DNA of 64,000 nt, from assembly GCF_023736115.1 (NCBI RefSeq), contig NZ_JAKQZC010000002.1, positions 310,001-374,000 of the forward strand, written 5' to 3'. This stretch comes from Salinicola avicenniae (GTDB lineage Bacteria > Pseudomonadota > Gammaproteobacteria > Pseudomonadales > Halomonadaceae). Below the pieces are notes generated by a model. The model did no database searches. It was not told the DNA's origin and worked only from the letters and a program-made list of their open reading frames with translations. The first letter of the stretch is position 1. Each line of letters begins with the position of its first letter. Position numbers and translations under genes: made by a program. Shown one piece after another: positions 1 through 64,000 of the stretch.

Positions 1-1152
1 GGGCACGACCATCGCCAGCTGAATGTTGTCGGCCACCTTACGCCCCTGCGCGACCTTCGCCGCTTCGCGCAGATCCTCGATACGTGAGTTGGTACAGGAG
101 CCGATGAACACCTTGTCGAGCTGGATATCGGTCATCTTCTGGCCCGCCTCGAGGCCCATGTACTCGAGCGCGCGGGTCATGCCTCGCGCGACAGTCTCGT
201 CATCGGCCTCGGCCGGATCGGGCACCGTGGCGGAGACGTTGACCACCATCTCCGGGCTGGTGCCCCAGGTGACCTGCGGTTCGATCTCGGCGGCGTCGAG
301 CTCGACCACCTTGTCGAAATGCGCGTCATCATCGGAGACCAGCTCGCACCAGGCGTCGACTGCCGCCGGCCACTGCTCGGCGCTCGGCGCATAGGGGCGG
401 CCGCGCAGATACTCGATGGTAGTGTCATCGACCGCGACCAGACCCACGCGCGCGCCCGCCTCGATCGCCATGTTGCAGATGGTCATGCGACCTTCCATCG
501 ACAAGTCGCGCAGGGCGCTGCCGGCGAACTCGATGGCGTAGCCGGTCCCTCCGGCCGTGCCGATGCGGCCGATGACCGCCAGCACGATATCCTTGGCGGT
601 CACGCCCAGACCGAGCTGGCCCTCGACGCGCACCTGCATGTTTTTCATCTTCTGCGCGATCAGGCACTGGGTCGCGAGCACGTGCTCGACCTCGGAAGTC
701 CCGATACCGTGGGAAAGCGCGGCAAAGGCGCCATGGGTCGCCGTGTGCGAATCCCCGCAGACCACCGTCATGCCCGGCAGCGTGGCGCCCTGCTCCGGCC
801 CCACCACGTGGACGATGCCCTGGCGCTCGTCGTTGATGCGGAACTCTTCGATATCAAAGCTCTCGCAGTTGGCATCTAGCGTTTCCACCTGAATGCGCGA
901 CACATCATCGAGAATCCCCGCATTGCCCGCACTGCGCTCCTTGAGCGTGGTCGGCACGTTATGGTCCGGCGTCGCGAGGTTGGCGTCACGGCGCCACGGC
1001 TTGCGCCCGGCCAGGCGCAGCCCCTCGAAGGCCTGCGGCGACGTCACTTCGTGCAGCAGGTGACGGTCGATATAGATCAGGGCGGAACCGTCATCGCGGC
1101 TCGTCACCAAATGCTGCGTCCACAGCTTGTCGTAAAGCGTCTGGCCTGCCAT
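1..1152 (-). CDS. leuC: 3-isopropylmalate dehydratase large subunit (5' part, runs off the left edge)
   Basis: Isomerises 2-isopropylmalate to 3-isopropylmalate in leucine biosynthesis, as a LeuCD heterodimer with a [4Fe-4S] cluster. The first 384 codons are present, starting [11 protein letters not shown] at 1152; the frame is open to base 1 and the gene continues outside the window. Aconitase-family signatures are visible: [21 protein letters not shown] in the first third and [17 protein letters not shown] near the edge, which carries the first cluster cysteine. The other two cluster cysteines would lie in the missing part. It is divergent from a LysR regulator across about 290 bp, the usual geometry for LysR control. 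leuA lies about 43 kb away, so the leucine genes are split. Identification is secure. Confidence 0.97.
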
Positions 1153-1446
1153 GTGGAATCTCCTCCGTCGCCCGTCTGATGCGGTTCGCGACGCCATGTT
1201 TACAACGATCGCGCTGCCAATGACGCGATGATGAGTCGAGACGTCGAGCCCGACGCCCATGAATTCGGATGTTCAACTTACGCGCTCGCCACGCATAAAA
1301 TCAATTCATCTTGATTATCCCTTGGATTCCATAACAGAATTTATCGATTCATAATCGATACCCGGAAGCCACCCGGCCCCTGACGCCTATAGCCCAGCCC
1401 CCTATAGTCCAGCCCCTATAGCCCAGCCACCTCACCCGGAACCGAG
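1153..1446. promoter_or_regulatory. Divergent leuC / lysR promoter region with candidate LysR operator
   Basis: This 294-bp AT-richer spacer separates leuC (leftward) from the LysR gene (rightward). At 1343-1359 there is a perfect inverted repeat, ATCGAT, 5-bp spacer, ATCGAT, which also fits the T-N11-A pattern typical of LysR-type operators. It is embedded in AT-rich sequence (about 1295-1360) suited to promoters. A small tandem repeat follows at 1386-1429. The operator call is inference from position and symmetry. Confidence 0.5.
1386..1429. repeat. Short tandem repeat, 14-15 bp x 3
   Basis: Three consecutive copies of CCTATAGCCCAGCCC (units 1386-1400, 1401-1414, 1415-1429) with one or two differences each. 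The repeat ends 17 bp before the LysR start codon, inside its presumed leader. One of several short tandem arrays at gene borders in this window. Confidence 0.8.
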
Positions 1447-2334
1447 ATGGATACCCAAAGCCTGCAGGCCTTTATCGCCGTCGCCGACACGCAGTCGTTC
1501 TCGCTCGCGGGCGAGCGACTGCACCTTACCCAACCGGCGATCAGCAAGCGTATCGCCACTCTGGAACACCAGACCGGCGCCAAGCTTTTCGACCGCATCA
1601 ACCGCCGTGTCGGTCTGACGGAAGCCGGACGTCTGCTGCTGCCGCGGGCGCGCGAGATTCTATTGCTGGTGGAGGACAGCCGCCGCACCTTGAGCAACCT
1701 GACCGGTGAGGTGAGCGGCAGCCTGACGCTGGCGACCAGCCATCACGTGGGTCTGCATCGCCTGCCACCCGTGCTCAAGGCCTTTACCCAGGCGCACCGG
1801 AACGTCGATCTCAACCTGCGCTTCCTCGACTCAGAACAGGCCTACCACGGCGTTGTCTCCGGCGAGATCGAGCTCGCCGTGGTCACGCTCTCGCCCGCCC
1901 CCAACCCGCAGGTGGAATCGGTGCCTGTGTGGGTCGACCGGCTACGTTTCGTGGCGGCGCCGGACCACCCTCTGGCCCAGGCCGATAGCCTCGCCTTCGC
2001 CGCGCTGGTCGACTACCCGGCCGTACTGCCGGGGCCGCTCACCTTCACCCGCGACATTGTCATCGATGCCTTCGAACGCGCCTCGCTCAACATCGATGTC
2101 GCGCTTTCGACCAACTATCTGGAAACGTTGAAGATGATGGCCAGTATCGGCCTGGGCTGGAGCGTGCTGCCGGAGAGCATGATCGACGAGGAGGTCGCGA
2201 TTCTGCCAGTCGATCATCCCGCCATCGTGCGGCGTCTCGGCTATCTGCGACACCGTGAACGCTCGCTCTCCAACGCCGGTCGCGCCATGATCGCCGAACT
2301 GGACGTGATCAGAAATCGGACCGCCGCCCGGTAA
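1447..2334 (+). CDS. LysR-family transcriptional regulator, divergent from leuC
   Basis: A 295-aa LysR-type regulator. The N-terminal winged helix-turn-helix spans about residues 1-60 (SFSLAGERLHLTQPAISKR, followed by GAKLFDR and a TEAGR motif), and the periplasmic-binding-like effector domain occupies about residues 90-290. Start at 1447 gives the canonical MDTQSLQAFIAVADT beginning. Because it is divergent from leuC and a dyad lies between them, it probably regulates leuC(DB); the effector would be a leucine-pathway intermediate. That target assignment is inference from context. Confidence 0.9.
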   Translation: MDTQSLQAFIAVADTQSFSLAGERLHLTQPAISKRIATLEHQTGAKLFDRINRRVGLTEAGRLLLPRAREILLLVEDSRRTLSNLTGEVSGSLTLATSHHVGLHRLPPVLKAFTQAHRNVDLNLRFLDSEQAYHGVVSGEIELAVVTLSPAPNPQVESVPVWVDRLRFVAAPDHPLAQADSLAFAALVDYPAVLPGPLTFTRDIVIDAFERASLNIDVALSTNYLETLKMMASIGLGWSVLPESMIDEEVAILPVDHPAIVRRLGYLRHRERSLSNAGRAMIAELDVIRNRTAAR

Positions 2335-2554
2335 GACAGCCGCCGCGATAACCGGCAGACAACGAAAGCGAGGGTCACGACAACGATAAGCGCCATGACA
2401 GTGCCAGACAGCCAACCCCACCTCTCCTCAACAGGCAAGCGGGCCGAGCCTGGCCTAAGCTTCAGCCATTTGTATCACGGCGCACCCGCACGACCGGTCG
2501 CCGCGAATCGACAGACACGCAGAGAAACGTCAATAACAGAAGGAGCTGTCGCCC

Positions 2555-4003
2555 ATGGCGCAGGAGCAGCAGCGGGCCCCGGACCAATCCGGAACGCCGG
2601 CCAATCAGAGGAATGACACGCTGCGGCTGGGGCTGATACCGGCACCGGAGCTACCGGAGCGGGTGGCGTCGCAGATTGCCGGTGAGCTCCCGGAGCTGCT
2701 GAAGGCCCACACGGATGACCGCCACGACTGGCAGGTGGAATGCGTCACCGATGCCCTGATCGGTGCGGACGATGCCACTTCCGATGTCATCGCCCAAGCC
2801 GAGGCCCTCAAGCGCGACAATGACTGGGACTACGTCGTCTGCATTACCGACTTGCCGCTGTTCCGGGGCGACCAACTGACGTTGGCCGAAGCCAGCGAGA
2901 ACCGCGGCGTCGCCGTGATCTCGCAGCCGGCGCTGGGTGCCTCCCCGCTCAGACGACGCCTGCGCGAAGCGGTCCTTCATCTGGTCAACGAGATGCACCA
3001 CGGCAGCGACGGCGAAGACCGAGAGCGCCAGCAGGCACAAATGGACCGGGGTACGGCAGCCCGTCAGGAGAGCGGCATTCGCAACCGCAACGCGCGGGAA
3101 CTGATGGGGGCTCGGCTCTCGGAACGACTGGTGCCGATCCAGCGCGTCACACCGCAGGCCGACAAGCAGGCGGTTGATGTACGCTTCATCTCGGCGGCGA
3201 CGGTGCGCGGTCATGCCAAGCTTCTGGGTGGCATGGTCCGCGCCAATCGGCCCTGGACCATCGTGCCCGCCTTCCGGCGCATCGTCGCCGTGGCCTTTGC
3301 CACCGGCGCCTACGGGCTGATTTTCCCCTCGCTGTGGAAGCTCAGCGCCGCCTACGAACTCTATCGATTTGTAATACTCATGGGCGCGGCGATGGCCGCC
3401 ATGGTGATCTGGCTGATTCTCGATCATGGCCTGTGGGAACCCGCACGCTACAGTCGCTCGAAACGGCTCAGCCTGCTCTACAACCTGACCACGGTGCTGA
3501 CGCTGACCGCCGGTGTCGCCTGCTATTACGCCATTCTGTTCGGACTCTTTCTGGTGGCGGTCATTCTCTTCGTGCCGGCCAGTCTGCTCGAGTCCACCGT
3601 CGGGCAAACGATCACCTGGCTCAACTTTCCGGCGTTGGCGTGGCTTGCCGCCTCGGTGGCCACGGTCGCGGGCGCGCTTGGCTCCAGCCTGGAGAGCGAC
3701 GAGACGATACGCAACGCCACCTACGGCTATCGCCAGCAGCTTCGGCATCGCAAGGTCAAGGCGCGCCAGCGGGAAGACGAAGCGGCACAGGGTGGTGAAC
3801 CCGAATCCGACGCCCAACGGCAGGCGGCGCCTCAGCGGGCACCGGAATCAGCAAGCCAGGGCGAGAAAAACCAGGGGGCGACAAATCAGGAGTCGGCGGA
3901 AACGACCGATCGCGAGCCGCCTTGCCACGCCGAACGCGGGCAGACTGGCGACGTGAAGACTGACGACGCGAAGAATAGCGAAGTGGGAAGGCCAATATCG
4001 TGA
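2555..4003 (+). CDS. Unrecognised multi-pass membrane protein with soluble N-terminal domain
   Basis: A 482-aa protein with start at 2555 supported by an AAGGAG Shine-Dalgarno about 9 bp upstream. Residues 1-235 are hydrophilic and include a conserved-looking stretch (DWDYVVCITDLPLF, then ISQPALGASPLRRRLREAVLHLV). About five hydrophobic segments follow between residues 245 and 385, including AYGLIFPSLWKL, MGAAMAAMVIWLIL and YAILFGLFLVAVILFVPASLL. The C-terminal tail of about 90 residues is highly charged, Gln/Glu-rich and low-complexity, and ends in a 5-residue repeat (TGDVK, TDDAK, NSEVG) encoded by a 15-bp DNA repeat. I do not recognise a characterised family. It appears monocistronic and convergent with aroC. 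Confidence 0.75.
   Translation: MAQEQQRAPDQSGTPANQRNDTLRLGLIPAPELPERVASQIAGELPELLKAHTDDRHDWQVECVTDALIGADDATSDVIAQAEALKRDNDWDYVVCITDLPLFRGDQLTLAEASENRGVAVISQPALGASPLRRRLREAVLHLVNEMHHGSDGEDRERQQAQMDRGTAARQESGIRNRNARELMGARLSERLVPIQRVTPQADKQAVDVRFISAATVRGHAKLLGGMVRANRPWTIVPAFRRIVAVAFATGAYGLIFPSLWKLSAAYELYRFVILMGAAMAAMVIWLILDHGLWEPARYSRSKRLSLLYNLTTVLTLTAGVACYYAILFGLFLVAVILFVPASLLESTVGQTITWLNFPALAWLAASVATVAGALGSSLESDETIRNATYGYRQQLRHRKVKARQREDEAAQGGEPESDAQRQAAPQRAPESASQGEKNQGATNQESAETTDREPPCHAERGQTGDVKTDDAKNSEVGRPIS
3943..3987. repeat. In-frame tandem repeat, 15 bp x 3, at the 3' end of a CDS
   Basis: Units GACTGGCGACGTGAA (3943-3957), GACTGACGACGCGAA (3958-3972) and a diverged third copy (3973-3987) encode five-residue repeats in the last 20 codons of the membrane protein gene that ends at 4003. 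Confidence 0.65.
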
Positions 4004-4095
4004 CGGACCGAGAGGTAATGGACAGATAGACGGCCCGTCACGCGCCAGGCGTATTCACTCGCGTTCAGGCGAGCGCGGTTGCCTGACGCCTCGGC

Positions 4096-5187
4096 TTACT
4101 GCTGGCCCAGACGCGGCGTCTCGACCTGGACATCACCGTTCTGCGCCCGGTGACGCAGCCAGTGATCCATCAGCGTCAGCGCCATCATCGCCTCGGCGAT
4201 GGGCGTGGCGCGGATGCCGACGCAAGGATCATGACGCCCTTTCGTGACCACCTCGACCGGATCGCCGTGAATGTCGATCGAACGCCCCGGCTGAGTAATG
4301 CTGGAGGTCGGCTTGAGCGCCAGATGGGCAATGAGCGGCTGGCCACTGGAGATACCGCCGAGCACACCACCGGCGTGATTGGAGAGAAACCCCTGCGGCG
4401 TCATCTCGTCCCGGTGCTCGCTGCCACGCTGGCTGACGACGTCAAACCCATCGCCGATCTCGACACCCTTCACCGCATTGATGCCCATCAGCGCATGGGC
4501 CAGATCGGCATCCAGGCGGTCGAAGACCGGCTCGCCCAGACCGACCGGCACGCCCTCGGCGACCACGGTGATCTTCGCACCGACCGAGTCCTGGTCTCGA
4601 CGCAGCTGATCCATGTAGGTCTCGAGTTCACCGAGCTTGTCGGGGTCGGGACAAAAGAACGGGTTGTCATCGACCCCTTCCCAGCCCTTGAAATCGATCG
4701 CGATCGGACCGAGCTGGCTCATGTAGCCACGCACGCTGACACCCTCCTGCGCCAGCCAGGCCTTGGCAATCGCACCGGCCGCCACCCGCATGGCGGTCTC
4801 GCGCGCGCTGGAGCGCCCGCCACCACGGTAATCGCGCATACCGTACTTGTGGTGATAGGTGTAATCCGCATGCGCCGGGCGGAACTGATCCTTGATCTTC
4901 GAATAGTCCTTGGAGCGCTGGTCGGTATTCTCGATCATCAAGCCGATCGGCGTACCCGTGGTGCGCCCCTCGAAGACACCGGAAAGGATGCGCACGGCAT
5001 CCGGTTCACGACGCTGCGTGGTATGCCGCGACGACCCCGGGCGCCGGCGATCGAGATCGCGCTGCAGATCCGCTTCGCTGATCTCGATACCCGGCGGACA
5101 GCCGTCGACGATCGCCCCCAGCGCGGGGCCATGGCTCTCCCCGAAGGTGGTGACGGTGAACAGTTTGCCGAAGGTATTGCCGGACAT
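4096..5187 (-). CDS. aroC: Chorismate synthase
   Basis: Converts 5-enolpyruvylshikimate-3-phosphate to chorismate with reduced FMN, the last step of the shikimate pathway. It has 363 aa, the usual length. Family signatures are [21 protein letters not shown] at residues 11-31, [13 protein letters not shown] near residue 50, [11 protein letters not shown] near 130 and [12 protein letters not shown] near 270. It starts 42 bp downstream of prmB on the same strand, so the two are probably cotranscribed, the same order as in Escherichia coli (smrB divergent from prmB-aroC). Identification is secure. Confidence 0.98.
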
Positions 5188-5229
5188 GCGCGTGCCTCAG
5201 GTGAAAGATGAACGAAAGCGGTGAGCGGA

Positions 5230-6183
5230 TCAGGCCGGATCGACGGCGAAGTGTTCCGCATAGGCATCGAGTTCCTCGGCGGTGAGCGCAAACACGCCCT
5301 CGCCACCACGCTCGAATTCCAGCCACAGGAACGGGACCGCCGGGAAAGCGGACTCAAGATGCGCCTGCGAATTGCCGACTTCCACGATCAGCACGCCACC
5401 ATCATTGAGATAGGTTCTCGCTTCGCGCAGGATGCGGCGCACGATATCGAGCCCATCATGGCCGGCGCCAAGTGCCAGATCTGGCTCGTGGCGATACTCC
5501 GCCGGCATCGCGGCCAGGTCGCGGCTGTCGACATAGGGCGGATTACTGACGATCAGATCGTAGTGCTGGCCGGCCACGCCCTCGAACAGGTCGGAGGCGA
5601 CCGCGCGCACGCGCCGCCCGACATCGTGACGCACGATGTTGGCTTTGGCGACCTCGAGCGCCTCGAGACTGATATCGACCAGGTCGACCTCGCAGGTCGG
5701 CAAATGAATGGCCGTGGCGATACCGATACAGCCGGAGCCGGTGCACAGATCGAGCACGCGCGCCGGTGGCGCTTCGGAGAACCACGCCTCGAAGCCCTGC
5801 TCGATCAGCTCGGCCGTCGGCGAACGCGGAATCAGCACACGCTCGTCGACCTCGAACGGCAGGCCGGCAAAGAAGGCCTCGCCGAGCAGATAAGGCAGCG
5901 GTCGCCGCGTCTCGATGCGCGAACGCACCAGCGCCACGATGCGCGACCGCTCTTGCCGAACCAGACGCGCATCCAGCACGGCCGGGTCGACATCCCAGGG
6001 CAGATGCAGCGCCCCCAGCACCAGGGCAACCGCCTCGTCCCAGGCACTATCGGTACCGTGGCCGAAATGCACGCGATGCGCGTGAAATTCGCTGGTGGCC
6101 CAGCGCAGGCAGTCGCGCACGCTGATCAGGTCGTCGGCGAGATCGTCGTCGGCTAGCGTCAGGGTCGACGGCAGGGAGGGCAT
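5230..6183 (-). CDS. prmB: Ribosomal protein L3 N5-glutamine methyltransferase
   Basis: S-adenosylmethionine-dependent methyltransferase that modifies a glutamine of ribosomal protein uL3. The start chosen at 6183 (MPSLPSTLTLADD) gives 317 aa, close to the E. coli length. An in-frame start at 6270 would add 29 residues of unlikely composition. Seen: the class I AdoMet-binding motif RVLDLCTGSGCIGIATA in the middle and the catalytic NPPY tetrapeptide (VSNPPYVDSRDL), with the PrmB-type N-terminal substrate domain. It is upstream of aroC in one transcription unit and divergent from smrB. No strong Shine-Dalgarno is visible at the chosen start, so the exact start is less certain than the function. 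Confidence 0.95.
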   Translation of the reverse strand: MPSLPSTLTLADDDLADDLISVRDCLRWATSEFHAHRVHFGHGTDSAWDEAVALVLGALHLPWDVDPAVLDARLVRQERSRIVALVRSRIETRRPLPYLLGEAFFAGLPFEVDERVLIPRSPTAELIEQGFEAWFSEAPPARVLDLCTGSGCIGIATAIHLPTCEVDLVDISLEALEVAKANIVRHDVGRRVRAVASDLFEGVAGQHYDLIVSNPPYVDSRDLAAMPAEYRHEPDLALGAGHDGLDIVRRILREARTYLNDGGVLIVEVGNSQAHLESAFPAVPFLWLEFERGGEGVFALTAEELDAYAEHFAVDPA

Positions 6184-6388
6184 GGCGGGGCTCGCATCTA
6201 CTGGAAAAACGGACGACGATTGTACCCGCAAGGCCGGCGGGTGCACAGCCGCCCATGCCATGCGCGGCACAATCGTTTACCCTTGCGCGCGGCTGCCGAG
6301 CCGCGCGCCACCGACGGCCGCGATGGACAACCCGGCAAGACACCGATGGCCCGAGGATACCAAGAGGCCGAGGACACCGAGAGGTTAA

Positions 6389-6979
6389 GTGGCGATGACC
6401 CCAAGCGACGACGATGACGGCAGCAACGCCTTCCGCCAGGCGCTGGAAGCGGCCGGCGTCAAGCGACTCAAGATCAATCGCGCCGATGTCGGACGCGCCA
6501 CGACCGCGCGCCGCAAGGCGAACCAGCGGCTGAACGCCGACGCGCGCCGCGAGGCCGCCGAACAGGCCCCACCGGCACCGCAATCGCAGCTGTCCGACGG
6601 CGGCGTCGAGGCCGTGACGCCGCATCAGCGACTCGAGTTCGCCATTCCCGACCTGCCACCGCGAACCTTCGCCCAGCTCAAGCGCGGTCGCATCGCCTGG
6701 GAGGGCGGGCTCGACCTGCACGGCTATACCCTGGAGGAAGCTCGCCTGGAGCTCGAGTCGTTCATCGACGACGCCATTGCCAATCGCGCCCGCTGCGTGC
6801 TGGTGGTTCACGGCAAGGCCCGAGGTTATCGCGGCAGCGGCGCCGACTATCCGGTGATCAAGAGTCACGTCAATGCTTGGCTCAAGAGCTGGTCACGCGT
6901 TCTCGCCTTCTGCTCCGCCAGCGAGATCGACGGCGGCACGGGGGCGCTTTACGTGCTGTTGCGAACCCGCGACGACTGA
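6389..6979 (+). CDS. smrB: Smr-domain protein SmrB (ribosome-rescue endonuclease family)
   Basis: A 196-aa protein with a C-terminal Smr domain (about residues 95-190) carrying the LDLHGYTLEEA and VVHGKARG motifs. The N-terminal half is charged and probably flexible. In E. coli, SmrB cleaves mRNA at collided ribosomes. The start is GTG at 6389, preceded by GAGAGG; the ATG two codons in (6395) is an alternative. Divergence from prmB-aroC matches the enterobacterial arrangement and supports the orthology. Confidence 0.92.
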   Translation: MAMTPSDDDDGSNAFRQALEAAGVKRLKINRADVGRATTARRKANQRLNADARREAAEQAPPAPQSQLSDGGVEAVTPHQRLEFAIPDLPPRTFAQLKRGRIAWEGGLDLHGYTLEEARLELESFIDDAIANRARCVLVVHGKARGYRGSGADYPVIKSHVNAWLKSWSRVLAFCSASEIDGGTGALYVLLRTRDD

Positions 6980-7056
6980 CCCCGCCGCCGGTGGCGGTAA
7001 GCGCGGCACTGTGGCAAGGTTCGGCGCCACGCCTTTCTGCCCGGAGTTCTGCGCCG

Positions 7057-7875
7057 ATGTCCCGCCCCGCCCGTTGCCACAGCCAGGCCGCCTTGACCGC
7101 CCTGCTGACCCTCGCCGCCACACCGGCGCTCGCCGTCGAACCGCCGTCCTCGGCGCCGACGCGAGCCTCGTCGACGCTGGATAGCGTGCTGGCCCGTGGC
7201 GAATTGCGCGTCTGCACCACCGGCGACTACGCGCCTTTCAGCGCGCGGACCGGCGACGGCAACTTCGAAGGCATCGATATCGACATGGGCCGCTCGCTGG
7301 CCGACTCCCTCGGCGTCGATGCCGATTTCGTGCCGACGACCTGGCCGACGCTGATGGCCGACTTTCTGGCCGACCGCTGCGATATCGCCATGAGCGGCAT
7401 CTCGGTCAACCTCGAACGCCAGCGGCAGGCGGCCTTCACGCAGCCCTACCATATCGGCGGCAAGACGCCGATCGTGCGCTGCGAGGATGCCGAGCGTTAC
7501 CGCACCGTCGCGCAGATCGACAGCCCCTCGACCCGCGTGATCGTCAACCCCGGCGGCACCAATGAACGATTCACCCGCACGCACTTCACGCATGCCGACG
7601 TGCAGGTGTTCGACGACAACACGCGAATCTTCGACGAGATCGCCGACGGCCGCGCCGACGTGATGGTGACCGATGCCATCGAGACCGAACTGCAAGCCAA
7701 CCGTCACGACAACCTCTGCGCCGTGCATCCGGAGACACCCTTCACCTACGTGGAAAAGGCCTACTTGTTGCCGCGCGACGACGCGGCATGGCAGCAGTAT
7801 GTCGACCAGTGGCTGCACCTGACCCGCCAGCAGGGCGAATACGAAACGATTCGTCAGCGCTGGCTGCACCGCTAG
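7057..7875 (+). CDS. pheC: Periplasmic cyclohexadienyl (arogenate/prephenate) dehydratase
   Basis: A 272-aa protein with a signal peptide (about residues 1-24, LTALLTLAATPALA) followed by a periplasmic-binding-protein type II fold. It could be called a generic amino-acid-binding protein, but characteristic stretches match what I recall of Pseudomonas PheC: LRVCTTGDYAPFS, EGIDIDMGRSLADSLG, KTPIVRCEDAERYRTV, RVIVNPGGTNERFTR, GRADVMVTDAIET and CAVHPETPF. PheC decarboxylates and dehydrates prephenate or arogenate to phenylpyruvate or phenylalanine in the periplasm. The start at 7057 places the signal peptide at the N terminus; the frame remains open further upstream. It follows smrB by 77 bp and lies close to aroC, consistent with aromatic metabolism. 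Confidence 0.87.
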   Translation: MSRPARCHSQAALTALLTLAATPALAVEPPSSAPTRASSTLDSVLARGELRVCTTGDYAPFSARTGDGNFEGIDIDMGRSLADSLGVDADFVPTTWPTLMADFLADRCDIAMSGISVNLERQRQAAFTQPYHIGGKTPIVRCEDAERYRTVAQIDSPSTRVIVNPGGTNERFTRTHFTHADVQVFDDNTRIFDEIADGRADVMVTDAIETELQANRHDNLCAVHPETPFTYVEKAYLLPRDDAAWQQYVDQWLHLTRQQGEYETIRQRWLHR

Positions 7876-7885
7876 GGCCTCGCCC

Positions 7886-8965
7886 TCAGCCGTGGCGCTT
7901 CGGTGAGGAGAGTGGTAGCGGCAGGCGTCGCTGCGGATCGGCACTGCTTGCCGGGTGCCGCGCGCTGTTCAAGGGCGCGGCAGGGACCGAAGTACAGTCG
8001 CGCTGTCCTTCGTAGCGATCCACCGCCTGGGCGGCGAGATAACGCCCCAGTTCGATCAGGGCTTCGGCGCGGTGAAACTCGTAAGCCCCGCAGACGCTTT
8101 TGGGCACCTCGATCAGCACGTCCGGCGGGTAGCCCGCCACTTTGTACTTGGCCAACGCCGCCTGCGTGATATCGAACGATGCCAGCATCATGTCCAGCTT
8201 GCTCCAGGCGCGCTCGGTCTGACTCGACCAGCTGGTATTCTCCGGCGCCGACTCGTCCTCGTCGCTGCGCGTCGAGATCATGCCCTGCACGCGCGAACGC
8301 ACGCCCTTCACCCAGCCGCCGAAACTCTTGCCCTCGGCCTCTCGCTCCATTTCCCGAGCATGCTCCTCGGCCGCCTGATCCGCCGGCAGCAGGTCCTCCA
8401 GCGAGATTGGCCTCGGCGTCTGCGCCGTCGCATTGACGGCCAGCACCAGATCCGCGGGCACGGAAACCGTCGGGATGATCGGCAGCGGGTTGAGCAGCCC
8501 GCCGTCGACCAGCACGTGGCCATTCTGCTGCACTGGCGTGATGATACCGGGCACCGCGATGGAGGCCCGGATCGCACGCAACAGCGGCCCGCTCTGAAAC
8601 CACACCTCGCGCTGACGAGTGAGGTCGGTTGCCACGGCCGTGAACGGCATCGGCAGGTCTTCGATCTGCACCTCGCCGATCAGTGACGACAGCTTGCTCA
8701 TCACCTTGCCGGCCCGCATCGCCCCCATGGCGCTCCAGGTGATATCGACCAGCCGCAGCACATCGAAATAGTCGAGCTGGCAGACCCAGTCACGATAGGC
8801 GGACAGCTGGCCGGCAGCATAGACGCCACCGACCAGCGCGCCCATCGAGCAGCCCGAGATCGCGGCGATCTCGTAGCCGCGCGCCTCGAGTTCCTCGATC
8901 ACGCCGATATGGGCATAGCCACGGGCGCCACCACTCCCCAGCACCAACGACACGCGCGGTTTCAT
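7886..8965 (-). CDS. Patatin-like phospholipase, RssA type
   Basis: A 359-aa patatin-family serine hydrolase. The oxyanion loop LVLGSGGARGYAHIG is at residues 7-21, the nucleophile elbow GCSMG near residue 40 and the catalytic aspartate in DGGLLNPLP near residue 155. Residues about 185-250 are a charged insertion and the last 40 residues are low-complexity. It is the last gene of a three-gene run and overlaps its upstream neighbour by 4 bp (ATGA), so translation is probably coupled. Lipid or lysophospholipid hydrolysis is expected; the exact substrate is unknown. Confidence 0.9.
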   Translation of the reverse strand: MKPRVSLVLGSGGARGYAHIGVIEELEARGYEIAAISGCSMGALVGGVYAAGQLSAYRDWVCQLDYFDVLRLVDITWSAMGAMRAGKVMSKLSSLIGEVQIEDLPMPFTAVATDLTRQREVWFQSGPLLRAIRASIAVPGIITPVQQNGHVLVDGGLLNPLPIIPTVSVPADLVLAVNATAQTPRPISLEDLLPADQAAEEHAREMEREAEGKSFGGWVKGVRSRVQGMISTRSDEDESAPENTSWSSQTERAWSKLDMMLASFDITQAALAKYKVAGYPPDVLIEVPKSVCGAYEFHRAEALIELGRYLAAQAVDRYEGQRDCTSVPAAPLNSARHPASSADPQRRLPLPLSSPKRHG

Positions 8966-9867
8966 GTCTTCGACTCTCCCTCTTGACCGACGGTAGCTTC
9001 CGACACCTCTCGATGCCAGCTTACGACCGTCTCGGCGACTTGCGCTACCGCTCGCGCCTCGAGATGCAGATGATGGCCGCCATCGAGCCGACGGCGTGAC
9101 AAGCGCGCGAGCTGCGCGCAGGCAGCGTCGTGCAACGGGCGGTCGCGCAGCACGCCGGTAGCCGCTTCGATCAGCAGCACTGGTGCGCTGACGGCGGCCA
9201 CTGCCGCCAGCATCTGAGCCGGTGTCCAGCGCAACAGCGAGGGCGCTCGCAGGCGTGGATCCATGCGCCAGCGAAAGCGACCCTCGACATCGCTGACGAG
9301 ATTGCGCGCGACGATCGGGCGCGCGGTGTCAGCATCGATAGGCGTTACGCCACCACGAACCCGGGCCTCAACGGCGGACTCGAGATCGACATACCCGCTG
9401 CCACCCCGAGTGCGCCGGCGGCGACGCGCATCCAGCGCCGAACGCAACTGAACGGCCGTCGCTTCCGGTTCGCCGGTCAGCGCCGCCAGGCCATCGAGCA
9501 ACACCAGCCGGGTAATCCGCTCCGGGTAGGTCGCGGCCAATAGCGTGGCAACACCCGCCCCCATGGAATGGCCAACGACAGTGACACTGTTCAGCGCCAT
9601 GGCATCGAGGAGATCCAGTACCGGAGCCAGATAGCCCCACAGTGGATAGTCCGCACCTTCGCCGCGTGGGCGGGACCGCCCATGCCCCGGCAGATCCAGC
9701 GCCACCAGCCGGATGCCTAGCGCCTCGACCAGCCGGGGCGCGAGACGCGAGAAAGAGGCGGCATTATCCAGCCAGCCGTGCAGCGCCAACCAGATCGGTG
9801 CCTCGCTATCACCCCAGGCGAGCGCGGCGACGCGGCCATCGTCAAACGTCAGTTCGACAGGCGTCAT
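8962..9867 (-). CDS. Alpha/beta hydrolase
   Basis: A 301-aa alpha/beta hydrolase. The oxyanion region LALHGWLDNAASF is near residue 30, the nucleophile motif GHSMGAG near residue 100 and a candidate catalytic histidine in DGGHHLHLEA near residue 270. An Arg-rich insertion (ARRRRRTRGG) is in the cap region. It overlaps the genes on both sides by 4 bp, forming one operon with a second hydrolase upstream and a patatin downstream. No lipoprotein or secretion signal is seen, so it is probably cytoplasmic. Substrate unknown. Confidence 0.88.
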   Translation of the reverse strand: MTPVELTFDDGRVAALAWGDSEAPIWLALHGWLDNAASFSRLAPRLVEALGIRLVALDLPGHGRSRPRGEGADYPLWGYLAPVLDLLDAMALNSVTVVGHSMGAGVATLLAATYPERITRLVLLDGLAALTGEPEATAVQLRSALDARRRRRTRGGSGYVDLESAVEARVRGGVTPIDADTARPIVARNLVSDVEGRFRWRMDPRLRAPSLLRWTPAQMLAAVAAVSAPVLLIEAATGVLRDRPLHDAACAQLARLSRRRLDGGHHLHLEARAVAQVAETVVSWHREVSEATVGQEGESKT

Positions 9868-10667
9868 GCCGACGCCTGCTTCAGTTCGGCAAGGACCTCG
9901 CGCAGCAACTGGCGAGTCTCCTCGGGATGTTCGAACGGAAACATGTGACCGCCGGGCACGCAGCGCACACGCACGCCCAGCCGTTCGAGCGCTCGCCGTC
10001 GCTCTGGCGTCAGCAGGTCGGATTGCTCGCCGGCAATCACCGTCAGCGGCACCGAGAGTCGTCGCAACACAGCCGACAGATGATCCGGCAAGTGGCGAAA
10101 TACCGCTGCTTCGGTTCGCGGCGCAAAACGCAGCTTCGTCGCGCCGTTATCGTCGATGTGAGTGGCACCGGTCACATAGTCCTGCATCGCCGTCTCGGTA
10201 AAGCCCTGAAAGAGCTTGCGCCGTCGCAGCGACCGCGCCATGGCATCGCGACTGGGCCAGACTTCTCGCCGACGCAGTGTCTTGCCGGCCGGCGTGACCC
10301 GATCGACGAAGCCGGCCAGCTTGGCGACCTTGAGCATCCAGGCGTCACGCCCCAGTAACAGCGGCGGATCGAGCGCGATCACTGCGCGGAATCGCTGCGG
10401 CGCATGGCGCGCCGCCATGATCGAGAGCACGCCGCCCATCGAGTGGCCGACGGCAACCACGGGCGAAGAGAGCGGCTCGATGGCGGCAAGATATTCATCA
10501 CGCAGCGCAAGCCAGTTGCGCCCCACGGGGAAGGCCGGGTCGTGGGCCAGCCGATCGAGCGGATGAAGCTCGACATCGGCTGCCAGCGGTGCCAGTAACG
10601 AGCGATAGCTAGCACCGGTAAAGCCGTTGGCATGGGCGAACACCAGAGGATAACGAGGCATCGACAT
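9864..10667 (-). CDS. Alpha/beta hydrolase
   Basis: A 267-aa alpha/beta hydrolase, first gene of the three-gene hydrolase operon. Seen: FAHANGFTGASYRSLL near the N terminus, the nucleophile elbow GHSMGGV near residue 75, and a C-terminal catalytic histidine in PGGHMFPFEHPEET. It is related in fold to its downstream neighbour but clearly diverged, so this is probably not a recent duplication. The promoter should lie in 10668-10788, shared divergently with the small membrane protein gene. Substrate unknown. Confidence 0.88.
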   Translation of the reverse strand: MSMPRYPLVFAHANGFTGASYRSLLAPLAADVELHPLDRLAHDPAFPVGRNWLALRDEYLAAIEPLSSPVVAVGHSMGGVLSIMAARHAPQRFRAVIALDPPLLLGRDAWMLKVAKLAGFVDRVTPAGKTLRRREVWPSRDAMARSLRRRKLFQGFTETAMQDYVTGATHIDDNGATKLRFAPRTEAAVFRHLPDHLSAVLRRLSVPLTVIAGEQSDLLTPERRRALERLGVRVRCVPGGHMFPFEHPEETRQLLREVLAELKQASA

Positions 10668-10788
10668 CTGAATTCCCTTAAACTGTCGCCGTCAAACGAA
10701 CGACCGACCCCGCCCGGGGCCCGTCGACGTACCGATTCCCGCTCGCGTCGACGCCGTTCACCCACTTCTTCGAAGCAAGGATTGTACC

Positions 10789-10899
10789 GTGCCTCGCAAA
10801 GGTTCTCAGCGTGATACCCGCCTGCGCAATCGCCTCTTCTGGTCCGTACTGATCGCCGCCCTCGTGGTCGGCTTCTGGCTGGTGCGAGGCGGAGACTGA
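10789..10899 (+). CDS. 36-aa single-span membrane peptide upstream of the AEC transporter
   Basis: A very short gene starting at GTG 10789 with an AAGG Shine-Dalgarno 8 bp upstream, ending TGA at 10897-10899. The peptide has a basic N terminus (MPRKGSQRDTRLRNRL) then one hydrophobic span (FWSVLIAALVVGFWLV) and ends RGGD. This positive-inside topology with a single transmembrane helix looks like a genuine small membrane protein. Its stop is 3 bp before the ATG of the AEC transporter, so the two are probably translationally coupled. Function unknown; a role as a transporter accessory is possible but only inferred from position. Confidence 0.6.
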   Translation: MPRKGSQRDTRLRNRLFWSVLIAALVVGFWLVRGGD

Positions 10900-10902
10900 C
10901 AC

Positions 10903-11850
10903 ATGGGTCTGCTGGCCGCTTTCACGCACACGCTGGAAATCACACTTCCCGTCTTTCTGATGGTCTTTCTCGGCCTCGCCCTCAAGCGCCTGGGCTGGAT
11001 CGACAGCCACTTCATCACCACGGCATCGATGCTGGTCTTCAAGGTAACGATGCCTGCCCTGCTTTTTCTCAGCATCATCAAGGCCGATCTCGGCCAGGCG
11101 CTGCAACCGACGCTGCTGATCTACTTCCTCGCCTATACCCTGGTCAGTTTTTTCCTCGCCTGGGGCTGGGCGATCTGGCGTTACCCACGAGTCGAGCGAG
11201 GCGTCTTCACCCAGGGCGCCTTCCGCGCCAATAACGGTATCGTCGGGCTGGCTCTGGCCGCCAGCCAGTATGGCGACTACGGCCTCTCCGTGGGCGGTAT
11301 TCTCGCCGGCGCCGTAATCGTGATCTACAACATCTTCTCGGTCATCATTCTCTCGCTCTACAGCGAGCACGCCGCCACCGATCTGCGAAGCCTGCTCAAG
11401 AATCTCGCCAAGAATCCACTGATCCTGAGCGTCGTCGCCGCGATTCCGTTCGCCCTGCTCGACATTCGTCTACCCGGCTGGATGATGACGTCAGGCGGCT
11501 ACCTCGCCGGCATGTCGCTGCCGCTCGGCCTGATCTGCATCGGCGGCACACTATCGGTCACCGCGTTCCGTGCCAGTAGCACGATTGCGCTGGACGCCAG
11601 TCTGTGGAAGCTGGTCTGGGTGCCCCTGTTCGGCGTACTGGGTGCGCTGGCCTGTGGCATCCAGGGGCCGGCACTGGGCATTTTGTTGCTGTATCTCGGC
11701 TGCCCCGCTGCCGCCGCGAGCTTCGTCATGGCCAAGGCGTTCAAGAGCAACGATAAGCTGGCCGCCAATATCATCGTGATCACCACATTCGGCTCGATGT
11801 TCACCCTGAGCCTGGGCCTGTTCCTGCTCAAGTGGCTGGGCCTGACATAG
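10903..11850 (+). CDS. AEC-family transporter (auxin efflux carrier superfamily)
   Basis: A 315-aa integral membrane protein with about ten hydrophobic helices in two halves, typical of the AEC family (malonate, malate or other organic acid permeases in bacteria). Family-like features are LPVFLMVFLGLALKRLGWID at the N terminus, a central RANNGIVGLALA motif and the C-terminal CPAAAASFVMAKAF, seen as NP-type substrate loops in this family. Directly downstream of a 36-aa membrane peptide. A strong hairpin terminator follows at 11895-11944. Substrate cannot be assigned from sequence. Confidence 0.92.
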   Translation: MGLLAAFTHTLEITLPVFLMVFLGLALKRLGWIDSHFITTASMLVFKVTMPALLFLSIIKADLGQALQPTLLIYFLAYTLVSFFLAWGWAIWRYPRVERGVFTQGAFRANNGIVGLALAASQYGDYGLSVGGILAGAVIVIYNIFSVIILSLYSEHAATDLRSLLKNLAKNPLILSVVAAIPFALLDIRLPGWMMTSGGYLAGMSLPLGLICIGGTLSVTAFRASSTIALDASLWKLVWVPLFGVLGALACGIQGPALGILLLYLGCPAAAASFVMAKAFKSNDKLAANIIVITTFGSMFTLSLGLFLLKWLGLT

Positions 11851-11894
11851 GCCCGCCCCCAGACGACGCCATTGTCTGCGCACGATAGACAAGT

Positions 11895-11944
11895 TACCGA
11901 CACGACAAGGGCCGCTCCGAGGAGCGGCCCTTGTCGTGTCGGTA
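11895..11944. terminator. Bidirectional terminator, perfect 24-bp inverted repeat
   Basis: Arms 11895-11918 and 11921-11944 are perfectly complementary over 24 bp with a 2-bp centre. It sits between two convergent genes (AEC transporter, ending 11850, and KGSADH, ending 12017), so it can end transcription from both sides. The perfection over 24 bp is unusual. Confidence 0.85.
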
Positions 11945-12016
11945 GCCGGCCTGTTCTTTTGCCGGCAGGTGGCGATCACCGTGCGGCGGTAACTGCCTTC
12001 CCTCTCGACTTTGGTA

Positions 12017-13594
12017 TCAGCTTTCGCGTTGGCCATCTACCAGACGGCGCAGGCCAAGCGGATTGCCTTCACGGGTGGCCTCGGGGAGCAGTGCGTCCGG
12101 TAGATCCTGATAGCAGACCGGACGCAGGAAGCGATAGATCGCCGCCGTGCCGACCGATGTGGTGCGCGAATCCGAGGTCGCCGGAAAGGGGCCGCCATGG
12201 ACCATCGCATCGCAGACCTCGACGCCGGTGGGCCAGCCATTGGCCATGACACGTCCAGCCTTGCGTTCCAGCGTCGGCAGTAGCGCTCGGGCCGCCTCTA
12301 GGTCGGCATCATCCATCTGTAGCGTTGCCGTGAGCTGACCTTCCAGCGCTTCGGCTACCCGCTTAACTTCGGCGGCATCGCGACAGGCGACGACCAGTGA
12401 AGAGGCACCGAAGACCTCGGCCTGCAGGGCCTCGTCGGTGATCACATCCTCGCCCTTGGCGACGAACAGCGCCGGGCGGCAGCGATTCGGTCCGTCGCCT
12501 TCCTGGCCCCGCGCAACCTCGCGCACCTTATCATTGCCGGCGAATGCCGACACGCCGTGCTCATAAGCATCGTGGATGCCGGGCGTCAGCATGGTCAGTG
12601 CCTGCGCACCGCTCAGGGCACTAGCAGCAGCCTCGACGAAAGCGTCGAGCGCCGGCCCTTCGATACCCACGACCAGACCGGGGTTCGTACAGAACTGCCC
12701 TGCGCCCATGTTGAGCGAGTTGACGAATGCCTCACCCAGCGCCTTGCCGCGCGACTCCAGCGCCGCCGGCAGCAGGAAGACCGGGTTGATGCTGCTCATC
12801 TCGGCGTAGAAGGGAATTGGCTCGGGCCGCTGCTGAGCCAGGCTCCAAAGCGCCAGCCCACCCTTGCGGGAGCCGGTGAAACCGGCAGCCTTGATGCGCG
12901 GGTCCGCAACCAGCGCCTGGCCGGCCTCGAGACCGGAGTCGTGGATCAGCGAGAACACTCCCTCTGGCAGCCCGCATTTGGCGACCGCCGCCTGGATAGC
13001 GCGGCCGACGAGCTCACAGGTACCGGGATGCGCCGGATGCGCCTTGACGACTACCGGACAGCCTGCGGCCAGTGCGGAAGCGGTATCGCCACCAGCGACC
13101 GAGAACGCCAGCGGGAAGTTGCTGGCACCGAAGACGGCAACCGGACCCAGCGCGATATGCCGCTGGCGCAAGTCGACCCGCGGCAGCGGCTGGCGATCCG
13201 GCAACGCCGGATCGACGCGAACGTCCAGCCACTCGCCATCGCGCACGACGCGAGCGAACAGGCGTAGCTGACCGCAGGTGCGGCCGCGCTCGCCCTGAAT
13301 GCGTGCCTGAGGCAGGCCGGATTCCGCCACGGCGCGTTCGATCAGCGCATCACCGAGGCCCTCGATTTCGTCTGCCACGGTTTCGAGGAAAGTCGCACGC
13401 GCCGACGGGGCGGTCTCGCGATAGCTGTCGAAGGCGGACCAGGCCAGCTCGCAGGCGCGAGCCACATCGGCAGGCGTGCCGCCGGGAAACTCGGGCGAGA
13501 GACGCTCGCCGGTGGCCGGATTGATCGCGACGACGGGATCTCGACTGCCCTTGACCGTCTGGGCGCCGATCAGTAGTTCGCCAGTCAGATTCAC
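12017..13594 (-). CDS. Alpha-ketoglutaric semialdehyde dehydrogenase (2,5-dioxovalerate dehydrogenase)
   Basis: NADP/NAD-dependent aldehyde dehydrogenase, last step of oxidative uronate/aldarate catabolism: 2-oxoglutarate semialdehyde to 2-oxoglutarate. It has 525 aa from a GTG at 13594, preceded by an excellent AAGGAGG; a longer in-frame start at 13666 has no such signal. Seen: [19 protein letters not shown], the cofactor-region FTGSRKGG, and the catalytic cysteine in [11 protein letters not shown]. This divergent class of ALDH is typical of KGSADH enzymes. It is the distal gene of the uronate operon, directly after the GntR regulator, and the context supports the substrate assignment. Confidence 0.9.
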
Positions 13595-13711
13595 GTTTCC
13601 TCCTTGGATAGAAGTGAGATATCGATGCGCCACCCGACCGCAGAACGGCGTGGCAGAGCATGTCACCGCCTATCGAATATCGTCGAACGCCGCTGCGCCA
13701 CAACCCTCGGG

Positions 13712-14455
13712 TCAGGCGCCGGCACCTTCCTGATAGGCAGCGTAGTTCTCGTAGGCCCGCTGGAGATGGCGATGCATGGCATCGTGCGCGGCTTCGCGCT
13801 GGCCCGCGACGATGGCCTGCAAAACGTCGGCATGCTCGCGCGCCACCCTTTCAAGATAGTAAGCCAAGGCCGCCGGGTCGAGTTCCACGGCCAACAATTT
13901 CGTCCGCGGGATCGCCCCCTCATTGAGCTGATCGTAGAGCGAGACGAAGAACGGATTGTGTGTCGCTTCGACGACGGCGCGATGAAAGACGTAGTCCTCA
14001 TGGCGTGCCTGACTGCCGCTTTCGCAGGCGGCCAGGAACTCGGCATGCGCCGCCTCGAGCGCGGCGACATCCGCCTCGGTACGTCGCACGGCCGCCAGTG
14101 CGGCCGCTTCGGCGTCCAGCGTCATGCGCAGCTCGAGCACGTGAAGGATATCTTCCGCCGTGGTGGCGCTGATCCGGCGCACGGGAAACGCCCGCTCCGG
14201 CGCGGAACGCAGCACGCGCGTGCCGATGCCCCGCCGCGTCTCGACCAGCCCCATCGACTTCAGATGCGCAATCGCCTCGCGCACGGCCGTGCGGCTGACG
14301 CCGAACATCTCGCATAGCTGGCTTTCAGTCGGCAGCTTGTCCCCTACCGCGATACGCCCCTGGGTGATCAGGGATTCGAGCTGCCGGGCGATCTGACGAG
14401 ACAGGCTCTCCTGCGTCGATATGCGTTTGATCTCCCAGGCCTTGGTCTGCTCCAT
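13712..14455 (-). CDS. GntR-family regulator, FCD (FadR) subfamily, in the uronate operon
   Basis: A 247-aa regulator from the ATG at 14455 (GAGGTA 8 bp upstream); an upstream ATG at 14497 would add 14 residues. The N-terminal GntR winged helix is in GDKLPTESQLCEMFGVSRTAVREA and the C-terminal all-helical FCD effector domain occupies about residues 95-235, with the ligand/metal-binding residues expected in ELRMTLDAEAA and HRAVVEATHNP. It is encoded inside the uronate operon, so it probably senses a uronate or aldarate. FCD regulators favour TNGT-N3-ACNA sites, and such a site is present at 23316-23328. Confidence 0.9.
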   Translation of the reverse strand: MEQTKAWEIKRISTQESLSRQIARQLESLITQGRIAVGDKLPTESQLCEMFGVSRTAVREAIAHLKSMGLVETRRGIGTRVLRSAPERAFPVRRISATTAEDILHVLELRMTLDAEAAALAAVRRTEADVAALEAAHAEFLAACESGSQARHEDYVFHRAVVEATHNPFFVSLYDQLNEGAIPRTKLLAVELDPAALAYYLERVAREHADVLQAIVAGQREAAHDAMHRHLQRAYENYAAYQEGAGA

Positions 14456-14629
14456 CGTCTTGCCTACCTCATCGGTGCTATCGCTCGATGATGGCAATGC
14501 CGGCCTGACTGTCAGGCTCGCACCGCCGCCACCGCTGTCTGATGTTTCAAGGCGATACCCTAACAGATCGGCAGCCCCGCGCTGCCGCCATTCGTCTTCC
14601 GGGCGTCCTGGCGCATGGCCGAGGCACGC

Positions 14630-15430
14630 TCACTCGTCGTCGGGATGCCCCTGAGCGACGAATTTGCCGCCCTGATAGCGCACCGCGGGGTCATCCGGAG
14701 ACTGCGGCGGCGCGGCCCGTTCGACCTCGGCTCGCCACGGGGCCGAACTTTCCCGCGGCACCCAGCCGAGAAACCGGGCGTGACGGTTATCCCACCACTG
14801 CTCATCGTTGTCGGAGGCCCCGTAGACCACCGTGCAACCCAGCTGCGGTGCCTGAAACGCGCGTTCGAGCAGGGCCACGAAATCCTCGACGCCGAGCCAG
14901 GTTGCCAGCATGCGCGGATCTTTGGGCTGCGGAAAGCAGGAGCCGATGCGCACGCTCAGTGTCTCGACGGCAAACTTGTCGTGGTAGAGGCTGGCCAGGT
15001 CCTCGCCGAAGCACTTGGAGAGCCCATAGAGCGAATCCGGGCGGTGCGGCACCTGGTTATCAAGGCGCGTGGTGCGTTCGTAAAAACCGATCGTGTGATT
15101 GGAACTCGCGAAGACCACCCGAGGCTTGCCCTGCTTGCGCGCCGCTTCGTAGAGATTGTAAGCCCCCACGATATTGGCCTGGAGAATCCCCTCCCAGGGT
15201 TTCTCGACCGAGATGCCGCCGAGATGCACGATACCGTCGCAGCCGGCGACCAGGTCTTCAACCGCGCCGGCATCCGATAGCTCGCAGCCGACGATCTCCT
15301 CGTGCGCGGCCGCTTCGCCCAGATCGGCGATATCGGAAAGCCGGACCTGCTCGGCCAGACGCCCTAGATGCGGACGAATCGCCTGTCCGACGCCGCCGGC
15401 GGCCCCAGTGACTAGTAGTCGTTTCAACAT
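14630..15430 (-). CDS. udh: Uronate dehydrogenase (NAD-dependent)
   Basis: Short-chain dehydrogenase/epimerase-fold enzyme that oxidises D-glucuronate or D-galacturonate to the aldaro-lactone. It has 266 aa, the usual length. Seen: Rossmann motif VTGAAGGVGQAIRPHL at residues 7-22, the characteristic SSNHTIGFYERTT stretch near residue 110 and the catalytic YGLSK near residue 135, with NAD-binding aspartate in RLSDIAD. It lies between the TRAP large permease and the GntR regulator in one transcription unit. The neighbouring TRAP system and KGSADH strongly support uronate as substrate. Confidence 0.93.
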   Translation of the reverse strand: MLKRLLVTGAAGGVGQAIRPHLGRLAEQVRLSDIADLGEAAAHEEIVGCELSDAGAVEDLVAGCDGIVHLGGISVEKPWEGILQANIVGAYNLYEAARKQGKPRVVFASSNHTIGFYERTTRLDNQVPHRPDSLYGLSKCFGEDLASLYHDKFAVETLSVRIGSCFPQPKDPRMLATWLGVEDFVALLERAFQAPQLGCTVVYGASDNDEQWWDNRHARFLGWVPRESSAPWRAEVERAAPPQSPDDPAVRYQGGKFVAQGHPDDE

Positions 15431-15512
15431 GATGCGTCTCCTTTAGCGATCCTGCGCACGCCCCGCCGCCAAGTCGCGACCGGCGCGTGCCAAATGTGTC
15501 GGGCAGCAACGG

Positions 15513-16805
15513 CTAGCCACCAAGCCCCTGCAACCAATCCGGCAAGGCCAGCGAGACCGACGGTACATAGGTCACCAACATCAGCACCACGAACAGAGCC
15601 AGGTAGAACGGCCAGATCGTCTTCACTGTCTGCTCGATCTTGATGCCACCGATCGCGCTGCCGACGAACAGGCAGCCGCCCACCGGCGGCGTGCAGAGCC
15701 CGACCCCGAGATTCATCATCATCATGATGCCGAACTGGATCGGGTCCATGCCGAACTGCTGGGCCACGGGCAGGAAGATCGGGGTGCAGATCAGAATCAG
15801 TGGCGCCATGTCCATGATCATGCCCAGCGCCAGCAGCAGCAGGTTGAGCATCAGCAGCACGACGATCGGATTGTCCGAGACCGATGTCAGGCCGTCGGCC
15901 AACAGTTGCGGCACGTTGTAGAGGGCCAGCAGATAGGAAAAGGCCGAGGCACAACCGACCAGAATCATGACCAGCGCCGTCGTCTTGACCGCCTGGTAGA
16001 CCGCTTTCTTGAACGGCTCCCAGCGCAGCTCCCGGTAGACGAGACCGGTCACGACGATGGCGTATATCGCGCCGAACGCACCGGATTCCGTCACGGTCAG
16101 AATGCCCGACAACACCCCGCCGACGATGATGACCGCCGTCATCAGTCCCGGTAACGAAGCGAAGAAACTCACGAACAGCGCCTCCCAGCCCGGGAAGGTC
16201 TCGCCGCCATAACCGCGCTTGACCGCCACCACGTAGGCCGCGACAGCCAATGCCAGACACATCAGAATGCCCGGCACGATCCCCGCGACGAACAACTGGG
16301 TGACCGAAATGCCCCCGCCCGCAGCCACCGCATAAAGAATCATGTTGTGACTGGGCGGAATCACCACGCCAGCGATCGACGACGTCACCGTGACATTGAC
16401 CGCATAGTCGGTGTCGTAGCCCTTCTCCTTCATGACCGGAATCAGGATCGAGCCTAGCGCCGACGTATCGGCCACGGCGGAGCCGGAGATGCCGCCGAAC
16501 AGCATGGAAGACGTCACGTTGACCATGCCGAGGCCCCCGCGCATGCGTCCGACCGCCGCCGAGGCAAAGCGCACCAGACGGCGGGAGATGCCGCCGTGAA
16601 GCATCAGCTCACCGGCAAAGATGAAAAACGGAATGGCCAGCAGCGAGAAGACCGAGATGCCCGAAATAATGCGCTGAAAGCCGACAAACAGCGGCAGCCC
16701 CTCGTAGAGAAAGGTCACGATCGACGCCAGCCCGACCGCAAAGGCGATCGGCGCACCGACGACCAATCCCACGACGAAAACACCGAAAAGTATGGCCAGT
16801 CCCAT
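15513..16805 (-). CDS. TRAP transporter large permease subunit (DctM), uronate operon
   Basis: A 430-aa DctM-family protein with about 12 hydrophobic helices, the ion-coupled translocation subunit of a tripartite ATP-independent periplasmic transporter. Family features include the N-terminal IAFAVGLASI, the FIFAGELMLHGGISRRLV stretch near residue 65, GGISGSAVADTSALGSILIPVM near 110 and VVIPPSHNMILYAV near 155. It starts 3 bp after the DctQ stop. Its neighbours (Udh and KGSADH) point to glucuronate/galacturonate import. Confidence 0.95.
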   Translation of the reverse strand: MGLAILFGVFVVGLVVGAPIAFAVGLASIVTFLYEGLPLFVGFQRIISGISVFSLLAIPFFIFAGELMLHGGISRRLVRFASAAVGRMRGGLGMVNVTSSMLFGGISGSAVADTSALGSILIPVMKEKGYDTDYAVNVTVTSSIAGVVIPPSHNMILYAVAAGGGISVTQLFVAGIVPGILMCLALAVAAYVVAVKRGYGGETFPGWEALFVSFFASLPGLMTAVIIVGGVLSGILTVTESGAFGAIYAIVVTGLVYRELRWEPFKKAVYQAVKTTALVMILVGCASAFSYLLALYNVPQLLADGLTSVSDNPIVVLLMLNLLLLALGMIMDMAPLILICTPIFLPVAQQFGMDPIQFGIMMMMNLGVGLCTPPVGGCLFVGSAIGGIKIEQTVKTIWPFYLALFVVLMLVTYVPSVSLALPDWLQGLGG

Positions 16806-16808
16806 GAG

Positions 16809-17324
16809 TCAGCTCCCTGCTCGACCGGAACGCAGCATGCGCTGCAACAGATTGGCCACGGTGAAGACCACCATGAGCCCCCCGCAGATCACCAGCGGCA
16901 AGGCACGCCAGCTCTCCGACAGCCCGAGCATCGGAATCGGGCGTCCGACGTTGTTCATCACCATGAGCCAGCCCTGCCAGGCCATGAAGGCGCCGAACAG
17001 CAACACGAAGCCATCGGCGATCGCATGCATCACGATCCGCGGTATGCGCGGCGCGCCCTCGCGCAGAAAATCGATACTCAGATGGGAGTTGAAGCGTACC
17101 CCCGCCGCGGCCCCCAGGCAGGTGATGTAGACGACGATGAGCAGAGAGGACTGCTCGATCCAGGTCGGCGTGTCATTAAGCACATAGCGCCCGAAGACCA
17201 ACCAACCGAATGACAGAATGAGAAAGACCAGCAGCACACCGGCAACGATCAGACACAGCCGCGCCAGACCGTCCAGCACCCGGTCGAGCCCGTGGCTCCC
17301 GGCAGTACTCGAGACGTTATCCAC
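16809..17324 (-). CDS. TRAP transporter small permease subunit (DctQ), uronate operon
   Basis: A 171-aa DctQ-family protein with four hydrophobic helices. Conserved-looking segments are GRYVLNDTPTWIEQSSLLIVV near residue 45 and FNSHLSIDFL near residue 80. The start is set at GTG 17324 (MDNVSSTAG); the frame is open to a TTG at 17378, and neither has a strong Shine-Dalgarno, so the start is uncertain. A hairpin between dctP and this gene (17390-17413) may lower its expression relative to the binding protein. Confidence 0.9.
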   Translation of the reverse strand: MDNVSSTAGSHGLDRVLDGLARLCLIVAGVLLVFLILSFGWLVFGRYVLNDTPTWIEQSSLLIVVYITCLGAAAGVRFNSHLSIDFLREGAPRIPRIVMHAIADGFVLLFGAFMAWQGWLMVMNNVGRPIPMLGLSESWRALPLVICGGLMVVFTVANLLQRMLRSGRAGS

Positions 17325-17389
17325 GATGGAGCCCCTGTGTTCGAGAAGCGGGCCGCCCGATGACCGGCGGCCCGACAAAGACGGAAAGA

Positions 17390-17413
17390 CGAGCCCCTGT
17401 CGTCAGGGGCTCG
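17390..17413 (-). terminator. Intra-operon hairpin / attenuator between dctP and dctQ
   Basis: A perfect 10-bp stem (arms 17390-17399 and 17404-17413) with a 4-base loop. In the transcribed leftward direction it is followed by a pyrimidine-rich, T-rich run (TCTTTCCGTCTTTG). It lies 16 bp beyond the dctP stop codon region and before dctQ. Such a partial terminator would give more binding protein than permease, a known pattern in binding-protein-dependent transporters; the function here is inferred. Confidence 0.65.
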
Positions 17414-17428
17414 CCGGAAACCCGACGC

Positions 17429-18499
17429 CTACTGCGCCTGACGAATGTCGTCGATCAGCGATTCCAGATCCGGATGAGACGCGATGAAGGCCTGGTAGAT
17501 CGGCTCCATGCGCGACTGAAAGGCTGCCTTGTCATCGATCCGATTGATCTCGACGCCCGCCGCTTCGACCTCCTCGCGACTTTTCTCAACGCCTTCCGCC
17601 CATAGCTGGCGCTGCTCTTCGGCAGCATGCTGGGCGGCTTCCCGCACGATCGACTGATCCTCGTCGGAGAGTGCATCCCAGCTGGAGGCGGCCACGCACA
17701 GGCACTCCGGAATGATCAGGTGCTCGGTCTCCGAATAGTACTTGGCAACTTCGAAATGGTTGCTGGAGTCGAACGAGGGATAGTTGTTCTCGGCACCGTC
17801 AATGACACCGGTCTTGAGCGACTGGAAGACTTCGCCGTAGGACATCGGCGTCGCGTTGCCGCCCAGGGCATCGACCATCTGCACATAAAGGTCGTTGTTC
17901 ATGACACGAAGCTTCAGCCCCTGGAGATCATCCGGCGTCTCGATGGGATGATCGGTGTTGTAGAAGCTTCGCGCACCGGAGCCGAACCAGGACAGCGCGA
18001 TCAGATCCTTTTCCGCCAACGCATCGGCGAAGCGTTCTCCGATCTCACCGTCCATGAGCTGATACATTTGGTCGACATTGTTGAACAGGAACGGCAGCGA
18101 CAACACGTTGGTTTCAGACACGATCGGCCCCATCGGCCCCATGTTGAAGTTGCCGAAGTCGAGTGCGCCACTACGCGTCTGCTCGATCGCATCGGGCTGA
18201 TCGCCCAACACCGCATTGTTGTAGACTCGGGGATTGAGACGACCCTCGGTCTTCTCCGAGACCTCGTCGGCGAATGACTGCAGTGCCACCGAGTTGGGAT
18301 AGCCGTCCGGGTGCACGTTCCACCCGCGCCAGTCGGCCGCTTGCACGGAGACACTCCCCGCCATCGCCAGCGCAGCAACAGCCGCCGCACCGAGACGGCT
18401 CGCGAAGCGTAATGGCGGCTGTCGTGAATCTTGTAAGGACGGCGATGGCGAGAAGCGTGACCGGGAAACAATGGGAAGAGATCGTTCGGTGTGTGGCAT
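17429..18499 (-). CDS. TRAP transporter solute-binding protein (DctP), probably uronate-specific
   Basis: A 356-aa periplasmic binding protein. The start at 18499 has GGAG 6 bp upstream; ATG 18511 is an in-frame alternative. The N-terminal region is long (about 55 residues) with a hydrophobic signal segment AAAVAALAMAGSVSVQA. DctP hallmarks are present: the domain beginning GWNVHPDGYPN, the LKLRVMNND stretch with the carboxylate-binding arginine, GGNATPMSYGEVFQSLKTGVIDGAENNYPS and the following helix. First gene of the uronate operon. Uronate specificity rests on context with Udh, KGSADH and the aldarate dehydratases. Confidence 0.92.
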   Translation of the reverse strand: MPHTERSLPIVSRSRFSPSPSLQDSRQPPLRFASRLGAAAVAALAMAGSVSVQAADWRGWNVHPDGYPNSVALQSFADEVSEKTEGRLNPRVYNNAVLGDQPDAIEQTRSGALDFGNFNMGPMGPIVSETNVLSLPFLFNNVDQMYQLMDGEIGERFADALAEKDLIALSWFGSGARSFYNTDHPIETPDDLQGLKLRVMNNDLYVQMVDALGGNATPMSYGEVFQSLKTGVIDGAENNYPSFDSSNHFEVAKYYSETEHLIIPECLCVAASSWDALSDEDQSIVREAAQHAAEEQRQLWAEGVEKSREEVEAAGVEINRIDDKAAFQSRMEPIYQAFIASHPDLESLIDDIRQAQ

Positions 18500-18647
18500 G
18501 ACGCGCTCCATGGTCGATGAGGACGCTTGCTTGTTATCGCGATCAAATTGCCATACATCATACTTACGAAAATATTAGACTTTGGCAGCCAGGCCGTCGC
18601 CCTCGCGCTGGCGACGCCCTCCTGCCGAGCACCAGAAGGCTGATACA
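18500..18647 (-). promoter_or_regulatory. Promoter region of the uronate TRAP operon
   Basis: An AT-rich patch (about 18530-18600) in otherwise GC-rich DNA, directly upstream of dctP. Within it, 18548-18558 reads TTGCCATACAT on the plus strand, which resembles the FCD-GntR operator form TTGT-N3-ACAA with two mismatches. It aligns with the perfect site at 23316-23328. Promoter elements cannot be placed with certainty. Confidence 0.4.
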
Positions 18648-18680
18648 GGGCGGTTCCCGCTTCCTGGCCGGGAACTGCCC
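18648..18680 (-). terminator. Hairpin downstream of the diguanylate cyclase gene
   Basis: A 12-bp stem (arms 18648-18659 and 18669-18680, one G-T wobble) with a 9-base loop, 30 bp beyond the cyclase stop codon. No T-run follows, so termination is likely but not certain. It would separate the cyclase from the dctP operon. Confidence 0.5.
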
Positions 18681-18709
18681 CGCGCTTCCCAGCACTGAAC
18701 CGCCCGCCC

Positions 18710-20554
18710 TTACTGGCCCTGAACCGACACCCGGTCGGCGGTGGCGGCCTCGTTCGCCCTGGCGATAACCCCCCGGTTGCGCCCCTGATGCTTGGCACGA
18801 TAGAGCGCGCGATCTGCCAGTATGATCAGTTCGCCGGGGGCGCGGGAGTGATCGGGATAGCTGGCGATACCGCCAGAGAGCGTCACGCACCCGAGCGCCC
18901 TGTCACGGTAATAAAGCGGCGTCGAGGCCAGCGTCGCCAGCAAGGCGTCGAGACGCGCCTTTGCGCCTTGAGGGGATTCACCAGGCAGTAACACGACAAA
19001 CTCTTCCCCGCCCAGACGGCAGACCGTTCCCTGATCGCGAAAATGAGCCTGCAGCGTGGTAGCTACCTGCACGAGCACGCTGTCACCGGCATCGTGCCCG
19101 AAATCGTCGTTGATGCGCTTGAAGTGATCGATATCCAGAATCAGCAAGGTAAACGGCTGATGGCAAACCGCCGACTCACGGCAGCAACGTTCAAAGACGA
19201 GATCGAACTGGCGCCGATTGTAGAGCCCGGTCAACGCATCGCGGAAAGAGAGACGCTCGAGTTCGTTGACCAGACGGCCAAGTGCCGCCGTGCGCGATGC
19301 CACCTTCTGCTCCAGCGTCTCGTTCGCGCGCGCCAGTTGACGATGCACCTGGTGGTAGCGGTAAAGCGAGATCGAGACGCAGGCCAGAGAAAAGGCAAGT
19401 GCCCCATAGCTCAACGGAATCGACTGCCAGGGCAGGAACGCATGGGCCACCAGGATATCGGCCAGCAGCAGAGGCGAAAAGACGGCAAAACTCAGGACCA
19501 CGGTACGCTGGGTATGATCCAGACGACGCCACTGGCAAAGCGCTAACGTCAGCATGATCGGCAGCGATATCATCAGCAGCCCATCGAAGATCGGGAAAGT
19601 CAGGGATAGGCTAAGCATGCCAGCCTGCACGAGCCCCATCACCGTCACGACATACAGCAGGTGCAGGGACCAAAGCCAGGTCATCCAGCGCCTCGCCCGC
19701 CCCTCGAGCCAATACGCCAGAATCAGTCCAATCGCCACCGGCAGCATGTAATAGCTGAAGGCACGCAGGACATCCCAGGCGAGCGCATCGTCGACAATCA
19801 GCTGCCTGGCTGGCAGCTCGGCCAGCAGCATGAGCCCCGAAGCGCCCGCGAAGAGCGCGATCGCGCCGAACCCGCGACGCTCGACCCCGGTAATCGCGAA
19901 AATCGCCGCAAACAGGGCCAAGGCGAGGGCCAGCGCACTCACCGCCACATCCCAGGCCGAGCGCTGGATGATCCGGCTCAGGGCCTCGCTGCGTTCCATC
20001 ACGCTCACTTCGCCCCAGAGTCCGATGCTGGTGTAGTCGGAAAAAACGCGGACATACAGCCTCTGGCCGGCAAAACCATCGGGTAGCGGGATCAGATGCC
20101 ATGGCCAGCCGGCAAACACGATCTCTCCCGGGGTCTGGAAATCGCCATGCTGATAGACAAGCCGATCACCGACGTAGACCTGAGCGATCAGGTCGATACT
20201 GGTGATATAGAGCACAGGATCCAGCCACTGCCCGACGGGGAGAGTCGCCCGAAACCAGACCTTTTCCCGCCCCTGCCGATTCGGCGGATTGGCGGGAAAC
20301 GCGATCGGCCGCCAAGCCGACGTCGCTGCCGCCAGTCCGTCACGCTGGAGCTGAGCCGTTGCTGTCGGCGCCTCTTCTCGCGTCCACTGCCGTACGCCCG
20401 ATTCGTTGACCGGAGAATCTCCCCAGCGATAGGCCCAGTCATTTGGCAAATGCGCGGACGTCTCGATCGCAGGCGACCCGGGAATCGAGGTCGCGACGAA
20501 AACCAGACCTATCAGTAGCAGGCCCAGACAGGTGGCGAGGCCGAGTGGACGCAT
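18710..20554 (-). CDS. Membrane-bound diguanylate cyclase (7TM sensor plus GGDEF)
   Basis: A 614-aa protein starting at ATG 20554 (GGGAGC upstream). It has an N-terminal signal/anchor (LGLATCLGLLLIGLVFVATS), a periplasmic beta-sandwich-like region to about residue 225, seven hydrophobic helices to about residue 430 (7TMR-DISM type), a short coiled coil (NETLEQKVASRTAALGRLVNEL) and a C-terminal GGDEF domain. The active-site motif is GGEEF in RLGGEEFVVLLPGE, an active variant. The usual RxxD inhibitory site five residues upstream is not present (the region reads FRDQGTVC). It should make cyclic di-GMP in response to an unknown periplasmic or membrane signal. It sits between the uronate and aldarate gene groups without an obvious functional link. 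Confidence 0.92.
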   Translation of the reverse strand: MRPLGLATCLGLLLIGLVFVATSIPGSPAIETSAHLPNDWAYRWGDSPVNESGVRQWTREEAPTATAQLQRDGLAAATSAWRPIAFPANPPNRQGREKVWFRATLPVGQWLDPVLYITSIDLIAQVYVGDRLVYQHGDFQTPGEIVFAGWPWHLIPLPDGFAGQRLYVRVFSDYTSIGLWGEVSVMERSEALSRIIQRSAWDVAVSALALALALFAAIFAITGVERRGFGAIALFAGASGLMLLAELPARQLIVDDALAWDVLRAFSYYMLPVAIGLILAYWLEGRARRWMTWLWSLHLLYVVTVMGLVQAGMLSLSLTFPIFDGLLMISLPIMLTLALCQWRRLDHTQRTVVLSFAVFSPLLLADILVAHAFLPWQSIPLSYGALAFSLACVSISLYRYHQVHRQLARANETLEQKVASRTAALGRLVNELERLSFRDALTGLYNRRQFDLVFERCCRESAVCHQPFTLLILDIDHFKRINDDFGHDAGDSVLVQVATTLQAHFRDQGTVCRLGGEEFVVLLPGESPQGAKARLDALLATLASTPLYYRDRALGCVTLSGGIASYPDHSRAPGELIILADRALYRAKHQGRNRGVIARANEAATADRVSVQGQ

Positions 20555-20697
20555 TGTGAGCTCCCGGTCGTCAGAAGCCCTTAGTCTAATGAAACAAAAT
20601 GTAATTAAACATATCTGGCGGACACTTTGTCCCTCGATCCATCGATCATCGCCCCGGCCAGGGCGTCCGAGAAGACAACCGGCCGAGGCCGTCGATA

Positions 20698-22026
20698 TCA
20701 GCGCACCAGGGCAGGGCGCTTGGGATCGAAGCACCAGCCATCGACGAGATACTGCATCGCCATGGCGTCATTGCGACTGCGCACGTCGAGGGACTTGTAG
20801 AGCGCGTGAGCCTTCTCGACCTGTGCCATGTCCAGAGTCACACCGAGTCCTGGCGTCTTCGGCACCGCCAGCTTGCCGCCGCGAATCTCGAACGGCGCTT
20901 CGGTCAGGCGCTGTCCGTCCTGCCAGATCCAGTGGGTATCGATAGCGGTGATGTCGCCCGGGCAAGCCGCCGCGACGTGAGTCATCATCGCCAGCGAGAC
21001 ATCGAAGTGGTTGTTGGAGTGCGATCCCCAGGTCATGCCCCACTCATCGCACAGTTCACCGACCATGACAGCGCCCTGCATGGTCCAGAAGTGGCAGTCC
21101 GCCAGCGGGATGTCGACCGCATTGAGTGCCACGGCATACTGCAGCTGCTTGAAGTCGGTGGCGATCATGTTGGTCGCCGTTGGCAGCCCCGTGCGCTTCT
21201 TGAACTCGGCCATGGTCTCGCGCCCGGACCAGCTCTCCTCCTGACCGCACGGGTCTTCCGCATAGCTGAGCAGGTCCTTGATCGGTTCGAGCACCCTCAC
21301 CGCCTCATCGAGCGTCCAGGCCCCGTTGGGGTCGAGCGTCAGGCGCGCCTCGGGGAAGGCTTCGTGCAACGCGCGGATACAGTCGGCTTCCTCCTCACCA
21401 CGCAATACGCCGCCCTTGAGCTTGAAGTCCTTGAAGCCGTAGCGGGCATAGGCCGCCTTGGCCAGTTCGGCGACTGACTCGGGCGTCAACGCCTCGCGCC
21501 GGCGCACGTCATCCCAGGCATCGACCGGGTTATCCGCCTGCGGATACGGCAGATCGGTCTTCGCCGGGTCGCCAAGCAGAAACAGATAGCCGAGCGCCTC
21601 TACCTCGTCGCGCTGGCGACCGAAGCGGCCCAGCAAATCCGCCACCGGCTGACCTACCGCCTGTCCGTAGAGATCGAACAGCGCGGATTCGATCGCGGTC
21701 AGCACGTGCACCGCGACACGCAGATCGAAAGTCTGGCGCCCCCGCTCCTCCCGGCCATTGCCGGCGAGCAGCAGTCGCGAGCGGTTGAGTGTCTGCTTGA
21801 CGTCATTGACCGGCGAGCCCATGACCAGGTCGCGACACTGCTCCAGTCCTTTGAGGATACCCTCGCTGGAGGGAATCTCGCCGACGCCCTGATTGCCGGC
21901 ATCGTCTTCCAGAATTAGCAGGCAGCGGATGAACCAGGGCGCGTGACCGCCGCTCAGATTGAGCAGAAAGCTGTCATAACCCGCCACCGGCATGACGGTC
22001 ATCTTGGTTACCTTGGGGAAACGCAT
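20698..22026 (-). CDS. gudD: Glucarate dehydratase
   Basis: Enolase-superfamily enzyme dehydrating D-glucarate (and L-idarate) to 5-keto-4-deoxy-D-glucarate. The start at 22026 ([20 protein letters not shown]) has a near-ideal AAGGAG 6 bp upstream and gives 442 aa, close to the E. coli enzyme. Seen: the catalytic lysine region [16 protein letters not shown], metal ligands in [14 protein letters not shown] and [27 protein letters not shown], and the histidine region [16 protein letters not shown]. It follows the galactarate dehydratase gene by 37 bp in the same transcription unit. Confidence 0.95.
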
Positions 22027-22063
22027 CTCGCACTCCTTCTTGAACAGGATCAGGACGAAAGGC

Positions 22064-23197
22064 TCAGCCTTGACGCTTGCCGAACTCGGCACTATCGACC
22101 GTCCATTCGCGCGCCTGCTCGGTCAGAGTGATGCCGAGTCCGGGACGACTCGGTACCAGCATGCGGCCATCACGGGTTTCCAGGCTCTCGTTGAACAGTG
22201 GCTCGAGCCAGTCGAAGTGCTCGACCCAGGGCTCGCTGGGATAAGCGGCGGCAAGGTGCAGATGGATCTCCATGGCAAAATGCGGGGCCAGCTGCAGGCC
22301 AGCGGCATCAGCGGCGGCGGCCAGCTTGAGGAACTGGGTGATACCACCGATGCGGGGCGCATCCGGCTGGATGATATCGGCGCTGCGGTGCTTGATCAGC
22401 TCCATGTGCTCGCCGACGCTGGCCAGCATCTCCCCGGTGGCAATCGGCGTGTCGAGCGCCGCCGCCAACGCGGCGTGACCCTCGGCATCGTAGGCATCCA
22501 GCGGTTCCTCGATCCAGACCAGGTTGTAGGGCTCCATGGCTCGACCGAAACGCAGTGCCGTGGCACGGTCCCACTGCTGGTTGGCGTCGATCATCAGCGG
22601 CACGTCATCGCCGAGATGCTTGCGCACGGCCTCGACTCGCTGAAGATCCACCTTCATGTCCGGCTGGCCAACCTTGATCTTGACCCCCTTGATACCGTTC
22701 TCCAGAGAACGGGTCGCGTTCTCCTTCACTTCCTCGATCGGCGTATGCAGGAACCCGCCCGACGTGTTGTAGCACTGGACCGAGTCACGATGCGCACCGA
22801 TCAGCTTGGCCAGCGGCAGTTCCGCCCGCTTGGCCTTCAGATCCCACAGCGCGACATCGACGGCCGCAATGGTCTGCGTCGAGAGCCCACTGCGGCCGAC
22901 GGAGGCACCGGCCCACACCAACTTCTGCCATAGCTTGCCGATGTCGCTGGGGTCCTCGCCCAGAATGGCCGGTGCGATCTCCTTGGCATGCGCGAACTGG
23001 CCGTAACCGCCTGCGCGCTTGGAGTAGCTGAAGCCCAGCCCCCGATGACCATCGCGAGTCTCGATCTCGGCAAACAGGAAAGAGACCTCGGTCATCGGCT
23101 TCTGACGGCCGGTCAACACCTTGGCATCGCTGATCGGCGTCGCCAGCGGCAGCAGCACGTGAGAAAAACGGATCCAGCTGATGGCATCAAAGGACAT
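22064..23197 (-). CDS. L-talarate/galactarate dehydratase (enolase superfamily)
   Basis: A 377-aa mandelate-racemase-group enolase superfamily member. Seen: the catalytic lysine pair in [10 protein letters not shown], metal ligands in [21 protein letters not shown] and [10 protein letters not shown], and a C-terminal [13 protein letters not shown]. These and the N-terminal [10 protein letters not shown] resemble the characterised Salmonella L-talarate/galactarate dehydratase. Product would be 5-keto-4-deoxyglucarate, the same as GudD's. The start at 23197 has CGAGGTA upstream. First gene of the pair talrD-gudD, with a perfect palindrome at 23255-23270 in its promoter. The exact aldarate cannot be fixed from sequence alone. 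Confidence 0.87.
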
Positions 23198-23254
23198 GGG
23201 TCTACCTCGTTTGGCGTGGCGGGGAGAGATGCTCCCGTTCCATCCCGCCGCGAA

Positions 23255-23270
23255 ATGATAGCGCTATCAT
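23255..23270. promoter_or_regulatory. LacI-type operator, perfect 16-bp palindrome
   Basis: ATGATAGCGCTATCAT is a perfect palindrome centred on GC, the usual form for LacI-family sites with a central CpG or GpC. It lies 58 bp upstream of the galactarate dehydratase start and 108 bp beyond the end of the LacI gene. The adjacent LacI regulator is the obvious candidate to bind it. Confidence 0.75.
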
Positions 23271-23315
23271 CAACGTCGGTCGGGCGCTGTTTCGAGCGGA
23301 TGTTAGCGCAACCAA

Positions 23316-23328
23316 TTTGTATGACAAA
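23316..23328. promoter_or_regulatory. Candidate FCD-GntR operator upstream of the aldarate dehydratases
   Basis: TTTGTATGACAAA has 5-bp complementary arms around a 3-bp centre and fits the TNGT-N3-ACNA form favoured by FCD-type GntR regulators. It lies between the LacI gene and the dehydratase pair, about 45 bp further upstream than the LacI-type palindrome. The regulator at 13712-14455 is the likely ligand. Inference. Confidence 0.5.
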
Positions 23329-23377
23329 GACACCGAGCACAAATTGCGACCAAAGCACTAGGCGGGATCAGCGCCAT

Positions 23378-24412
23378 TCAGGTCGTGTCACGATCGATAA
23401 TCTGGAAACCCAGATCACGCTTCTGGCCGGCCCGTTCGAAGTAGGGCATCGACATGCGAGATAGCAGATGCTTGGCGGCCTCGCGGCCAATGCTCGCGCC
23501 GTCGATGCGCACCGTACTGAGCGCCGGAAAACTGGCACCGGCATAGCTGCTGTCGCCGAAGCCCATGATCGCGAGCTCGTCGGGCACCGCGATCCCCCGG
23601 CTTTGCGCCTCGGCCAGCACGCCCATGGCGAGGATGTCGGAGCTGCAGACGATCGCATCCGGGCGCTGCGGACTGTCCAGCAAGGCCGCACTCTTCTCGC
23701 GCCCCCAGGGCATGCTCGAAGGCGTGCCGACCTCGTGAAGTCGGTATTCGCCACGCCCGCCGGCCGCCAGCGCCTCGGTAAAACCGGCAACGCGTCGACG
23801 AGCCCGGGAATCGTCGGCCGAAATCAAACCAAAGCGCCGGTGCCCGCGCGCCAGTAGATGCTCGGCCACCGCCTGCCCCACCGCTTCATGAGAGAAGCCC
23901 ACCAGCATGTCCAGCGGGGTCTCGGCCATGTCCCAGATCTCGACCAGCGGCACCTCGGCAGCCTGTAGTCGGCGCGTCGCCAGCTCGGAGTGCCGGCAGC
24001 CGGTCAGCACGATGCCATCCGGACGGCGGCTGAGGACGGTCTCGAGGATCGTCTCCTCCTGCTCTGGGGTATAGCCGATCAGACCCAGCAGAACCTGATA
24101 GCCCTGGGGCGCCAGCACGCTCATGACCGTCTGTACCACCTCGGCAAACAGCGAGTGCGAGACGGTCGGTACCAACAGCGCCACCAGCCGGCTGCGACTG
24201 GAGGCGAGTGCGCCGGCCACGCGGTTAGGCACATAGCCGGTCTCGAGCACCGCCTGCTGAACCTTCTGTCGCGTCGTCTCGCTGACCAGATGGGGCTGGT
24301 TGAGCGCGCGCGACACGGTCATTGGCGCGACACCGGCAACCCGCGCCACGTCGATCAGGCGCGCACTGCCGGTGGAGCGTGAAGAGCGGGGCTTGTCGTC
24401 GTATTCGCTCAC
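23378..24412 (-). CDS. LacI-family transcriptional regulator of aldarate catabolism
   Basis: A 344-aa LacI/GalR regulator. The helix-turn-helix is LIDVARVAGVAPMTVSRALNQP near residue 20, then a hinge helix YVPNRVAGALAS and a periplasmic-binding-like sugar-acid domain (LVALLVPTVSHSLFAEVV to the C terminus), resembling the gluconate-repressor branch. It lies directly upstream of the dehydratase pair, with the palindrome 23255-23270 in between, so it probably represses them. It begins only 16 bp after sixA on the same strand, so some transcription may come through from gpsA-sixA. Confidence 0.9.
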   Translation of the reverse strand: MSEYDDKPRSSRSTGSARLIDVARVAGVAPMTVSRALNQPHLVSETTRQKVQQAVLETGYVPNRVAGALASSRSRLVALLVPTVSHSLFAEVVQTVMSVLAPQGYQVLLGLIGYTPEQEETILETVLSRRPDGIVLTGCRHSELATRRLQAAEVPLVEIWDMAETPLDMLVGFSHEAVGQAVAEHLLARGHRRFGLISADDSRARRRVAGFTEALAAGGRGEYRLHEVGTPSSMPWGREKSAALLDSPQRPDAIVCSSDILAMGVLAEAQSRGIAVPDELAIMGFGDSSYAGASFPALSTVRIDGASIGREAAKHLLSRMSMPYFERAGQKRDLGFQIIDRDTT

Positions 24413-24428
24413 GGTCGCATGGCTCCGC

Positions 24429-24899
24429 TCAGGCGTGGGGGGGCGCCACGAACGCTCTCAGCGTCGCACACCCCGCCGCCCACACATCGGCTTCCAGCAG
24501 CGCGATCCCGGCGGTCGGAAACGCCAGGCCGGCCCCGGGGGAGCCGTCGACCAGACGACCGGCCAGTCCTCCGACCAGCGGCATGTGGCTGACGAGAATC
24601 AGCGGGCGCGTCGTCTCGTGCGCCGTCAGACGTTCGACCAATGCCTCGAGGTCGTCATCCGGCGTGATGCCGTCGGCCGTTTCCTGCGTCAGACGGGTGG
24701 CGCACGCAATGGCCTCGGCCGTCTGGCGCGCCCGCGTGAACGGGCTCGCCCAGAGCCGAGCCGTCGCCAATTCAGGCCGTCTCGCGAGCCATTGCCCGGC
24801 ACTGGCCGCCTCGACCTCACCGCGACGCGTCAATCGCCGCTCGGCATCGGGCGCACCGGCAGCCGCTTCACCGTGTCGTACGATCGCCAGCCAGCCCAT
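24429..24899 (-). CDS. sixA: Phosphohistidine phosphatase SixA
   Basis: A 156-aa histidine-phosphatase-superfamily protein. The start at 24899 gives [15 protein letters not shown], placing the catalytic RHG at residues 8-10. A second histidine is in LVSHMPLVGGL, and the SPFTRARQTAEAI stretch is typical. The family dephosphorylates phosphohistidine domains, in E. coli HPt/PTS-type proteins. Its ATG overlaps the gpsA stop codon (TGATG), so the two are translationally coupled. Confidence 0.92.
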   Translation of the reverse strand: MGWLAIVRHGEAAAGAPDAERRLTRRGEVEAASAGQWLARRPELATARLWASPFTRARQTAEAIACATRLTQETADGITPDDDLEALVERLTAHETTRPLILVSHMPLVGGLAGRLVDGSPGAGLAFPTAGIALLEADVWAAGCATLRAFVAPPHA

Positions 24900-25978
24900 C
24901 AGTCGACATCCGGCGCGAGCTGGTGCGCCTCGGCAACCGACTCGCGGGAGAGCATGAACTCGACGTCGCTGCTCTGCTCGTTTTCCATCAGGGATTTCGC
25001 CATGTCGCGGGCGGGAACGTCGTCGAACATGACGTGATAGAGCCCCTGCGCCAGCGGCATATAGATCTCCTCCGCCCGGGCCTTTTCGCACACCAGCTTG
25101 ACGGTATTGACCCCCTCGGCAACCTGCCCCAGCGCCTCGATCGCCTCGTCGAGATCGCGTCCTTCGCCCAGCGCATAGCCGATACGGTAGTTGCGCGACA
25201 GCTGCGAGGAACAGGTCACGATCAAATCGCCGACACCCGAGAGGCCAAGGAATGTCATCGGGTTGGCACCCAGCGCCACGGCGAAGCGGCTCATTTCCGC
25301 CAGCGCCCGGGTCATCAGCATGGCGCGCGTGTTCTCGCCCATGCCGAGCGCCGCAGCCATCCCGGCGGCAATGGCATAGATGTTCTTGAGCGAACCGCCC
25401 AGCTCGGCGCCGTAGCGGTCATTACCCGCGTAGACGCGGAAATAGCTGCAGCCGAGCGCAGCCTGCACATAGGCCCGCGTGACCGGGTCGTCGCTGGCGA
25501 TGACCGTTCCTGTCAGCTGTTTCTGCGCGATTTCAGCGGCGAGGTTGGGGCCGGAAAGTACGCCGATGTGAGGCGAACCGGTTTCCTCCTCGATCAACTG
25601 GCTCATCAGCTTGAAGCCTTCCGCCTGAATCCCCTTGGTCGTGGTGACCAGTATCTGCTCCGGGCGCAGATGCTCGCGCACCTGACGCAATACGGCACGA
25701 AACGCCTTTGACGGAATGGCGATAAAGACCACTGCCGCCTCGGCTACGGTCCATGCGAGATCGGTCGACGCCACGACGTTCTCATTGATCGGGTACTCGG
25801 GCAGATAGCGCCCGTTGCGATGCTCGCGGTTGATCTGCTCGACCAATGTCTCGTCGCGCAGCCACTGGCGAACCTCGGCGCCGTTATCCGCGGCGATACT
25901 CGCGATGGCGGTGCCGAAACTGCCGCCACCAAGGACGGCCACCTGCATGCGTTCGTCTGATCCGGCTTTATCTGGCAT
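24899..25978 (-). CDS. gpsA: Glycerol-3-phosphate dehydrogenase [NAD(P)+]
   Basis: Reduces dihydroxyacetone phosphate to sn-glycerol-3-phosphate for phospholipid synthesis. It has 359 aa. Seen: Rossmann motif [16 protein letters not shown] near the N terminus, [18 protein letters not shown] and the active-site lysine region [13 protein letters not shown] near residue 200, then [14 protein letters not shown]. The start at 25978 ([11 protein letters not shown]) is used; ATG 25948 is possible and would begin almost at the Rossmann strand. It is cotranscribed with sixA. Confidence 0.96.
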
Positions 25979-26023
25979 TGTCGTTCCATTGACGATGAGC
26001 GATAGCCACAGTGTAACGAAAAA

Positions 26024-26054
26024 CGCCCCGTAACTGGCGAGCAGTCCCGGGGCG
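26024..26054 (-). terminator. Terminator of the pntAB operon
   Basis: Arms 26024-26030 and 26048-26054 form a 7-bp GC stem, extended inside by a small inner pairing. In the leftward direction they are followed by TTTTTCG. It lies about 50 bp beyond the pntB stop and just upstream of gpsA. Confidence 0.75.
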
Positions 26055-26105
26055 AGTTGGTTCGTCGGTCGAGAAAAGGGCCGACGCGTGGCCGAGCGAC
26101 GCGAT

Positions 26106-27548
26106 TCAGTCGATCATCGGCACCAGCGCGTCGATGCTCGAGCGCGCATCGCCGTAGAGCATGCGCGTGTTCTCCTTGAAGAACAGCGGGTTCTCGATGC
26201 CGGAGTAGCCGGTCCCCTGCCCGCGCTTGCAGACGAAGACCTGCTTGGCCTCCCAGACCTTGAGCACCGGCATGCCAGCAATCGGGCTACCCGGATCTTC
26301 CTGCGCGGCCGGATTGACGATGTCGTTGGAGCCGATGACGATCACCACGTCGGTGTCGGCAAAGTCGTCATTGATCTCGTCCATCTCCATGACGATGTCG
26401 TACGGCACCCGCGCTTCCGCCAGCAGTACGTTCATATGGCCCGGCAAGCGACCGGCGACCGGGTGAATGCCGAAACGCACATTCTTGCCAGACGCCCGCA
26501 GCTTGCGCACCAGTTCGCTGACCGCATTCTGCGCCTGCGCCACGGCCATACCGTAGCCCGGCACGATGATCACGTTCTCCGCATCGTTCAACGCGCTGGC
26601 GACGCCACCGGTATCGATCGATATCTGCTCGCCCTCGATCTCGGCCGCTTCGCTCTGCGTCGCACCGAAACCGCCCAGAATCACGCTGACGAAATTGCGA
26701 TTCATCGCCTTGCACATGATGTAGGAGAGGATCGCCCCCGAAGAGCCGACCAGCGCGCCGGTGACGATCAGCAGATCGTTGGAGAGCGTGAAGCCGATCG
26801 CTGCCGCCGCCCAGCCGGAGTAGCTATTGAGCATCGACACGACGACCGGCATATCGGCCCCGCCAATGCCCATGATCAGATGCCAACCGATGAAGAAGGC
26901 CAGTCCCGCGATCAGAAACAGCGTCCAGAAGCCAGCGCCGTTGAAATAGGCGATCGCGAGAATCAGCGAAAGCAGTACCGCCCCCCCATTGAGCCAGTGG
27001 CCGCCGGGCAGCTTATGTGGCTTGCCACCGACTTTGCCGGCTAGTTTGCCGAAAGCCACCACGGAGCCGGTAAACGTTACCGCGCCGATGAAGACGCCCA
27101 GTACGACTTCTACCTGCAGGAAGGTCAGCTCCGCCGGCGTCTTGTGCGCCAGCATCGTGGCGAAGGCAGAGAGACCGTCGAAGGAGACCCCGGCGGCCTG
27201 GATCGCCGCTACCCGCGTGCGCTCCATATCGGCATTCCAGCCGATGAAGACCGCAGCCAGGCCGACGAAGCTGTGCAGGGCCGCCACCAGCTGCGGCATC
27301 TCGGTCATCTCGACCTTGCGTGCCAGCCAGACACCGATGGCCGCCCCGATCAACGCCATCGGAATCAGCCAGCCGAAGCCGCCGATTCGTGGCCCGAGTG
27401 CGGTCGACAGCACCGCGATAGCCATACCGGCGATGCCGTACCAGACCGCCCGTTTGGCCTTTTCCTGATTGCTCAGCCCGCCCAGCGACAGGATGAACAG
27501 CACACTCGCCGCGATCGCCGCGGCGGAAACGAATTCTTGCTGCAACAT
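26106..27548 (-). CDS. pntB: NAD(P) transhydrogenase subunit beta
   Basis: Proton-translocating transhydrogenase subunit with the membrane domain and the NADP(H)-binding domain III. It has 480 aa, with about nine hydrophobic helices up to residue 280. Domain III then shows [49 protein letters not shown] and [17 protein letters not shown], all diagnostic. It starts 16 bp after pntA on the same strand. Together they use the proton gradient to make NADPH. Confidence 0.97.
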
Positions 27549-27564
27549 ATCGAGTCTCCGCGGA

Positions 27565-29136
27565 TCAAGATTTCTGGAACATGGCGAGCATGCGACGCGT
27601 CACGAGGAAGCCGCCGACGACGTTGATCGAGGCAATCAGCACCGAAATACCGGCCAGCAACGCGATCAGCCAACTGCCCGAGCCGATCTGCAGAATTGCG
27701 CCGAGAATCACGATGCCGGAAATAGCGTTGGTGACGGCCATCAACGGCGTGTGCAGCGAGTGACTGACGCTCCAGATCACCTGGAACCCGACGAAACAGG
27801 CGAGCGCAAAGACGATGAAGTGCTGCATGAACGAGGCCGGCGCCACCAGGCCCAGCAGCCACATCACCACGCCGCCGGCCACCAGCATGCCGACCTGGGT
27901 CCGCGTCTGCTTGACGAAGGCCGCGTGCTCGGCGGCGCGCTTCTCCTCCGGCGTCGGCTCCTTCGGCTTGGCCTTGGGCTGGCTCGCACCGATCGCCTTC
28001 ACCTTGGGCGGCGGCGGCGGGAAGGTGATCTCGCCGCCGTGCGTCACCGTAGCGCCGCGAATCACGTCATCCTCCATATCGTGCACGATGACACCGTCTT
28101 TCTCGGGCGTCAGATCGGTCAGCATATGGCGAATGTTGGTCGCGTAGAGCAGCGAAGACTGCGTCGCCATGCGCGAGGGAAAATCGGTGTAACCTACCAC
28201 GATCACGCCGTTATCGGTGACAATACGCTCGTCCGGCACGGTGGCGTCGCAGTTGCCGCCCTTCTCGGCGGCCAGATCGACAACGACCGAGCCTGGCTTC
28301 ATCAACGCGACCATCTCGTCGAGCCACAGCTTCGGGGCGGGCCTGCCGGGAATCAGCGCCGTGGTGATGACAATGTCCACCTCCGGCGCCTGCTCACGGA
28401 ACAGCGCTAGCTGCTTTTCGCGGAATTCGGGACTGGAGGGCGCCGCGTAACCGCCGCTACCGGCACCATCCTGGTTCTCTTCGAAATCAAGGAACAGGAA
28501 CTCCGCCCCCATCGACTCGATCTGCTCGGCAACTTCCGGACGCACGTCAAAGGCGCGTACCACGGCGCCGAGGCTGGTCGCCGTGCCGATGGCCGCAAGC
28601 CCCGCCACGCCGGCACCGACGACGAGTACCTTTGCCGGTGGCACCTTGCCCGCGGCGGTCACCTGGCCGGTGAAAAAACGGCCGAACTGGTTACCGGCCT
28701 CGATCACCGCCCGATAGCCGGCGATATTGGCGGTACTGGAAAGCGCATCCATCTTCTGGGCGCGGGAGATTCGCGGCACCATATCCATGGCGACCACGGT
28801 GGCCCCCTTCTCGCGACAGCGTTCGAGCCGGTCTTCATTCTGTGCCGGCCAGAAGAAGGCGATCAGCGTCTGGCCCTCGCGCAGTCGCTCGACCTCGCGC
28901 TCTTCCGGCTCACGTACCTTGATTACCACCTCGGCATCGCGCCAGAGCGCATCGGCACCGTCGACCACGACGACGCCGGCCTCGCGATAGGCCTCATCGC
29001 TGAACCCGGCGGCGGCTCCTGCCCCGCTCTCGATCAGGCAGTCATGCCCCAGTTTCTGTATCTGCTGGGCACTTTCCGGCGTCAACGCCACGCGCGCCTC
29101 GCCCTTGGCCAGCTCCTTCGGCGCACCGATCTTCAT
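27565..29136 (-). CDS. pntA: NAD(P) transhydrogenase subunit alpha (fused domains I and II)
   Basis: A 523-aa single-chain alpha subunit, as in E. coli. The start at 29136 ([21 protein letters not shown]) has a strong AAGGAGGGG upstream. The NAD-binding domain I includes [21 protein letters not shown] near residue 170 and [12 protein letters not shown]; the catalytic RGQ-like loop lies earlier. Residues about 370-410 form a charged, Pro/Lys-rich linker, then four hydrophobic helices (domain II) including [18 protein letters not shown]. First gene of pntAB. Confidence 0.97.
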
Positions 29137-29490
29137 GCGGTCCCCTCCTTGAAATGTGCGATCACGCGTCCTGCGCAGACCACGCCAGACTGATTCCCGA
29201 AGCCTCGGGGCATGGAACGCTGAGCCATGCGTGTAGCCTCCTGAATGACGACAAGCCGTCACCGACTGCCAAGCTGGACGAGCAGCATGACAACGCCGCG
29301 AGCGGTCTCGATAAACGTCTTAACGTTAACGATGAAAACCGTGAACTACGGTGGGTAATCCTAGTTTTGAGGAAAGCGAGGGAGAGGATCAAGCCATCGT
29401 GAGAAAAACCAACCCGATCAATCGCCTATAGACATCATAAGCTTGAAGTTATACTAAATATCGCCACTAACATTTTGATTAGACAATAAA
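29137..29490. promoter_or_regulatory. Upstream region of pntA; no convincing gene
   Basis: A 350-bp gene-free stretch that becomes distinctly AT-rich between about 29310 and 29490. It contains a 10-bp palindrome TTAACGTTAA at 29320-29329, about 185 bp before the pntA start. I could not place a clear promoter. Open frames here on both strands lack Shine-Dalgarno signals and family resemblance. Confidence 0.35.
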
Positions 29491-29513
29491 AAAGCAGACC
29501 TGTGGTCTGCTTT
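29491..29513 (-). terminator. Rho-independent terminator (leftward), downstream of selO
   Basis: Arms 29491-29500 and 29504-29513 (AAAGCAGACC and its complement) around a 3-base loop; leftward transcripts continue into TTTTTTATTG. It is about 200 bp beyond the selO stop codon. The intervening 29514-29655 shows no gene. Confidence 0.8.
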
Positions 29514-29655
29514 ATCCTGATTATAATGGATCGCTTATTTCAGACTTTTACGATAGTCGCGCGTCGATACTCCACCATTGTCGATGCGCTCGACGGTTTG
29601 CCTGGCACCCGCCCACTACCGATCACCTCGGGGATGAACGCACGCCAGGTACCGG

Positions 29656-29709
29656 CACATGACAAGGCACCGCCACATGACAAGGCACCGCCACATGACA
29701 AGGCATCGA
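29656..29709. repeat. Tandem repeat, 18 bp x 3, immediately after the selO stop
   Basis: Three copies of CACATGACAAGGCACCGC (29656-29673, 29674-29691, 29692-29709), the third with two changes at its end. The array abuts the selO stop codon at 29711, placing it in the 3' untranslated region. Confidence 0.9.
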
Positions 29710-29710
29710 C

Positions 29711-31159
29711 TCACGACGAACAGGAGAGACAGACCGGGGGCGCATTGCGCGGCGGCGCCTCGCTCCAGGCCGCCATACCAGGACGCGCCTCGAAAGGTGA
29801 CGCCAATAGCTCGCGGAAGGTCTGCAGCGGCACCGTGTCACCGGCCTGCGCGGCCTCGATCACCTGCTGCGCCAGATGGGTTCGCAGCACGTAGAGCGGA
29901 TTGACGCGACGCATCGCGGCCAGGCGTTCGGTCTCGCTACGCGACTCCATTGCCAACCGCCGCCGATAGCGCTCCAGCCAATCGGCCAAGCCCGGGTCGT
30001 CGATCTCCTCGCTCAACGACAGGCCACCCACCACGTCCTGGTCGGCCAGCGCGCGAAAACTGCGATGGAAATCCGCACGGGAACGCGCCAGCAGATCCAG
30101 CCAGGCATCGATCAGCTCGCCGTCGTCATCCTGTTCGGTTTCCAGTCCCAGACGTGCGCGCATCAGGATCGCGTAAGCCGCCTGCAGGGTCGGTTCGTAG
30201 CTATCGAGAATCTCGCGCAGCCGCTCCACGGCAATCAGCGGCGTCAACGATTGACCCAGCACGGTCAGATTCCAGAGCGCTACGCCAGGCTGTTGATCGA
30301 ACGCGTAGCGTCCGCTGGAATCGGTATGGTTGGGCGTCAGGTCCGGCTCGTAGCGATCCATGAAGGCATAGGGGCCATAATCCAGCGTCAGCCCCAGAAT
30401 CGACATGTTGTCGGTGTTCATGACCGCATGCACGAAACCGTAGGCCTGCCAGCGGGCAATCAGCTCCGCCGTGCGCGTGACGGCGTCTTGGAACATCGCC
30501 TCCATCGGCGCCTCGTGCTGCGCCAGATCCGAGCGGTGACGATCGATGACGTGGCGCATCAGCCGCTCGAGATCGTCGTGGCGCTGCTGCTGGTAGAGCC
30601 ACTCGAAGTGGCCGAAGCGAACATGGCTGTCGGCCAGCCGCAACAGCGTCGCGCCCGGCTCGACGCGCTCGCGCATCACCTTCTCGCCGTTGACCGCCAC
30701 CGCCAACGCCTGCGTGGTGGGGATGCGCAGACCACTCATTGCCTCCCCGGCGAGATATTCACGAATCGAGGAGCGCAGCACCGCGCGGCCATCGCCGAAA
30801 CGCGAATACGGTGTCTGCCCAGCGCCCTTGAGGTGCAGATCGACCGGGCCGTGCGGCGTCAGCGCCTCGCCCAGGAGCAGGCCGCGCCCGTCGCCCAGCG
30901 CCGGGTTGTAGGTACCGAACTGATGACCGGTGTATTTCTGCGCCAGCGGGTCCATACCGGCCAGCAATCGTTCGCCGCTCATCAACGCCGCCAGGCGATC
31001 AGGATCGATCGACTCGATATCCAAACCCAGCCGCAGCGCAGCCGTGGGGCTGACATCCAGCACGCGCGTCTCGCGCCATGCCGTGGGCGCGACCCGCACA
31101 AAAAAATCTTCAGGAAAGCGTGACCAGACGTTGTCGAAGGTCAGGGACTCGAGGGTCAT
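29711..31159 (-). CDS. selO: Protein adenylyltransferase SelO
   Basis: Pseudokinase-fold enzyme that AMPylates protein hydroxyls. The start at 31159 (MTLESLTFDNVWSRFPEDFF) has GAGGAG 6 bp upstream and gives 482 aa, close to E. coli YdiU. Seen: YTGHQFGTYNPALGDGRG, LHLKGAGQTPYSRFGDGRAVLRSS, the metal-binding AVMNTDNMSILGLTLDYGPY, and DQQPGVALWNL. The C terminus ends SCSS; the cysteine in this position is the residue replaced by selenocysteine in eukaryotic SelO and forms a redox-sensitive disulfide in the bacterial protein. Apparently monocistronic. Confidence 0.96.
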   Translation of the reverse strand: MTLESLTFDNVWSRFPEDFFVRVAPTAWRETRVLDVSPTAALRLGLDIESIDPDRLAALMSGERLLAGMDPLAQKYTGHQFGTYNPALGDGRGLLLGEALTPHGPVDLHLKGAGQTPYSRFGDGRAVLRSSIREYLAGEAMSGLRIPTTQALAVAVNGEKVMRERVEPGATLLRLADSHVRFGHFEWLYQQQRHDDLERLMRHVIDRHRSDLAQHEAPMEAMFQDAVTRTAELIARWQAYGFVHAVMNTDNMSILGLTLDYGPYAFMDRYEPDLTPNHTDSSGRYAFDQQPGVALWNLTVLGQSLTPLIAVERLREILDSYEPTLQAAYAILMRARLGLETEQDDDGELIDAWLDLLARSRADFHRSFRALADQDVVGGLSLSEEIDDPGLADWLERYRRRLAMESRSETERLAAMRRVNPLYVLRTHLAQQVIEAAQAGDTVPLQTFRELLASPFEARPGMAAWSEAPPRNAPPVCLSCSS

Positions 31160-31297
31160 GACGAACTCCTCGGGAGGCTGGGAAAAAGGAAGAGCATTGT
31201 AGCGCAGCGCAAGCGGCCAAGACGACACGCCAAAAGTGGTGCGACCGCCCGGCACGCAGACCGCGAGCGAGGGCTAACGTCATCACCCAAGGCGAAA

Positions 31298-32146
31298 TCA
31301 GGCCGGGCTGGCGGCTGCCACCACGCTCTCGCTACCGTGGCGGCGAATCAGATCACCGTTGGTTCGCAGCAGCGACAAGAGTTGCTGCTGGTAATCCGCC
31401 GACGTCGAATAATTGTGCAGCTCGTCGATCATCGCCTCGGCTGAGATCGACTTGCCCCTCGCCGCCAGCGTGGCACGGCGATTACGTAGCTGCGCGTAGG
31501 CACGATGCGTATTGAGGTTGTGCAGATAGGCGCGAACCCCATCCCGGACGCTGTCGAAAGTCTGGAAGCGGCGCGAAGTCCCCTGCTGTGCGATGCCGCA
31601 ACCGCGCCGGAAACAGCGCATGCCGAACAGATTGTTGCTGTCCCTGGCAATGCGCGAGGTGCCCCATCCCGACTCCTCGACCGCCTGGATCACGACCATC
31701 TCCAGCGGCACCGTATTGACGCGAGACAGCAGCTCGTCGTTGACCTCGCGACTGTCACAGGCAATCGCGTATTCGTCACACAGCGCTTGCAGGCGCCGAG
31801 ATTCGTCCGGCGACACCGGGTTGACCCGTGTCGTCACACCGATCAGCCAGTTGCGCTCGCGCTGGATACGCGCGTTCTCGGCCTGGACCAGCGGCACCAG
31901 CATCTCGAGAAAGGCAGCCTTGCGCTTCGGACCGGCCTGAATGTCACGCAGGTCCGGCAGTTCATTGACCGGGTCCAGCGCGGGCTGGTGGACCTCGCCG
32001 TCGAGCGTCGGTGCCGCCGGCCGGGCGTCGGCTTGGGCCGTGACCGCTAGCGGGACCGAAACGGCCAGGCTCAGCAGGGCGGCGGCAGCCAGCCTGGCGA
32101 GGCGCGGCCGCCGACGCGAATGATCGATCGAAAGGGATCGCGACAT
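31298..32146 (-). CDS. Bax-like glucosaminidase-domain protein (putative peptidoglycan hydrolase)
   Basis: A 282-aa secreted protein. The signal peptide is at about residues 18-40 (AAAALLSLAVSVPLAVTAQA) after a basic leader. The C-terminal glucosaminidase/lysozyme-like domain (about residues 130-265) includes MVVIQAVEESGWGTSRIARDSNNLFGMRCF, with the likely catalytic glutamate in the AVEESGWG segment, and ends YSTSADYQQQLLSLLRTNG. The family includes E. coli Bax. It probably cleaves N-acetylglucosamine linkages in the cell wall. It lies downstream of htpG, separated by a terminator. Confidence 0.87.
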   Translation of the reverse strand: MSRSLSIDHSRRRPRLARLAAAALLSLAVSVPLAVTAQADARPAAPTLDGEVHQPALDPVNELPDLRDIQAGPKRKAAFLEMLVPLVQAENARIQRERNWLIGVTTRVNPVSPDESRRLQALCDEYAIACDSREVNDELLSRVNTVPLEMVVIQAVEESGWGTSRIARDSNNLFGMRCFRRGCGIAQQGTSRRFQTFDSVRDGVRAYLHNLNTHRAYAQLRNRRATLAARGKSISAEAMIDELHNYSTSADYQQQLLSLLRTNGDLIRRHGSESVVAAASPA

Positions 32147-32241
32147 ATTCGCTCTCCGTTACTAAAGATCGCGGCAGATTAACAGCAATTGGCCGCAGGG
32201 TTGAGGAAAAAACGTGCAATGGGGCTGGCGCGACAACGACA

Positions 32242-32267
32242 ACGGCCGGCCCCGAGGGGCCGGCCGT
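32242..32267 (-). terminator. Hairpin downstream of htpG
   Basis: A perfect 12-bp GC-rich stem (arms 32242-32253 and 32256-32267) with a 2-base loop, about 30 bp beyond the htpG stop; leftward it is followed by TGTCGTTGTC, a weak T-run. Confidence 0.65.
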
Positions 32268-32298
32268 CCTGGCGCTGACGCCGTGACTGATAAATCAA

Positions 32299-34197
32299 TC
32301 AGGCACTTAGCAAAGCATTCAGACGCTGCACGTACGCCGCCGGATCGTCCAGATGACCGCCCTCGGCGATCACGGCCTGATCGAGCAGGATGCGCGCGAG
32401 ATCGTCGAAGCCGCTGCCATCGGCGCCTTCGAGACGCGAGACCAGCGCGTGGGCCGGATTGAGCTCGAGAATCGGCTTGACCTCCGGCACGGGTTGACCG
32501 GCCGCTTCCATCAAGCGACGCATCTGGAAGCCCATCTCGTGCTCCGGCAGCACCACGCACGCCGGCGAATCGGTGAGGCGGTGCGTAACGCGCACTTCCT
32601 GCACGTCGTCACCCAAGGCGTCCTTGACCCGCTTGACCAGATCTTCCTTCGCCTTGGCTGTCTCTTCCTGCGCCTTCTTCTCTTCCTCGTCGGCCATGTC
32701 GTCGAGATCGAGGTCGCCCTTGGCGACGTCGGCGAAAGCCTTGCCGTCGAACTCGGTCAGATGGCTCATTAGCCACTCATCGATCCGGTCATGCAGCAGC
32801 ACGACCTCGATACCCTTCTTGCGGAAGATTTCGAGATGCGGGCTGTGACGCGCGGCGTTGAAGCTATCCGCGACGATGTAGTAGATCTTCTGCTGGCCTT
32901 CCTTCATGCGCCCGACGTAATCGGCCAGTGACTGATCTTGGGTCGTACTGTCGGTATGCGTGGTGGAGAATCGCAGCAGCTCGGCGATCTTGTCACGGTT
33001 GGCGTGATCCTCCGCCGGACCTTCCTTGAGCACATCGCCAAAGGTATTCCAGAAGGTCTGATACGCCTCCTTGTCCTTGGCCAGCTTCTTGAGCATGTCC
33101 AGGGCGCGCTTGGTCAGCGCCGACTTCATCGAATCGACCTGCGGCGACTTCTGCAGCAGTTCACGCGAGACGTTGAGCGGCAGATCCTTGGAGTCCAGCA
33201 CGCCCTTGACGAAACGCAGGTAGAGCGGCAGGAAGGCTTCGGCATCGTCCATGATGAAGACGCGCTGCACGTAAAGCTTGAGGCCCCGCACGCCATCGCG
33301 CTGGTAGAGATCGAAAGGCGCGCGCTCCGGCAGATAAAGCAGGCTGGTATATTCGAGCTTGCCTTCGACCTTGTTGTGGCTCCAGGTTAGCGGATCGCTG
33401 AAATCATGGGCGATATGCTTGTAGAACGCCTTGTACTCGTCATCGGTGATCTCGGCCTTGGGGCGTACCCACAGCGCTGTCGCCTCGTTGACGGTTTCCC
33501 ATGTAACGGTCTCGCTACCCTCGATCTCGTTACCGTCCTCGTCCTGCGCCTTCTCGACCTTCGGCATGCGCACGGGGACGTCGATATGGTCGGAGTATTT
33601 CTGAACCAGATTCTTGAGTCGAAAGTCGTCGGCGAACTCACGAGCGTCTTCTTTCAAATGCAGCACGATTTCGGTGCCGCGCTCGGGGCGGTCGATGTCA
33701 GCGATGGTGAACTCGCCTTCCCCCTTGGAACGCCACTCGATGCCCTGGTCGCTGTCAGCGCGTCGCGTGCGCACCACCATCTCGTCGGCCACGATGAAGC
33801 CGGAATAGAAGCCGACACCAAACTGGCCGATCAGCTTGGCATCCTTCTGCTTCTCGCCGGACAGTTGCTTGAGAAATTCGGCAGTGCCGCTCTTGGCGAT
33901 CGTCCCCAGGTTCTGAATGACCTCGTCGCGGCTCATGCCGATACCGGTATCACGCACCGTGACCGTGCCGGCGTCGGCATCATGCTCGATCTCGACGCGC
34001 AGCTCGGCATCGCCGGCGTAAAGCGCATCGTTGTCCAGCGCCTCGTAGCGCAGCTTGTCGCAGGCGTCCGCCGCATTGGAGATCAACTCCCGCAGGAAGA
34101 TTTCCCGATTGGAGTAAAGGGAGTGGATCATCAGGTGCAGCAGCTGCTTGACCTCGGTCTGGAAGCCGAGCGTCTCTTCTTGCGTGGCGGTGGTCAT
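32299..34197 (-). CDS. htpG: Molecular chaperone HtpG (bacterial Hsp90)
   Basis: ATP-dependent chaperone, 632 aa. The N-terminal GHKL ATPase is seen in [42 protein letters not shown] and [11 protein letters not shown]. The middle domain includes [15 protein letters not shown] and the C-terminal dimerisation domain ends at residue 632. A Shine-Dalgarno GAGGGG precedes the start. An excellent sigma-32-like promoter (34260-34287) lies about 65-90 bp upstream, consistent with heat-shock control. Confidence 0.98.
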
Positions 34198-34259
34198 GAA
34201 CGGGCCCCTCTTGGTTGACGCGGTTCAGATGAAGACAAGTCTGTCGAAGATGTTCTGCG

Positions 34260-34287
34260 ATATGGGGTTGGGTAGATGCATTTCAAG
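34260..34287 (-). promoter_or_regulatory. Heat-shock (sigma-32) type promoter of htpG
   Basis: On the minus strand, a -35 element CTTGAAA (34287-34281) and a -10 element CCCCATAT (34267-34260) are separated by 13 bp. This is an essentially perfect match to the known RpoH consensus (CTTGAAA, 11-15 bp, CCCCATNT), placed correctly upstream of htpG. Confidence 0.88.
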
Positions 34288-34374
34288 AGGTTGCGTGCGT
34301 CGATCGATGACGACCTCGAAGCTCGCCCCGGCATCCGGCTTGCCGACAACGATGACCAAGGGCCCAGCGAGCCG

Positions 34375-34713
34375 TCAGCGCTCGCCATCCGCTTCCGGCA
34401 CCTCGACTCCCTTCCAGCGGCGGTAGTCCGTCAATGCCCGATCGACTCGGGTCAGAAGCCAGCCGACAACGAAGACATCGTCAACCAGTCCGAGAATCAT
34501 GATGAAATCGGGAATGAGATCCAGCGGTGAAACGAGATAGACCACCGCCAGCACCATCCAGCCGAAGGCGGCCCACGGGATCGGCCGATAGCGGCCGCGT
34601 ATGACATCGGCACACATTGGTCCGAAGACACGAAAAGCGCGTCCGACGCGCGCCAGTGCGCCGCCGCGCTGCCTGAGCTGGGTCAGGCGAGAGAAGAAAC
34701 GCCAGGGATTCAT
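34375..34713 (-). CDS. YkvA-family (DUF1232) small membrane protein
   Basis: A 112-aa protein with the DUF1232 signature VYLVSPLDLIPDFIMILGLVDDVFVVGWLL (positions about 58-87), a hydrophobic hairpin. The N terminus is basic and the C terminus charged. The family is widespread and uncharacterised. It is upstream of htpG on the same strand; the sigma-32 promoter lies between them, so htpG need not depend on it. Confidence 0.85.
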   Translation of the reverse strand: MNPWRFFSRLTQLRQRGGALARVGRAFRVFGPMCADVIRGRYRPIPWAAFGWMVLAVVYLVSPLDLIPDFIMILGLVDDVFVVGWLLTRVDRALTDYRRWKGVEVPEADGER

Positions 34714-34952
34714 GGTCTACCTCCGTGATTCAGGGATGTCGCCGACCCGGGGTCGCAATCCATCGCGGTGATTGCGCCGCAAAACGACCCACTCATTTCG
34801 CATTGAACGGCTCGTTATGTGGTTATGATCCAGCTAGGATTCAATGGTATTGCCGTTTCCGGCACGGCACTCGCCGACGATAATCGACGACGAGCGCCCC
34901 CGAGGCGGAAACGCCGAGTTTTTTACGAGCACCATAGCGAGAGAGAGTGCCC
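34714..34952. promoter_or_regulatory. Divergent spacer between the ykvA-like gene and slt
   Basis: A 239-bp spacer that should contain both promoters. AT-richer sequence is at 34800-34860, near slt, but no clear -10/-35 pair could be fixed and no other feature is evident. Confidence 0.35.
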
Positions 34953-36929
34953 ATGCCCGCATTTCCTACCCATAGACGCTGGCTCCAATGGGGGCTGATC
35001 GGCGCGCTGGGCCTGGGCGTCGTCAGTCAAGCCAGCGCCCTGGATGACGCTGCGACGCCCGCCGCCGACGCTGCCATGAAATCCGCCCTGGCGGCCGCCC
35101 GCGACCACCGCTGGGGCGATATCGATCAGACGGCGATCAACGATCATATCCTGGCAGGTTACGTCGCCTATCATCGGCTACGCGCACGGCTCTCCAGCGC
35201 CTCCGCCGACGACGTCAACGCCTTCATCACACGCTACGGCGACTCGCCCCTGGCCGACTGGATGCGCGGCTCGGCCCAGACGCGCTTCGGTCAGCTAGGC
35301 CGCTTCGATGATCTGCTGGCGATCAGCGACGGCGAGCCGTCCGGCACGATCCGCCAGTGCTACTACTATACCGCGCTGCTGGACCGCGACCCGGCACGGG
35401 CCGCGAGCGGCGGCGACACGCTATGGCATGTCGGAGAATCCCAGCCGAACGAATGCGACACGTTATTCTCGACGCTACAGGCACGCGGCGAGATCGACGA
35501 CCAAGATATCTGGGAACGCATGATGCTGGCGTGGGAAAACGGCCAGAGCGGGCTGGTCACCTATCTCGAACGCAGCCTCGACGACCGCTGGCAGCGCGCG
35601 CTGGACAGCTTCGATACCGTGCGGGGCAGCTATCCCGCCGTCACGCAGATTCCGCTGGACCTGGGGCCGCAGGGGCAGGCCAGTGGCGCCCTGATTACCG
35701 CGGCCATGCACGGTTTCACCCGCGCGGACACCGAAGCCGCACTGGAAGCCTGGCGCAAGATCGCACCCCACGCCCCGCTCGAGGACGCCCAGCGCGAGCA
35801 GGTCGAGCACGACCTGGCCTTCTACTCGATGGTGCGCAACGTCGACAACAACCAGGGCTGGGTGGACGACACGCTCCCGCGGCTGGCGGATGCCGACCTG
35901 ATCGAACTGCGGATCCGCAACGCCGTGACCGCGGGCCATTGGGATAACGTAGTGCACTGGACCGAAACGCTGCCGCCCGAGGTCCGTAGCGACGCGCACT
36001 GGCAATACTGGCTCGGGCGCGCCAGCGAGGCGCTGGGCGATGACACCACGGCGCAGCAGGCCTATGCGATGGCCGCCGACGAGCGTAGTTTTTTCGGTTT
36101 CGCCGCTGCCGACCGATTGGGGCAGCCCTATGAACTGCAGATGGATGGTACTCGCGTCACGACGCTGCAGCGTGAACTGACCGCCATGCTGCCGGTGGTT
36201 CAGCGTACCGAAGCGTTGCTTCGAATCGACGAGAAAGGGCTGGCGCGCAGCGAGTGGTATACCGCAGCGGCACGCGGCACGCCGGACCAGGCCGCCGCCT
36301 TGGCCGACTATGCGATCCGCCAGGGCTGGTATGGCATGGCCATTCAGACAACGATCGCCGCGCAGCAGTGGAATGCCCTGCCCTACCGCTTTCCGCCGGC
36401 TTATCGGGAAGCCTTCTTGGAATGGGGCCAGACCAACCAGGTCGACCCCTACCTGCTGATGGGCATCGCCCGACGCGAAAGCGCCTTCAATCCGCAAGCA
36501 GTCTCGCCGGTCGGCGCGCGCGGGCTGATGCAGCTGATGCCGGGCACCGCCGACCATGTCGCGCGCGGCCTTGGCATTGGCGCGCCCAGTCTCTCGTCAT
36601 TGTTCGAGCCGCAGACCAACATCCAGCTCGGCAGCACCTATATCCATTCGATGCTGGAGCGCTACCGCGGCAACCGAATCGCCGCCACGGCGGCTTATAA
36701 CGCCGGCCCGCAGCGGGTCGACCGCTGGCTGAGCCGTGCACCGCGCGAATTCGATCGCTTCGTCGAGAGCATTCCGTTTCGCGAGACCCGTGACTACGTG
36801 CAAGCCGTGCTTGCCTATCGGGTCATTTTCGAGAGTCTGGCCAATCAGGGCAGCACCGAGGGCATCGCGATGCTCTCCCAGGCGGAGCGCCAAGGGCGCT
36901 ACGACCCGACCCTGATCGCCAGCAACTGA
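34953..36929 (+). CDS. slt: Soluble lytic murein transglycosylase
   Basis: A 658-aa periplasmic enzyme cleaving peptidoglycan glycan strands to 1,6-anhydro products. The signal peptide is at residues 1-29 (LIGALGLGVVSQASA). A long alpha-helical superhelical ring follows (about 30-450), then the lysozyme-like catalytic domain: the glutamate is in MGIARRESAFNPQAVSPVGARGLMQLMPGTA, followed by YNAGPQRVDRWL and ETRDYVQAVLAY. Start ATG 34953 after GAGAGAG; a GTG two codons upstream is an alternative. Convergent with the exoD-like gene. Confidence 0.96.
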   Translation: MPAFPTHRRWLQWGLIGALGLGVVSQASALDDAATPAADAAMKSALAAARDHRWGDIDQTAINDHILAGYVAYHRLRARLSSASADDVNAFITRYGDSPLADWMRGSAQTRFGQLGRFDDLLAISDGEPSGTIRQCYYYTALLDRDPARAASGGDTLWHVGESQPNECDTLFSTLQARGEIDDQDIWERMMLAWENGQSGLVTYLERSLDDRWQRALDSFDTVRGSYPAVTQIPLDLGPQGQASGALITAAMHGFTRADTEAALEAWRKIAPHAPLEDAQREQVEHDLAFYSMVRNVDNNQGWVDDTLPRLADADLIELRIRNAVTAGHWDNVVHWTETLPPEVRSDAHWQYWLGRASEALGDDTTAQQAYAMAADERSFFGFAAADRLGQPYELQMDGTRVTTLQRELTAMLPVVQRTEALLRIDEKGLARSEWYTAAARGTPDQAAALADYAIRQGWYGMAIQTTIAAQQWNALPYRFPPAYREAFLEWGQTNQVDPYLLMGIARRESAFNPQAVSPVGARGLMQLMPGTADHVARGLGIGAPSLSSLFEPQTNIQLGSTYIHSMLERYRGNRIAATAAYNAGPQRVDRWLSRAPREFDRFVESIPFRETRDYVQAVLAYRVIFESLANQGSTEGIAMLSQAERQGRYDPTLIASN

Positions 36930-36940
36930 GGACGCCGATG

Positions 36941-36970
36941 TCTCGCTCCCGCCTGAGGGCGGGAACGAGA
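36941..36970. terminator. Bidirectional terminator between slt and the exoD-like gene
   Basis: A 13-bp stem with one mismatch (arms 36941-36953 and 36958-36970) and a 4-base loop, 11 bp after the slt stop and just before the convergent gene's end. Confidence 0.65.
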
Positions 36971-36975
36971 TATCG

Positions 36976-37557
36976 CTAACCCAGCAACCAGACGCCCAGC
37001 CCCGCCCCGCCAGCCAAAGTGACCAGCAGCCCGACCAGCATCATTGCCCCATCGCCTGCGGTTAGACCCAACGCCATGCTGACGATCGCCAGCGCCGGCA
37101 GCGCCGCCGCGAAGGGCAACAGCTCCAGCGGAATCATGCCCAATCCGAGCACGACCATCAGTACGGCTAGCAGACGCTCCATCACGCTGCCCATCAGCCA
37201 GGTCAGCCGCGGCTGAAGCAGGCGATCGATTCGCTGCGTCCAGGGCCTCGCGCGATTGGCGATACGGTGCCAGCGCGCGTGACTGATACCGCGCTCGCGC
37301 AGCTTGCGCGGCAGCCAGGGACTGCGACGGCCGAACACCAGTTGAATCGCCATCAAGGCGATAAAGATACCGCAGAGACTGGGAATACCGGGCACGCCGC
37401 CGGTCGGCAGCAATGCAATCAGTGCCGGCAGCAGAACCACCGGACCGAAACCGCGTGAGTTAAAAGTATCGACGATATCCTGCAGCGAGATGGTGTCATC
37501 TTCCACTTGCTCGTCGAGCGTATCGATCAGCTGCGTGAGCTTCAGTCGTTCAGCCAT
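36976..37557 (-). CDS. ExoD-family membrane protein
   Basis: A 193-aa protein of the exopolysaccharide-synthesis ExoD family. It has an amphipathic N terminus (LTQLIDTLDEQVEDDTISL), the FNSRGFGPVVLLPALIALLPTGGVPGIPSLCG stretch (residues about 32-63) and four hydrophobic helices to the C terminus. In Sinorhizobium, ExoD influences exopolysaccharide and alkali tolerance; the function in other bacteria is unclear. Single gene, convergent with slt. Confidence 0.85.
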   Translation of the reverse strand: MAERLKLTQLIDTLDEQVEDDTISLQDIVDTFNSRGFGPVVLLPALIALLPTGGVPGIPSLCGIFIALMAIQLVFGRRSPWLPRKLRERGISHARWHRIANRARPWTQRIDRLLQPRLTWLMGSVMERLLAVLMVVLGLGMIPLELLPFAAALPALAIVSMALGLTAGDGAMMLVGLLVTLAGGAGLGVWLLG

Positions 37558-37606
37558 ACGTCACCTCCCTGTGACGATCATCCAATTGTCAGGTGTCGTC
37601 TCGCCG

Positions 37607-38023
37607 TTACAGGCCGCGACGGGCGTGCTTCAACGATATCTGATCGTTCAATGTCCAGAAGTCGTAAAGCACGCCAACCAGAAAGAGGCCACCGGTGCAC
37701 AGGTAGATCAATCCCGTGATCCACTTGCCCATATACATGCGGTGAATCCCGAACACGCCGAGAAAGGTCAACAGAATCCACGCCAGAGTGTAGCTGACCG
37801 GACCGGCGCGGAACCGCAGGTCCGCCTGCCGATCCATGGCCGGAATCAGGAATAGATCGATCAACCAGCCGATGCCCAACAGGCCGAGCGTCAGAAACCA
37901 GATTGTGCCGGTGACCGGCTTGCCGTAATAGAACCGGTGGGCCCCGGTGAATCCGAAGATCCATAGGAGATAACCGATAACCTTGCTGTGGGTGTCATTC
38001 AACCCGATATCGCGTTGCGTCAC
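37607..38023 (-). CDS. TM2-domain protein with two TM2-like repeats
   Basis: A 138-aa membrane protein carrying two related halves. The first has GYLLWIFGFTGAHRFYYGKPVTG, the second LLTFLGVFGIHRMYMGKWITG, each the GxHRFYxGK hallmark of the TM2 family, followed by hydrophobic hairpins. The internal duplication (about residues 15-60 and 78-130) is clear. Function unknown. It lies 49 bp upstream of the exoD-like gene on the same strand and may be cotranscribed with it. Confidence 0.88.
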   Translation of the reverse strand: MTQRDIGLNDTHSKVIGYLLWIFGFTGAHRFYYGKPVTGTIWFLTLGLLGIGWLIDLFLIPAMDRQADLRFRAGPVSYTLAWILLTFLGVFGIHRMYMGKWITGLIYLCTGGLFLVGVLYDFWTLNDQISLKHARRGL

Positions 38024-38619
38024 GCAGATCGCTCCTGACTGACAGTTTCAAAAGAGACAATGTTGAAGAAGATTACCCACCGGGAGATCCCGTCGCGGCG
38101 ATAGCGAATTGACCGCCAGACCACGACGATGCCCGTCGGGTGAGCGACAGCTTACCCGACGCACCCCGCCCTGTGCATTCTGCAGTGTCGGCCTCTGCCG
38201 GTATCAATCACTGGCACGACCGAGACATTACGGTGAATGTCACGGCCACCTCCTCGAGCGTCCAACCAATCGTTTCGCGAGTCATCTATATCTTCTTTGA
38301 AAGCGTTAGGAAAACCATACTGATTGACGCGATCAGCGCGGAAAAAAGGCGATGTCAGGTTATAGACGCGCGCGTTTTTTCCCTCTATGGTGCTTAAGCG
38401 GGGCATGGCAAAGGCTCGACCAAAGTCCGGTTTCGGCCGCCTTGACGAGGTTTTGCACCCCATGCATCATCCGCTGCGTAGGTTTGCAGGAAGAATAGCG
38501 TCAGTTGTAAGTCGATCCCGTCGAACACCGCTTGCGCATTCCCCCTAAGTCTTACCACGCATTTCGGGCCCCCTGGGGGGGGCTCGGCAACATCACTATG
38601 CAAGTTAAGGATATCGACA
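38024..38619. other. 596-bp gene-free region upstream of cspA
   Basis: No convincing gene. A stem-loop with an 11-bp stem (arms 38134-38144 and 38151-38161, one G-T pair) lies near its left end. An AT-rich tract with purine/pyrimidine runs is at 38320-38395. A run of C then G residues around 38566-38583 can fold into a GC-rich hairpin 35-50 bp before the cspA start. A long structured 5' leader is typical of cold-shock genes; open frames on the plus strand here lack ribosome-binding sites. Confidence 0.45.
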
Positions 38620-38826
38620 ATGGCAACTGGCACTGTCAAATGGTTCAACGATACCAAAGGCTACGGTTTCATCTCTCCCGATGACGGCGGCGATGATCTG
38701 TTCGCACACTTCTCCGAAATTCAGGCAGAAGGCTTCAAGACCCTGCAGGACGGTCAGAAAGTGACCTTCGACGTCACACAGGGTAAGAAGGGCCTTCAGG
38801 CCGCCAACATCAAGGTCTCCGGCTAA
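38620..38826 (+). CDS. cspA: Cold-shock protein, CspA family
   Basis: A 68-aa single cold-shock domain. RNA-binding motifs are [11 protein letters not shown] (RNP1-like) and LFAHFSEIQ (RNP2-like), after the invariant [14 protein letters not shown]. Binds single-stranded nucleic acid as an RNA chaperone or antiterminator. Whether it is cold-induced, stationary-phase or constitutive cannot be told from the protein; the long upstream leader suggests post-transcriptional control. A strong terminator follows at 38850-38876. The gene symbol denotes the family, not proven orthology. Confidence 0.95.
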
Positions 38827-38849
38827 AACGCCAGCCGACCTTGAGCAGA

Positions 38850-38876
38850 AAGCCCACCTTCACGGTGGGCTTTTTT
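38850..38876 (+). terminator. Rho-independent terminator of cspA
   Basis: A 9-bp stem (AAGCCCACC, 38850-38858, and its complement 38864-38872) with a 5-base loop followed by a run of T, 24 bp beyond the cspA stop. Confidence 0.93.
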
Positions 38877-38938
38877 GTGTCCGTCTGCTTGTCGACACGG
38901 GCCGGCCACGCTGGTGCCCGGCACCGCGATGCCGAGGC

Positions 38939-39379
38939 TCACGGCTCACCGATATCTTCGTTCCAGACCTCCGGATAGGCGGCGATGAACTGCGTCATCA
39001 GCTCACGACAGCTGGGATCGTCGAGTACCTCGAGCTCGACGCCGCGATCTTTCAATAGCGCTTCCTCCCCCAGGAAAGTCCGGTTTTCACCAATCACCAC
39101 GCGGGGAATGCCGTACAGCAAAATCGCGCCGCTGCACATCGAGCATGGCGACAGCGTGGTGTAGAGCACCGACTCGCGATAGACCGAGGCAGGCTGACGG
39201 CCAGCCTTTTCCAGGGCATCCATCTCGCCATGCAAAATGGCACTGCCGCGCTGCTGCCGCTGGTTGTGGCCGCGACCGATGATCTGACCGCGATGAACCA
39301 GTACCGAACCGATCGGCACACCGCCATTGTCGAGGCTGCATCTTGCCTCCTCGATCGCCGCCTGCATAAAGGTATCCAT
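38939..39379 (-). CDS. Cytosine deaminase-like protein, fungal (Fcy1) type
   Basis: A 146-aa zinc-dependent deaminase of the CDA/tRNA-adenosine deaminase superfamily. Zinc site: HGEMDALE (histidine and catalytic glutamate, near residue 50) and TLSPCSMCSGAI (two cysteines, near residue 90). The C-terminal half (LLYGIPRVVIGENRTF, then LDDPSC and a C-terminal NEDIGEP) closely resembles yeast cytosine deaminase as I recall it, not the E. coli CodA amidohydrolase. Likely substrates are cytosine or related nucleobases such as creatinine; the exact one is uncertain. Monocistronic or weakly linked to yegS upstream. Confidence 0.85.
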   Translation of the reverse strand: MDTFMQAAIEEARCSLDNGGVPIGSVLVHRGQIIGRGHNQRQQRGSAILHGEMDALEKAGRQPASVYRESVLYTTLSPCSMCSGAILLYGIPRVVIGENRTFLGEEALLKDRGVELEVLDDPSCRELMTQFIAAYPEVWNEDIGEP

Positions 39380-39432
39380 GAGTCGCCTTCCTCCTCGGTA
39401 AATCTGAAAGGTCGGACGTCAGCGCCCGCATG

Positions 39433-40374
39433 TCACGCATCGGGCATCGCGCCCGCATTCTCGTCCAGCAGCGGACACTTCGACGGTACGACCAGCGGAA
39501 TGGCCTCACGCGCCAGTGACGCCCGGAAATGATGATAACGGCGCGGCTCGCCATCGAGATTGAGGGGAAAGGCGCCATCGCTGTCGAACTCCACCCAGGG
39601 AACCCGCAGGTAACGAACGAACTCTCCGTCCTGCGGCAGGTTCTCGAGCTCGTCGATGATCCGTTTCAACTCCCCCAGCGACTGAAAATGCCGCACGAAC
39701 AGCAGCTCGAAAAGGCCATCATCGATACGCGCCGAGGGCGCCAGCCGCTGGCCTCCGCCGGCCTGACTGCCGTTGCCTATCGCCAGCATGAACAGTGGCA
39801 CGCGGGCTTCGCCCTCTGGCCAGCGGATATGCCCTTCGAACGGCTGGTAGTTCCAGGCTTTCAGCATGCCCATCAGCGAATAGGCGCCGCCGCCCAGCAA
39901 GCGCTTCAAACCCACGGGCGTGGACGTCGTGATCTCGGCGCCAAAGCCGCCGGATGCCACATTGATGAAGGCTTCATCATCGAGTAGCCCGGCATCGACC
40001 CGCCTGACCTCCCCGGTCAACGCCAGCTCCAGCGCCGGTCGCGCGGCCAGCGGCAGGCCAAGGCCGTTGGCAAAATCATTGGCGCTGCCCAGCGGCAGAA
40101 TCCCCAGCGCCGGCCGACGCGCTTCCGGGTGCTGCATCAATCCGCGAACCACTTCATTGATCGAGCCGTCGCCGCCGCCGGCGATGACGCGCTTGGCGCC
40201 GGCCTCTACGGCCGCATCCACAAGGCGCACGCCGTCCCCGCCTTCCCAGGTCACGCGCACCCCCAGATCATGCCCCTGGTGGCGAAGTGTCTCGACGGCC
40301 TCCCGAACCTCCGGTTGCTGGGCCGACTTGCCATTGAGTATCAACCATGTGCTTTCCTTGCCATGACTGGCCAT
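39433..40374 (-). CDS. yegS: Lipid kinase YegS-like (diacylglycerol kinase catalytic domain)
   Basis: A 313-aa member of the DAGK/lipid kinase family. Nucleotide-binding motif GGDGSINEVVRGLM near residue 65 and GILPLGSANDFANGLGLPL near residue 92 are diagnostic. The C-terminal beta-sandwich domain contains FINVASGGFGAEI and LFMLAIGNGSQAGGG. Phosphorylates lipids such as phosphatidylglycerol in the E. coli protein. The final 25 residues extend beyond the fold. It is upstream of the deaminase gene by 53 bp. Confidence 0.92.
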   Translation of the reverse strand: MASHGKESTWLILNGKSAQQPEVREAVETLRHQGHDLGVRVTWEGGDGVRLVDAAVEAGAKRVIAGGGDGSINEVVRGLMQHPEARRPALGILPLGSANDFANGLGLPLAARPALELALTGEVRRVDAGLLDDEAFINVASGGFGAEITTSTPVGLKRLLGGGAYSLMGMLKAWNYQPFEGHIRWPEGEARVPLFMLAIGNGSQAGGGQRLAPSARIDDGLFELLFVRHFQSLGELKRIIDELENLPQDGEFVRYLRVPWVEFDSDGAFPLNLDGEPRRYHHFRASLAREAIPLVVPSKCPLLDENAGAMPDA

Positions 40375-40530
40375 AGTGATCGCTTTCCTGTCTCGAACCC
40401 GACGGCGCCAGCGCCGTCGTCAATATTCTCCTGCGGATCCACCTCGGAGGTCGCCTACCTCACCCGACCTGTGCTCCAGTCTAGCGCAGGCTTCCGCGGT
40501 CGGCGTCAGTATGACAACAATCCAGGCCAA

Positions 40531-41712
40531 TCACTCCCCTGGGGCCGGCAAGCATCGCCCTCGCCACCAGAGCAGCAGCCCACCTCCAGTGCAGATAAGG
40601 CCCAACCCCCATTGCGGCGCCAAGGGAGTCATCAGCAACAGCGTTGCTACGCTGGCCCCGCCCCCCAGCTGCAGCGCCCCCAGCAGCGCAGCGGCCGTAC
40701 CCGCACGTTCCGGAAACGGCTCCAGAGCGAGGCTGGCCGCCGCGCCCAGCACCATCGAGAAGCCGACCGACAACAGCGCGACCGGCCCCATGAAGTTGAC
40801 CACCGTCAGTGGCAGTGACAAGTGCAGCACCATGATCAGACTGCCACCGGCGGCGACGACCAGCAGTCCGCGCTGCACGGTACGCTCGCGCCCCCAGCGA
40901 TACATCAGACGCGGCACGACGAAGAAGGCGACCGTGCTGACCAGCGCATTGGCGCCGAACCAGAGACTGAAGACCCACTCGGGCTGCCCTAGTCGATCCA
41001 TCATCACGACTGGCGCTGCCGACACATAGACCAGAATGGCCGCCATCATGGTCCCGACCAGAGTCGCGTAGTAACGAAACCCCCGGTCGAACAGTACCGG
41101 GCGATAGCGCGACCAGCGGTACAGTCTTGTCTCGACCGGGGTATCGGACGGTCGGGTCTCGCCGAAGCGTCGCCAGGCACCGCCCCAGAGTAGCGCCGCG
41201 AAGACGGCCATGAACACGAAGTTGCTCTGCCAGCCCAGCACCACGGTCAGCGCACCGCCAAGCACCGGGGCCAGCGACGGCACCAGCGTCAGTGAGCCGT
41301 TGAGATAGCTATAGAGACGTGCGCCCTCGGTCGGCGTGTAACCATCACGAACCGCGGCAAAGGCCACCGTCACCGAGGCGCAGGCTCCCAGCCCCTGCAG
41401 CACCCGGGACACGTAAAGCATCTCGATCGACACGGCCGTCGCGCCAAGCATCGCCGCCAGGAGATAGAGTGCGACTCCGCCGAGCAGTACAGGGCGGCGA
41501 CCGAACCGGTCCGTCAGCGGGCCGACCAGGATCTGTCCCACGCCGACGCTCATCAGAAACAGCGTGATGGTCAACTGCAAGGCGGCAAAGGAGCGCTCGA
41601 ACGTCTGAGCCATCGCGGTCAGGGCCGGCAGATAGATATCGATTGCCAGCGGCGACAGCATCACCGCGCCCATCAGCACCCAGAACGGGGGACGTTTTCC
41701 CTCTGCCAGCAT
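40531..41712 (-). CDS. Bcr/CflA-family drug-resistance MFS transporter
   Basis: A 393-aa 12-helix major facilitator protein. Bcr/CflA hallmarks are the N-terminal SPLAIDIYLPALTAMAQTF and the motif A region VGPLTDRFGRRPVLLGGVALYLLAA, with the LQGLGACASVTVAFAAVRDGY of the fourth to fifth helices. Expected to export hydrophobic drugs or metabolites with proton antiport. The C-terminal half is poorly specific. Single gene. Confidence 0.93.
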   Translation of the reverse strand: MLAEGKRPPFWVLMGAVMLSPLAIDIYLPALTAMAQTFERSFAALQLTITLFLMSVGVGQILVGPLTDRFGRRPVLLGGVALYLLAAMLGATAVSIEMLYVSRVLQGLGACASVTVAFAAVRDGYTPTEGARLYSYLNGSLTLVPSLAPVLGGALTVVLGWQSNFVFMAVFAALLWGGAWRRFGETRPSDTPVETRLYRWSRYRPVLFDRGFRYYATLVGTMMAAILVYVSAAPVVMMDRLGQPEWVFSLWFGANALVSTVAFFVVPRLMYRWGRERTVQRGLLVVAAGGSLIMVLHLSLPLTVVNFMGPVALLSVGFSMVLGAAASLALEPFPERAGTAAALLGALQLGGGASVATLLLMTPLAPQWGLGLICTGGGLLLWWRGRCLPAPGE

Positions 41713-41783
41713 CGTGACCTCGTCATCCTAACGAAAGCGACCACTCTATCGGCTCGCGGCTGGATGACAAGCATTCTCAATCG

Positions 41784-42479
41784 CTAATCGGCAGTCGGTG
41801 ACAGCTGGAACTCCAGCAGCGTGTCGTCGGCGCGAAGGTCGGCGGCCAATGGCGCCAGATACTGGCGATCGCGGGTTCTCAACATCAAGCGATATTCGAA
41901 CTGTCGCCCCTCGTCCCGGGTGCGATAGCTGAGACTCTCGACGCGGAAACGATGGGCCCGCATCAACGCTATGACCGCGGTCTCATCCCTTGTCCGCTGA
42001 CTGTCGAAGCGCAGCGAACAGCGGGCGAAGACGCGACCGGGCACCCGCTGCTCGACCCAGCGGAATAGCGATAGTGTCAGCAGCGTGATCCCTGTCGCCA
42101 GTAAGGCCGGAAATAGAAAGCCGATACCATAGAGGATGCCCAGCGCCGAGGTCATCCAGATCGACGCTGCGGTGGTAAGCCCCCTGACCGTCAGCCCCTC
42201 CTTGAAGATCACGCCGGCGCCAAGGAAGCCGATCCCGGTCATGATGCCCTGCGCCATGCGCGTCGGATCAGTGCGCACGGTTTCCTCGGGCACGTTGCCG
42301 CCGAGCCACTGCCACTGATAGACCGTCACCACCATCAGGAGCGCCGAGGAAACGCAGACCAGCGCGTGGGTGCGAAACCCTGCCGGCCGGCCGTGATAGG
42401 TTCGTTCCAGGCCTATCAGACTGCCCGCCAGCCAGGCCATGCCCAGATGAAACGCGATGGTTCCCGCCACTGCCGACAT
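41784..42479 (-). CDS. MgtC/SapB-family membrane protein
   Basis: A 231-aa protein with a five-helix MgtC domain (residues about 8-135): WLAGSLIGLERTYHGRPAGFRTHALVCVSSALLM and GIMTGIGFLGAGVIFKEGLTVRGLTTAASIW are the family signatures. The soluble C-terminal domain (about residues 145-231) is ACT-like, as in Salmonella MgtC. The start at 42479 has GGAG about 10 bp upstream; ATG 42497 is possible. The family is associated with magnesium limitation and F-ATPase modulation in pathogens; the role here is unknown. Confidence 0.92.
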   Translation of the reverse strand: MSAVAGTIAFHLGMAWLAGSLIGLERTYHGRPAGFRTHALVCVSSALLMVVTVYQWQWLGGNVPEETVRTDPTRMAQGIMTGIGFLGAGVIFKEGLTVRGLTTAASIWMTSALGILYGIGFLFPALLATGITLLTLSLFRWVEQRVPGRVFARCSLRFDSQRTRDETAVIALMRAHRFRVESLSYRTRDEGRQFEYRLMLRTRDRQYLAPLAADLRADDTLLEFQLSPTAD

Positions 42480-42635
42480 GCAGACCTGTCTCCTCATAAT
42501 TTTTGCGTCTATTTTTCAGCTACGCCGTTTTTTCCGCTATTTCTATCTCTTAGCCACGTCTATTCTCAGCATAGTCACACCCTCGGAGACCTGCCGAGGC
42601 GCACCGCGATCACTCGCCAGATTGAAGGATCTCCC

Positions 42636-43487
42636 TTGAGCAAACATCACAACCTGACACCGCCAAGCCGCGTCAAGAAGGATGAAGACGACGAGCACGA
42701 TTTGCATCTCAACGGCGAAGCACTGCCTTCCCGTGCGGCAGCGGTCCACGAGTCGATCCGCGAAGAAGGAGAAATAGAACTCAGCCGCACGGTATCCGCC
42801 CTGCTCTGGTCAGCGATCGCTGCCGGGCTGTCGATGAGTTTCTCGATGCTGGCCAAGGGACTGATGCGCGCCCACCTGCCGGAGACCGACGTCGGCTTTC
42901 TAGTTGAATCACTGGGCTACACCGTCGGCTTCCTGGTGGTCATCATGGCCCGTCAGCAGCTCTTCACGGAAAACACCGTGACCGCCGTACTACCGGTGAT
43001 GAGCCAGCCGCGAATCGTGCGCTTTCTTTGCCTGCTGCGGCTCTGGGGCGTGGTGTTGGTCGGTAATCTGATCGGCGTGGCGATCTCGGCCTGGGCGATT
43101 CTGGCGCTGCCGATTTTCTCGAGCGAAACGCACCAGGCCTTTCTCACGCTAGGCGAGCACATCCTGCAAAATACGCCGATGCAGATGTTCGCCAAGGGCA
43201 TTGTCGCCGGCTGGATGATCGCCACCATGGTCTGGCTGCTGCCAAGTGCCGGCAGCGCCAAGATCTGGGTTATCCTGATCGTCACCTACCTGGTCGCGAT
43301 CGGCGAGTTCACGCATATCATCGTCGGCTCGACGGAAGTGATGTATCTCGTCTTCGCCGGCCAGGCGAGCTGGAGCGACTACCTGTTCCACTTCGGCCTG
43401 CCGACACTTGCCGGCAACGTCTTCGGCGGCACCTTCATCTTCGCGCTGATCAGTCATGCGCAGATTCGGAGCGACAGCGACCGCTGA
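42636..43487 (+). CDS. Formate/nitrite transporter family protein (YfdC-like)
   Basis: A 283-aa FNT-family membrane protein from a TTG start at 42636 (MSKHHNLTPPSRVKKDED), supported by AAGGAT 7 bp upstream; the frame is open further but no better start exists. A hydrophilic Asp/Glu-rich N terminus of about 55 residues precedes six helices. FNT features are SAIAAGLSMSFSMLAKGL, the FTENTVTAVLPVM half-helix, LVGNLIGVAISAW and GEFTHIIVGSTEV. The charged N-terminal extension and sequence resemble E. coli YfdC. Substrate (formate, nitrite or another small anion) unknown. Confidence 0.88.
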   Translation: MSKHHNLTPPSRVKKDEDDEHDLHLNGEALPSRAAAVHESIREEGEIELSRTVSALLWSAIAAGLSMSFSMLAKGLMRAHLPETDVGFLVESLGYTVGFLVVIMARQQLFTENTVTAVLPVMSQPRIVRFLCLLRLWGVVLVGNLIGVAISAWAILALPIFSSETHQAFLTLGEHILQNTPMQMFAKGIVAGWMIATMVWLLPSAGSAKIWVILIVTYLVAIGEFTHIIVGSTEVMYLVFAGQASWSDYLFHFGLPTLAGNVFGGTFIFALISHAQIRSDSDR

Positions 43488-43510
43488 TCGACTTCGCCGA
43501 TTGCCTATCG

Positions 43511-43619
43511 CCAATGGCTAGTCATCCCCAATGGCTAGTCATCCCCAATGGCTAGTCATCCCCAATGGCTAGTCATCCCCAATGGCTAGTCATCCCCAAT
43601 GGCTAGTCATCCCCAATGA
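43511..43619. repeat. Tandem repeat, 17 bp x 6 plus a partial copy
   Basis: Six copies of CCCAATGGCTAGTCATC (first copy lacks one C: 43511-43526, then 43527-43543, 43544-43560, 43561-43577, 43578-43594, 43595-43611), with identical units, followed by a partial copy CCCAATGA that is the start of the terminator stem. It lies between the FNT gene (ends 43487) and the convergent leuA. Perfect identity indicates recent expansion or strong turnover. Confidence 0.97.
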
Positions 43620-43658
43620 CGACAAAGGGCACCTTGATAGGCGCCCTTTTTCGTCATT
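43615..43658. terminator. Bidirectional terminator between the FNT gene and leuA
   Basis: A long stem (arms 43615-43633 and 43640-43658, two mismatches) with a 6-base loop. The arms include runs AAAGGG and CCCTTTTT so both directions have a T-rich segment. It directly adjoins the 17-bp tandem repeat, whose units resemble its outer flank. Confidence 0.85.
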
Positions 43659-43721
43659 GGCCGGGCCATCACCGAACGAGCTCCGGCTGGCCGAGGCCTG
43701 ACAGGCCGACAGCCTACTCGA

Positions 43722-45422
43722 TCATTGCGCGGTTTCCATCTCGCGCATCGCTGTCGTCGAGGAGGCCGACGCCAGATTGATGCCGGAGATGACCGCCTTG
43801 AGCGAGGCGCTGACCGTGTCGCTGTCCTCGGCCACCGCGCAGATCCGCTGACCGTCGACATTGAGCTGCACGAAGGCAATGGCATTGGCGTCGCTGTCGC
43901 CACCCAGCGAGTGTTCACTGTAGTCGATGATGCCCACGCTAACGCCGGAGTGCTTCTGCCAGGCATCGGTAAAGGAAGACATCGCGCCGTTGCCGCTGCC
44001 GGAGAGGCGCAGCGTCTCGGTGCCCTGCCACAGCGTCACCTCGATACCCTCTTCCTGTCCCTTGGAGAGCCGGTAGTCGGCCAACGACAGCGGCCCCACG
44101 CGCTGGAAGGTCTCGAACATGACGTCGCGAATCACTTCGCTGGAAAGCTCGCTGGCGCGCTTCTCGCTTTCCTGCTGCACGTACGGCGCCAGCGCCAGCA
44201 TCATCCAGCGCGGCAAGCTAATGCCGTAATCCCGCTCGAGCAGGAAGGCCATGCCCCCCTTGCCGGACTGGCTGTTGACGCGGATCACCGCCTGGTAATC
44301 ACGACCGATATCCCGCGGATCGATCGGCAGATAGGCGACCTGCCACGGCTCATCGGCCTGCTGCTTCTTGAGCGACTTGCGGATCGCGTCCTGGTGGCTG
44401 CCGGAAAACGCGGTATAGACCATCTCGCCGACCCACGGGTGGCGCGGATGCATCTGAATACCGGTGCACTCATGCACCACCTGGATGATCTCGTCCGGGC
44501 GGGAGAGATCCAGCTGCGGATCGATGCCCTGGCTATAAAGGTTCATCGCGAGCGTGACGATATCCATGTTGCCGGTACGCTCGCCGTTGCCGAGCAGCGT
44601 ACCCTCGACCCGCTCGGCACCCGCCAGCAGCGCGAGTTCGGCCGACGCCACCGCCCCGCCGCGATCATTGTGGGTGTGGACCGAAATGATCACGCTGTCG
44701 CGATTCTTGATGTGCTGGCAGAAGTACTCGATCTGGTCGGCGTGATGATGCGGCCCGGCTACCTCTACCGTGGTCGGCAGATTGAGAATGCACTTGTTGT
44801 CCGGCGTCGGCTGCCAGACGTCCATCACCGCCTCGCAGATCGCCAGCGAGAAATCGATCTCGGTGCTGGAAAAGCTCTCCGGCGAATACTGAAAGCGCCA
44901 GTCGACGTCCGGATAGCGCTCGGAATAGGTTTTGACCCAGGTAGCGCCTTGCACGGCAATGTCAACGATGCCATCGCGGTCCATCTCGAACACGCGCTCA
45001 CGCTGCGTGGTCGAGGTCGAGTTGTAGAGGTGGATGATCGCGCGCTTGACGCCCACCAGCGCGTCGAAGGTCTTTTCGATCAGGTGCTCGCGACACTGCA
45101 CCAGCACGGCGATGGTGACATCGTCCGGAATCTGGTTCTCTTCGATGAGCCAGCGCACGAAGTCGTAGTCCGGCTGGCTCGCGGAGGGGAAGCCGACCAT
45201 CACTTCCTTGATGCCGACCTTGATGATCTGATGCCAGAACCGTTTCTTCTGCTCGACGCTCATCGGTTCGAGCAGCGCCTGGTTGCCGTCACGTAGATCC
45301 TCGCTGACCCAAATCGGCGCGTGATCGAGATCACGGTCCGGCCATTGGCGGTCGAAGGCGGGCACGCGAGGCGCAGGGCGATACTTTGTATGATCGAAGG
45401 CGCGCTGGTCGAAAGCAGACAT
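43722..45422 (-). CDS. leuA: 2-isopropylmalate synthase
   Basis: Condenses acetyl-CoA with 2-oxoisovalerate, the committed step of leucine synthesis. The start at 45422 (MSAFDQRAFDHTKYRPAPR) with AGGAA 8 bp upstream gives 566 aa, the long form of the enzyme. Seen: PIWVSEDLRDGNQALLEPM (catalytic HMG-CoA-lyase-like motif), SVHTHNDRGGAVASAELALLAG (metal-binding histidines) and GNGERTGNMDIVTLAM. The C-terminal regulatory domain includes GSGNGAMSSFTDAWQKHSG, the leucine-feedback LeuA dimer domain. It is divergent from an Lrp-type regulator, a likely controller. Confidence 0.97.
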   Translation of the reverse strand: MSAFDQRAFDHTKYRPAPRVPAFDRQWPDRDLDHAPIWVSEDLRDGNQALLEPMSVEQKKRFWHQIIKVGIKEVMVGFPSASQPDYDFVRWLIEENQIPDDVTIAVLVQCREHLIEKTFDALVGVKRAIIHLYNSTSTTQRERVFEMDRDGIVDIAVQGATWVKTYSERYPDVDWRFQYSPESFSSTEIDFSLAICEAVMDVWQPTPDNKCILNLPTTVEVAGPHHHADQIEYFCQHIKNRDSVIISVHTHNDRGGAVASAELALLAGAERVEGTLLGNGERTGNMDIVTLAMNLYSQGIDPQLDLSRPDEIIQVVHECTGIQMHPRHPWVGEMVYTAFSGSHQDAIRKSLKKQQADEPWQVAYLPIDPRDIGRDYQAVIRVNSQSGKGGMAFLLERDYGISLPRWMMLALAPYVQQESEKRASELSSEVIRDVMFETFQRVGPLSLADYRLSKGQEEGIEVTLWQGTETLRLSGSGNGAMSSFTDAWQKHSGVSVGIIDYSEHSLGGDSDANAIAFVQLNVDGQRICAVAEDSDTVSASLKAVISGINLASASSTTAMREMETAQ

Positions 45423-45649
45423 GTCGGGATTCCTGAGCGTGAAGAATGCAGTAGTCATCGGCCGCTTCTGGCTGACCGGTAGAGACTGGCATCCATGGAT
45501 GGCGGATGCCGCGTCGTCGGCTGCTTGTGACAGCCTATATAGTGTAAGACTTTCGGCGCGACAGGTTCTTGCGAAAAACGGGGAATTTACATCTTTTATG
45601 GCATATCCTGCCTCAACCTATCGAATAGAGAAAAGGATCTGCCAACGTC
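45423..45649. promoter_or_regulatory. Divergent leuA / lrp-type promoter region
   Basis: A 227-bp spacer between leuA (leftward) and the Lrp/AsnC gene (rightward). AT-rich segments are around 45540-45640. No unique operator could be picked out; Lrp sites are degenerate. An ATG at 45458 in frame with leuA has no convincing role. Confidence 0.4.
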
Positions 45650-46150
45650 ATGCCAGAGTTCCCGACGCCCCTCTCTCTCGACCGCTATGATCGGCATATT
45701 CTCGAGCTCTTGCAGGAGGATGGCCGCATCAGCAACCAGACACTCGCTGACCGCATCGGGCTGTCACCCTCGCCCTGTCTGCGCCGTGTGCGAGCGCTGG
45801 AGGAGCATGGCCTGATTCTGCGTTATCGCGCGGAAGTCGATGCGCGCCAGCTCGGCTACCATCTGATGGCGCTACTGCATATCTCCATGGACCTGCACAC
45901 GCCGGAACGATTCGATAACTTCGAACGCCATATTCGCGGGATTCCCAACGTGATCGAGTGCCTGATCATCACCGGGCAGGCCGCCGACTTTCAGCTCAAG
46001 ATCCTGGTTCAGGACATGGATCACTATCAGCACCTGCTGCTACATGTCATCAACCGCATCGAGGGCGTCACCGGCGCCCATACCAGCTTCGTCCTGCGAC
46101 GAGTGTTCGAGAATCGCCCCGTGCCCACGGACCTGGTCTCGTCCAGCTGA
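45650..46150 (+). CDS. Lrp/AsnC-family transcriptional regulator
   Basis: A 166-aa Lrp-type regulator. The N-terminal helix-turn-helix is in DRISNQTLADRIGLSPSPCLRRVRALEEHG-type sequence (residues about 20-55) and the C-terminal RAM effector domain includes YHLMALLHISMDLHTPERFDNFE and VLVQDMDHYQHLL-like segments. It is divergent from leuA, so leucine or another branched-chain amino acid is a reasonable effector, by inference. The gene is shorter than global Lrp is conserved, so I call the family only. Confidence 0.92.
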   Translation: MPEFPTPLSLDRYDRHILELLQEDGRISNQTLADRIGLSPSPCLRRVRALEEHGLILRYRAEVDARQLGYHLMALLHISMDLHTPERFDNFERHIRGIPNVIECLIITGQAADFQLKILVQDMDHYQHLLLHVINRIEGVTGAHTSFVLRRVFENRPVPTDLVSSS

Positions 46151-46248
46151 CGCCAAGTGGCCGTTGACGGCCCGCGCCCGGCGAGCCGCTCTTAGACATA
46201 AGCGCAATTGTGCCCATGACGGCGCGTGAATGAGACTGCAAGAGCAAA

Positions 46249-46266
46249 AACTTTGCACGCAAAGTT
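46249..46266. promoter_or_regulatory. Perfect 18-bp palindrome upstream of the TctC-like gene
   Basis: AACTTTGC, 2-bp centre, GCAAAGTT, 36 bp before the tctC-like start codon. Perfect symmetry and position suggest an operator. No regulator gene adjoins it apart from the Lrp-type gene, which is on the same strand upstream. Confidence 0.55.
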
Positions 46267-46301
46267 CATCTTGATTCTCAAAAGTAGCCGCCGAGGTCTC
46301 C

Positions 46302-47276
46302 ATGAAAACCAAACGCTGCCCCCTGCTGCTGGTCACGTCCTGGCTCTGTGTGTCGCTCTCACCGCTGGCACTGGCCGACTATCCGGAAAAACCGATCACC
46401 CTGATCGTACCCTGGGCTGCGGGCGGCGGCACCGACGCGACGGCGCGGATCATCGCATCGTCGCTGGAACAGCAGCTCGGCCAGACGATCAACGTGGTCA
46501 ACCGAACGGGCGGCAGCGGCGTAGTCGGTCATACCGCCATCGCCAACGCCAGGCCGGACGGCTACACCCTCGGCCTCGCCACCGTCGAGGTCGCGATGAT
46601 GCACTGGCAGGGGCTGACGGACCTGACCTATGAAGACTTCACACCTGTCGCGCAGGTCAATTTCGATTCCGCCAGTCTCTCCATCTCAGAGGACTCGCCG
46701 TTCAGCGATGTCGCCGACCTGCTCGAGCAGGTGAGGACACAACCCGCGGGAACGTTCAACGCCTCCGGCACCGGCCTCGGCGGCATCTGGCACGTGGCGC
46801 TCAACGGCTTGCTGATGGAACAGGGCATCGAGGCTGGCAAGATAACCTGGATCCCAAGTCAGGGCAGTGCACCGGCGATGACCGAGCTGGCCTCGGGTAG
46901 CGTCGACTTGGTGGCCTCATCGCTGCCGGAGGCTCGGTCGATGATCGAGGCTGGCGAAATCAGTAGCCTCGGTGTCATGACCCCGCAGCGACTGGACGGC
47001 TTCCCCGATATCCCGACCCTGAGCGAGCAGATCGACAGCGACTTCACCATGGGGGCGTGGCGCGGCATTGTCGGCCCGCCCGATATGCCGGAAGCGGTTG
47101 TAGCCACGCTCGAGGAAGCCCTCAAACACGTCTATGACAGTGAGACCTACCAGTCTTTCATGGCACGTCAGGGTTACGGCATTCAGTGGCGTGATGCCGA
47201 GGATTTCAGGCAGCTGATGGCCGATGACGACGCCCAGTTCGGCGAGATCATGGGCGAAATGGGATTGCGTCAGTAA
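46302..47276 (+). CDS. TctC/Bug-family periplasmic binding protein (tripartite tricarboxylate transporter type)
   Basis: A 324-aa secreted binding protein. The signal peptide is at residues 1-26 (LLLVTSWLCVSLSPLALA). Family features are YPEKPITLIVPWAAGGGTDATARIIA, VVNRTGGSGVVGHTAIANARPDGYTLG, and GVMTPQRLDGFPDIPTLSE in the C-terminal half. The partner membrane subunits TctA and TctB are absent from the window, so it is an orphan here, as are many Bug proteins. Its downstream neighbour is an HpaI-type aldolase; the pair may handle the same carboxylate. Confidence 0.92.
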   Translation: MKTKRCPLLLVTSWLCVSLSPLALADYPEKPITLIVPWAAGGGTDATARIIASSLEQQLGQTINVVNRTGGSGVVGHTAIANARPDGYTLGLATVEVAMMHWQGLTDLTYEDFTPVAQVNFDSASLSISEDSPFSDVADLLEQVRTQPAGTFNASGTGLGGIWHVALNGLLMEQGIEAGKITWIPSQGSAPAMTELASGSVDLVASSLPEARSMIEAGEISSLGVMTPQRLDGFPDIPTLSEQIDSDFTMGAWRGIVGPPDMPEAVVATLEEALKHVYDSETYQSFMARQGYGIQWRDAEDFRQLMADDDAQFGEIMGEMGLRQ

Positions 47277-47302
47277 ACCGACTATCCAGACCGACCGACA
47301 GG

Positions 47303-47319
47303 CCCTGCCCGAGGCAGGG
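47303..47319. terminator. Small hairpin between the tctC-like and aldolase genes
   Basis: A perfect 7-bp stem (47303-47309 and 47313-47319) with a 3-base loop, 26 bp after the tctC-like stop. No T-run follows, so it may be an attenuator or an mRNA-stabilising hairpin. Confidence 0.35.
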
Positions 47320-47460
47320 AGACGTGAGTGACCCCATCGTCTTTCTGGCTTCCCACATGGCCTAGCATAGTGCCGGTGCCTCGCTGCTATTGGCCGGCGG
47401 CAAACAGATCGATCTTCAGTGATACGCGTCACGACCTCATTCGCCACAAGGAACGCCTCC

Positions 47461-48258
47461 ATGCAACTGCCCCACAATCCTTTCCAGGCTGCGTTGACCG
47501 GCGAGCCACGCTACGGCTGCTGGGCCGGGTTCGGCACCGGCTATGCCGCCGAAATCCTAGCGACCACCGGCTTCGACTGGATGCTGATCGACGGCGAGCA
47601 CGCCCCTAACACCGTGCCGTCGATCCTGGCGCAGCTGCAGGCCGTCGCGCCCTACCCCTGCGCTCCGGTGGTACGTGCAGTCAACCACGATCCGGCGCTG
47701 ATCAAGCAGTTACTCGACATTGGCGCCCAGACGCTGATGCTACCCATGGTCGACAATGCCGAGCAGGCCGCGCGACTGGTCGCCGCCACGCGCTACCCGC
47801 CTCACGGCTTCCGCGGTGTCGGCGGCGGCCTGACACGCGCCACCCGCTGGGACGGCGTCGAGGACTACATGGCCCGAGCCCATGAAGCGCTATGCCTGAT
47901 CGTGCAGGTGGAGTCTCGCGCCGGGGTCGACAACGTCGAGGCCATCGCCGCCACGCCAGGGGTCGACGCCGTATTCGTCGGCCCCGCCGATCTCTCTACC
48001 AGCGTCGGCCATGTCGGCAACCCCAACCATCCGGACGTGCAGGCCATGATCCGTCGTGCCCTGGATGCCACCCACGCAGCCGGCAAGACCGCTGGCATCC
48101 TCGCCCCAGCGGAGGCGAACGCCAAGCGCTATGCCGAATGGGGTTTCGATTTCATCGCCGTCGGCATCGATATCAGCCTGATGCGTCAGGCGGCAATCGA
48201 GACCGTAGCGCGATACAAGCCAGATATCGCCCTGCCCAAGGCATCGACGGCCTACTGA
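47461..48258 (+). CDS. hpaI: HpcH/HpaI-family class II aldolase
   Basis: A 265-aa metal-dependent pyruvate aldolase. Core motifs are TTGFDWMLIDGEHAPNTV (catalytic histidine region), LDIGAQTLMLPMVDNAEQA, ATRYPPHGFRGVGGGLTRATRW, VQVESRAGVDNVEAIA (metal-binding glutamate) and VFVGPADLS (metal-binding aspartate). Overall resemblance is closest to E. coli HpaI (4-hydroxy-2-oxoheptanedioate aldolase) among those I know; GarL-type 5-keto-4-deoxyglucarate aldolase is also possible. No homoprotocatechuate genes are present, so the HpaI substrate is doubtful. The start at 47461 has AAGGAA 9 bp upstream. It is downstream of the TctC-like gene. Confidence 0.85.
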   Translation: MQLPHNPFQAALTGEPRYGCWAGFGTGYAAEILATTGFDWMLIDGEHAPNTVPSILAQLQAVAPYPCAPVVRAVNHDPALIKQLLDIGAQTLMLPMVDNAEQAARLVAATRYPPHGFRGVGGGLTRATRWDGVEDYMARAHEALCLIVQVESRAGVDNVEAIAATPGVDAVFVGPADLSTSVGHVGNPNHPDVQAMIRRALDATHAAGKTAGILAPAEANAKRYAEWGFDFIAVGIDISLMRQAAIETVARYKPDIALPKASTAY

Positions 48259-48295
48259 TTTCGGCAACCTACTGAGTTCGACAGCCTGATGCGTT
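48245..48295. repeat. Degenerate tandem repeat, 17 bp x 3, spanning the aldolase stop codon
   Basis: Units 48245-48261 (CGACGGCCTACTGATTT), 48262-48278 and 48279-48295 share most positions. The first unit contains the final codons and TGA stop of the aldolase gene, so the stop-codon region itself has been copied downstream. Confidence 0.7.
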
Positions 48296-48389
48296 CGAGG
48301 ATCGCAAGAGTTCGCGACCGCCCCGGTGTCGGAAGGCCTCGCTCGCGGTACTTGGCACCGCACGCCTTGTCGGAACCGGTGCCGACGCG

Positions 48390-48560
48390 ATGTCCCTCCT
48401 TACGCCTACGACATCAAACGAGCGCATCAACCTGGCCCAGTGGGCGCTCGAGATACGTCACTGCATCAACGGCGAACGAATTGCCCGCCGACCGGCAACC
48501 TCGGTGGACAATATCGAACGTGCTCTGCGGCGGCGCCGACAGCAAGCACGGGCTCTATGA
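48390..48560 (+). CDS. Possible 56-aa small protein, unrecognised
   Basis: A short frame beginning MSLLTPTTSNERINLAQW, then ALEIRHCINGERIARR, a middle stretch PATSVDNIERAL and an Arg/Gln-rich end. Composition and helical periodicity look protein-like, unlike other frames of this 400-bp gap, and codon usage has fairly high GC at third positions. No strong Shine-Dalgarno is visible and the frame is also open upstream of the ATG, so it may instead be the remnant of a longer gene. I recognise no family. Confidence 0.3.
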   Translation: MSLLTPTTSNERINLAQWALEIRHCINGERIARRPATSVDNIERALRRRRQQARAL

Positions 48561-48642
48561 ATATACGCGGATGCAGGTCGCCTACATCGAGACCTGATAG
48601 AAAGCGCAACCTGTTCAGCGCCTGCTCCGGTGAAACGAAATA

Positions 48643-48669
48643 GCCCCGGCCACACAAGGTGACCGGGGC
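48643..48669 (-). terminator. Hairpin downstream of the DUF1127 gene
   Basis: An 11-bp GC-rich stem with one mismatch (arms 48643-48653 and 48659-48669), 5-base loop, adjacent to the DUF1127 gene's stop. The leftward downstream sequence is only weakly T-rich. Confidence 0.6.
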
Positions 48670-48673
48670 CTGG

Positions 48674-49099
48674 CTAAGCCAGCCGCGCACCACAGCAGGG
48701 ACACGCGTTCACAGTGTCACTGGCGTCTGCAGGCTCGCGCAGTGGGGATTCGACCGCCGAGGATTCCGCGACTGTCGTTTCCACGACCGTTTCAACAACG
48801 GTGATTTCAGCGATCGAACCTTCCCTTTCCCCTGGCGCGAATGCCGGACGATCCGACACCGCTTCGGCGGCGCGCTCGACGCTATCCGCTGGCTTTCGCC
48901 CCCGGAGAGAGGTCTTAGCCTCGCGAAAGCGTGCCGTATTATCCGCGTCATTCAGTGGTGAAATATCACCGAAATCACGGCGAAGACCGATATCCTTCAA
49001 CGCGTGGTCGCTCAGGTGAGACAGTGCCGTAAAGTCACGCCGACGCTGACGCGCATTGGCAAAAAGACGGCGAATATTCTGCAGAAAAGCGGTTGTCAT
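48674..49099 (-). CDS. DUF1127-domain protein with a long acidic tail and C-terminal cysteine motif
   Basis: A 141-aa protein from ATG 49099 (AGGAG 9-10 bp upstream). The N-terminal DUF1127 module (residues about 15-45, FTALSHLSDHALKDIGLRR) is an arginine-rich short domain found in small bacterial proteins, some linked to RNA or phosphate metabolism. Most DUF1127 proteins are 45-75 aa; this one continues with about 95 extra residues, including a Val/Glu/Thr-rich low-complexity stretch (ITVVETVVETTVAESSAVES) and a terminal CPCCGARLA, reminiscent of half a zinc knuckle. The tail is unusual; function unknown. Confidence 0.8.
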   Translation of the reverse strand: MTTAFLQNIRRLFANARQRRRDFTALSHLSDHALKDIGLRRDFGDISPLNDADNTARFREAKTSLRGRKPADSVERAAEAVSDRPAFAPGEREGSIAEITVVETVVETTVAESSAVESPLREPADASDTVNACPCCGARLA

Positions 49100-49464
49100 C
49101 GTTCCGAGCTCCTGAATAGGGAGGCCGGTCACGAAAGGCGGGGAAATCGGAAAACAACTCGATACTTCGGCCGCGATTCGTGTCGCGGCCGGTCGATGTC
49201 CTCAATCGATGACGCGCAACGCCACTCCCGCCCACGCACGATGCTGGCGCATGGCACGAGAGAAGGTCGGCATTGCTACACGATTGAATCGCATCACGAG
49301 TTTTCCGAAATAGAGACAGTTCGATATATCGAGCAACGAAAAATTCGCAATAAATTTTCCGCTGCCATCTGATTAAACGGGATCAACTCAGCCGGCGTCA
49401 ACCTGAAAAATGCGCGACGTTTCGCTTTTTGATAAGTCGTAAGAAAGAAGCAAAACGCACGAAA
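49100..49464. promoter_or_regulatory. Upstream region of the DUF1127 gene; no other gene seen
   Basis: A roughly 365-bp spacer, AT-rich in its right half. It contains a 12-bp palindrome TCGATATATCGA at 49321-49332. The DUF1127 promoter should lie here, but I cannot place it. Open frames on the plus strand look like noise. Confidence 0.35.
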
Positions 49465-49490
49465 AAGCCGCGCCCATTGCAACGCGGCTT
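49465..49490 (-). terminator. Rho-independent terminator downstream of the yjfB-like gene
   Basis: An 8-bp stem (AAGCCGCG, 49465-49472, with 49483-49490) and 10-base loop; leftward it continues TTTCGTGCGTTTTGC. It is 13 bp past the yjfB-like stop. Confidence 0.75.
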
Positions 49491-49502
49491 CGATCATCAC
49501 AG

Positions 49503-49706
49503 CTATGCGTAGGTATTGATCTGCGTGCCCAGCGAGCCGGATGTCGCCAGCGAATCCGTGGGCGTCACGGAGGCCATCAGTTGCTCGATATGCGACGCCT
49601 GGCCGTCCAGAGACTGCTTGAGCAGACTGGCCTGGGCTTGCTGCCCCTGATTGAATTGCTGCAGCGCCAGCGCGGTGCCGACGGCCGCATTCACGGCAGT
49701 ATCCAT
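49503..49706 (-). CDS. YjfB-family putative motility protein
   Basis: A 67-aa protein from ATG 49706 with GAGGAG 5 bp upstream; a GTG two codons earlier is also in frame. Sequence features fit the short YjfB family: [19 protein letters not shown] at the N terminus, a Gln-rich middle, and [12 protein letters not shown] at the C terminus. The family is tentatively linked to motility, without a known mechanism. No flagellar genes are nearby. Single gene. Confidence 0.75.
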
Positions 49707-49905
49707 CGTCACTCCTCGTTGCCTAAGGGATTAACTTGCGAGTTGTCCTGCACAGCGTCTATCGGCGCCGCGACGACAGACTTTAACGCCATGCCGATGG
49801 CGCTGGCCGATGCGGGGCGAGGTCCGACAGCGCCGCCACGCTTGGGTGGTACCCACCGCGCCGGAGGCACCGTCCGAGCGCGACTGGTAAACTCGGTCCG
49901 CTCCC

Positions 49906-49969
49906 CCAGGACCACGACAGGCCAAGGCCACGACACGCCAGGACCACGACACGCCAGGACCACGAAGAG
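49906..49969. repeat. Tandem repeat, 16 bp x 4, in the nfo leader
   Basis: Four copies of CCAGGACCACGACACG (49906-49921, 49922-49937, 49938-49953, 49954-49969), each with up to three changes. The array ends 7 bp before the nfo start codon, so the final unit supplies the AGAG ribosome-binding region. Copy-number change would directly alter the nfo leader. Confidence 0.9.
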
Positions 49970-49976
49970 ATCACGC

Positions 49977-50825
49977 ATGAAAACTATTGGAGCGCACGTC
50001 AGCGCGGCAGGCGGCGTCGATCAGGCCGTCTCCCGCGCGGTCGAGATCGGTGCCAACGCCTTTGCCCTGTTTACCAAGAATCAGCGGCAGTGGCAGGCCA
50101 AGCCCCTCGAGGAAGCCACCATCGCCGCTTTCAAGCAGGTCTGCATCGAGCATGGGTTCGGTCCGGGACAGATCCTTCCCCATGACAGCTACCTTATCAA
50201 TCTGGGGCATCCCGATGCCGAGGGGTTGGCCAAATCGCGAGCGGCTTTTCTGGACGAGTGCCAGCGCTGTGAGCAGCTCGGGCTCACCCTGCTCAATTTC
50301 CACCCCGGCAGCCATCTGAAGCGCATCAGCGAGAGCGACTGCCTCGCGCGCATCGCCGAGTCGATCAACGAGACCCACGCGGCTACCGAATTTGTCGTCG
50401 CGGTGATCGAGAATACCGCAGGCCAAGGCTCGAACCTCGGCTTCCGCTTCGAACAGCTGGCCGAGATCATCGAACAGGTCGACGACAAGTCACGCGTCGG
50501 CGCCTGTATCGACACCTGCCACGCCTTCGCCGCCGGCTATGACCTGCGCACGGCCGAGGACGCCATCGCCATGCTCGACGCCTTCGACCAAATCGTTGGC
50601 CGCCCTTTTTTGCGTGGCATGCATCTCAACGATGCCAAGAGCGAATTCGCCAGTCGCGTCGACCGACATCATAGTCTGGGCAAGGGAAATATCGGCCTCG
50701 AGGGCTTCGCCGCGCTGATGCGCGATCCACGCACCGACGACATTCCGCTGATTCTGGAAACGATCGAACCCGAGATCTGGCCCGACGAAATCCAGTGGCT
50801 GCGTGAACAGTCGTTAGCGATCTGA
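49977..50825 (+). CDS. nfo: Endonuclease IV (AP endonuclease)
   Basis: Zinc-dependent apurinic/apyrimidinic endonuclease of base excision repair. The start at 49977 ([18 protein letters not shown]) gives 282 aa, close to E. coli Nfo. Metal-ligand signatures: [74 protein letters not shown] and [14 protein letters not shown]. The leader contains a 16-bp tandem repeat that abuts the start. Confidence 0.97.
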
Positions 50826-50931
50826 CAACGAATACGCGACTCTGGAAAAACCGAAACAGCGTAACGCCCGAAACGCGCGGAGCGAATGACTTCGCGAGCG
50901 GCCGTCGCCCCCGATCATGAACAGGAGCAGG

Positions 50932-51225
50932 ATGACCATGGATGGATTCTTCAATTGGCTCGGCAGCGCTATCGGCAATGTCATACGCACCCTCGTCGAA
51001 GGGCTCGATGCGCTTTTCGGCAATCTCTGGGGCGCGGTCGACGGCTTCGTCGACGGCTTGACCGGCTCGCTCGGCATCAGCGACTCACTCTTCAGCATCG
51101 CCGTACTGGTGGTTGGCGTGCTGCTGCTCGTCAGCGGCATACGCGCGTTGCTGCGAGGTGGCGTCATCGGCGGCATCGTCTGGCTGCTGCTTGGACTGCT
51201 GGTACTCGGCTGGCTGATTCACTGA
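50932..51225 (+). CDS. Small membrane protein, unrecognised
   Basis: A 97-aa protein (MTMDGFFNWLGSAIGNVIRTL). AGGAG at 50923-50927 could serve either ATG 50932 or ATG 50938; ATG 50917 is further up. The N-terminal half is amphipathic with repeated FFNWLGSAIGN, LFGNLWGAV and VDGFVDGL segments. Two hydrophobic helices follow (SIAVLVVGVLLLVSGIRALL and GGIVWLLLGLLVLGWL). No family recognised. Located between nfo and aldA, with its own spacing on each side. Confidence 0.7.
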   Translation: MTMDGFFNWLGSAIGNVIRTLVEGLDALFGNLWGAVDGFVDGLTGSLGISDSLFSIAVLVVGVLLLVSGIRALLRGGVIGGIVWLLLGLLVLGWLIH

Positions 51226-51390
51226 CCCGGATCCCCCTCGCCGAATCCAGCCGCCGTCGAACGGTCATTCGACTTGCGATGATAGCTATCGTCTACCACC
51301 TTAAGAGCCCTCGGTCACATTGATTAGCGACCTATCGACGGCCTGCGCGTTTATCGAGGCAGGCGTCGAGGCAGACAAGGAGGCAAGACG
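51226..51390 (+). promoter_or_regulatory. Upstream region of aldA
   Basis: The spacer contains an imperfect dyad around GATAGCTATC (51281-51290). It is shorter than the LacI-type palindrome at 23255 and has a different centre. Probably holds the aldA promoter; AAGGAGG sits at the aldA ribosome-binding position. Confidence 0.35.
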
Positions 51391-52866
51391 ATGAGTCAAT
51401 CACTGAAATCGAACCAGGACGGCGTCGACGTCTATAACCAGTTCATTGGCGGACAGTGGACCACCGGTGGCGGCGAACGGCTGGACGTGCTCAACCCGGC
51501 GACCGGCGAAGTCATCGCGCGCGCCTCGCTGGCCGATGAAGCACTGGCGGACAAGGCCCTGCAGGCCGCCCAGGACGCCTTTCCGGCCTGGTCACGCAAG
51601 ACCGCCGTCGAGCGCGCGGACTATCTCTACCGCCTGGTGGAGCTGATTCAGGAAAATCGCCAACGGCTGGCTCGGCTGATCACCGCCGAGCAGGGCAAGC
51701 CGTTGGCCGAGTCCGATGCCGATGTCGGCATGTGCTGCGACCTGATCCGCTTCGCCGCCGAGAACACCCGCCGGCTCGAGGGCGACATCATCCCCGCCGA
51801 CGATCCGGACGAGCAGATCTGGATCCAGAAAGTGCCGCACGGCGTCGTCGTCGGCATCACGGCCTGGAACTTCCCCGCGGCCCTGATCGGGCGCAAGCTG
51901 GGTCCGGCGCTTGCCGCCGGCAACACGATCGTGCTCAAGCCCTCGGAAGAGACCCCGCTGACGGCGCTGGAGATCGTCGAACTGGCGCGTCAGGCCGGTA
52001 TTCCGGACGGCGTGGTCAACCTCGTCAACGGCCGTGGTCGAGACATCGGCAACCGCCTGATCCAGAGTCCGATCACCCAGCTCGTCAGCATGACAGGCAG
52101 CGTTCGCGGTGGTCGCGAGATCAACAAGGCCGCCGCCGAACACCTGAAGATCGTGCGCCTGGAACTGGGTGGCAAGGCGCCCTTCGTCATCCTGGACGAT
52201 GCCGATCTCGACCCCGCCATCGACGCTGCCATTGCCTCGCGCTTCAACAACTGTGGCCAGGTCTGTACCTGCAACGAGCGCATGTACGTGCAGTCCGGCA
52301 TCTACGACCGCTTTCTGGAACGCTTCAAGCAGCGCGTCGAGGCGCTCAAGGTCGGCAACCCGTTGACCGACGAGGATGTCGACATGGGGCCGAAGATCAA
52401 TGCCGCAGAGCTCGACAAGATTCACGACATGGTGCAGACCGCGCAGCAGCAGGGCGCGACGCTCCTGAGCGGCGGAGAACGCCTTGCCGGCGGCGAGTAC
52501 GACAAGGGCAACTACTACGCGCCGACGATCCTGACGGGGGTCGACAACGACATGGATATCATGAAGCAGGAGATCTTCGGCCCGGTCGTGCCGATCATGA
52601 AGGTCGACAGCTTCGAGCAGGCGATGACCTACGCCAACGCATCGGAGTTCGGGCTCTCCGCCTACGTCTTCACCCAGAACGTGCGCCATCTGATGGCGCT
52701 GGTGCGTGAACTCGACTTCGGCGAGATCTACGTCAACCGCGGCGCCGGCGAATCGGTGCAGGGCTTCCACAAGGGCTACCGCAACAGCGGCCTCGGGGGC
52801 GAGGACGGCAAGTACGGTCTGGAAGCGTTTGTGAAGAGCAAGACGATGTACGTGCACTACGCTTGA
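51391..52866 (+). CDS. aldA: Lactaldehyde/glycolaldehyde dehydrogenase (AldA type)
   Basis: A 491-aa NAD-dependent aldehyde dehydrogenase. Seen: VVVGITAWNFPAALIGRKLGPALAAGNT, the catalytic glutamate in RLELGGKAPFVI and the catalytic cysteine in FNNCGQVCTCNERMYVQ, a CxC variant like that of E. coli AldA. C-terminal QEIFGPVVPIMKV and GEIYVNRGAGESVQGFHKGYRNSGLGGEDGK also fit. Oxidises lactaldehyde, glycolaldehyde or related aldehydes. Start 51391 is preceded by AAGGAGG. It is followed by gldA on the same strand after a repeat and terminator, so the two are near each other but likely separately transcribed. Confidence 0.93.
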   Translation: MSQSLKSNQDGVDVYNQFIGGQWTTGGGERLDVLNPATGEVIARASLADEALADKALQAAQDAFPAWSRKTAVERADYLYRLVELIQENRQRLARLITAEQGKPLAESDADVGMCCDLIRFAAENTRRLEGDIIPADDPDEQIWIQKVPHGVVVGITAWNFPAALIGRKLGPALAAGNTIVLKPSEETPLTALEIVELARQAGIPDGVVNLVNGRGRDIGNRLIQSPITQLVSMTGSVRGGREINKAAAEHLKIVRLELGGKAPFVILDDADLDPAIDAAIASRFNNCGQVCTCNERMYVQSGIYDRFLERFKQRVEALKVGNPLTDEDVDMGPKINAAELDKIHDMVQTAQQQGATLLSGGERLAGGEYDKGNYYAPTILTGVDNDMDIMKQEIFGPVVPIMKVDSFEQAMTYANASEFGLSAYVFTQNVRHLMALVRELDFGEIYVNRGAGESVQGFHKGYRNSGLGGEDGKYGLEAFVKSKTMYVHYA

Positions 52867-52901
52867 GATGTCGTGGACACCGGCTTGCCTTTGGCTCAGC
52901 C

Positions 52902-52949
52902 AGGTAGTTACAACACAAGGTAGTCATACGACAAGATAGTCACACCACA
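52902..52949. repeat. Degenerate tandem repeat, 16 bp x 3, between aldA and its terminator
   Basis: Units 52902-52917 (AGGTAGTTACAACACA), 52918-52933 (AGGTAGTCATACGACA) and 52934-52949 (AGATAGTCACACCACA). The array begins 36 bp after the aldA stop and runs into the terminator's left arm, ACAAGGCCC, which overlaps the last unit. Confidence 0.75.
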
Positions 52950-52977
52950 AGGCCCGGCGCGCAGCGTCGGGCCTTGT
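52947..52977 (+). terminator. Terminator downstream of aldA
   Basis: A 14-bp stem (arms 52947-52960 and 52964-52977, one G-T pair) with a 3-base loop, beginning in the tandem repeat. Confidence 0.75.
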
Positions 52978-53203
52978 CCGTGAGGCACCCCACGCGAGCC
53001 TGACGCCCTGCCGATTATCACCTCTCGTCGATCCTTCCCGCTATCTGCTCCCCCCTGTCGCCGACCGTCGATCGACGGTACCGCGAAACCACTATCGATC
53101 ATCGTATGGCCAAGAGGCGAAAGGTCGCACGGCTAGTGATGGCGCCAAGTCGCCCCAACGCCGCATACTGAACCTCTCCCCTCGGACTGAAGGAGTGCTC
53201 GCG

Positions 53204-54301
53204 ATGAGCCAATTTATCTATGCATCCCCGCGCAAGTATGTCCAAGGTGCTGGCGTGCTGGACCAGCTCGGACCTCAGGTGGCCGAACTCGGCAACAGCG
53301 CCTTCCTGATAGCCGACGAGCTCGTCTGGCAGCTGATCGGTGAACGCACCGGCAGGACGCTCGAGGCCGCCGATATCACCTACCACCAGGCCCGCTTCAA
53401 TGGCGAAGCCTCGAACAACGAGATCCAGCGTCTGGCAGCGCAGGCCCGCGAGGCCGGCTCCACGCTGGTGATCGGGCTCGGCGGCGGCAAGACGCTCGAT
53501 ACCACCAAGGCCGTCGCCGACGAGCTCGACCAGCCCGTGGTCATCGTCCCGACGATCGCCTCCACCGACGCCCCCTGCTCCGCACTCTCCGTGATCTATA
53601 CGGATGCCGGCGTTTTCGAAAGCTACCGTTTCTACAAGCGCAACCCGGATCTGGTGCTGGTAGATACGCTGGTCTGTGCCCAGGCTCCGGTACGGCTCTT
53701 CGCGTCCGGTATCGCCGACGGCCTCGCCACCTTCGTCGAGGCGCAGGCGGTCAAACGTTCGCACTCGCAGTCGATGGTCGGTGGCGCACCCACCATTGCC
53801 GGCATGGCCATCGCGGAGGCCTGCGAGAAAACGCTCCTGACCTGGGGCCTGAGCGCCTGCGAAGCCGTCAAACGCAAGGTCGTCACGCCCGCGGTCGAAG
53901 CCGTGGTCGAAGCCAATACCCTGCTCTCGGGCCTGGGTTTCGAGAACGCCGGGCTGGCCGGTGCCCATGCCATCCATAACGGCTTCACCGCCGTCGACGG
54001 CGAGATCCACCACCTGACTCACGGCGAGAAAGTCGCCTACGGCACGCTGACGCAGATGGTGCTGGAGCAGCGTCCAGACGACGAGATCGCTCGCTACGTG
54101 CACTTCTATCGCGCCATCGGCATGCCGACAACGCTGGCGGAAATGCATCTCGATGGGGTCGATCGAGACGGCCTGGTTCGCATCGGCGAGCTCGCCAACA
54201 GCGACGGCGACACGCTGAAGAACCTCGACCCGACGCTGGCCGCCGAACAGATCGCCGACGCCTTGGTCGCGGTCGATGCCTTGAGCCGCAGTCTCGCCTA
54301 G
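53204..54301 (+). CDS. gldA: Glycerol dehydrogenase
   Basis: Iron/zinc-containing family III alcohol dehydrogenase oxidising glycerol to dihydroxyacetone with NAD. The start at 53204 (MSQFIYASPRKYVQGAGV) has AAGGAG 8 bp upstream and gives 365 aa, the usual length. Seen: GLGGGKTLDTTKAVADELD, PTIASTDAPCSALSVIYTD, the metal-binding DGLATFVEA, and HAIHNGF and THGEKVAYGTL histidine regions. It is near aldA, which could oxidise a product of GldA-type chemistry; a shared pathway is possible but not shown. Confidence 0.95.
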   Translation: MSQFIYASPRKYVQGAGVLDQLGPQVAELGNSAFLIADELVWQLIGERTGRTLEAADITYHQARFNGEASNNEIQRLAAQAREAGSTLVIGLGGGKTLDTTKAVADELDQPVVIVPTIASTDAPCSALSVIYTDAGVFESYRFYKRNPDLVLVDTLVCAQAPVRLFASGIADGLATFVEAQAVKRSHSQSMVGGAPTIAGMAIAEACEKTLLTWGLSACEAVKRKVVTPAVEAVVEANTLLSGLGFENAGLAGAHAIHNGFTAVDGEIHHLTHGEKVAYGTLTQMVLEQRPDDEIARYVHFYRAIGMPTTLAEMHLDGVDRDGLVRIGELANSDGDTLKNLDPTLAAEQIADALVAVDALSRSLA

Positions 54302-54317
54302 GCCTCACCCGGCACTC

Positions 54318-54352
54318 ACGACAACGGCCGCTCGATGAGCGGCCGTTGTCGT
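54318..54352. terminator. Terminator between gldA and pepN
   Basis: A perfect 16-bp stem (arms 54318-54333 and 54337-54352) with a 3-base loop, 17 bp after the gldA stop. pepN converges from the right, ending at 54436. Confidence 0.85.
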
Positions 54353-54435
54353 AGGGGCCTTTGTCGTCGGGGCGAAACCCCGATGGGTCTCTCTCGGCTT
54401 ATCCCGCTATTTCATGCCACCGAGCATCGCCCTCG

Positions 54436-57087
54436 TCAGGCGTCGGCCAGGGCGCGCTCGACCATCTCGTAGACATTGGGCGAGAGCTTCTCGGCACGAA
54501 TCCGTTCGAGCTCGGCCTTCATCAACGCCTGACGCTGTTCGTCGAAACGCTGCCAGCGGGTCAGCGGCGTGATGATGCGCGCGGCGATCTCCGGGTTGAG
54601 CCGGTTGAGTTCGATCACCACGTCCGCCAGCAGCTGGTAGCCTTCGCCATCGGGCCGATGGAAGTTGACCCGGTTCTGGGCGAAGGCGCCGATCAGCGCA
54701 CGGACCTTGTTGGGGTTCTTGAGTGAAAAGAGCGGGTGCTGCATCAGGAACCGCACGCGCTCGAGCACGTCCGCCTGCGGACGCGTCACCTGAATCGAGA
54801 ACCACTGATCCATTACCAGCGGATCGTGGGCCCACTTCTCGCCGAATGCCTTGAGCGCGGGCTCGGCCAGTTCCGTACGGTCGCTGTGGGCCAGCAGCGT
54901 GAGCGCGGCGCGCACATCGGTCATATTGCCACCCTGCTCGAACTGACGCTGCGCGGCGGCGACTGCCTCGTCGTCCTCCAGACTCATCAGATAGGCCAGC
55001 GCAACGTTCTTGAGCCGGCGCCGCGCGATCTGATCCGGTGTCGGCGCGTAGGCTTCATCGCTCTGGTTGTCAGCGTAGACCGCGCAAAATTCTTCACGCA
55101 GCTGCCAGGCCAACGACTGACGCACGAACTCCCTCGCCGCGTGAATCGCATCGACATCCACCACCGGCTGCTGCTCAGCGATATACGCCTCTGAAGGCAG
55201 CGTCAGCATCTCCGCCAGCACCGCCTTGTCATCGGTCGGCTGGGTCAAGAGGCTGCGATAGGCCTCGACCAGGCGCACGTCCATCACCTTTTCGACTCCG
55301 TTGCGGTGCGCGGCGATCAGGTCATCGAGCGCCAGCATGGTCAGCCGCTGGCCGGCGTCCCAACGGTTGAAACCGTCGGTGTCGTGGGTGAGCAGAAACG
55401 CGAGCTCCTCGCGCGAATAGGGATAGCGCAGCTTCACCGGCGCCGAGAAACCGCGCAGCAGCGATGGCACCGGCGCCTCCTGCACGTCAGTGAAGACGAA
55501 GGTCTGTTCGGCCTCGCGCAGATGCAGCACGCCATCCTTGCCCAGGGTCTCGGTCTCGCCCGCCCCATCCTGCAGCTTGAGCGTCAGATCCTGGCCAGAC
55601 TTGGTGCCTACCAGTCCCATGCGCAGCGGAATGTGCAGCGGCAGTTTCTGGGTCTGCCCCGGCGTGACCGGCGTTCGCTGCGACAAGCGCAGGTGATACT
55701 CGCAGGTCGCGTAATCGTACTCGCCGTGGGCATCGATTTCCGGCGTACCGGCCTGGGCATACCAGCGCATGAACTGATTCAGATCGAGCCCCGAGACCTC
55801 CGCCATGCAGGCAACGAAGTCCTCGATGGTGACCGCCTGGCCGTCGAAGCGCGAAAAGTAGAGATCACTGCCGCGGCGGAAGTCTTCCCAGCCAAGCAGA
55901 TGGCGCAGCATGCGCACAACTTCCGCGCCCTTCTCGTAGATCGTCAGGGTGTAGAAGTTGGAGATCTCGATATAGTGATCCGGTCGCACCGGGTGCGCGG
56001 TCGGGCCGGCGTCCTCGGCGAACTGGGCGGTGCGGAAGAACGAGACGTCCTCGATGCGCTTGACCGGCGCGGAATTGACGTCGGCCGAGAAGGTCTGGTC
56101 ACGGAAGACCGTGAAGCCCTCTTTCAGCGAGAGCTGGAACCAGTCGCGACAGGTCACGCGATTGCCGGACCAGTTGTGGAAGTATTCGTGGGCAACGATG
56201 CCCTCGACGCGCTGGAAGGTCGCGTCGGTCGCGGTCTGCGGATGGGTCAGCACCGCTGCCGAGTTGAAGATGTTGAGACCCTTGTTCTCCATCGCCCCCA
56301 TGTTGAAATCGTTGACGGCAACGATCATGAAGCGATCAAGATCGTACTCGCGGCCGTAGGTCTCTTCGTCCCACTGCATCGAGCGCTTGAGCGATGCCAT
56401 CGCGTGCTCGGTCTTGTCGAGATTCTCGCGCTCCACCCAGATCTGCAGCAGCACCTCGCGACCACTCGTCGTGGTGTAGTGATCCTCGACCTTCTCGAGC
56501 GACCCGGCGACCAGCGCAAACAGATAGCTGGGTTTGGGATGCGGGTCTTCCCACGTCACGAAGTGACGGCCGTTGGGCAGTTCGCCCTTCTCGACCGGAT
56601 TGCCGTTGGAGAGCAGCACCGGCAACGTCTCGGCATCGCCGATCACCGTGGTCGAAAAGGTCGCCATCACGTCCGGACGGTCCGGATAGAAGGTAATGCG
56701 GCGAAAACCCTCAGGCTCGCACTGGGTGCAAAACATGCCGCTGGAACGATAAAGGCCTTCGAGCGCCGTGTTGGCGTCCGGATCGATCTCGACTTCGGTA
56801 TCGAGCTGAAAGCGTTCCGGTACCTGCGCGATGGTCAGCCCCCGCTCGCCGACCTGATATTCGTCGATGCTCAGCGGCTGGCCGTCGATCGCCACGCTCA
56901 CCAGCGTCAGCTGATCGCCGTCGAGCTCCAGCGGCAGACCGGCCTCGCGCTCGGGATGGCGTTCCACGTGCAAGCGCGCCTTGACCCTTGTTGCTGACGG
57001 CGCGAGATCGAAGGTGAGCTCGGTATGAGTCACACGATAGGCCGGCGGCCGGTAATCCGCGAGATAGGTCGCTTGCATCTCTGACAT
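54436..57087 (-). CDS. pepN: Aminopeptidase N
   Basis: M1-family zinc aminopeptidase, cytoplasmic, 883 aa from ATG 57087 (AGGAG 8 bp upstream). Seen: the exopeptidase GAMEN motif in FNMGAMENKGLNIFNS, and the zinc-binding HEYFHNW in IVAHEYFHNWSGNRVTCRDWF, followed by LKEGFTVFRDQ with the third ligand glutamate. The long helical C-terminal domain matches E. coli PepN. The frame is open to 57114 but the internal ATG has the better Shine-Dalgarno. Confidence 0.97.
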   Translation of the reverse strand: MSEMQATYLADYRPPAYRVTHTELTFDLAPSATRVKARLHVERHPEREAGLPLELDGDQLTLVSVAIDGQPLSIDEYQVGERGLTIAQVPERFQLDTEVEIDPDANTALEGLYRSSGMFCTQCEPEGFRRITFYPDRPDVMATFSTTVIGDAETLPVLLSNGNPVEKGELPNGRHFVTWEDPHPKPSYLFALVAGSLEKVEDHYTTTSGREVLLQIWVERENLDKTEHAMASLKRSMQWDEETYGREYDLDRFMIVAVNDFNMGAMENKGLNIFNSAAVLTHPQTATDATFQRVEGIVAHEYFHNWSGNRVTCRDWFQLSLKEGFTVFRDQTFSADVNSAPVKRIEDVSFFRTAQFAEDAGPTAHPVRPDHYIEISNFYTLTIYEKGAEVVRMLRHLLGWEDFRRGSDLYFSRFDGQAVTIEDFVACMAEVSGLDLNQFMRWYAQAGTPEIDAHGEYDYATCEYHLRLSQRTPVTPGQTQKLPLHIPLRMGLVGTKSGQDLTLKLQDGAGETETLGKDGVLHLREAEQTFVFTDVQEAPVPSLLRGFSAPVKLRYPYSREELAFLLTHDTDGFNRWDAGQRLTMLALDDLIAAHRNGVEKVMDVRLVEAYRSLLTQPTDDKAVLAEMLTLPSEAYIAEQQPVVDVDAIHAAREFVRQSLAWQLREEFCAVYADNQSDEAYAPTPDQIARRRLKNVALAYLMSLEDDEAVAAAQRQFEQGGNMTDVRAALTLLAHSDRTELAEPALKAFGEKWAHDPLVMDQWFSIQVTRPQADVLERVRFLMQHPLFSLKNPNKVRALIGAFAQNRVNFHRPDGEGYQLLADVVIELNRLNPEIAARIITPLTRWQRFDEQRQALMKAELERIRAEKLSPNVYEMVERALADA

Positions 57088-57265
57088 GGCAACGCTCCTG
57101 GTAGAAGGGTTCAATCGACACGGGTGCGCGGCACCCCGCCGTTGGTCGACACCATTCTACCCGCGTGACCGGATCGATATCGAATCGGTCAGACCACGCG
57201 ACCTCGACCCGCCTCATCGTCGCACGGCACCCATGCGGCTCGACGGCATGAATCGGTCGCGAGGA

Positions 57266-57679
57266 TCAGCGCCGTTCGGGGGAGGACTCGTCCTGCCACA
57301 GTTCGCGCATCGGGCACTGCAGGCTGGGCAATGGCCGCGTGACGATCCAGATGGCCAACGCCACCAGGCCGAGAATCAACCCCAGCTTGAGCGGCAGCAG
57401 GCTAACCGTGAAAGCGATGATCACGCAGGATAGCGTAAGCATGCAGACGGCCATGATCTTGGCGTGCTTGGGAATCGCACGTTCGCGCTCCCAGGATTGG
57501 ATAGGCGGGCCGAAGCGGGGGTGATTGCGGATCCAGTTGGCGAAGCGCGGCGATCCTCTCGACGCCAGCCAGACCGCCGCCAGCATGAAACAGGTCGTCG
57601 GCATGACCGGCAGAAAAAGACCAATCACTCCCAGCGCAAAGCTGATGGCGGCCAAGGTGACATAGAGGGCATTGCGCAT
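57266..57679 (-). CDS. YbaN-family (DUF454) inner-membrane protein
   Basis: A 137-aa protein from ATG 57679 (GGGGAAT upstream). DUF454 hallmarks: FALGVIGLFLPVMPTTCFMLAAVWLASRGSPRFANWIRNHPRFGPPI near the N terminus and the C-terminal hydrophobic pair (MAVCMLTLSCVIIAFTVSLL and LGLILGLVALAIWIV). Four hydrophobic segments in all. Function unknown. An in-frame extension to 57781 has no supporting signal. Confidence 0.85.
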   Translation of the reverse strand: MRNALYVTLAAISFALGVIGLFLPVMPTTCFMLAAVWLASRGSPRFANWIRNHPRFGPPIQSWERERAIPKHAKIMAVCMLTLSCVIIAFTVSLLPLKLGLILGLVALAIWIVTRPLPSLQCPMRELWQDESSPERR

Positions 57680-57946
57680 GCCGAGATTCCCCGGGACGGA
57701 CTTGAGACACCGCCCGGCAAGCGTCGGCGCGGCTACGCCACCAGTGTAAACCACCGACGACCGCTTGCTCCAATATCGCAAGCATCGCCCTCACCGGTCG
57801 ACGCCGGAGCTTCAAACGCTTGGGCGCGACGAACCGCGCGTCGCCGACATTGACGAAAGGGAAATAGGCCATTCGCGTCGCACTGGCTGGCGAGCCGTCG
57901 CCAAAGGCGTAATCTGGCGCCACATCCAAGACCGGTAACGGCGACC

Positions 57947-58753
57947 ATGAACCACCGACGCGTGCTGTATCTCTCCCACGGGTCTCCCGATCTCACGCTC
58001 ACCGACCACCCTGCCAGGGACTTTCTCCGAACGCTGGGCGAGCGTCTACCGAAGCCCCGTGGCGCACTGGTCATCTCGGCCCATTTCGAGACCCCCACGT
58101 TGGTGCTGGGCAGCGCCCCGGCACCCGACACCTGGCATGACTTCCATGGCTTCCCGCGGCCCCTCTACGACCTGCGCTATCCGGCACCCGGCTTGCCCGA
58201 GACCGCAGCCGCGCTGGCCCGGACTCTGACGATGACTGGTATCGACGCGCGCCTCGATTCGTCGCGACCGCTCGATCACGGCATCTGGTCACCACTGTCG
58301 CTGGTGTGGCCCGAAGCCGAGGTGCCGTTGATACCGGTCAGCGTACCAATGCAGATCGACACCAGCGGTCAGTTGGCTATCGCCGCCGCGCTGGGGCGCT
58401 GGGCCGAGGCCAATGACCTGCTACTGATCGGCTCCGGCGCCGCGACACACAATCTCGGTGATCGCCATGCCGCCCACGACGCGCCGGATACCTGGGCCCG
58501 TCACTTCCACGACTGGGTGATCGATATCGCGCAACAAGGCAACCTCGAAGCCCTGAAGCACTGGCAGCAGGTATCGCCGAACGGTCGCTACGCTCATCCC
58601 ACACCGGAACATTTCCTGCCACTGCTGATGTGTCTCGGCGCCATGGAGGGCGCCCCGCTGGCGGTCCTCCACGAGAGCTTCATGTACGGCAATCTGAGCA
58701 TGCTGGCGCTGGGGAGCGAGGAGATCGCCGGGGCGGCCCACGTCGCCGCCTGA
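57947..58753 (+). CDS. 4,5-DOPA-extradiol-dioxygenase family protein (YgiD/LigB type)
   Basis: A 268-aa class III extradiol ring-cleavage dioxygenase-like protein. Metal-ligand histidines are expected in LYLSHGSPDLTLTD (N terminus), LVISAHFETP and PLDHGIWSPLSLVWP. C-terminal conserved GSGAATHNLGD and GRYAHPTPEHFLPLL also fit. The bacterial YgiD opens 4,5-DOPA, but the physiological substrate in bacteria is generally unknown. Single gene with a short spacer from the ybaN-like gene. Confidence 0.9.
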   Translation: MNHRRVLYLSHGSPDLTLTDHPARDFLRTLGERLPKPRGALVISAHFETPTLVLGSAPAPDTWHDFHGFPRPLYDLRYPAPGLPETAAALARTLTMTGIDARLDSSRPLDHGIWSPLSLVWPEAEVPLIPVSVPMQIDTSGQLAIAAALGRWAEANDLLLIGSGAATHNLGDRHAAHDAPDTWARHFHDWVIDIAQQGNLEALKHWQQVSPNGRYAHPTPEHFLPLLMCLGAMEGAPLAVLHESFMYGNLSMLALGSEEIAGAAHVAA

Positions 58754-58887
58754 GACGCGACGTTCCTGGCGAGCGCGCCCCTGAAACAGGCGCCGCCTCG
58801 GTGTCGCGAGCCATGGCGGCCGCCGCCGGCTCGGCGCACGATGGCAGCGCCCGATACGACCTCCCCTCTCGGCGCCATCGCCACATA

Positions 58888-58932
58888 TTTCAATCGCGAA
58901 CGTTTCAGTCGCGAACGTTTCAGTCGCGAAAA
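58888..58932. repeat. Tandem repeat, 15 bp x 3, across the yajQ stop codon
   Basis: Units TTTCAATCGCGAACG (58888-58902), TTTCAGTCGCGAACG (58903-58917) and TTTCAGTCGCGAAAA (58918-58932). Read leftward, the rightmost unit contains the last three codons and TGA of yajQ (FRD and stop), and the other units are downstream copies of that segment, each with its own stop. Confidence 0.88.
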
Positions 58933-59405
58933 TTGTTGTACTGCAGCGCCAGCTCCGGGCCGTTCTCCCCTTTCAACAGCGCGATCGCCTGCTGCAGGTC
59001 ATCGCGCTTCTTGCCGCTGACGCGCACCTTGTCACCCTGGATCGCGGCCTGCACCTTGAGCTTGGCGTCCTTGAGCTGCTTCACGATCGCCTTGGCGTCG
59101 GCCTGCTCGAGGCCCTGCTTCAGCACCACCTGCTGACGCGCCTTGACGCCGGCCGTCTGCGCGTCCTGGATCTCCATGCAGCGTGGGTCGATACCACGCG
59201 CGATCAGCTTATTGCGCAGCACGTCGATCATCTGCTGCAGCTGGAATTCCGCATCCGCCTCGAGGGAGACGGTATCGCCTTCCAGGCTATAGCTGGCGTC
59301 GACGCCGCGGAAATCGAAGCGGGTCTGGATTTCCCGATTTGCCTGGTCGACCGCATTGGTCGCTTCGTGGCGGTCGAATTCGGAAACGATATCGAAAGAA
59401 GGCAT
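58920..59405 (-). CDS. yajQ: YajQ-family nucleotide-binding protein
   Basis: A 161-aa protein of the YajQ family, begins MPSFDIVSEFDRHEATNAVDQA and includes the tandem ferredoxin-like folds with ETDFRG-type strand (TRFDFRGVDASYSLEG). Members bind RNA, GTP/ATP or cyclic di-GMP; a Xanthomonas homologue is a cyclic di-GMP effector. A GGDEF cyclase is in this window, but a link is speculative. Its last codons and stop are part of a 15-bp tandem repeat. Single gene, close to the GNAT gene upstream. Confidence 0.93.
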   Translation of the reverse strand: MPSFDIVSEFDRHEATNAVDQANREIQTRFDFRGVDASYSLEGDTVSLEADAEFQLQQMIDVLRNKLIARGIDPRCMEIQDAQTAGVKARQQVVLKQGLEQADAKAIVKQLKDAKLKVQAAIQGDKVRVSGKKRDDLQQAIALLKGENGPELALQYNNFRD

Positions 59406-59452
59406 GATGCAGAGTCCTCAGCAAGCGATGCCGGCTTACCGGCATCCGGTCT

Positions 59453-59938
59453 TCAGTGGTTGGCGGCCGCAGGCGGCGTCTCGACGAATTCGAGCCGCTT
59501 GTCCATCCGCCAGGCGGCGCAGCCGTCGGCATAGTAGTCGTCGAGCCAGCGATGCGCGACATAGCCCGTGCGGCGATAGAGCCCCATCGCGACCCGGTTG
59601 TCGGCGCGAACCTCGAGTGCCAGACGCTGACTGCCGCGCTGCCGCGCTGCCTGTTCCAGTGCCTCGAGGAGCGCGCGCCCCAGACCACCGCCACGTGCAT
59701 CGGGATCGACACAAAAGGAGTAGAGCCGCGCCGTGACGCTGTTGCGCCGGAACAATAGCGTCCCATAGCCGATGACCCGGCTATCGTCATCGACCGCCAC
59801 CAGCGTCACGGCGTTGGCACGCGTCAGCAGATGCGCCAGCTGGCGACGACTGAAGCGGTCGCCTTCGAAGCAGCGTTCTTCCAGTTGATACAGGGCGTCA
59901 CAGTCGGCCGGCTGGCCGGGACGCAGGACACGGGTCAT
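59453..59938 (-). CDS. GNAT-family N-acetyltransferase
   Basis: A 161-aa acetyltransferase. The acetyl-CoA-binding motif A is in SFCVDPDARGGGLGRALLEALEQAA (Q/RxxGxG/A form), followed by RLALEVRADNRVAMGLYRRTGYV, the motif B typical of RimI-like proteins. Substrate unknown. It is divergent from the RLAN/ATP-grasp gene. Neighbouring pairs of a GNAT and an RLAN-ATP-grasp enzyme have been described for this ligase family, so the two may act on the same small peptide or amino acid. Confidence 0.88.
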   Translation of the reverse strand: MTRVLRPGQPADCDALYQLEERCFEGDRFSRRQLAHLLTRANAVTLVAVDDDSRVIGYGTLLFRRNSVTARLYSFCVDPDARGGGLGRALLEALEQAARQRGSQRLALEVRADNRVAMGLYRRTGYVAHRWLDDYYADGCAAWRMDKRLEFVETPPAAANH

Positions 59939-60243
59939 GCGGATCGCTCATTCAGGAAAAGTTTTCAGGGGCGCGATAGGCCGGCTGTCATGTCTGACCG
60001 CCGCCGATGGCGATGAAATTATTTCACGCTCGCAGCGGCTTGTCGCCGCCGATGACGCGTCGCATGCTAGCGACCTCGACGCCGCCGTATCAACCGCTGG
60101 ATAACGCCCGTCGCCGACGGCGACGCTTGATCTGTCGACGGCGCTGGCCGACCGGTCGAAAGCGCTGGTCACCGGCATCGCCCCCGGTCGATCGCCTCCC
60201 CGGCGCGTGTCGGACCGACGTCTCTGGAATGGAGTCATTGTGC
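59939..60243. promoter_or_regulatory. Divergent spacer between the GNAT gene and the ATP-grasp gene
   Basis: A 305-bp spacer expected to hold both promoters. The frame of the ATP-grasp gene is open leftward through most of it, but that segment encodes Arg/Pro-rich sequence unlike a protein domain, so I do not include it. AT-rich positions are at 59990-60030. Confidence 0.4.
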
Positions 60244-61764
60244 ATGTCTCGCTTGCGTATCGTCGTCGACCGCCTGGCCGACTGGCAGCCTTACTATCCG
60301 ACCGAGGATCTGATCACCGCCGAGGCGTTTCTCGCGCTGGATCAGGCCGCGACCGTGGACGACACCACCCACGTCATCAACCTGTGTGGCAATCTGGACT
60401 ATCTCGAGACCGGGTATTACGTATCGTTGCTGGCCCAGGCCCGCGACCAGCGCGTGCTGCCGAATGTCGAGACGCTCAACCAGTTGTCGCGCAAGGCACT
60501 GATCGACATGCAGCTGGCCGCACTCGACCCGCTACTGCTGGAACTGGATCGCCGCGGCGCCCTGGCGGGAGACTCGCTGACACTGCGGGTACTCTTCGGA
60601 GAATGCGAACAGCCGGAACTCACGCGGCTGGCCCGGCGCCTATTCGAACGTCTGCCTCTACCACTGCTCGAAGCCCGCTTCGAGAAGCGTCAGGGCGCTT
60701 GGCGGCTGACGCGACTCCGCCCGCTGGCATTGACCGCACTGGTCAACGGCGAGGAGGACCGTTTCGCCAGCGCACTCAACCGCCACTCCACTCGCGTCTG
60801 GCGCACGCCGCGGGCGCGCCGCCGCTATCGTTTCGACCTGGCGATCCTGGTCAACCCTGAAGAGACACTGCCGCCGAGCAACAAGGGCGCCATCAAGCGC
60901 TTCATACGGGCCGGCCGCCGCCTTGGCATCGACGTGCGCCTGATCACCCATCGCGACGCCGGGCGCCTGGCCGAATTCGACGGTCTGTTCATTCGCGAGA
61001 CGACGCGTCTCGACCACCATACCTACCGCATGGCCAAAAAGGCCGAGCACGAAGGCCTGGTGGTGATCGACGATCCGCAGTCGATTCTGCGCTGCACCAA
61101 CAAGATCTTTCTGCATGCCTTGCTGCAGACGCATCGAATCCCGGCGCCACGCGGCCAACTGCTGCACCGCCGAGATATGCGGCGGCTCGACGACAAGCTC
61201 AAGGGGCTGGACTATCCGCTGGTGCTGAAAGTGCCGGATGGCGCCTTCTCCCGCGGCGTGGTGAAGATTCGCTCGCGCGAGGAGCTCCTCTCCGAAGCGC
61301 CGACACTGTTCGAATCCTCGGCGCTGCTGTTGCTGCAGGAGTGGCTGCCGACGGACTTCGACTGGCGAATCGGCGTGCTCGACGGCAAGGTGCTGTTCGC
61401 CAGCCGCTATTACATGGCACGCGGTCACTGGCAGATCTATGACCACTCCAGCGGCAAGACCCGCAGCGGCGGCTTTACCACTCACGATCCGGCCGACGTC
61501 CCGGCGCCGGTGGTACGCGCGGCGCTACGCGCCACCCGCTTGATCGGCGACGGCCTCTATGGCGTCGACCTCAAGCAGATCGGAGATCGGGTGGTGGTGA
61601 TCGAGGTCAACGACAATCCGAATCTGGATGTTGGCGTTGAGGACGTGGTGTTGAAGGACGCGCTCTATGAGCGGGTGATGCAGGTTTTCCTCGCAAGGAT
61701 GGAGCGCCAGCGGAATACGCCAGCTACAGCGCGCCAGCGAAACACGCCGGCGACAGCGGGCTAA
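60244..61764 (+). CDS. RimK-like ATP-grasp ligase with N-terminal RLAN domain
   Basis: A 506-aa protein starting MSRLRIVVDRLADWQPYYPTED; alternatives are ATG 60229 and ATG further up. The N-terminal region (about residues 1-155) fits the RLAN domain found fused to RimK-like ligases. The C-terminal ATP-grasp (about 190-480) shows FDGLFIRETTRLDHHTYRMAKKA, YPLVLKVPDGAFSRGVVKI (ATP-binding lysine), LLQEWLPTDFDWRIGVLDGKV and the metal-binding VVIEVNDNPNLDVGVED. Forms a carboxylate-amine bond on an unknown peptide or amino acid. The final 18 residues are a duplicated RQRNTPATA block from a 27-bp DNA repeat just before the stop. Confidence 0.88.
   Translation: MSRLRIVVDRLADWQPYYPTEDLITAEAFLALDQAATVDDTTHVINLCGNLDYLETGYYVSLLAQARDQRVLPNVETLNQLSRKALIDMQLAALDPLLLELDRRGALAGDSLTLRVLFGECEQPELTRLARRLFERLPLPLLEARFEKRQGAWRLTRLRPLALTALVNGEEDRFASALNRHSTRVWRTPRARRRYRFDLAILVNPEETLPPSNKGAIKRFIRAGRRLGIDVRLITHRDAGRLAEFDGLFIRETTRLDHHTYRMAKKAEHEGLVVIDDPQSILRCTNKIFLHALLQTHRIPAPRGQLLHRRDMRRLDDKLKGLDYPLVLKVPDGAFSRGVVKIRSREELLSEAPTLFESSALLLLQEWLPTDFDWRIGVLDGKVLFASRYYMARGHWQIYDHSSGKTRSGGFTTHDPADVPAPVVRAALRATRLIGDGLYGVDLKQIGDRVVVIEVNDNPNLDVGVEDVVLKDALYERVMQVFLARMERQRNTPATARQRNTPATAG
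61707..61760. repeat. 27-bp direct duplication at the end of the ATP-grasp gene
   Basis: Two adjacent 27-bp copies (about 61707-61733 and 61734-61760) differ at a few sites and encode RQRNTPATA twice before the last residue and the stop. It is outside the ATP-grasp fold, so probably neutral. Confidence 0.8.
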
Positions 61765-61862
61765 CGGGGCAGGCGGCGACGCTGTGCGCCGCTCGCTTCT
61801 ATCCGGGCTCACAAGGCCCTCGAGCAACGAATCTGGGGGCGGGCCGCCTCACCCCGGCGGGC

Positions 61863-62723
61863 TCAGGCGGCTTCCACCTCGACCCGATAGCCAGAATACT
61901 TGCGCAGATTGATGACCCCGCTGTCCAGGATCAGATACTGCCCTTTCAGCCCCATCAGGACGCCGTCGATCTCGGGCGTCTTGTCGAGATTGTGGGAGAC
62001 GATCTTGCGCGGCCAGGTCGCGACCGGATAGCCGATCGTCAGTGGTGACGCCGCCTCGACGTCACGAATCGACGTCTCTCCATGAGTGGCCCGCAGCGCA
62101 TCCAGCTCTGACGCGACCACCGCCAGCAGCCGGTCCCGTTCCGCCGGCAAATCAAGCGTCTCGACCTCGCCCTTGAGCATCGCCCGCCAGTTGGTGCGGT
62201 CGGAAACGTGTGCCTTGAACAGGGTTTCGACCAGACCGGACTGCTGCCGTGTCTCCACCTCGAGAATCGGCAGCGCCTGAATCGCGCCCTGATCAAGCCA
62301 GCGCGTCGGCGTGTTGGTGCCCCGCGTGATGCCCACCTTCAGCCCCGAGGCATTGGCGAGATAGACCACGTGGGGTCGGAAACAGTGACGCTCACCCCAG
62401 TCAGGTTCGCGGCAGGTGCCTTGGAAATAGTGGCAAGTCTCCGGGCGCACGATACAGAGATCGCACTGCGCCAGGGACTTGAAACAGGGATAGCAGTAGC
62501 CCTGACCGAAGCTCTTGCGGGTGAACCGGTCACAGTGCACGCAGCGGATCTCGCCGGTATGTCGTAGGCGCAGGTGATGCCCAAGCAGCGCGTTGAGCGC
62601 CAGCGTGCGCTCGCCGGCGCGCAAGTGATACTCCGCCCGGCCGCTCGGCGGCAGGCTGATCTCCAGCTTGCGCAGCGCCCCGGCGATCGACCGCGGGGCG
62701 TCGTCGGCGATCAGTTGATCCAT
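61863..62723 (-). CDS. DUF2797-domain protein
   Basis: A 286-aa protein from ATG 62723 (MDQLIADDAPRSIAGALRKL). Cysteine pairs in IRCVHCDRFTRKSFGQGYCYPCFKSLAQCDLC and a later C suggest zinc binding; then FRPHVVYLANASGLKVGITRGTNTPTRWLDQGA, the hallmark of DUF2797, resembling a GIY-YIG-like nuclease core. Function unknown. It overlaps DUF1315's end by 13 bp, forming the tail of glpG-DUF1315-DUF2797. Confidence 0.88.
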   Translation of the reverse strand: MDQLIADDAPRSIAGALRKLEISLPPSGRAEYHLRAGERTLALNALLGHHLRLRHTGEIRCVHCDRFTRKSFGQGYCYPCFKSLAQCDLCIVRPETCHYFQGTCREPDWGERHCFRPHVVYLANASGLKVGITRGTNTPTRWLDQGAIQALPILEVETRQQSGLVETLFKAHVSDRTNWRAMLKGEVETLDLPAERDRLLAVVASELDALRATHGETSIRDVEAASPLTIGYPVATWPRKIVSHNLDKTPEIDGVLMGLKGQYLILDSGVINLRKYSGYRVEVEAA

Positions 62724-62977
62724 TTGACCGCAGCTTCTTCGGAAGTGGCGGGGTCGCCCGAGCTGCACTCGTTGCGCTCCAGGTAGCCGACACGCTGATC
62801 CGCAGGCACGTCATGGATCTGCTCGTACTTGATCACCGCCTCCAGGCACAGCTCGGTCTGTTCCCCGGTCAGGCGTCTGCCATCGGGCCACTTCCTCAGC
62901 TGGATCGCCTGCTTGAAGCTCTCGTACATCGCTGGCGTCATCTGCCCCACCATGCGATCGAAATTCATCTCGCTCAT
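62711..62977 (-). CDS. DUF1315 (YeaC-like) small protein
   Basis: An 88-aa protein from ATG 62977 with AAGGAG at the ribosome-binding position. Features: MNFDRMVGQMTPAMYESFKQAIQLRKWPDG, LTGEQTELCLEAVIKYE and RVGYLERNEC are typical of DUF1315. Function unknown. Its start overlaps the glpG stop by 4 bp (ATGA) and its 3' end overlaps the DUF2797 gene, a tightly coupled three-gene unit. Confidence 0.88.
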   Translation of the reverse strand: MSEMNFDRMVGQMTPAMYESFKQAIQLRKWPDGRRLTGEQTELCLEAVIKYEQIHDVPADQRVGYLERNECSSGDPATSEEAAVKWIN

Positions 62978-63831
62978 CTTTTCTCTCCTTGCACCTTGCC
63001 GCTGGCCAGCCAGCCAACGATCAGCCCGATCAACAACCCACCCAGGTGAGCCTCGTTGGCGACATTGCCGAAGCCAATGGCGTCGGCCAGACCGGTCATC
63101 GTAAACACCATCCATCCCAGCATGAAGACGACCAGCATCTGCGGCACGAAGAAGCCCATGCCGGGGCGACGACGCGACATCAGCCAGACGTAGACGAGCA
63201 GTGCATAGTCGACACCGGACATGCCACCGAACAGCACGCTACCGGTGGCGTACTGCGCCAGGTTGGAGGCCAGTGCCGAGAGCGCCACCAGCCATGCCAA
63301 CCGCGCCCGGCCCTGAATCGCCTCGATCTGCCGGCCGAAGTACCAGACCCAGAGCATATTGAAGATCAGGTGCATCCAGCTGAAGTGCAGGAACGCCGGG
63401 GTGAACAGCCGCCAAACTTGGCCGCCGGCCAGGGTGTCGCCGATCAGGTCGCCGGGAGACAGGCGCCGACCGACGACCTCCAGCGGCACGATGGTGAAAG
63501 CTCGCACGATGGCATCGCCGGCCACACTCATCCCCAGAAAGATCAGCACGCAACAGGCGATAAGCCCGGCTGCCAGCGGCGCCTGACCGAAGGCCTGGCC
63601 AGTGATGCTGGGAAGGCGGCGGCGCGGTGCGGCCGCCGTTGCCCGGTCCAGCTCGCCACGGTGCCAGAGCTCGATCAGTCGAGCGGCCGCTTCACGCTGA
63701 TGCGGATCGGCCAGCCAGAGGATCTGCTGCTCGTCCTGATGCGTGAACTGGTGGCCGATGTGGTGTGCCCAGAGCGCCTGGCGCAGGGAACGCGTGTCCA
63801 GGTCCTCGGGCAGCGCAAGCAGTTTGTACAT
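62974..63831 (-). CDS. glpG: Rhomboid intramembrane serine protease GlpG
   Basis: A 285-aa rhomboid protease. The start at 63831 (MYKLLALPEDLDTRSLRQALWAHH) gives the GlpG-type cytoplasmic N-terminal domain, then six helices. Catalytic serine is in FGGMSGVDYALLVYV (GxSG) and the catalytic histidine in NEAHLGGLLIGLIVGW. WMHLIFNMLWVWYFGRQIE carries the conserved HxxxN. Cleaves transmembrane segments of membrane proteins. No strong Shine-Dalgarno is seen; the frame is open to 63927. First gene of the three-gene set. Confidence 0.95.
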   Translation of the reverse strand: MYKLLALPEDLDTRSLRQALWAHHIGHQFTHQDEQQILWLADPHQREAAARLIELWHRGELDRATAAAPRRRLPSITGQAFGQAPLAAGLIACCVLIFLGMSVAGDAIVRAFTIVPLEVVGRRLSPGDLIGDTLAGGQVWRLFTPAFLHFSWMHLIFNMLWVWYFGRQIEAIQGRARLAWLVALSALASNLAQYATGSVLFGGMSGVDYALLVYVWLMSRRRPGMGFFVPQMLVVFMLGWMVFTMTGLADAIGFGNVANEAHLGGLLIGLIVGWLASGKVQGEKR

Positions 63832-63959
63832 GGGAAAGATCCGATGAAAAAAATCCGACGCGCTGGCAAGCGGTATGCCGGCAAACCAGTCACCGACGCG
63901 AGGAGGTCGCGGCCGCCGAGCCGCCACGGGGCGTCAGTCTACAGATCCTGAAAAGAAAA

Positions 63960-63982
63960 ATCCGGCGGGAGGGCCGCCGGAT
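63960..63982 (-). terminator. Terminator of a leftward gene beyond the window edge
   Basis: A 9-bp stem (ATCCGGCGG, 63960-63968, with 63974-63982) and 5-base loop; leftward it runs into TTTTTCTTTTC. It should end transcription of a minus-strand gene lying to the right, isolating it from glpG. Confidence 0.85.
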
Positions 63983-64000
63983 AAGAGCAAGGGATCATTC

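Follow-up and report, generated by a model that had tools for sequence, protein, structure and literature searches.

The spacer between two convergent genes of a Salinicola genome carries six identical copies of a 17-bp unit, which run directly into the foot of a terminator-like hairpin, and the question raised by this arrangement is whether it is a working device or the trace of a copying accident. The second appears to be the case. It is very probably a lineage-specific intergenic minisatellite that arose by replication error, and it would have no function, none being needed to explain it. The array is real but ordinary, and it does not indicate a new system. The window, that is, the whole stretch of DNA that was analysed, is 64 kb long and spans 310001-374000 of a contig of 653,558 bases; the genome of 4.03 Mb is in 11 contigs. 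The features of the locus are the following:

42636..43487, + strand: formate/nitrite transporter family gene (PF01226; Pfam E 2.4e-50), from a codon-usage gene caller, start codon approximate
43507..43510, no strand: left flank ATCG, equal to the unit end ATCC at three of four bases; the TRF array starts at 43507
43511..43612, no strand: tandem array of six identical 17-bp units, CCAATGGCTAGTCATCC
43613..43618, no strand: partial seventh copy, CCAATG, which is also the hairpin foot
43613..43660, between the convergent genes: terminator-like hairpin of 48 nt, with arms of 22 positions, two mismatches and a 4-nt loop
43722..45422, - strand: leuA, 2-isopropylmalate synthase (NF002991, 812 bits against a cut-off of 455; Pfam), from the codon-usage gene caller, start codon approximate

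The unit copies begin at 43511, 43528, 43545, 43562, 43579 and 43596. A pattern match tolerating up to three mismatches found six copies, all six exact, against a mean of 0.13 in shuffled sequence, where none of 100 shuffles contained six. TRF reports the array at 43507-43618 with a period of 17, 6.6 copies, 98% matches and a score of 217, the highest among the 21 TRF rows of the window. The run in which each base equals the base 17 positions further on is 91 bases long (43511-43601), and the array together with the partial copy makes a periodic stretch of 108 bp. The six identical copies of the original prediction are thus borne out, as they stand in one assembly, and its limits of 43511-43658 are right to within two bases, the hairpin ending at 43660. 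The unit is longer than 10 bp and the copies lie head-to-tail with no spacers between them, as is characteristic of a minisatellite or VNTR locus; a CRISPR array was rejected because the units adjoin without unique spacers. The tetranucleotide CTAG, which has 34 sites in the window, six of them inside the array, had been called rare. It is indeed depleted in the sampled 464 kb of the genome (265 observed, 583 expected from trinucleotides), but its rarity indicates no function.

The array lies downstream of both neighbouring genes. It is separated by 23 bases from the transporter stop codon, which ends at 43487, and leuA, running in the opposite direction, ends at its stop codon at 43722, past the hairpin; the whole spacer is 234 bp long. 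The transporter gene also matches the NCBIfam fnt model, below the cut-off (70.4 vs 232.3 bits). On the + strand the GGGC/GCCC core of the hairpin stem is followed by TTTTT, and, read on the - strand, an A-C mismatch of the core turns into a G-U pair, so that the hairpin could serve both convergent genes as a terminator. It resembles an intrinsic (Rho-independent) terminator in its G+C-rich core stem, its T tract and its position between two convergent stop codons, but differs in that the last partial repeat unit doubles as the stem foot and in being unlisted by a simple consensus scan, which returned no terminators in 43300-43900, the hairpin seen in the sequence and in the folds notwithstanding. 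It had been proposed that the first bases of the terminator, given as CCCAATGA, match the start of the unit. CCAATG is common to the hairpin foot and the unit start, whereas the last base of that string differs (the unit has G) and its first C belongs to the last unit. A promoter scan of 43300-43900 found none in the array and one weak site only, at 43698-43725. The one Rfam match in the window is a cspA thermoregulator at 38470-38878 (80.8 bits; gathering score 78), unrelated to the array, within which a small + strand ORF was called at 38620-38826.

A possible origin of the six copies is suggested by the edges of the array. The 91-base identity run equals 5x17+6 and so leaves six bases of direct repeat, as a duplication primed by homology would be expected to do; six edge bases would match by chance with a probability of about 4^-6, by single-edge arithmetic uncorrected for the choice of edge. 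Since the flank ATCG matches the unit end ATCC at three of four bases, the likely ancestral direct repeat is the pair ATCGCCAATG / ATCCCCAATG, 17 bp apart, in which 6 bp are exact and 10 bp agree with one mismatch (9/10 identical). The ancestor would have possessed a single 17-bp segment between these short repeats, the second of which lay at the foot of the terminator hairpin. The polymerase may have paused at the foot of this long hairpin, slippage or template switching between the direct repeats would have produced a second copy, and the number would then have risen to six by slippage or unequal recombination among the copies. Slippage of DNA polymerases between direct repeats and pausing at a hairpin foot are documented, as deletions, in PMC4134008, and slippage and recombination are presented as two models for repeat expansion and change in PMC3899988. 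The pausing step is an extrapolation, because the hairpin model of PMC4134008 describes the deletion of DNA between direct repeats on either side of the hairpin, whereas at this locus both repeats are on one side of the hairpin and the outcome is a duplication. The array would be transcribed in the 3' untranslated region of the transporter mRNA, ahead of the terminator.

Growth of the array from the terminator flank, another suggestion of the original prediction, is plausible at this locus because six bases at the start of the hairpin are part of the direct repeat able to prime it, but it does not amount to a general rule in the sampled part of the genome. Among 21 arrays there, six overlap a hairpin edge by at least three bases; arrays placed at random average 5.5 when kept to the same spacers (P = 0.48) and 2.6 when any spacer is allowed (P = 0.03). 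With the edge relaxed to 'within 5 bases', the count is six against 6.6 in the same spacers (P = 0.74) and 3.2 in all spacers (P = 0.08). The array-terminator junction is therefore not special, being roughly what short spacers with hairpins in them yield, and arrays have at most a weak tendency to sit in hairpin-containing spacers. That arrays are found at hairpins no more than expected by chance within their spacers was counted against the minisatellite reading. The junction test placed 21 arrays and the array survey described below 20, their gene-edge rules being different. One of the six is elsewhere in the window, at 52902-52952, where three diverged 16-bp units have the same layout, their terminal CAAGG belonging to the foot of a hairpin of 13 perfect pairs at 52947-52977.

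The comparison with relatives covered 18 Salinicola genomes, including the one studied here, with one genome per species. All 17 of the others have matches to the transporter gene and to leuA at its 3' end; between their transporter gene and whichever gene follows it lie 86-318 bp. That following gene is on the - strand, like leuA, in eight of the 18 genomes, this one included, and a + strand gene intervenes in the other ten. The exact 13-base core of the unit, AATGGCTAGTCAT, is absent from all 17 other Salinicola genomes and occurs six times in its own genome, always in the array. Recent expansion, as originally proposed, is how six identical units would most naturally be read, and it agrees with this absence. 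Arrays of unrelated sequence do occur at the same place: one genome (G009) has 5.3 copies of a 19-bp unit in its transporter-leuA spacer, and another (G001) a 17-bp repeat of other sequence, 1.9 copies, in the same spacer. The G009 array (L024) lies 94-192 bases past the transporter stop and extends into the called 3' end of leuA.

Wider searches gave a similar picture. A 34-base unit dimer, sought with up to three mismatches in 58 genomes, was found in one, its own, and two exact 12-base cores 3-12 bases apart gave no matches in the scanned GTDB genome contigs and IMG/VR viral contigs, a scan from which the records of the window's own genome were possibly excluded. In its own 4.03-Mb genome no unit copy with fewer than three mismatches exists outside the array, and seven other matches with three mismatches compare with 16 for a reversed control pattern. 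Distant blastn of the spacer (43488-43721), run with the BLAST low-complexity filter on, returned two plasmid and five phage records (E 0.06-0.8, at most 18% query cover), and none of the seven places touches the array; a mobile or phage origin of the array was considered and rejected. Nothing on such loci appeared in the titles and abstract openings of the open-licence literature on Salinicola tandem repeats or Halomonas VNTR. The array is like the bacterial minisatellites and VNTR loci used in MLVA typing in its identical head-to-tail units of more than 10 bp, its intergenic position, its partial terminal copy and its absence from the relatives searched; it differs in adjoining a terminator-like hairpin and in being known from the copy number of one genome. 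It might serve as a marker for typing isolates of one species.

The unit also has features of dispersed elements. REP/BIME sequences are dispersed palindromic repeats, short and near-palindromic, found near gene ends in many copies. Like these and like uptake-signal terminators, which are mentioned in PMC2267715, the array unit is short and near-palindromic and lies near gene ends, but it differs from them in occupying one genomic place only, and so is not a dispersed family. Membership in a REP/BIME or uptake-signal family was rejected, there being only the six array copies with fewer than three mismatches and the 13-bp core occurring in one of the 18 Salinicola genomes.

An alternative to a copying slip is that the array is a functional structure of the transporter mRNA, in which the units (AUGGCUAGUCAU) pair mutually to form stacked helices before the terminator, with the effect of protecting the mRNA or tuning termination. 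The RNA of the + strand at 43488-43672 folds at -85.6 kcal/mol (z = -10.5 relative to dinucleotide shuffles), and against shuffles the - strand RNA has z = -5.3 and the array as single-stranded DNA z = -5.6; these values, however, mostly reflect repetition, because shuffling destroys the repeats themselves. When the unit was permuted instead, the six-unit RNA (-46.6 kcal/mol) was equalled or bettered by 40 of 2000 permuted units. A fold that beats 98% of them leaves room for a structural role, a point against the minisatellite reading, but a 2% level is expected about once per 50 units and is unsurprising with some 20 arrays at hand. Of 19 other units tested, a set which omits a diverged 22-bp repeat of the genome's own sample (L130) and includes the G009 array, one reached the 10% level (17/200) and none the 5% level. 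In self-complementarity, measured as the longest run when one mismatch is permitted, the unit is ordinary: its value of 8 is reached or exceeded by 1003 of 5000 permuted units. The unit has no conservation in the 17 other Salinicola genomes, and the hairpin takes the same fold whether the complete array or no more than its final 25 bases are included. A functional 3'-UTR structure is very unlikely. The more elaborate version, a copy-number-tunable 3'-UTR element whose self-pairing units are gained and lost by slippage, adjusting termination or mRNA stability at the transporter-leuA junction with the terminator foot as the seed of regrowth, is highly improbable.

The near-palindromic core of the unit and the regular 17-bp spacing, which place an imperfect 12-bp palindrome, ATGGCTAGTCAT, at every turn of the repeat, would also suit the binding of a protein, either an iteron-type initiator or a regulator. 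Against this, the array is downstream of both neighbouring genes, the unit has no near copy elsewhere in the genome, no replication gene is present among the four nearby genes tested (the PF01226 transporter, leuA, MgtC and Lrp/AsnC), and the array is on a contig of 653,558 bases. This is the least credible of the explanations considered, and an iteron replication origin in particular was rejected on the lack of an initiator gene among those four genes and on the size of the contig. It is very unlikely, too, that the number six is an assembly error, that is, the result of short-read assembly having collapsed or falsely expanded the array. The 108-bp periodic stretch is near short-read length and the assembly is in 11 contigs, but the array lies inside the contig of 653,558 bases, and an artefact could alter the copy number but would hardly create the array.

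The minisatellite reading agrees with what was found in other intergenic spacers. The survey covered the window plus 400 kb more of the same genome, 464 kb in total, and counted intergenic arrays with a TRF score of at least 50 and a period of 10-40; genes were called by our own codon-usage script, not a standard program, with a model trained on pooled sequence, also for the eight other genera. The sample contains 20 intergenic arrays in 61,456 intergenic bases, where ten dinucleotide shuffles average 0.4, and without the window 12 arrays in 51,870 intergenic bases (0.3 shuffled). Four other Salinicola genomes contain 21 arrays in 78,771 intergenic bases (1.0 shuffled) and eight other genera six in 49,205 (0.0 shuffled). 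The unit sequences of the arrays in the studied genome vary from place to place. Ordinary slippage can produce perfect short arrays beside terminators in these genomes, and caution is due in reading them.

Several minor observations accompany the survey. The window is rich in arrays, with eight of the 20 in its 64 kb against 12 in the 400 kb outside it. Reported periods of 14-18 bp account for 15 of the 20 arrays in the sample and for eight of the 21 in the four other Salinicola genomes, a difference noticed post hoc. One other intergenic array of the sample outscores 217, a ten-copy 17-bp array with a score of 310 (L125:2598-2766; contig C3, 522598-522766), whose copies are mostly of two alternating forms and make a 34-bp higher-order repeat. 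This array runs right up to the ribosome-binding site of a small ORF (MSRHPIRDNALKAALRSPQFRQ...), which may resemble ArfA. TRF reported its 17-bp unit at none of 19 loci from the 17 other Salinicola genomes; at three of these loci (L176, L186 and L187) other short repeats precede the match by no more than about 110 bases, and L186 and L187 share the same 19-bp unit.
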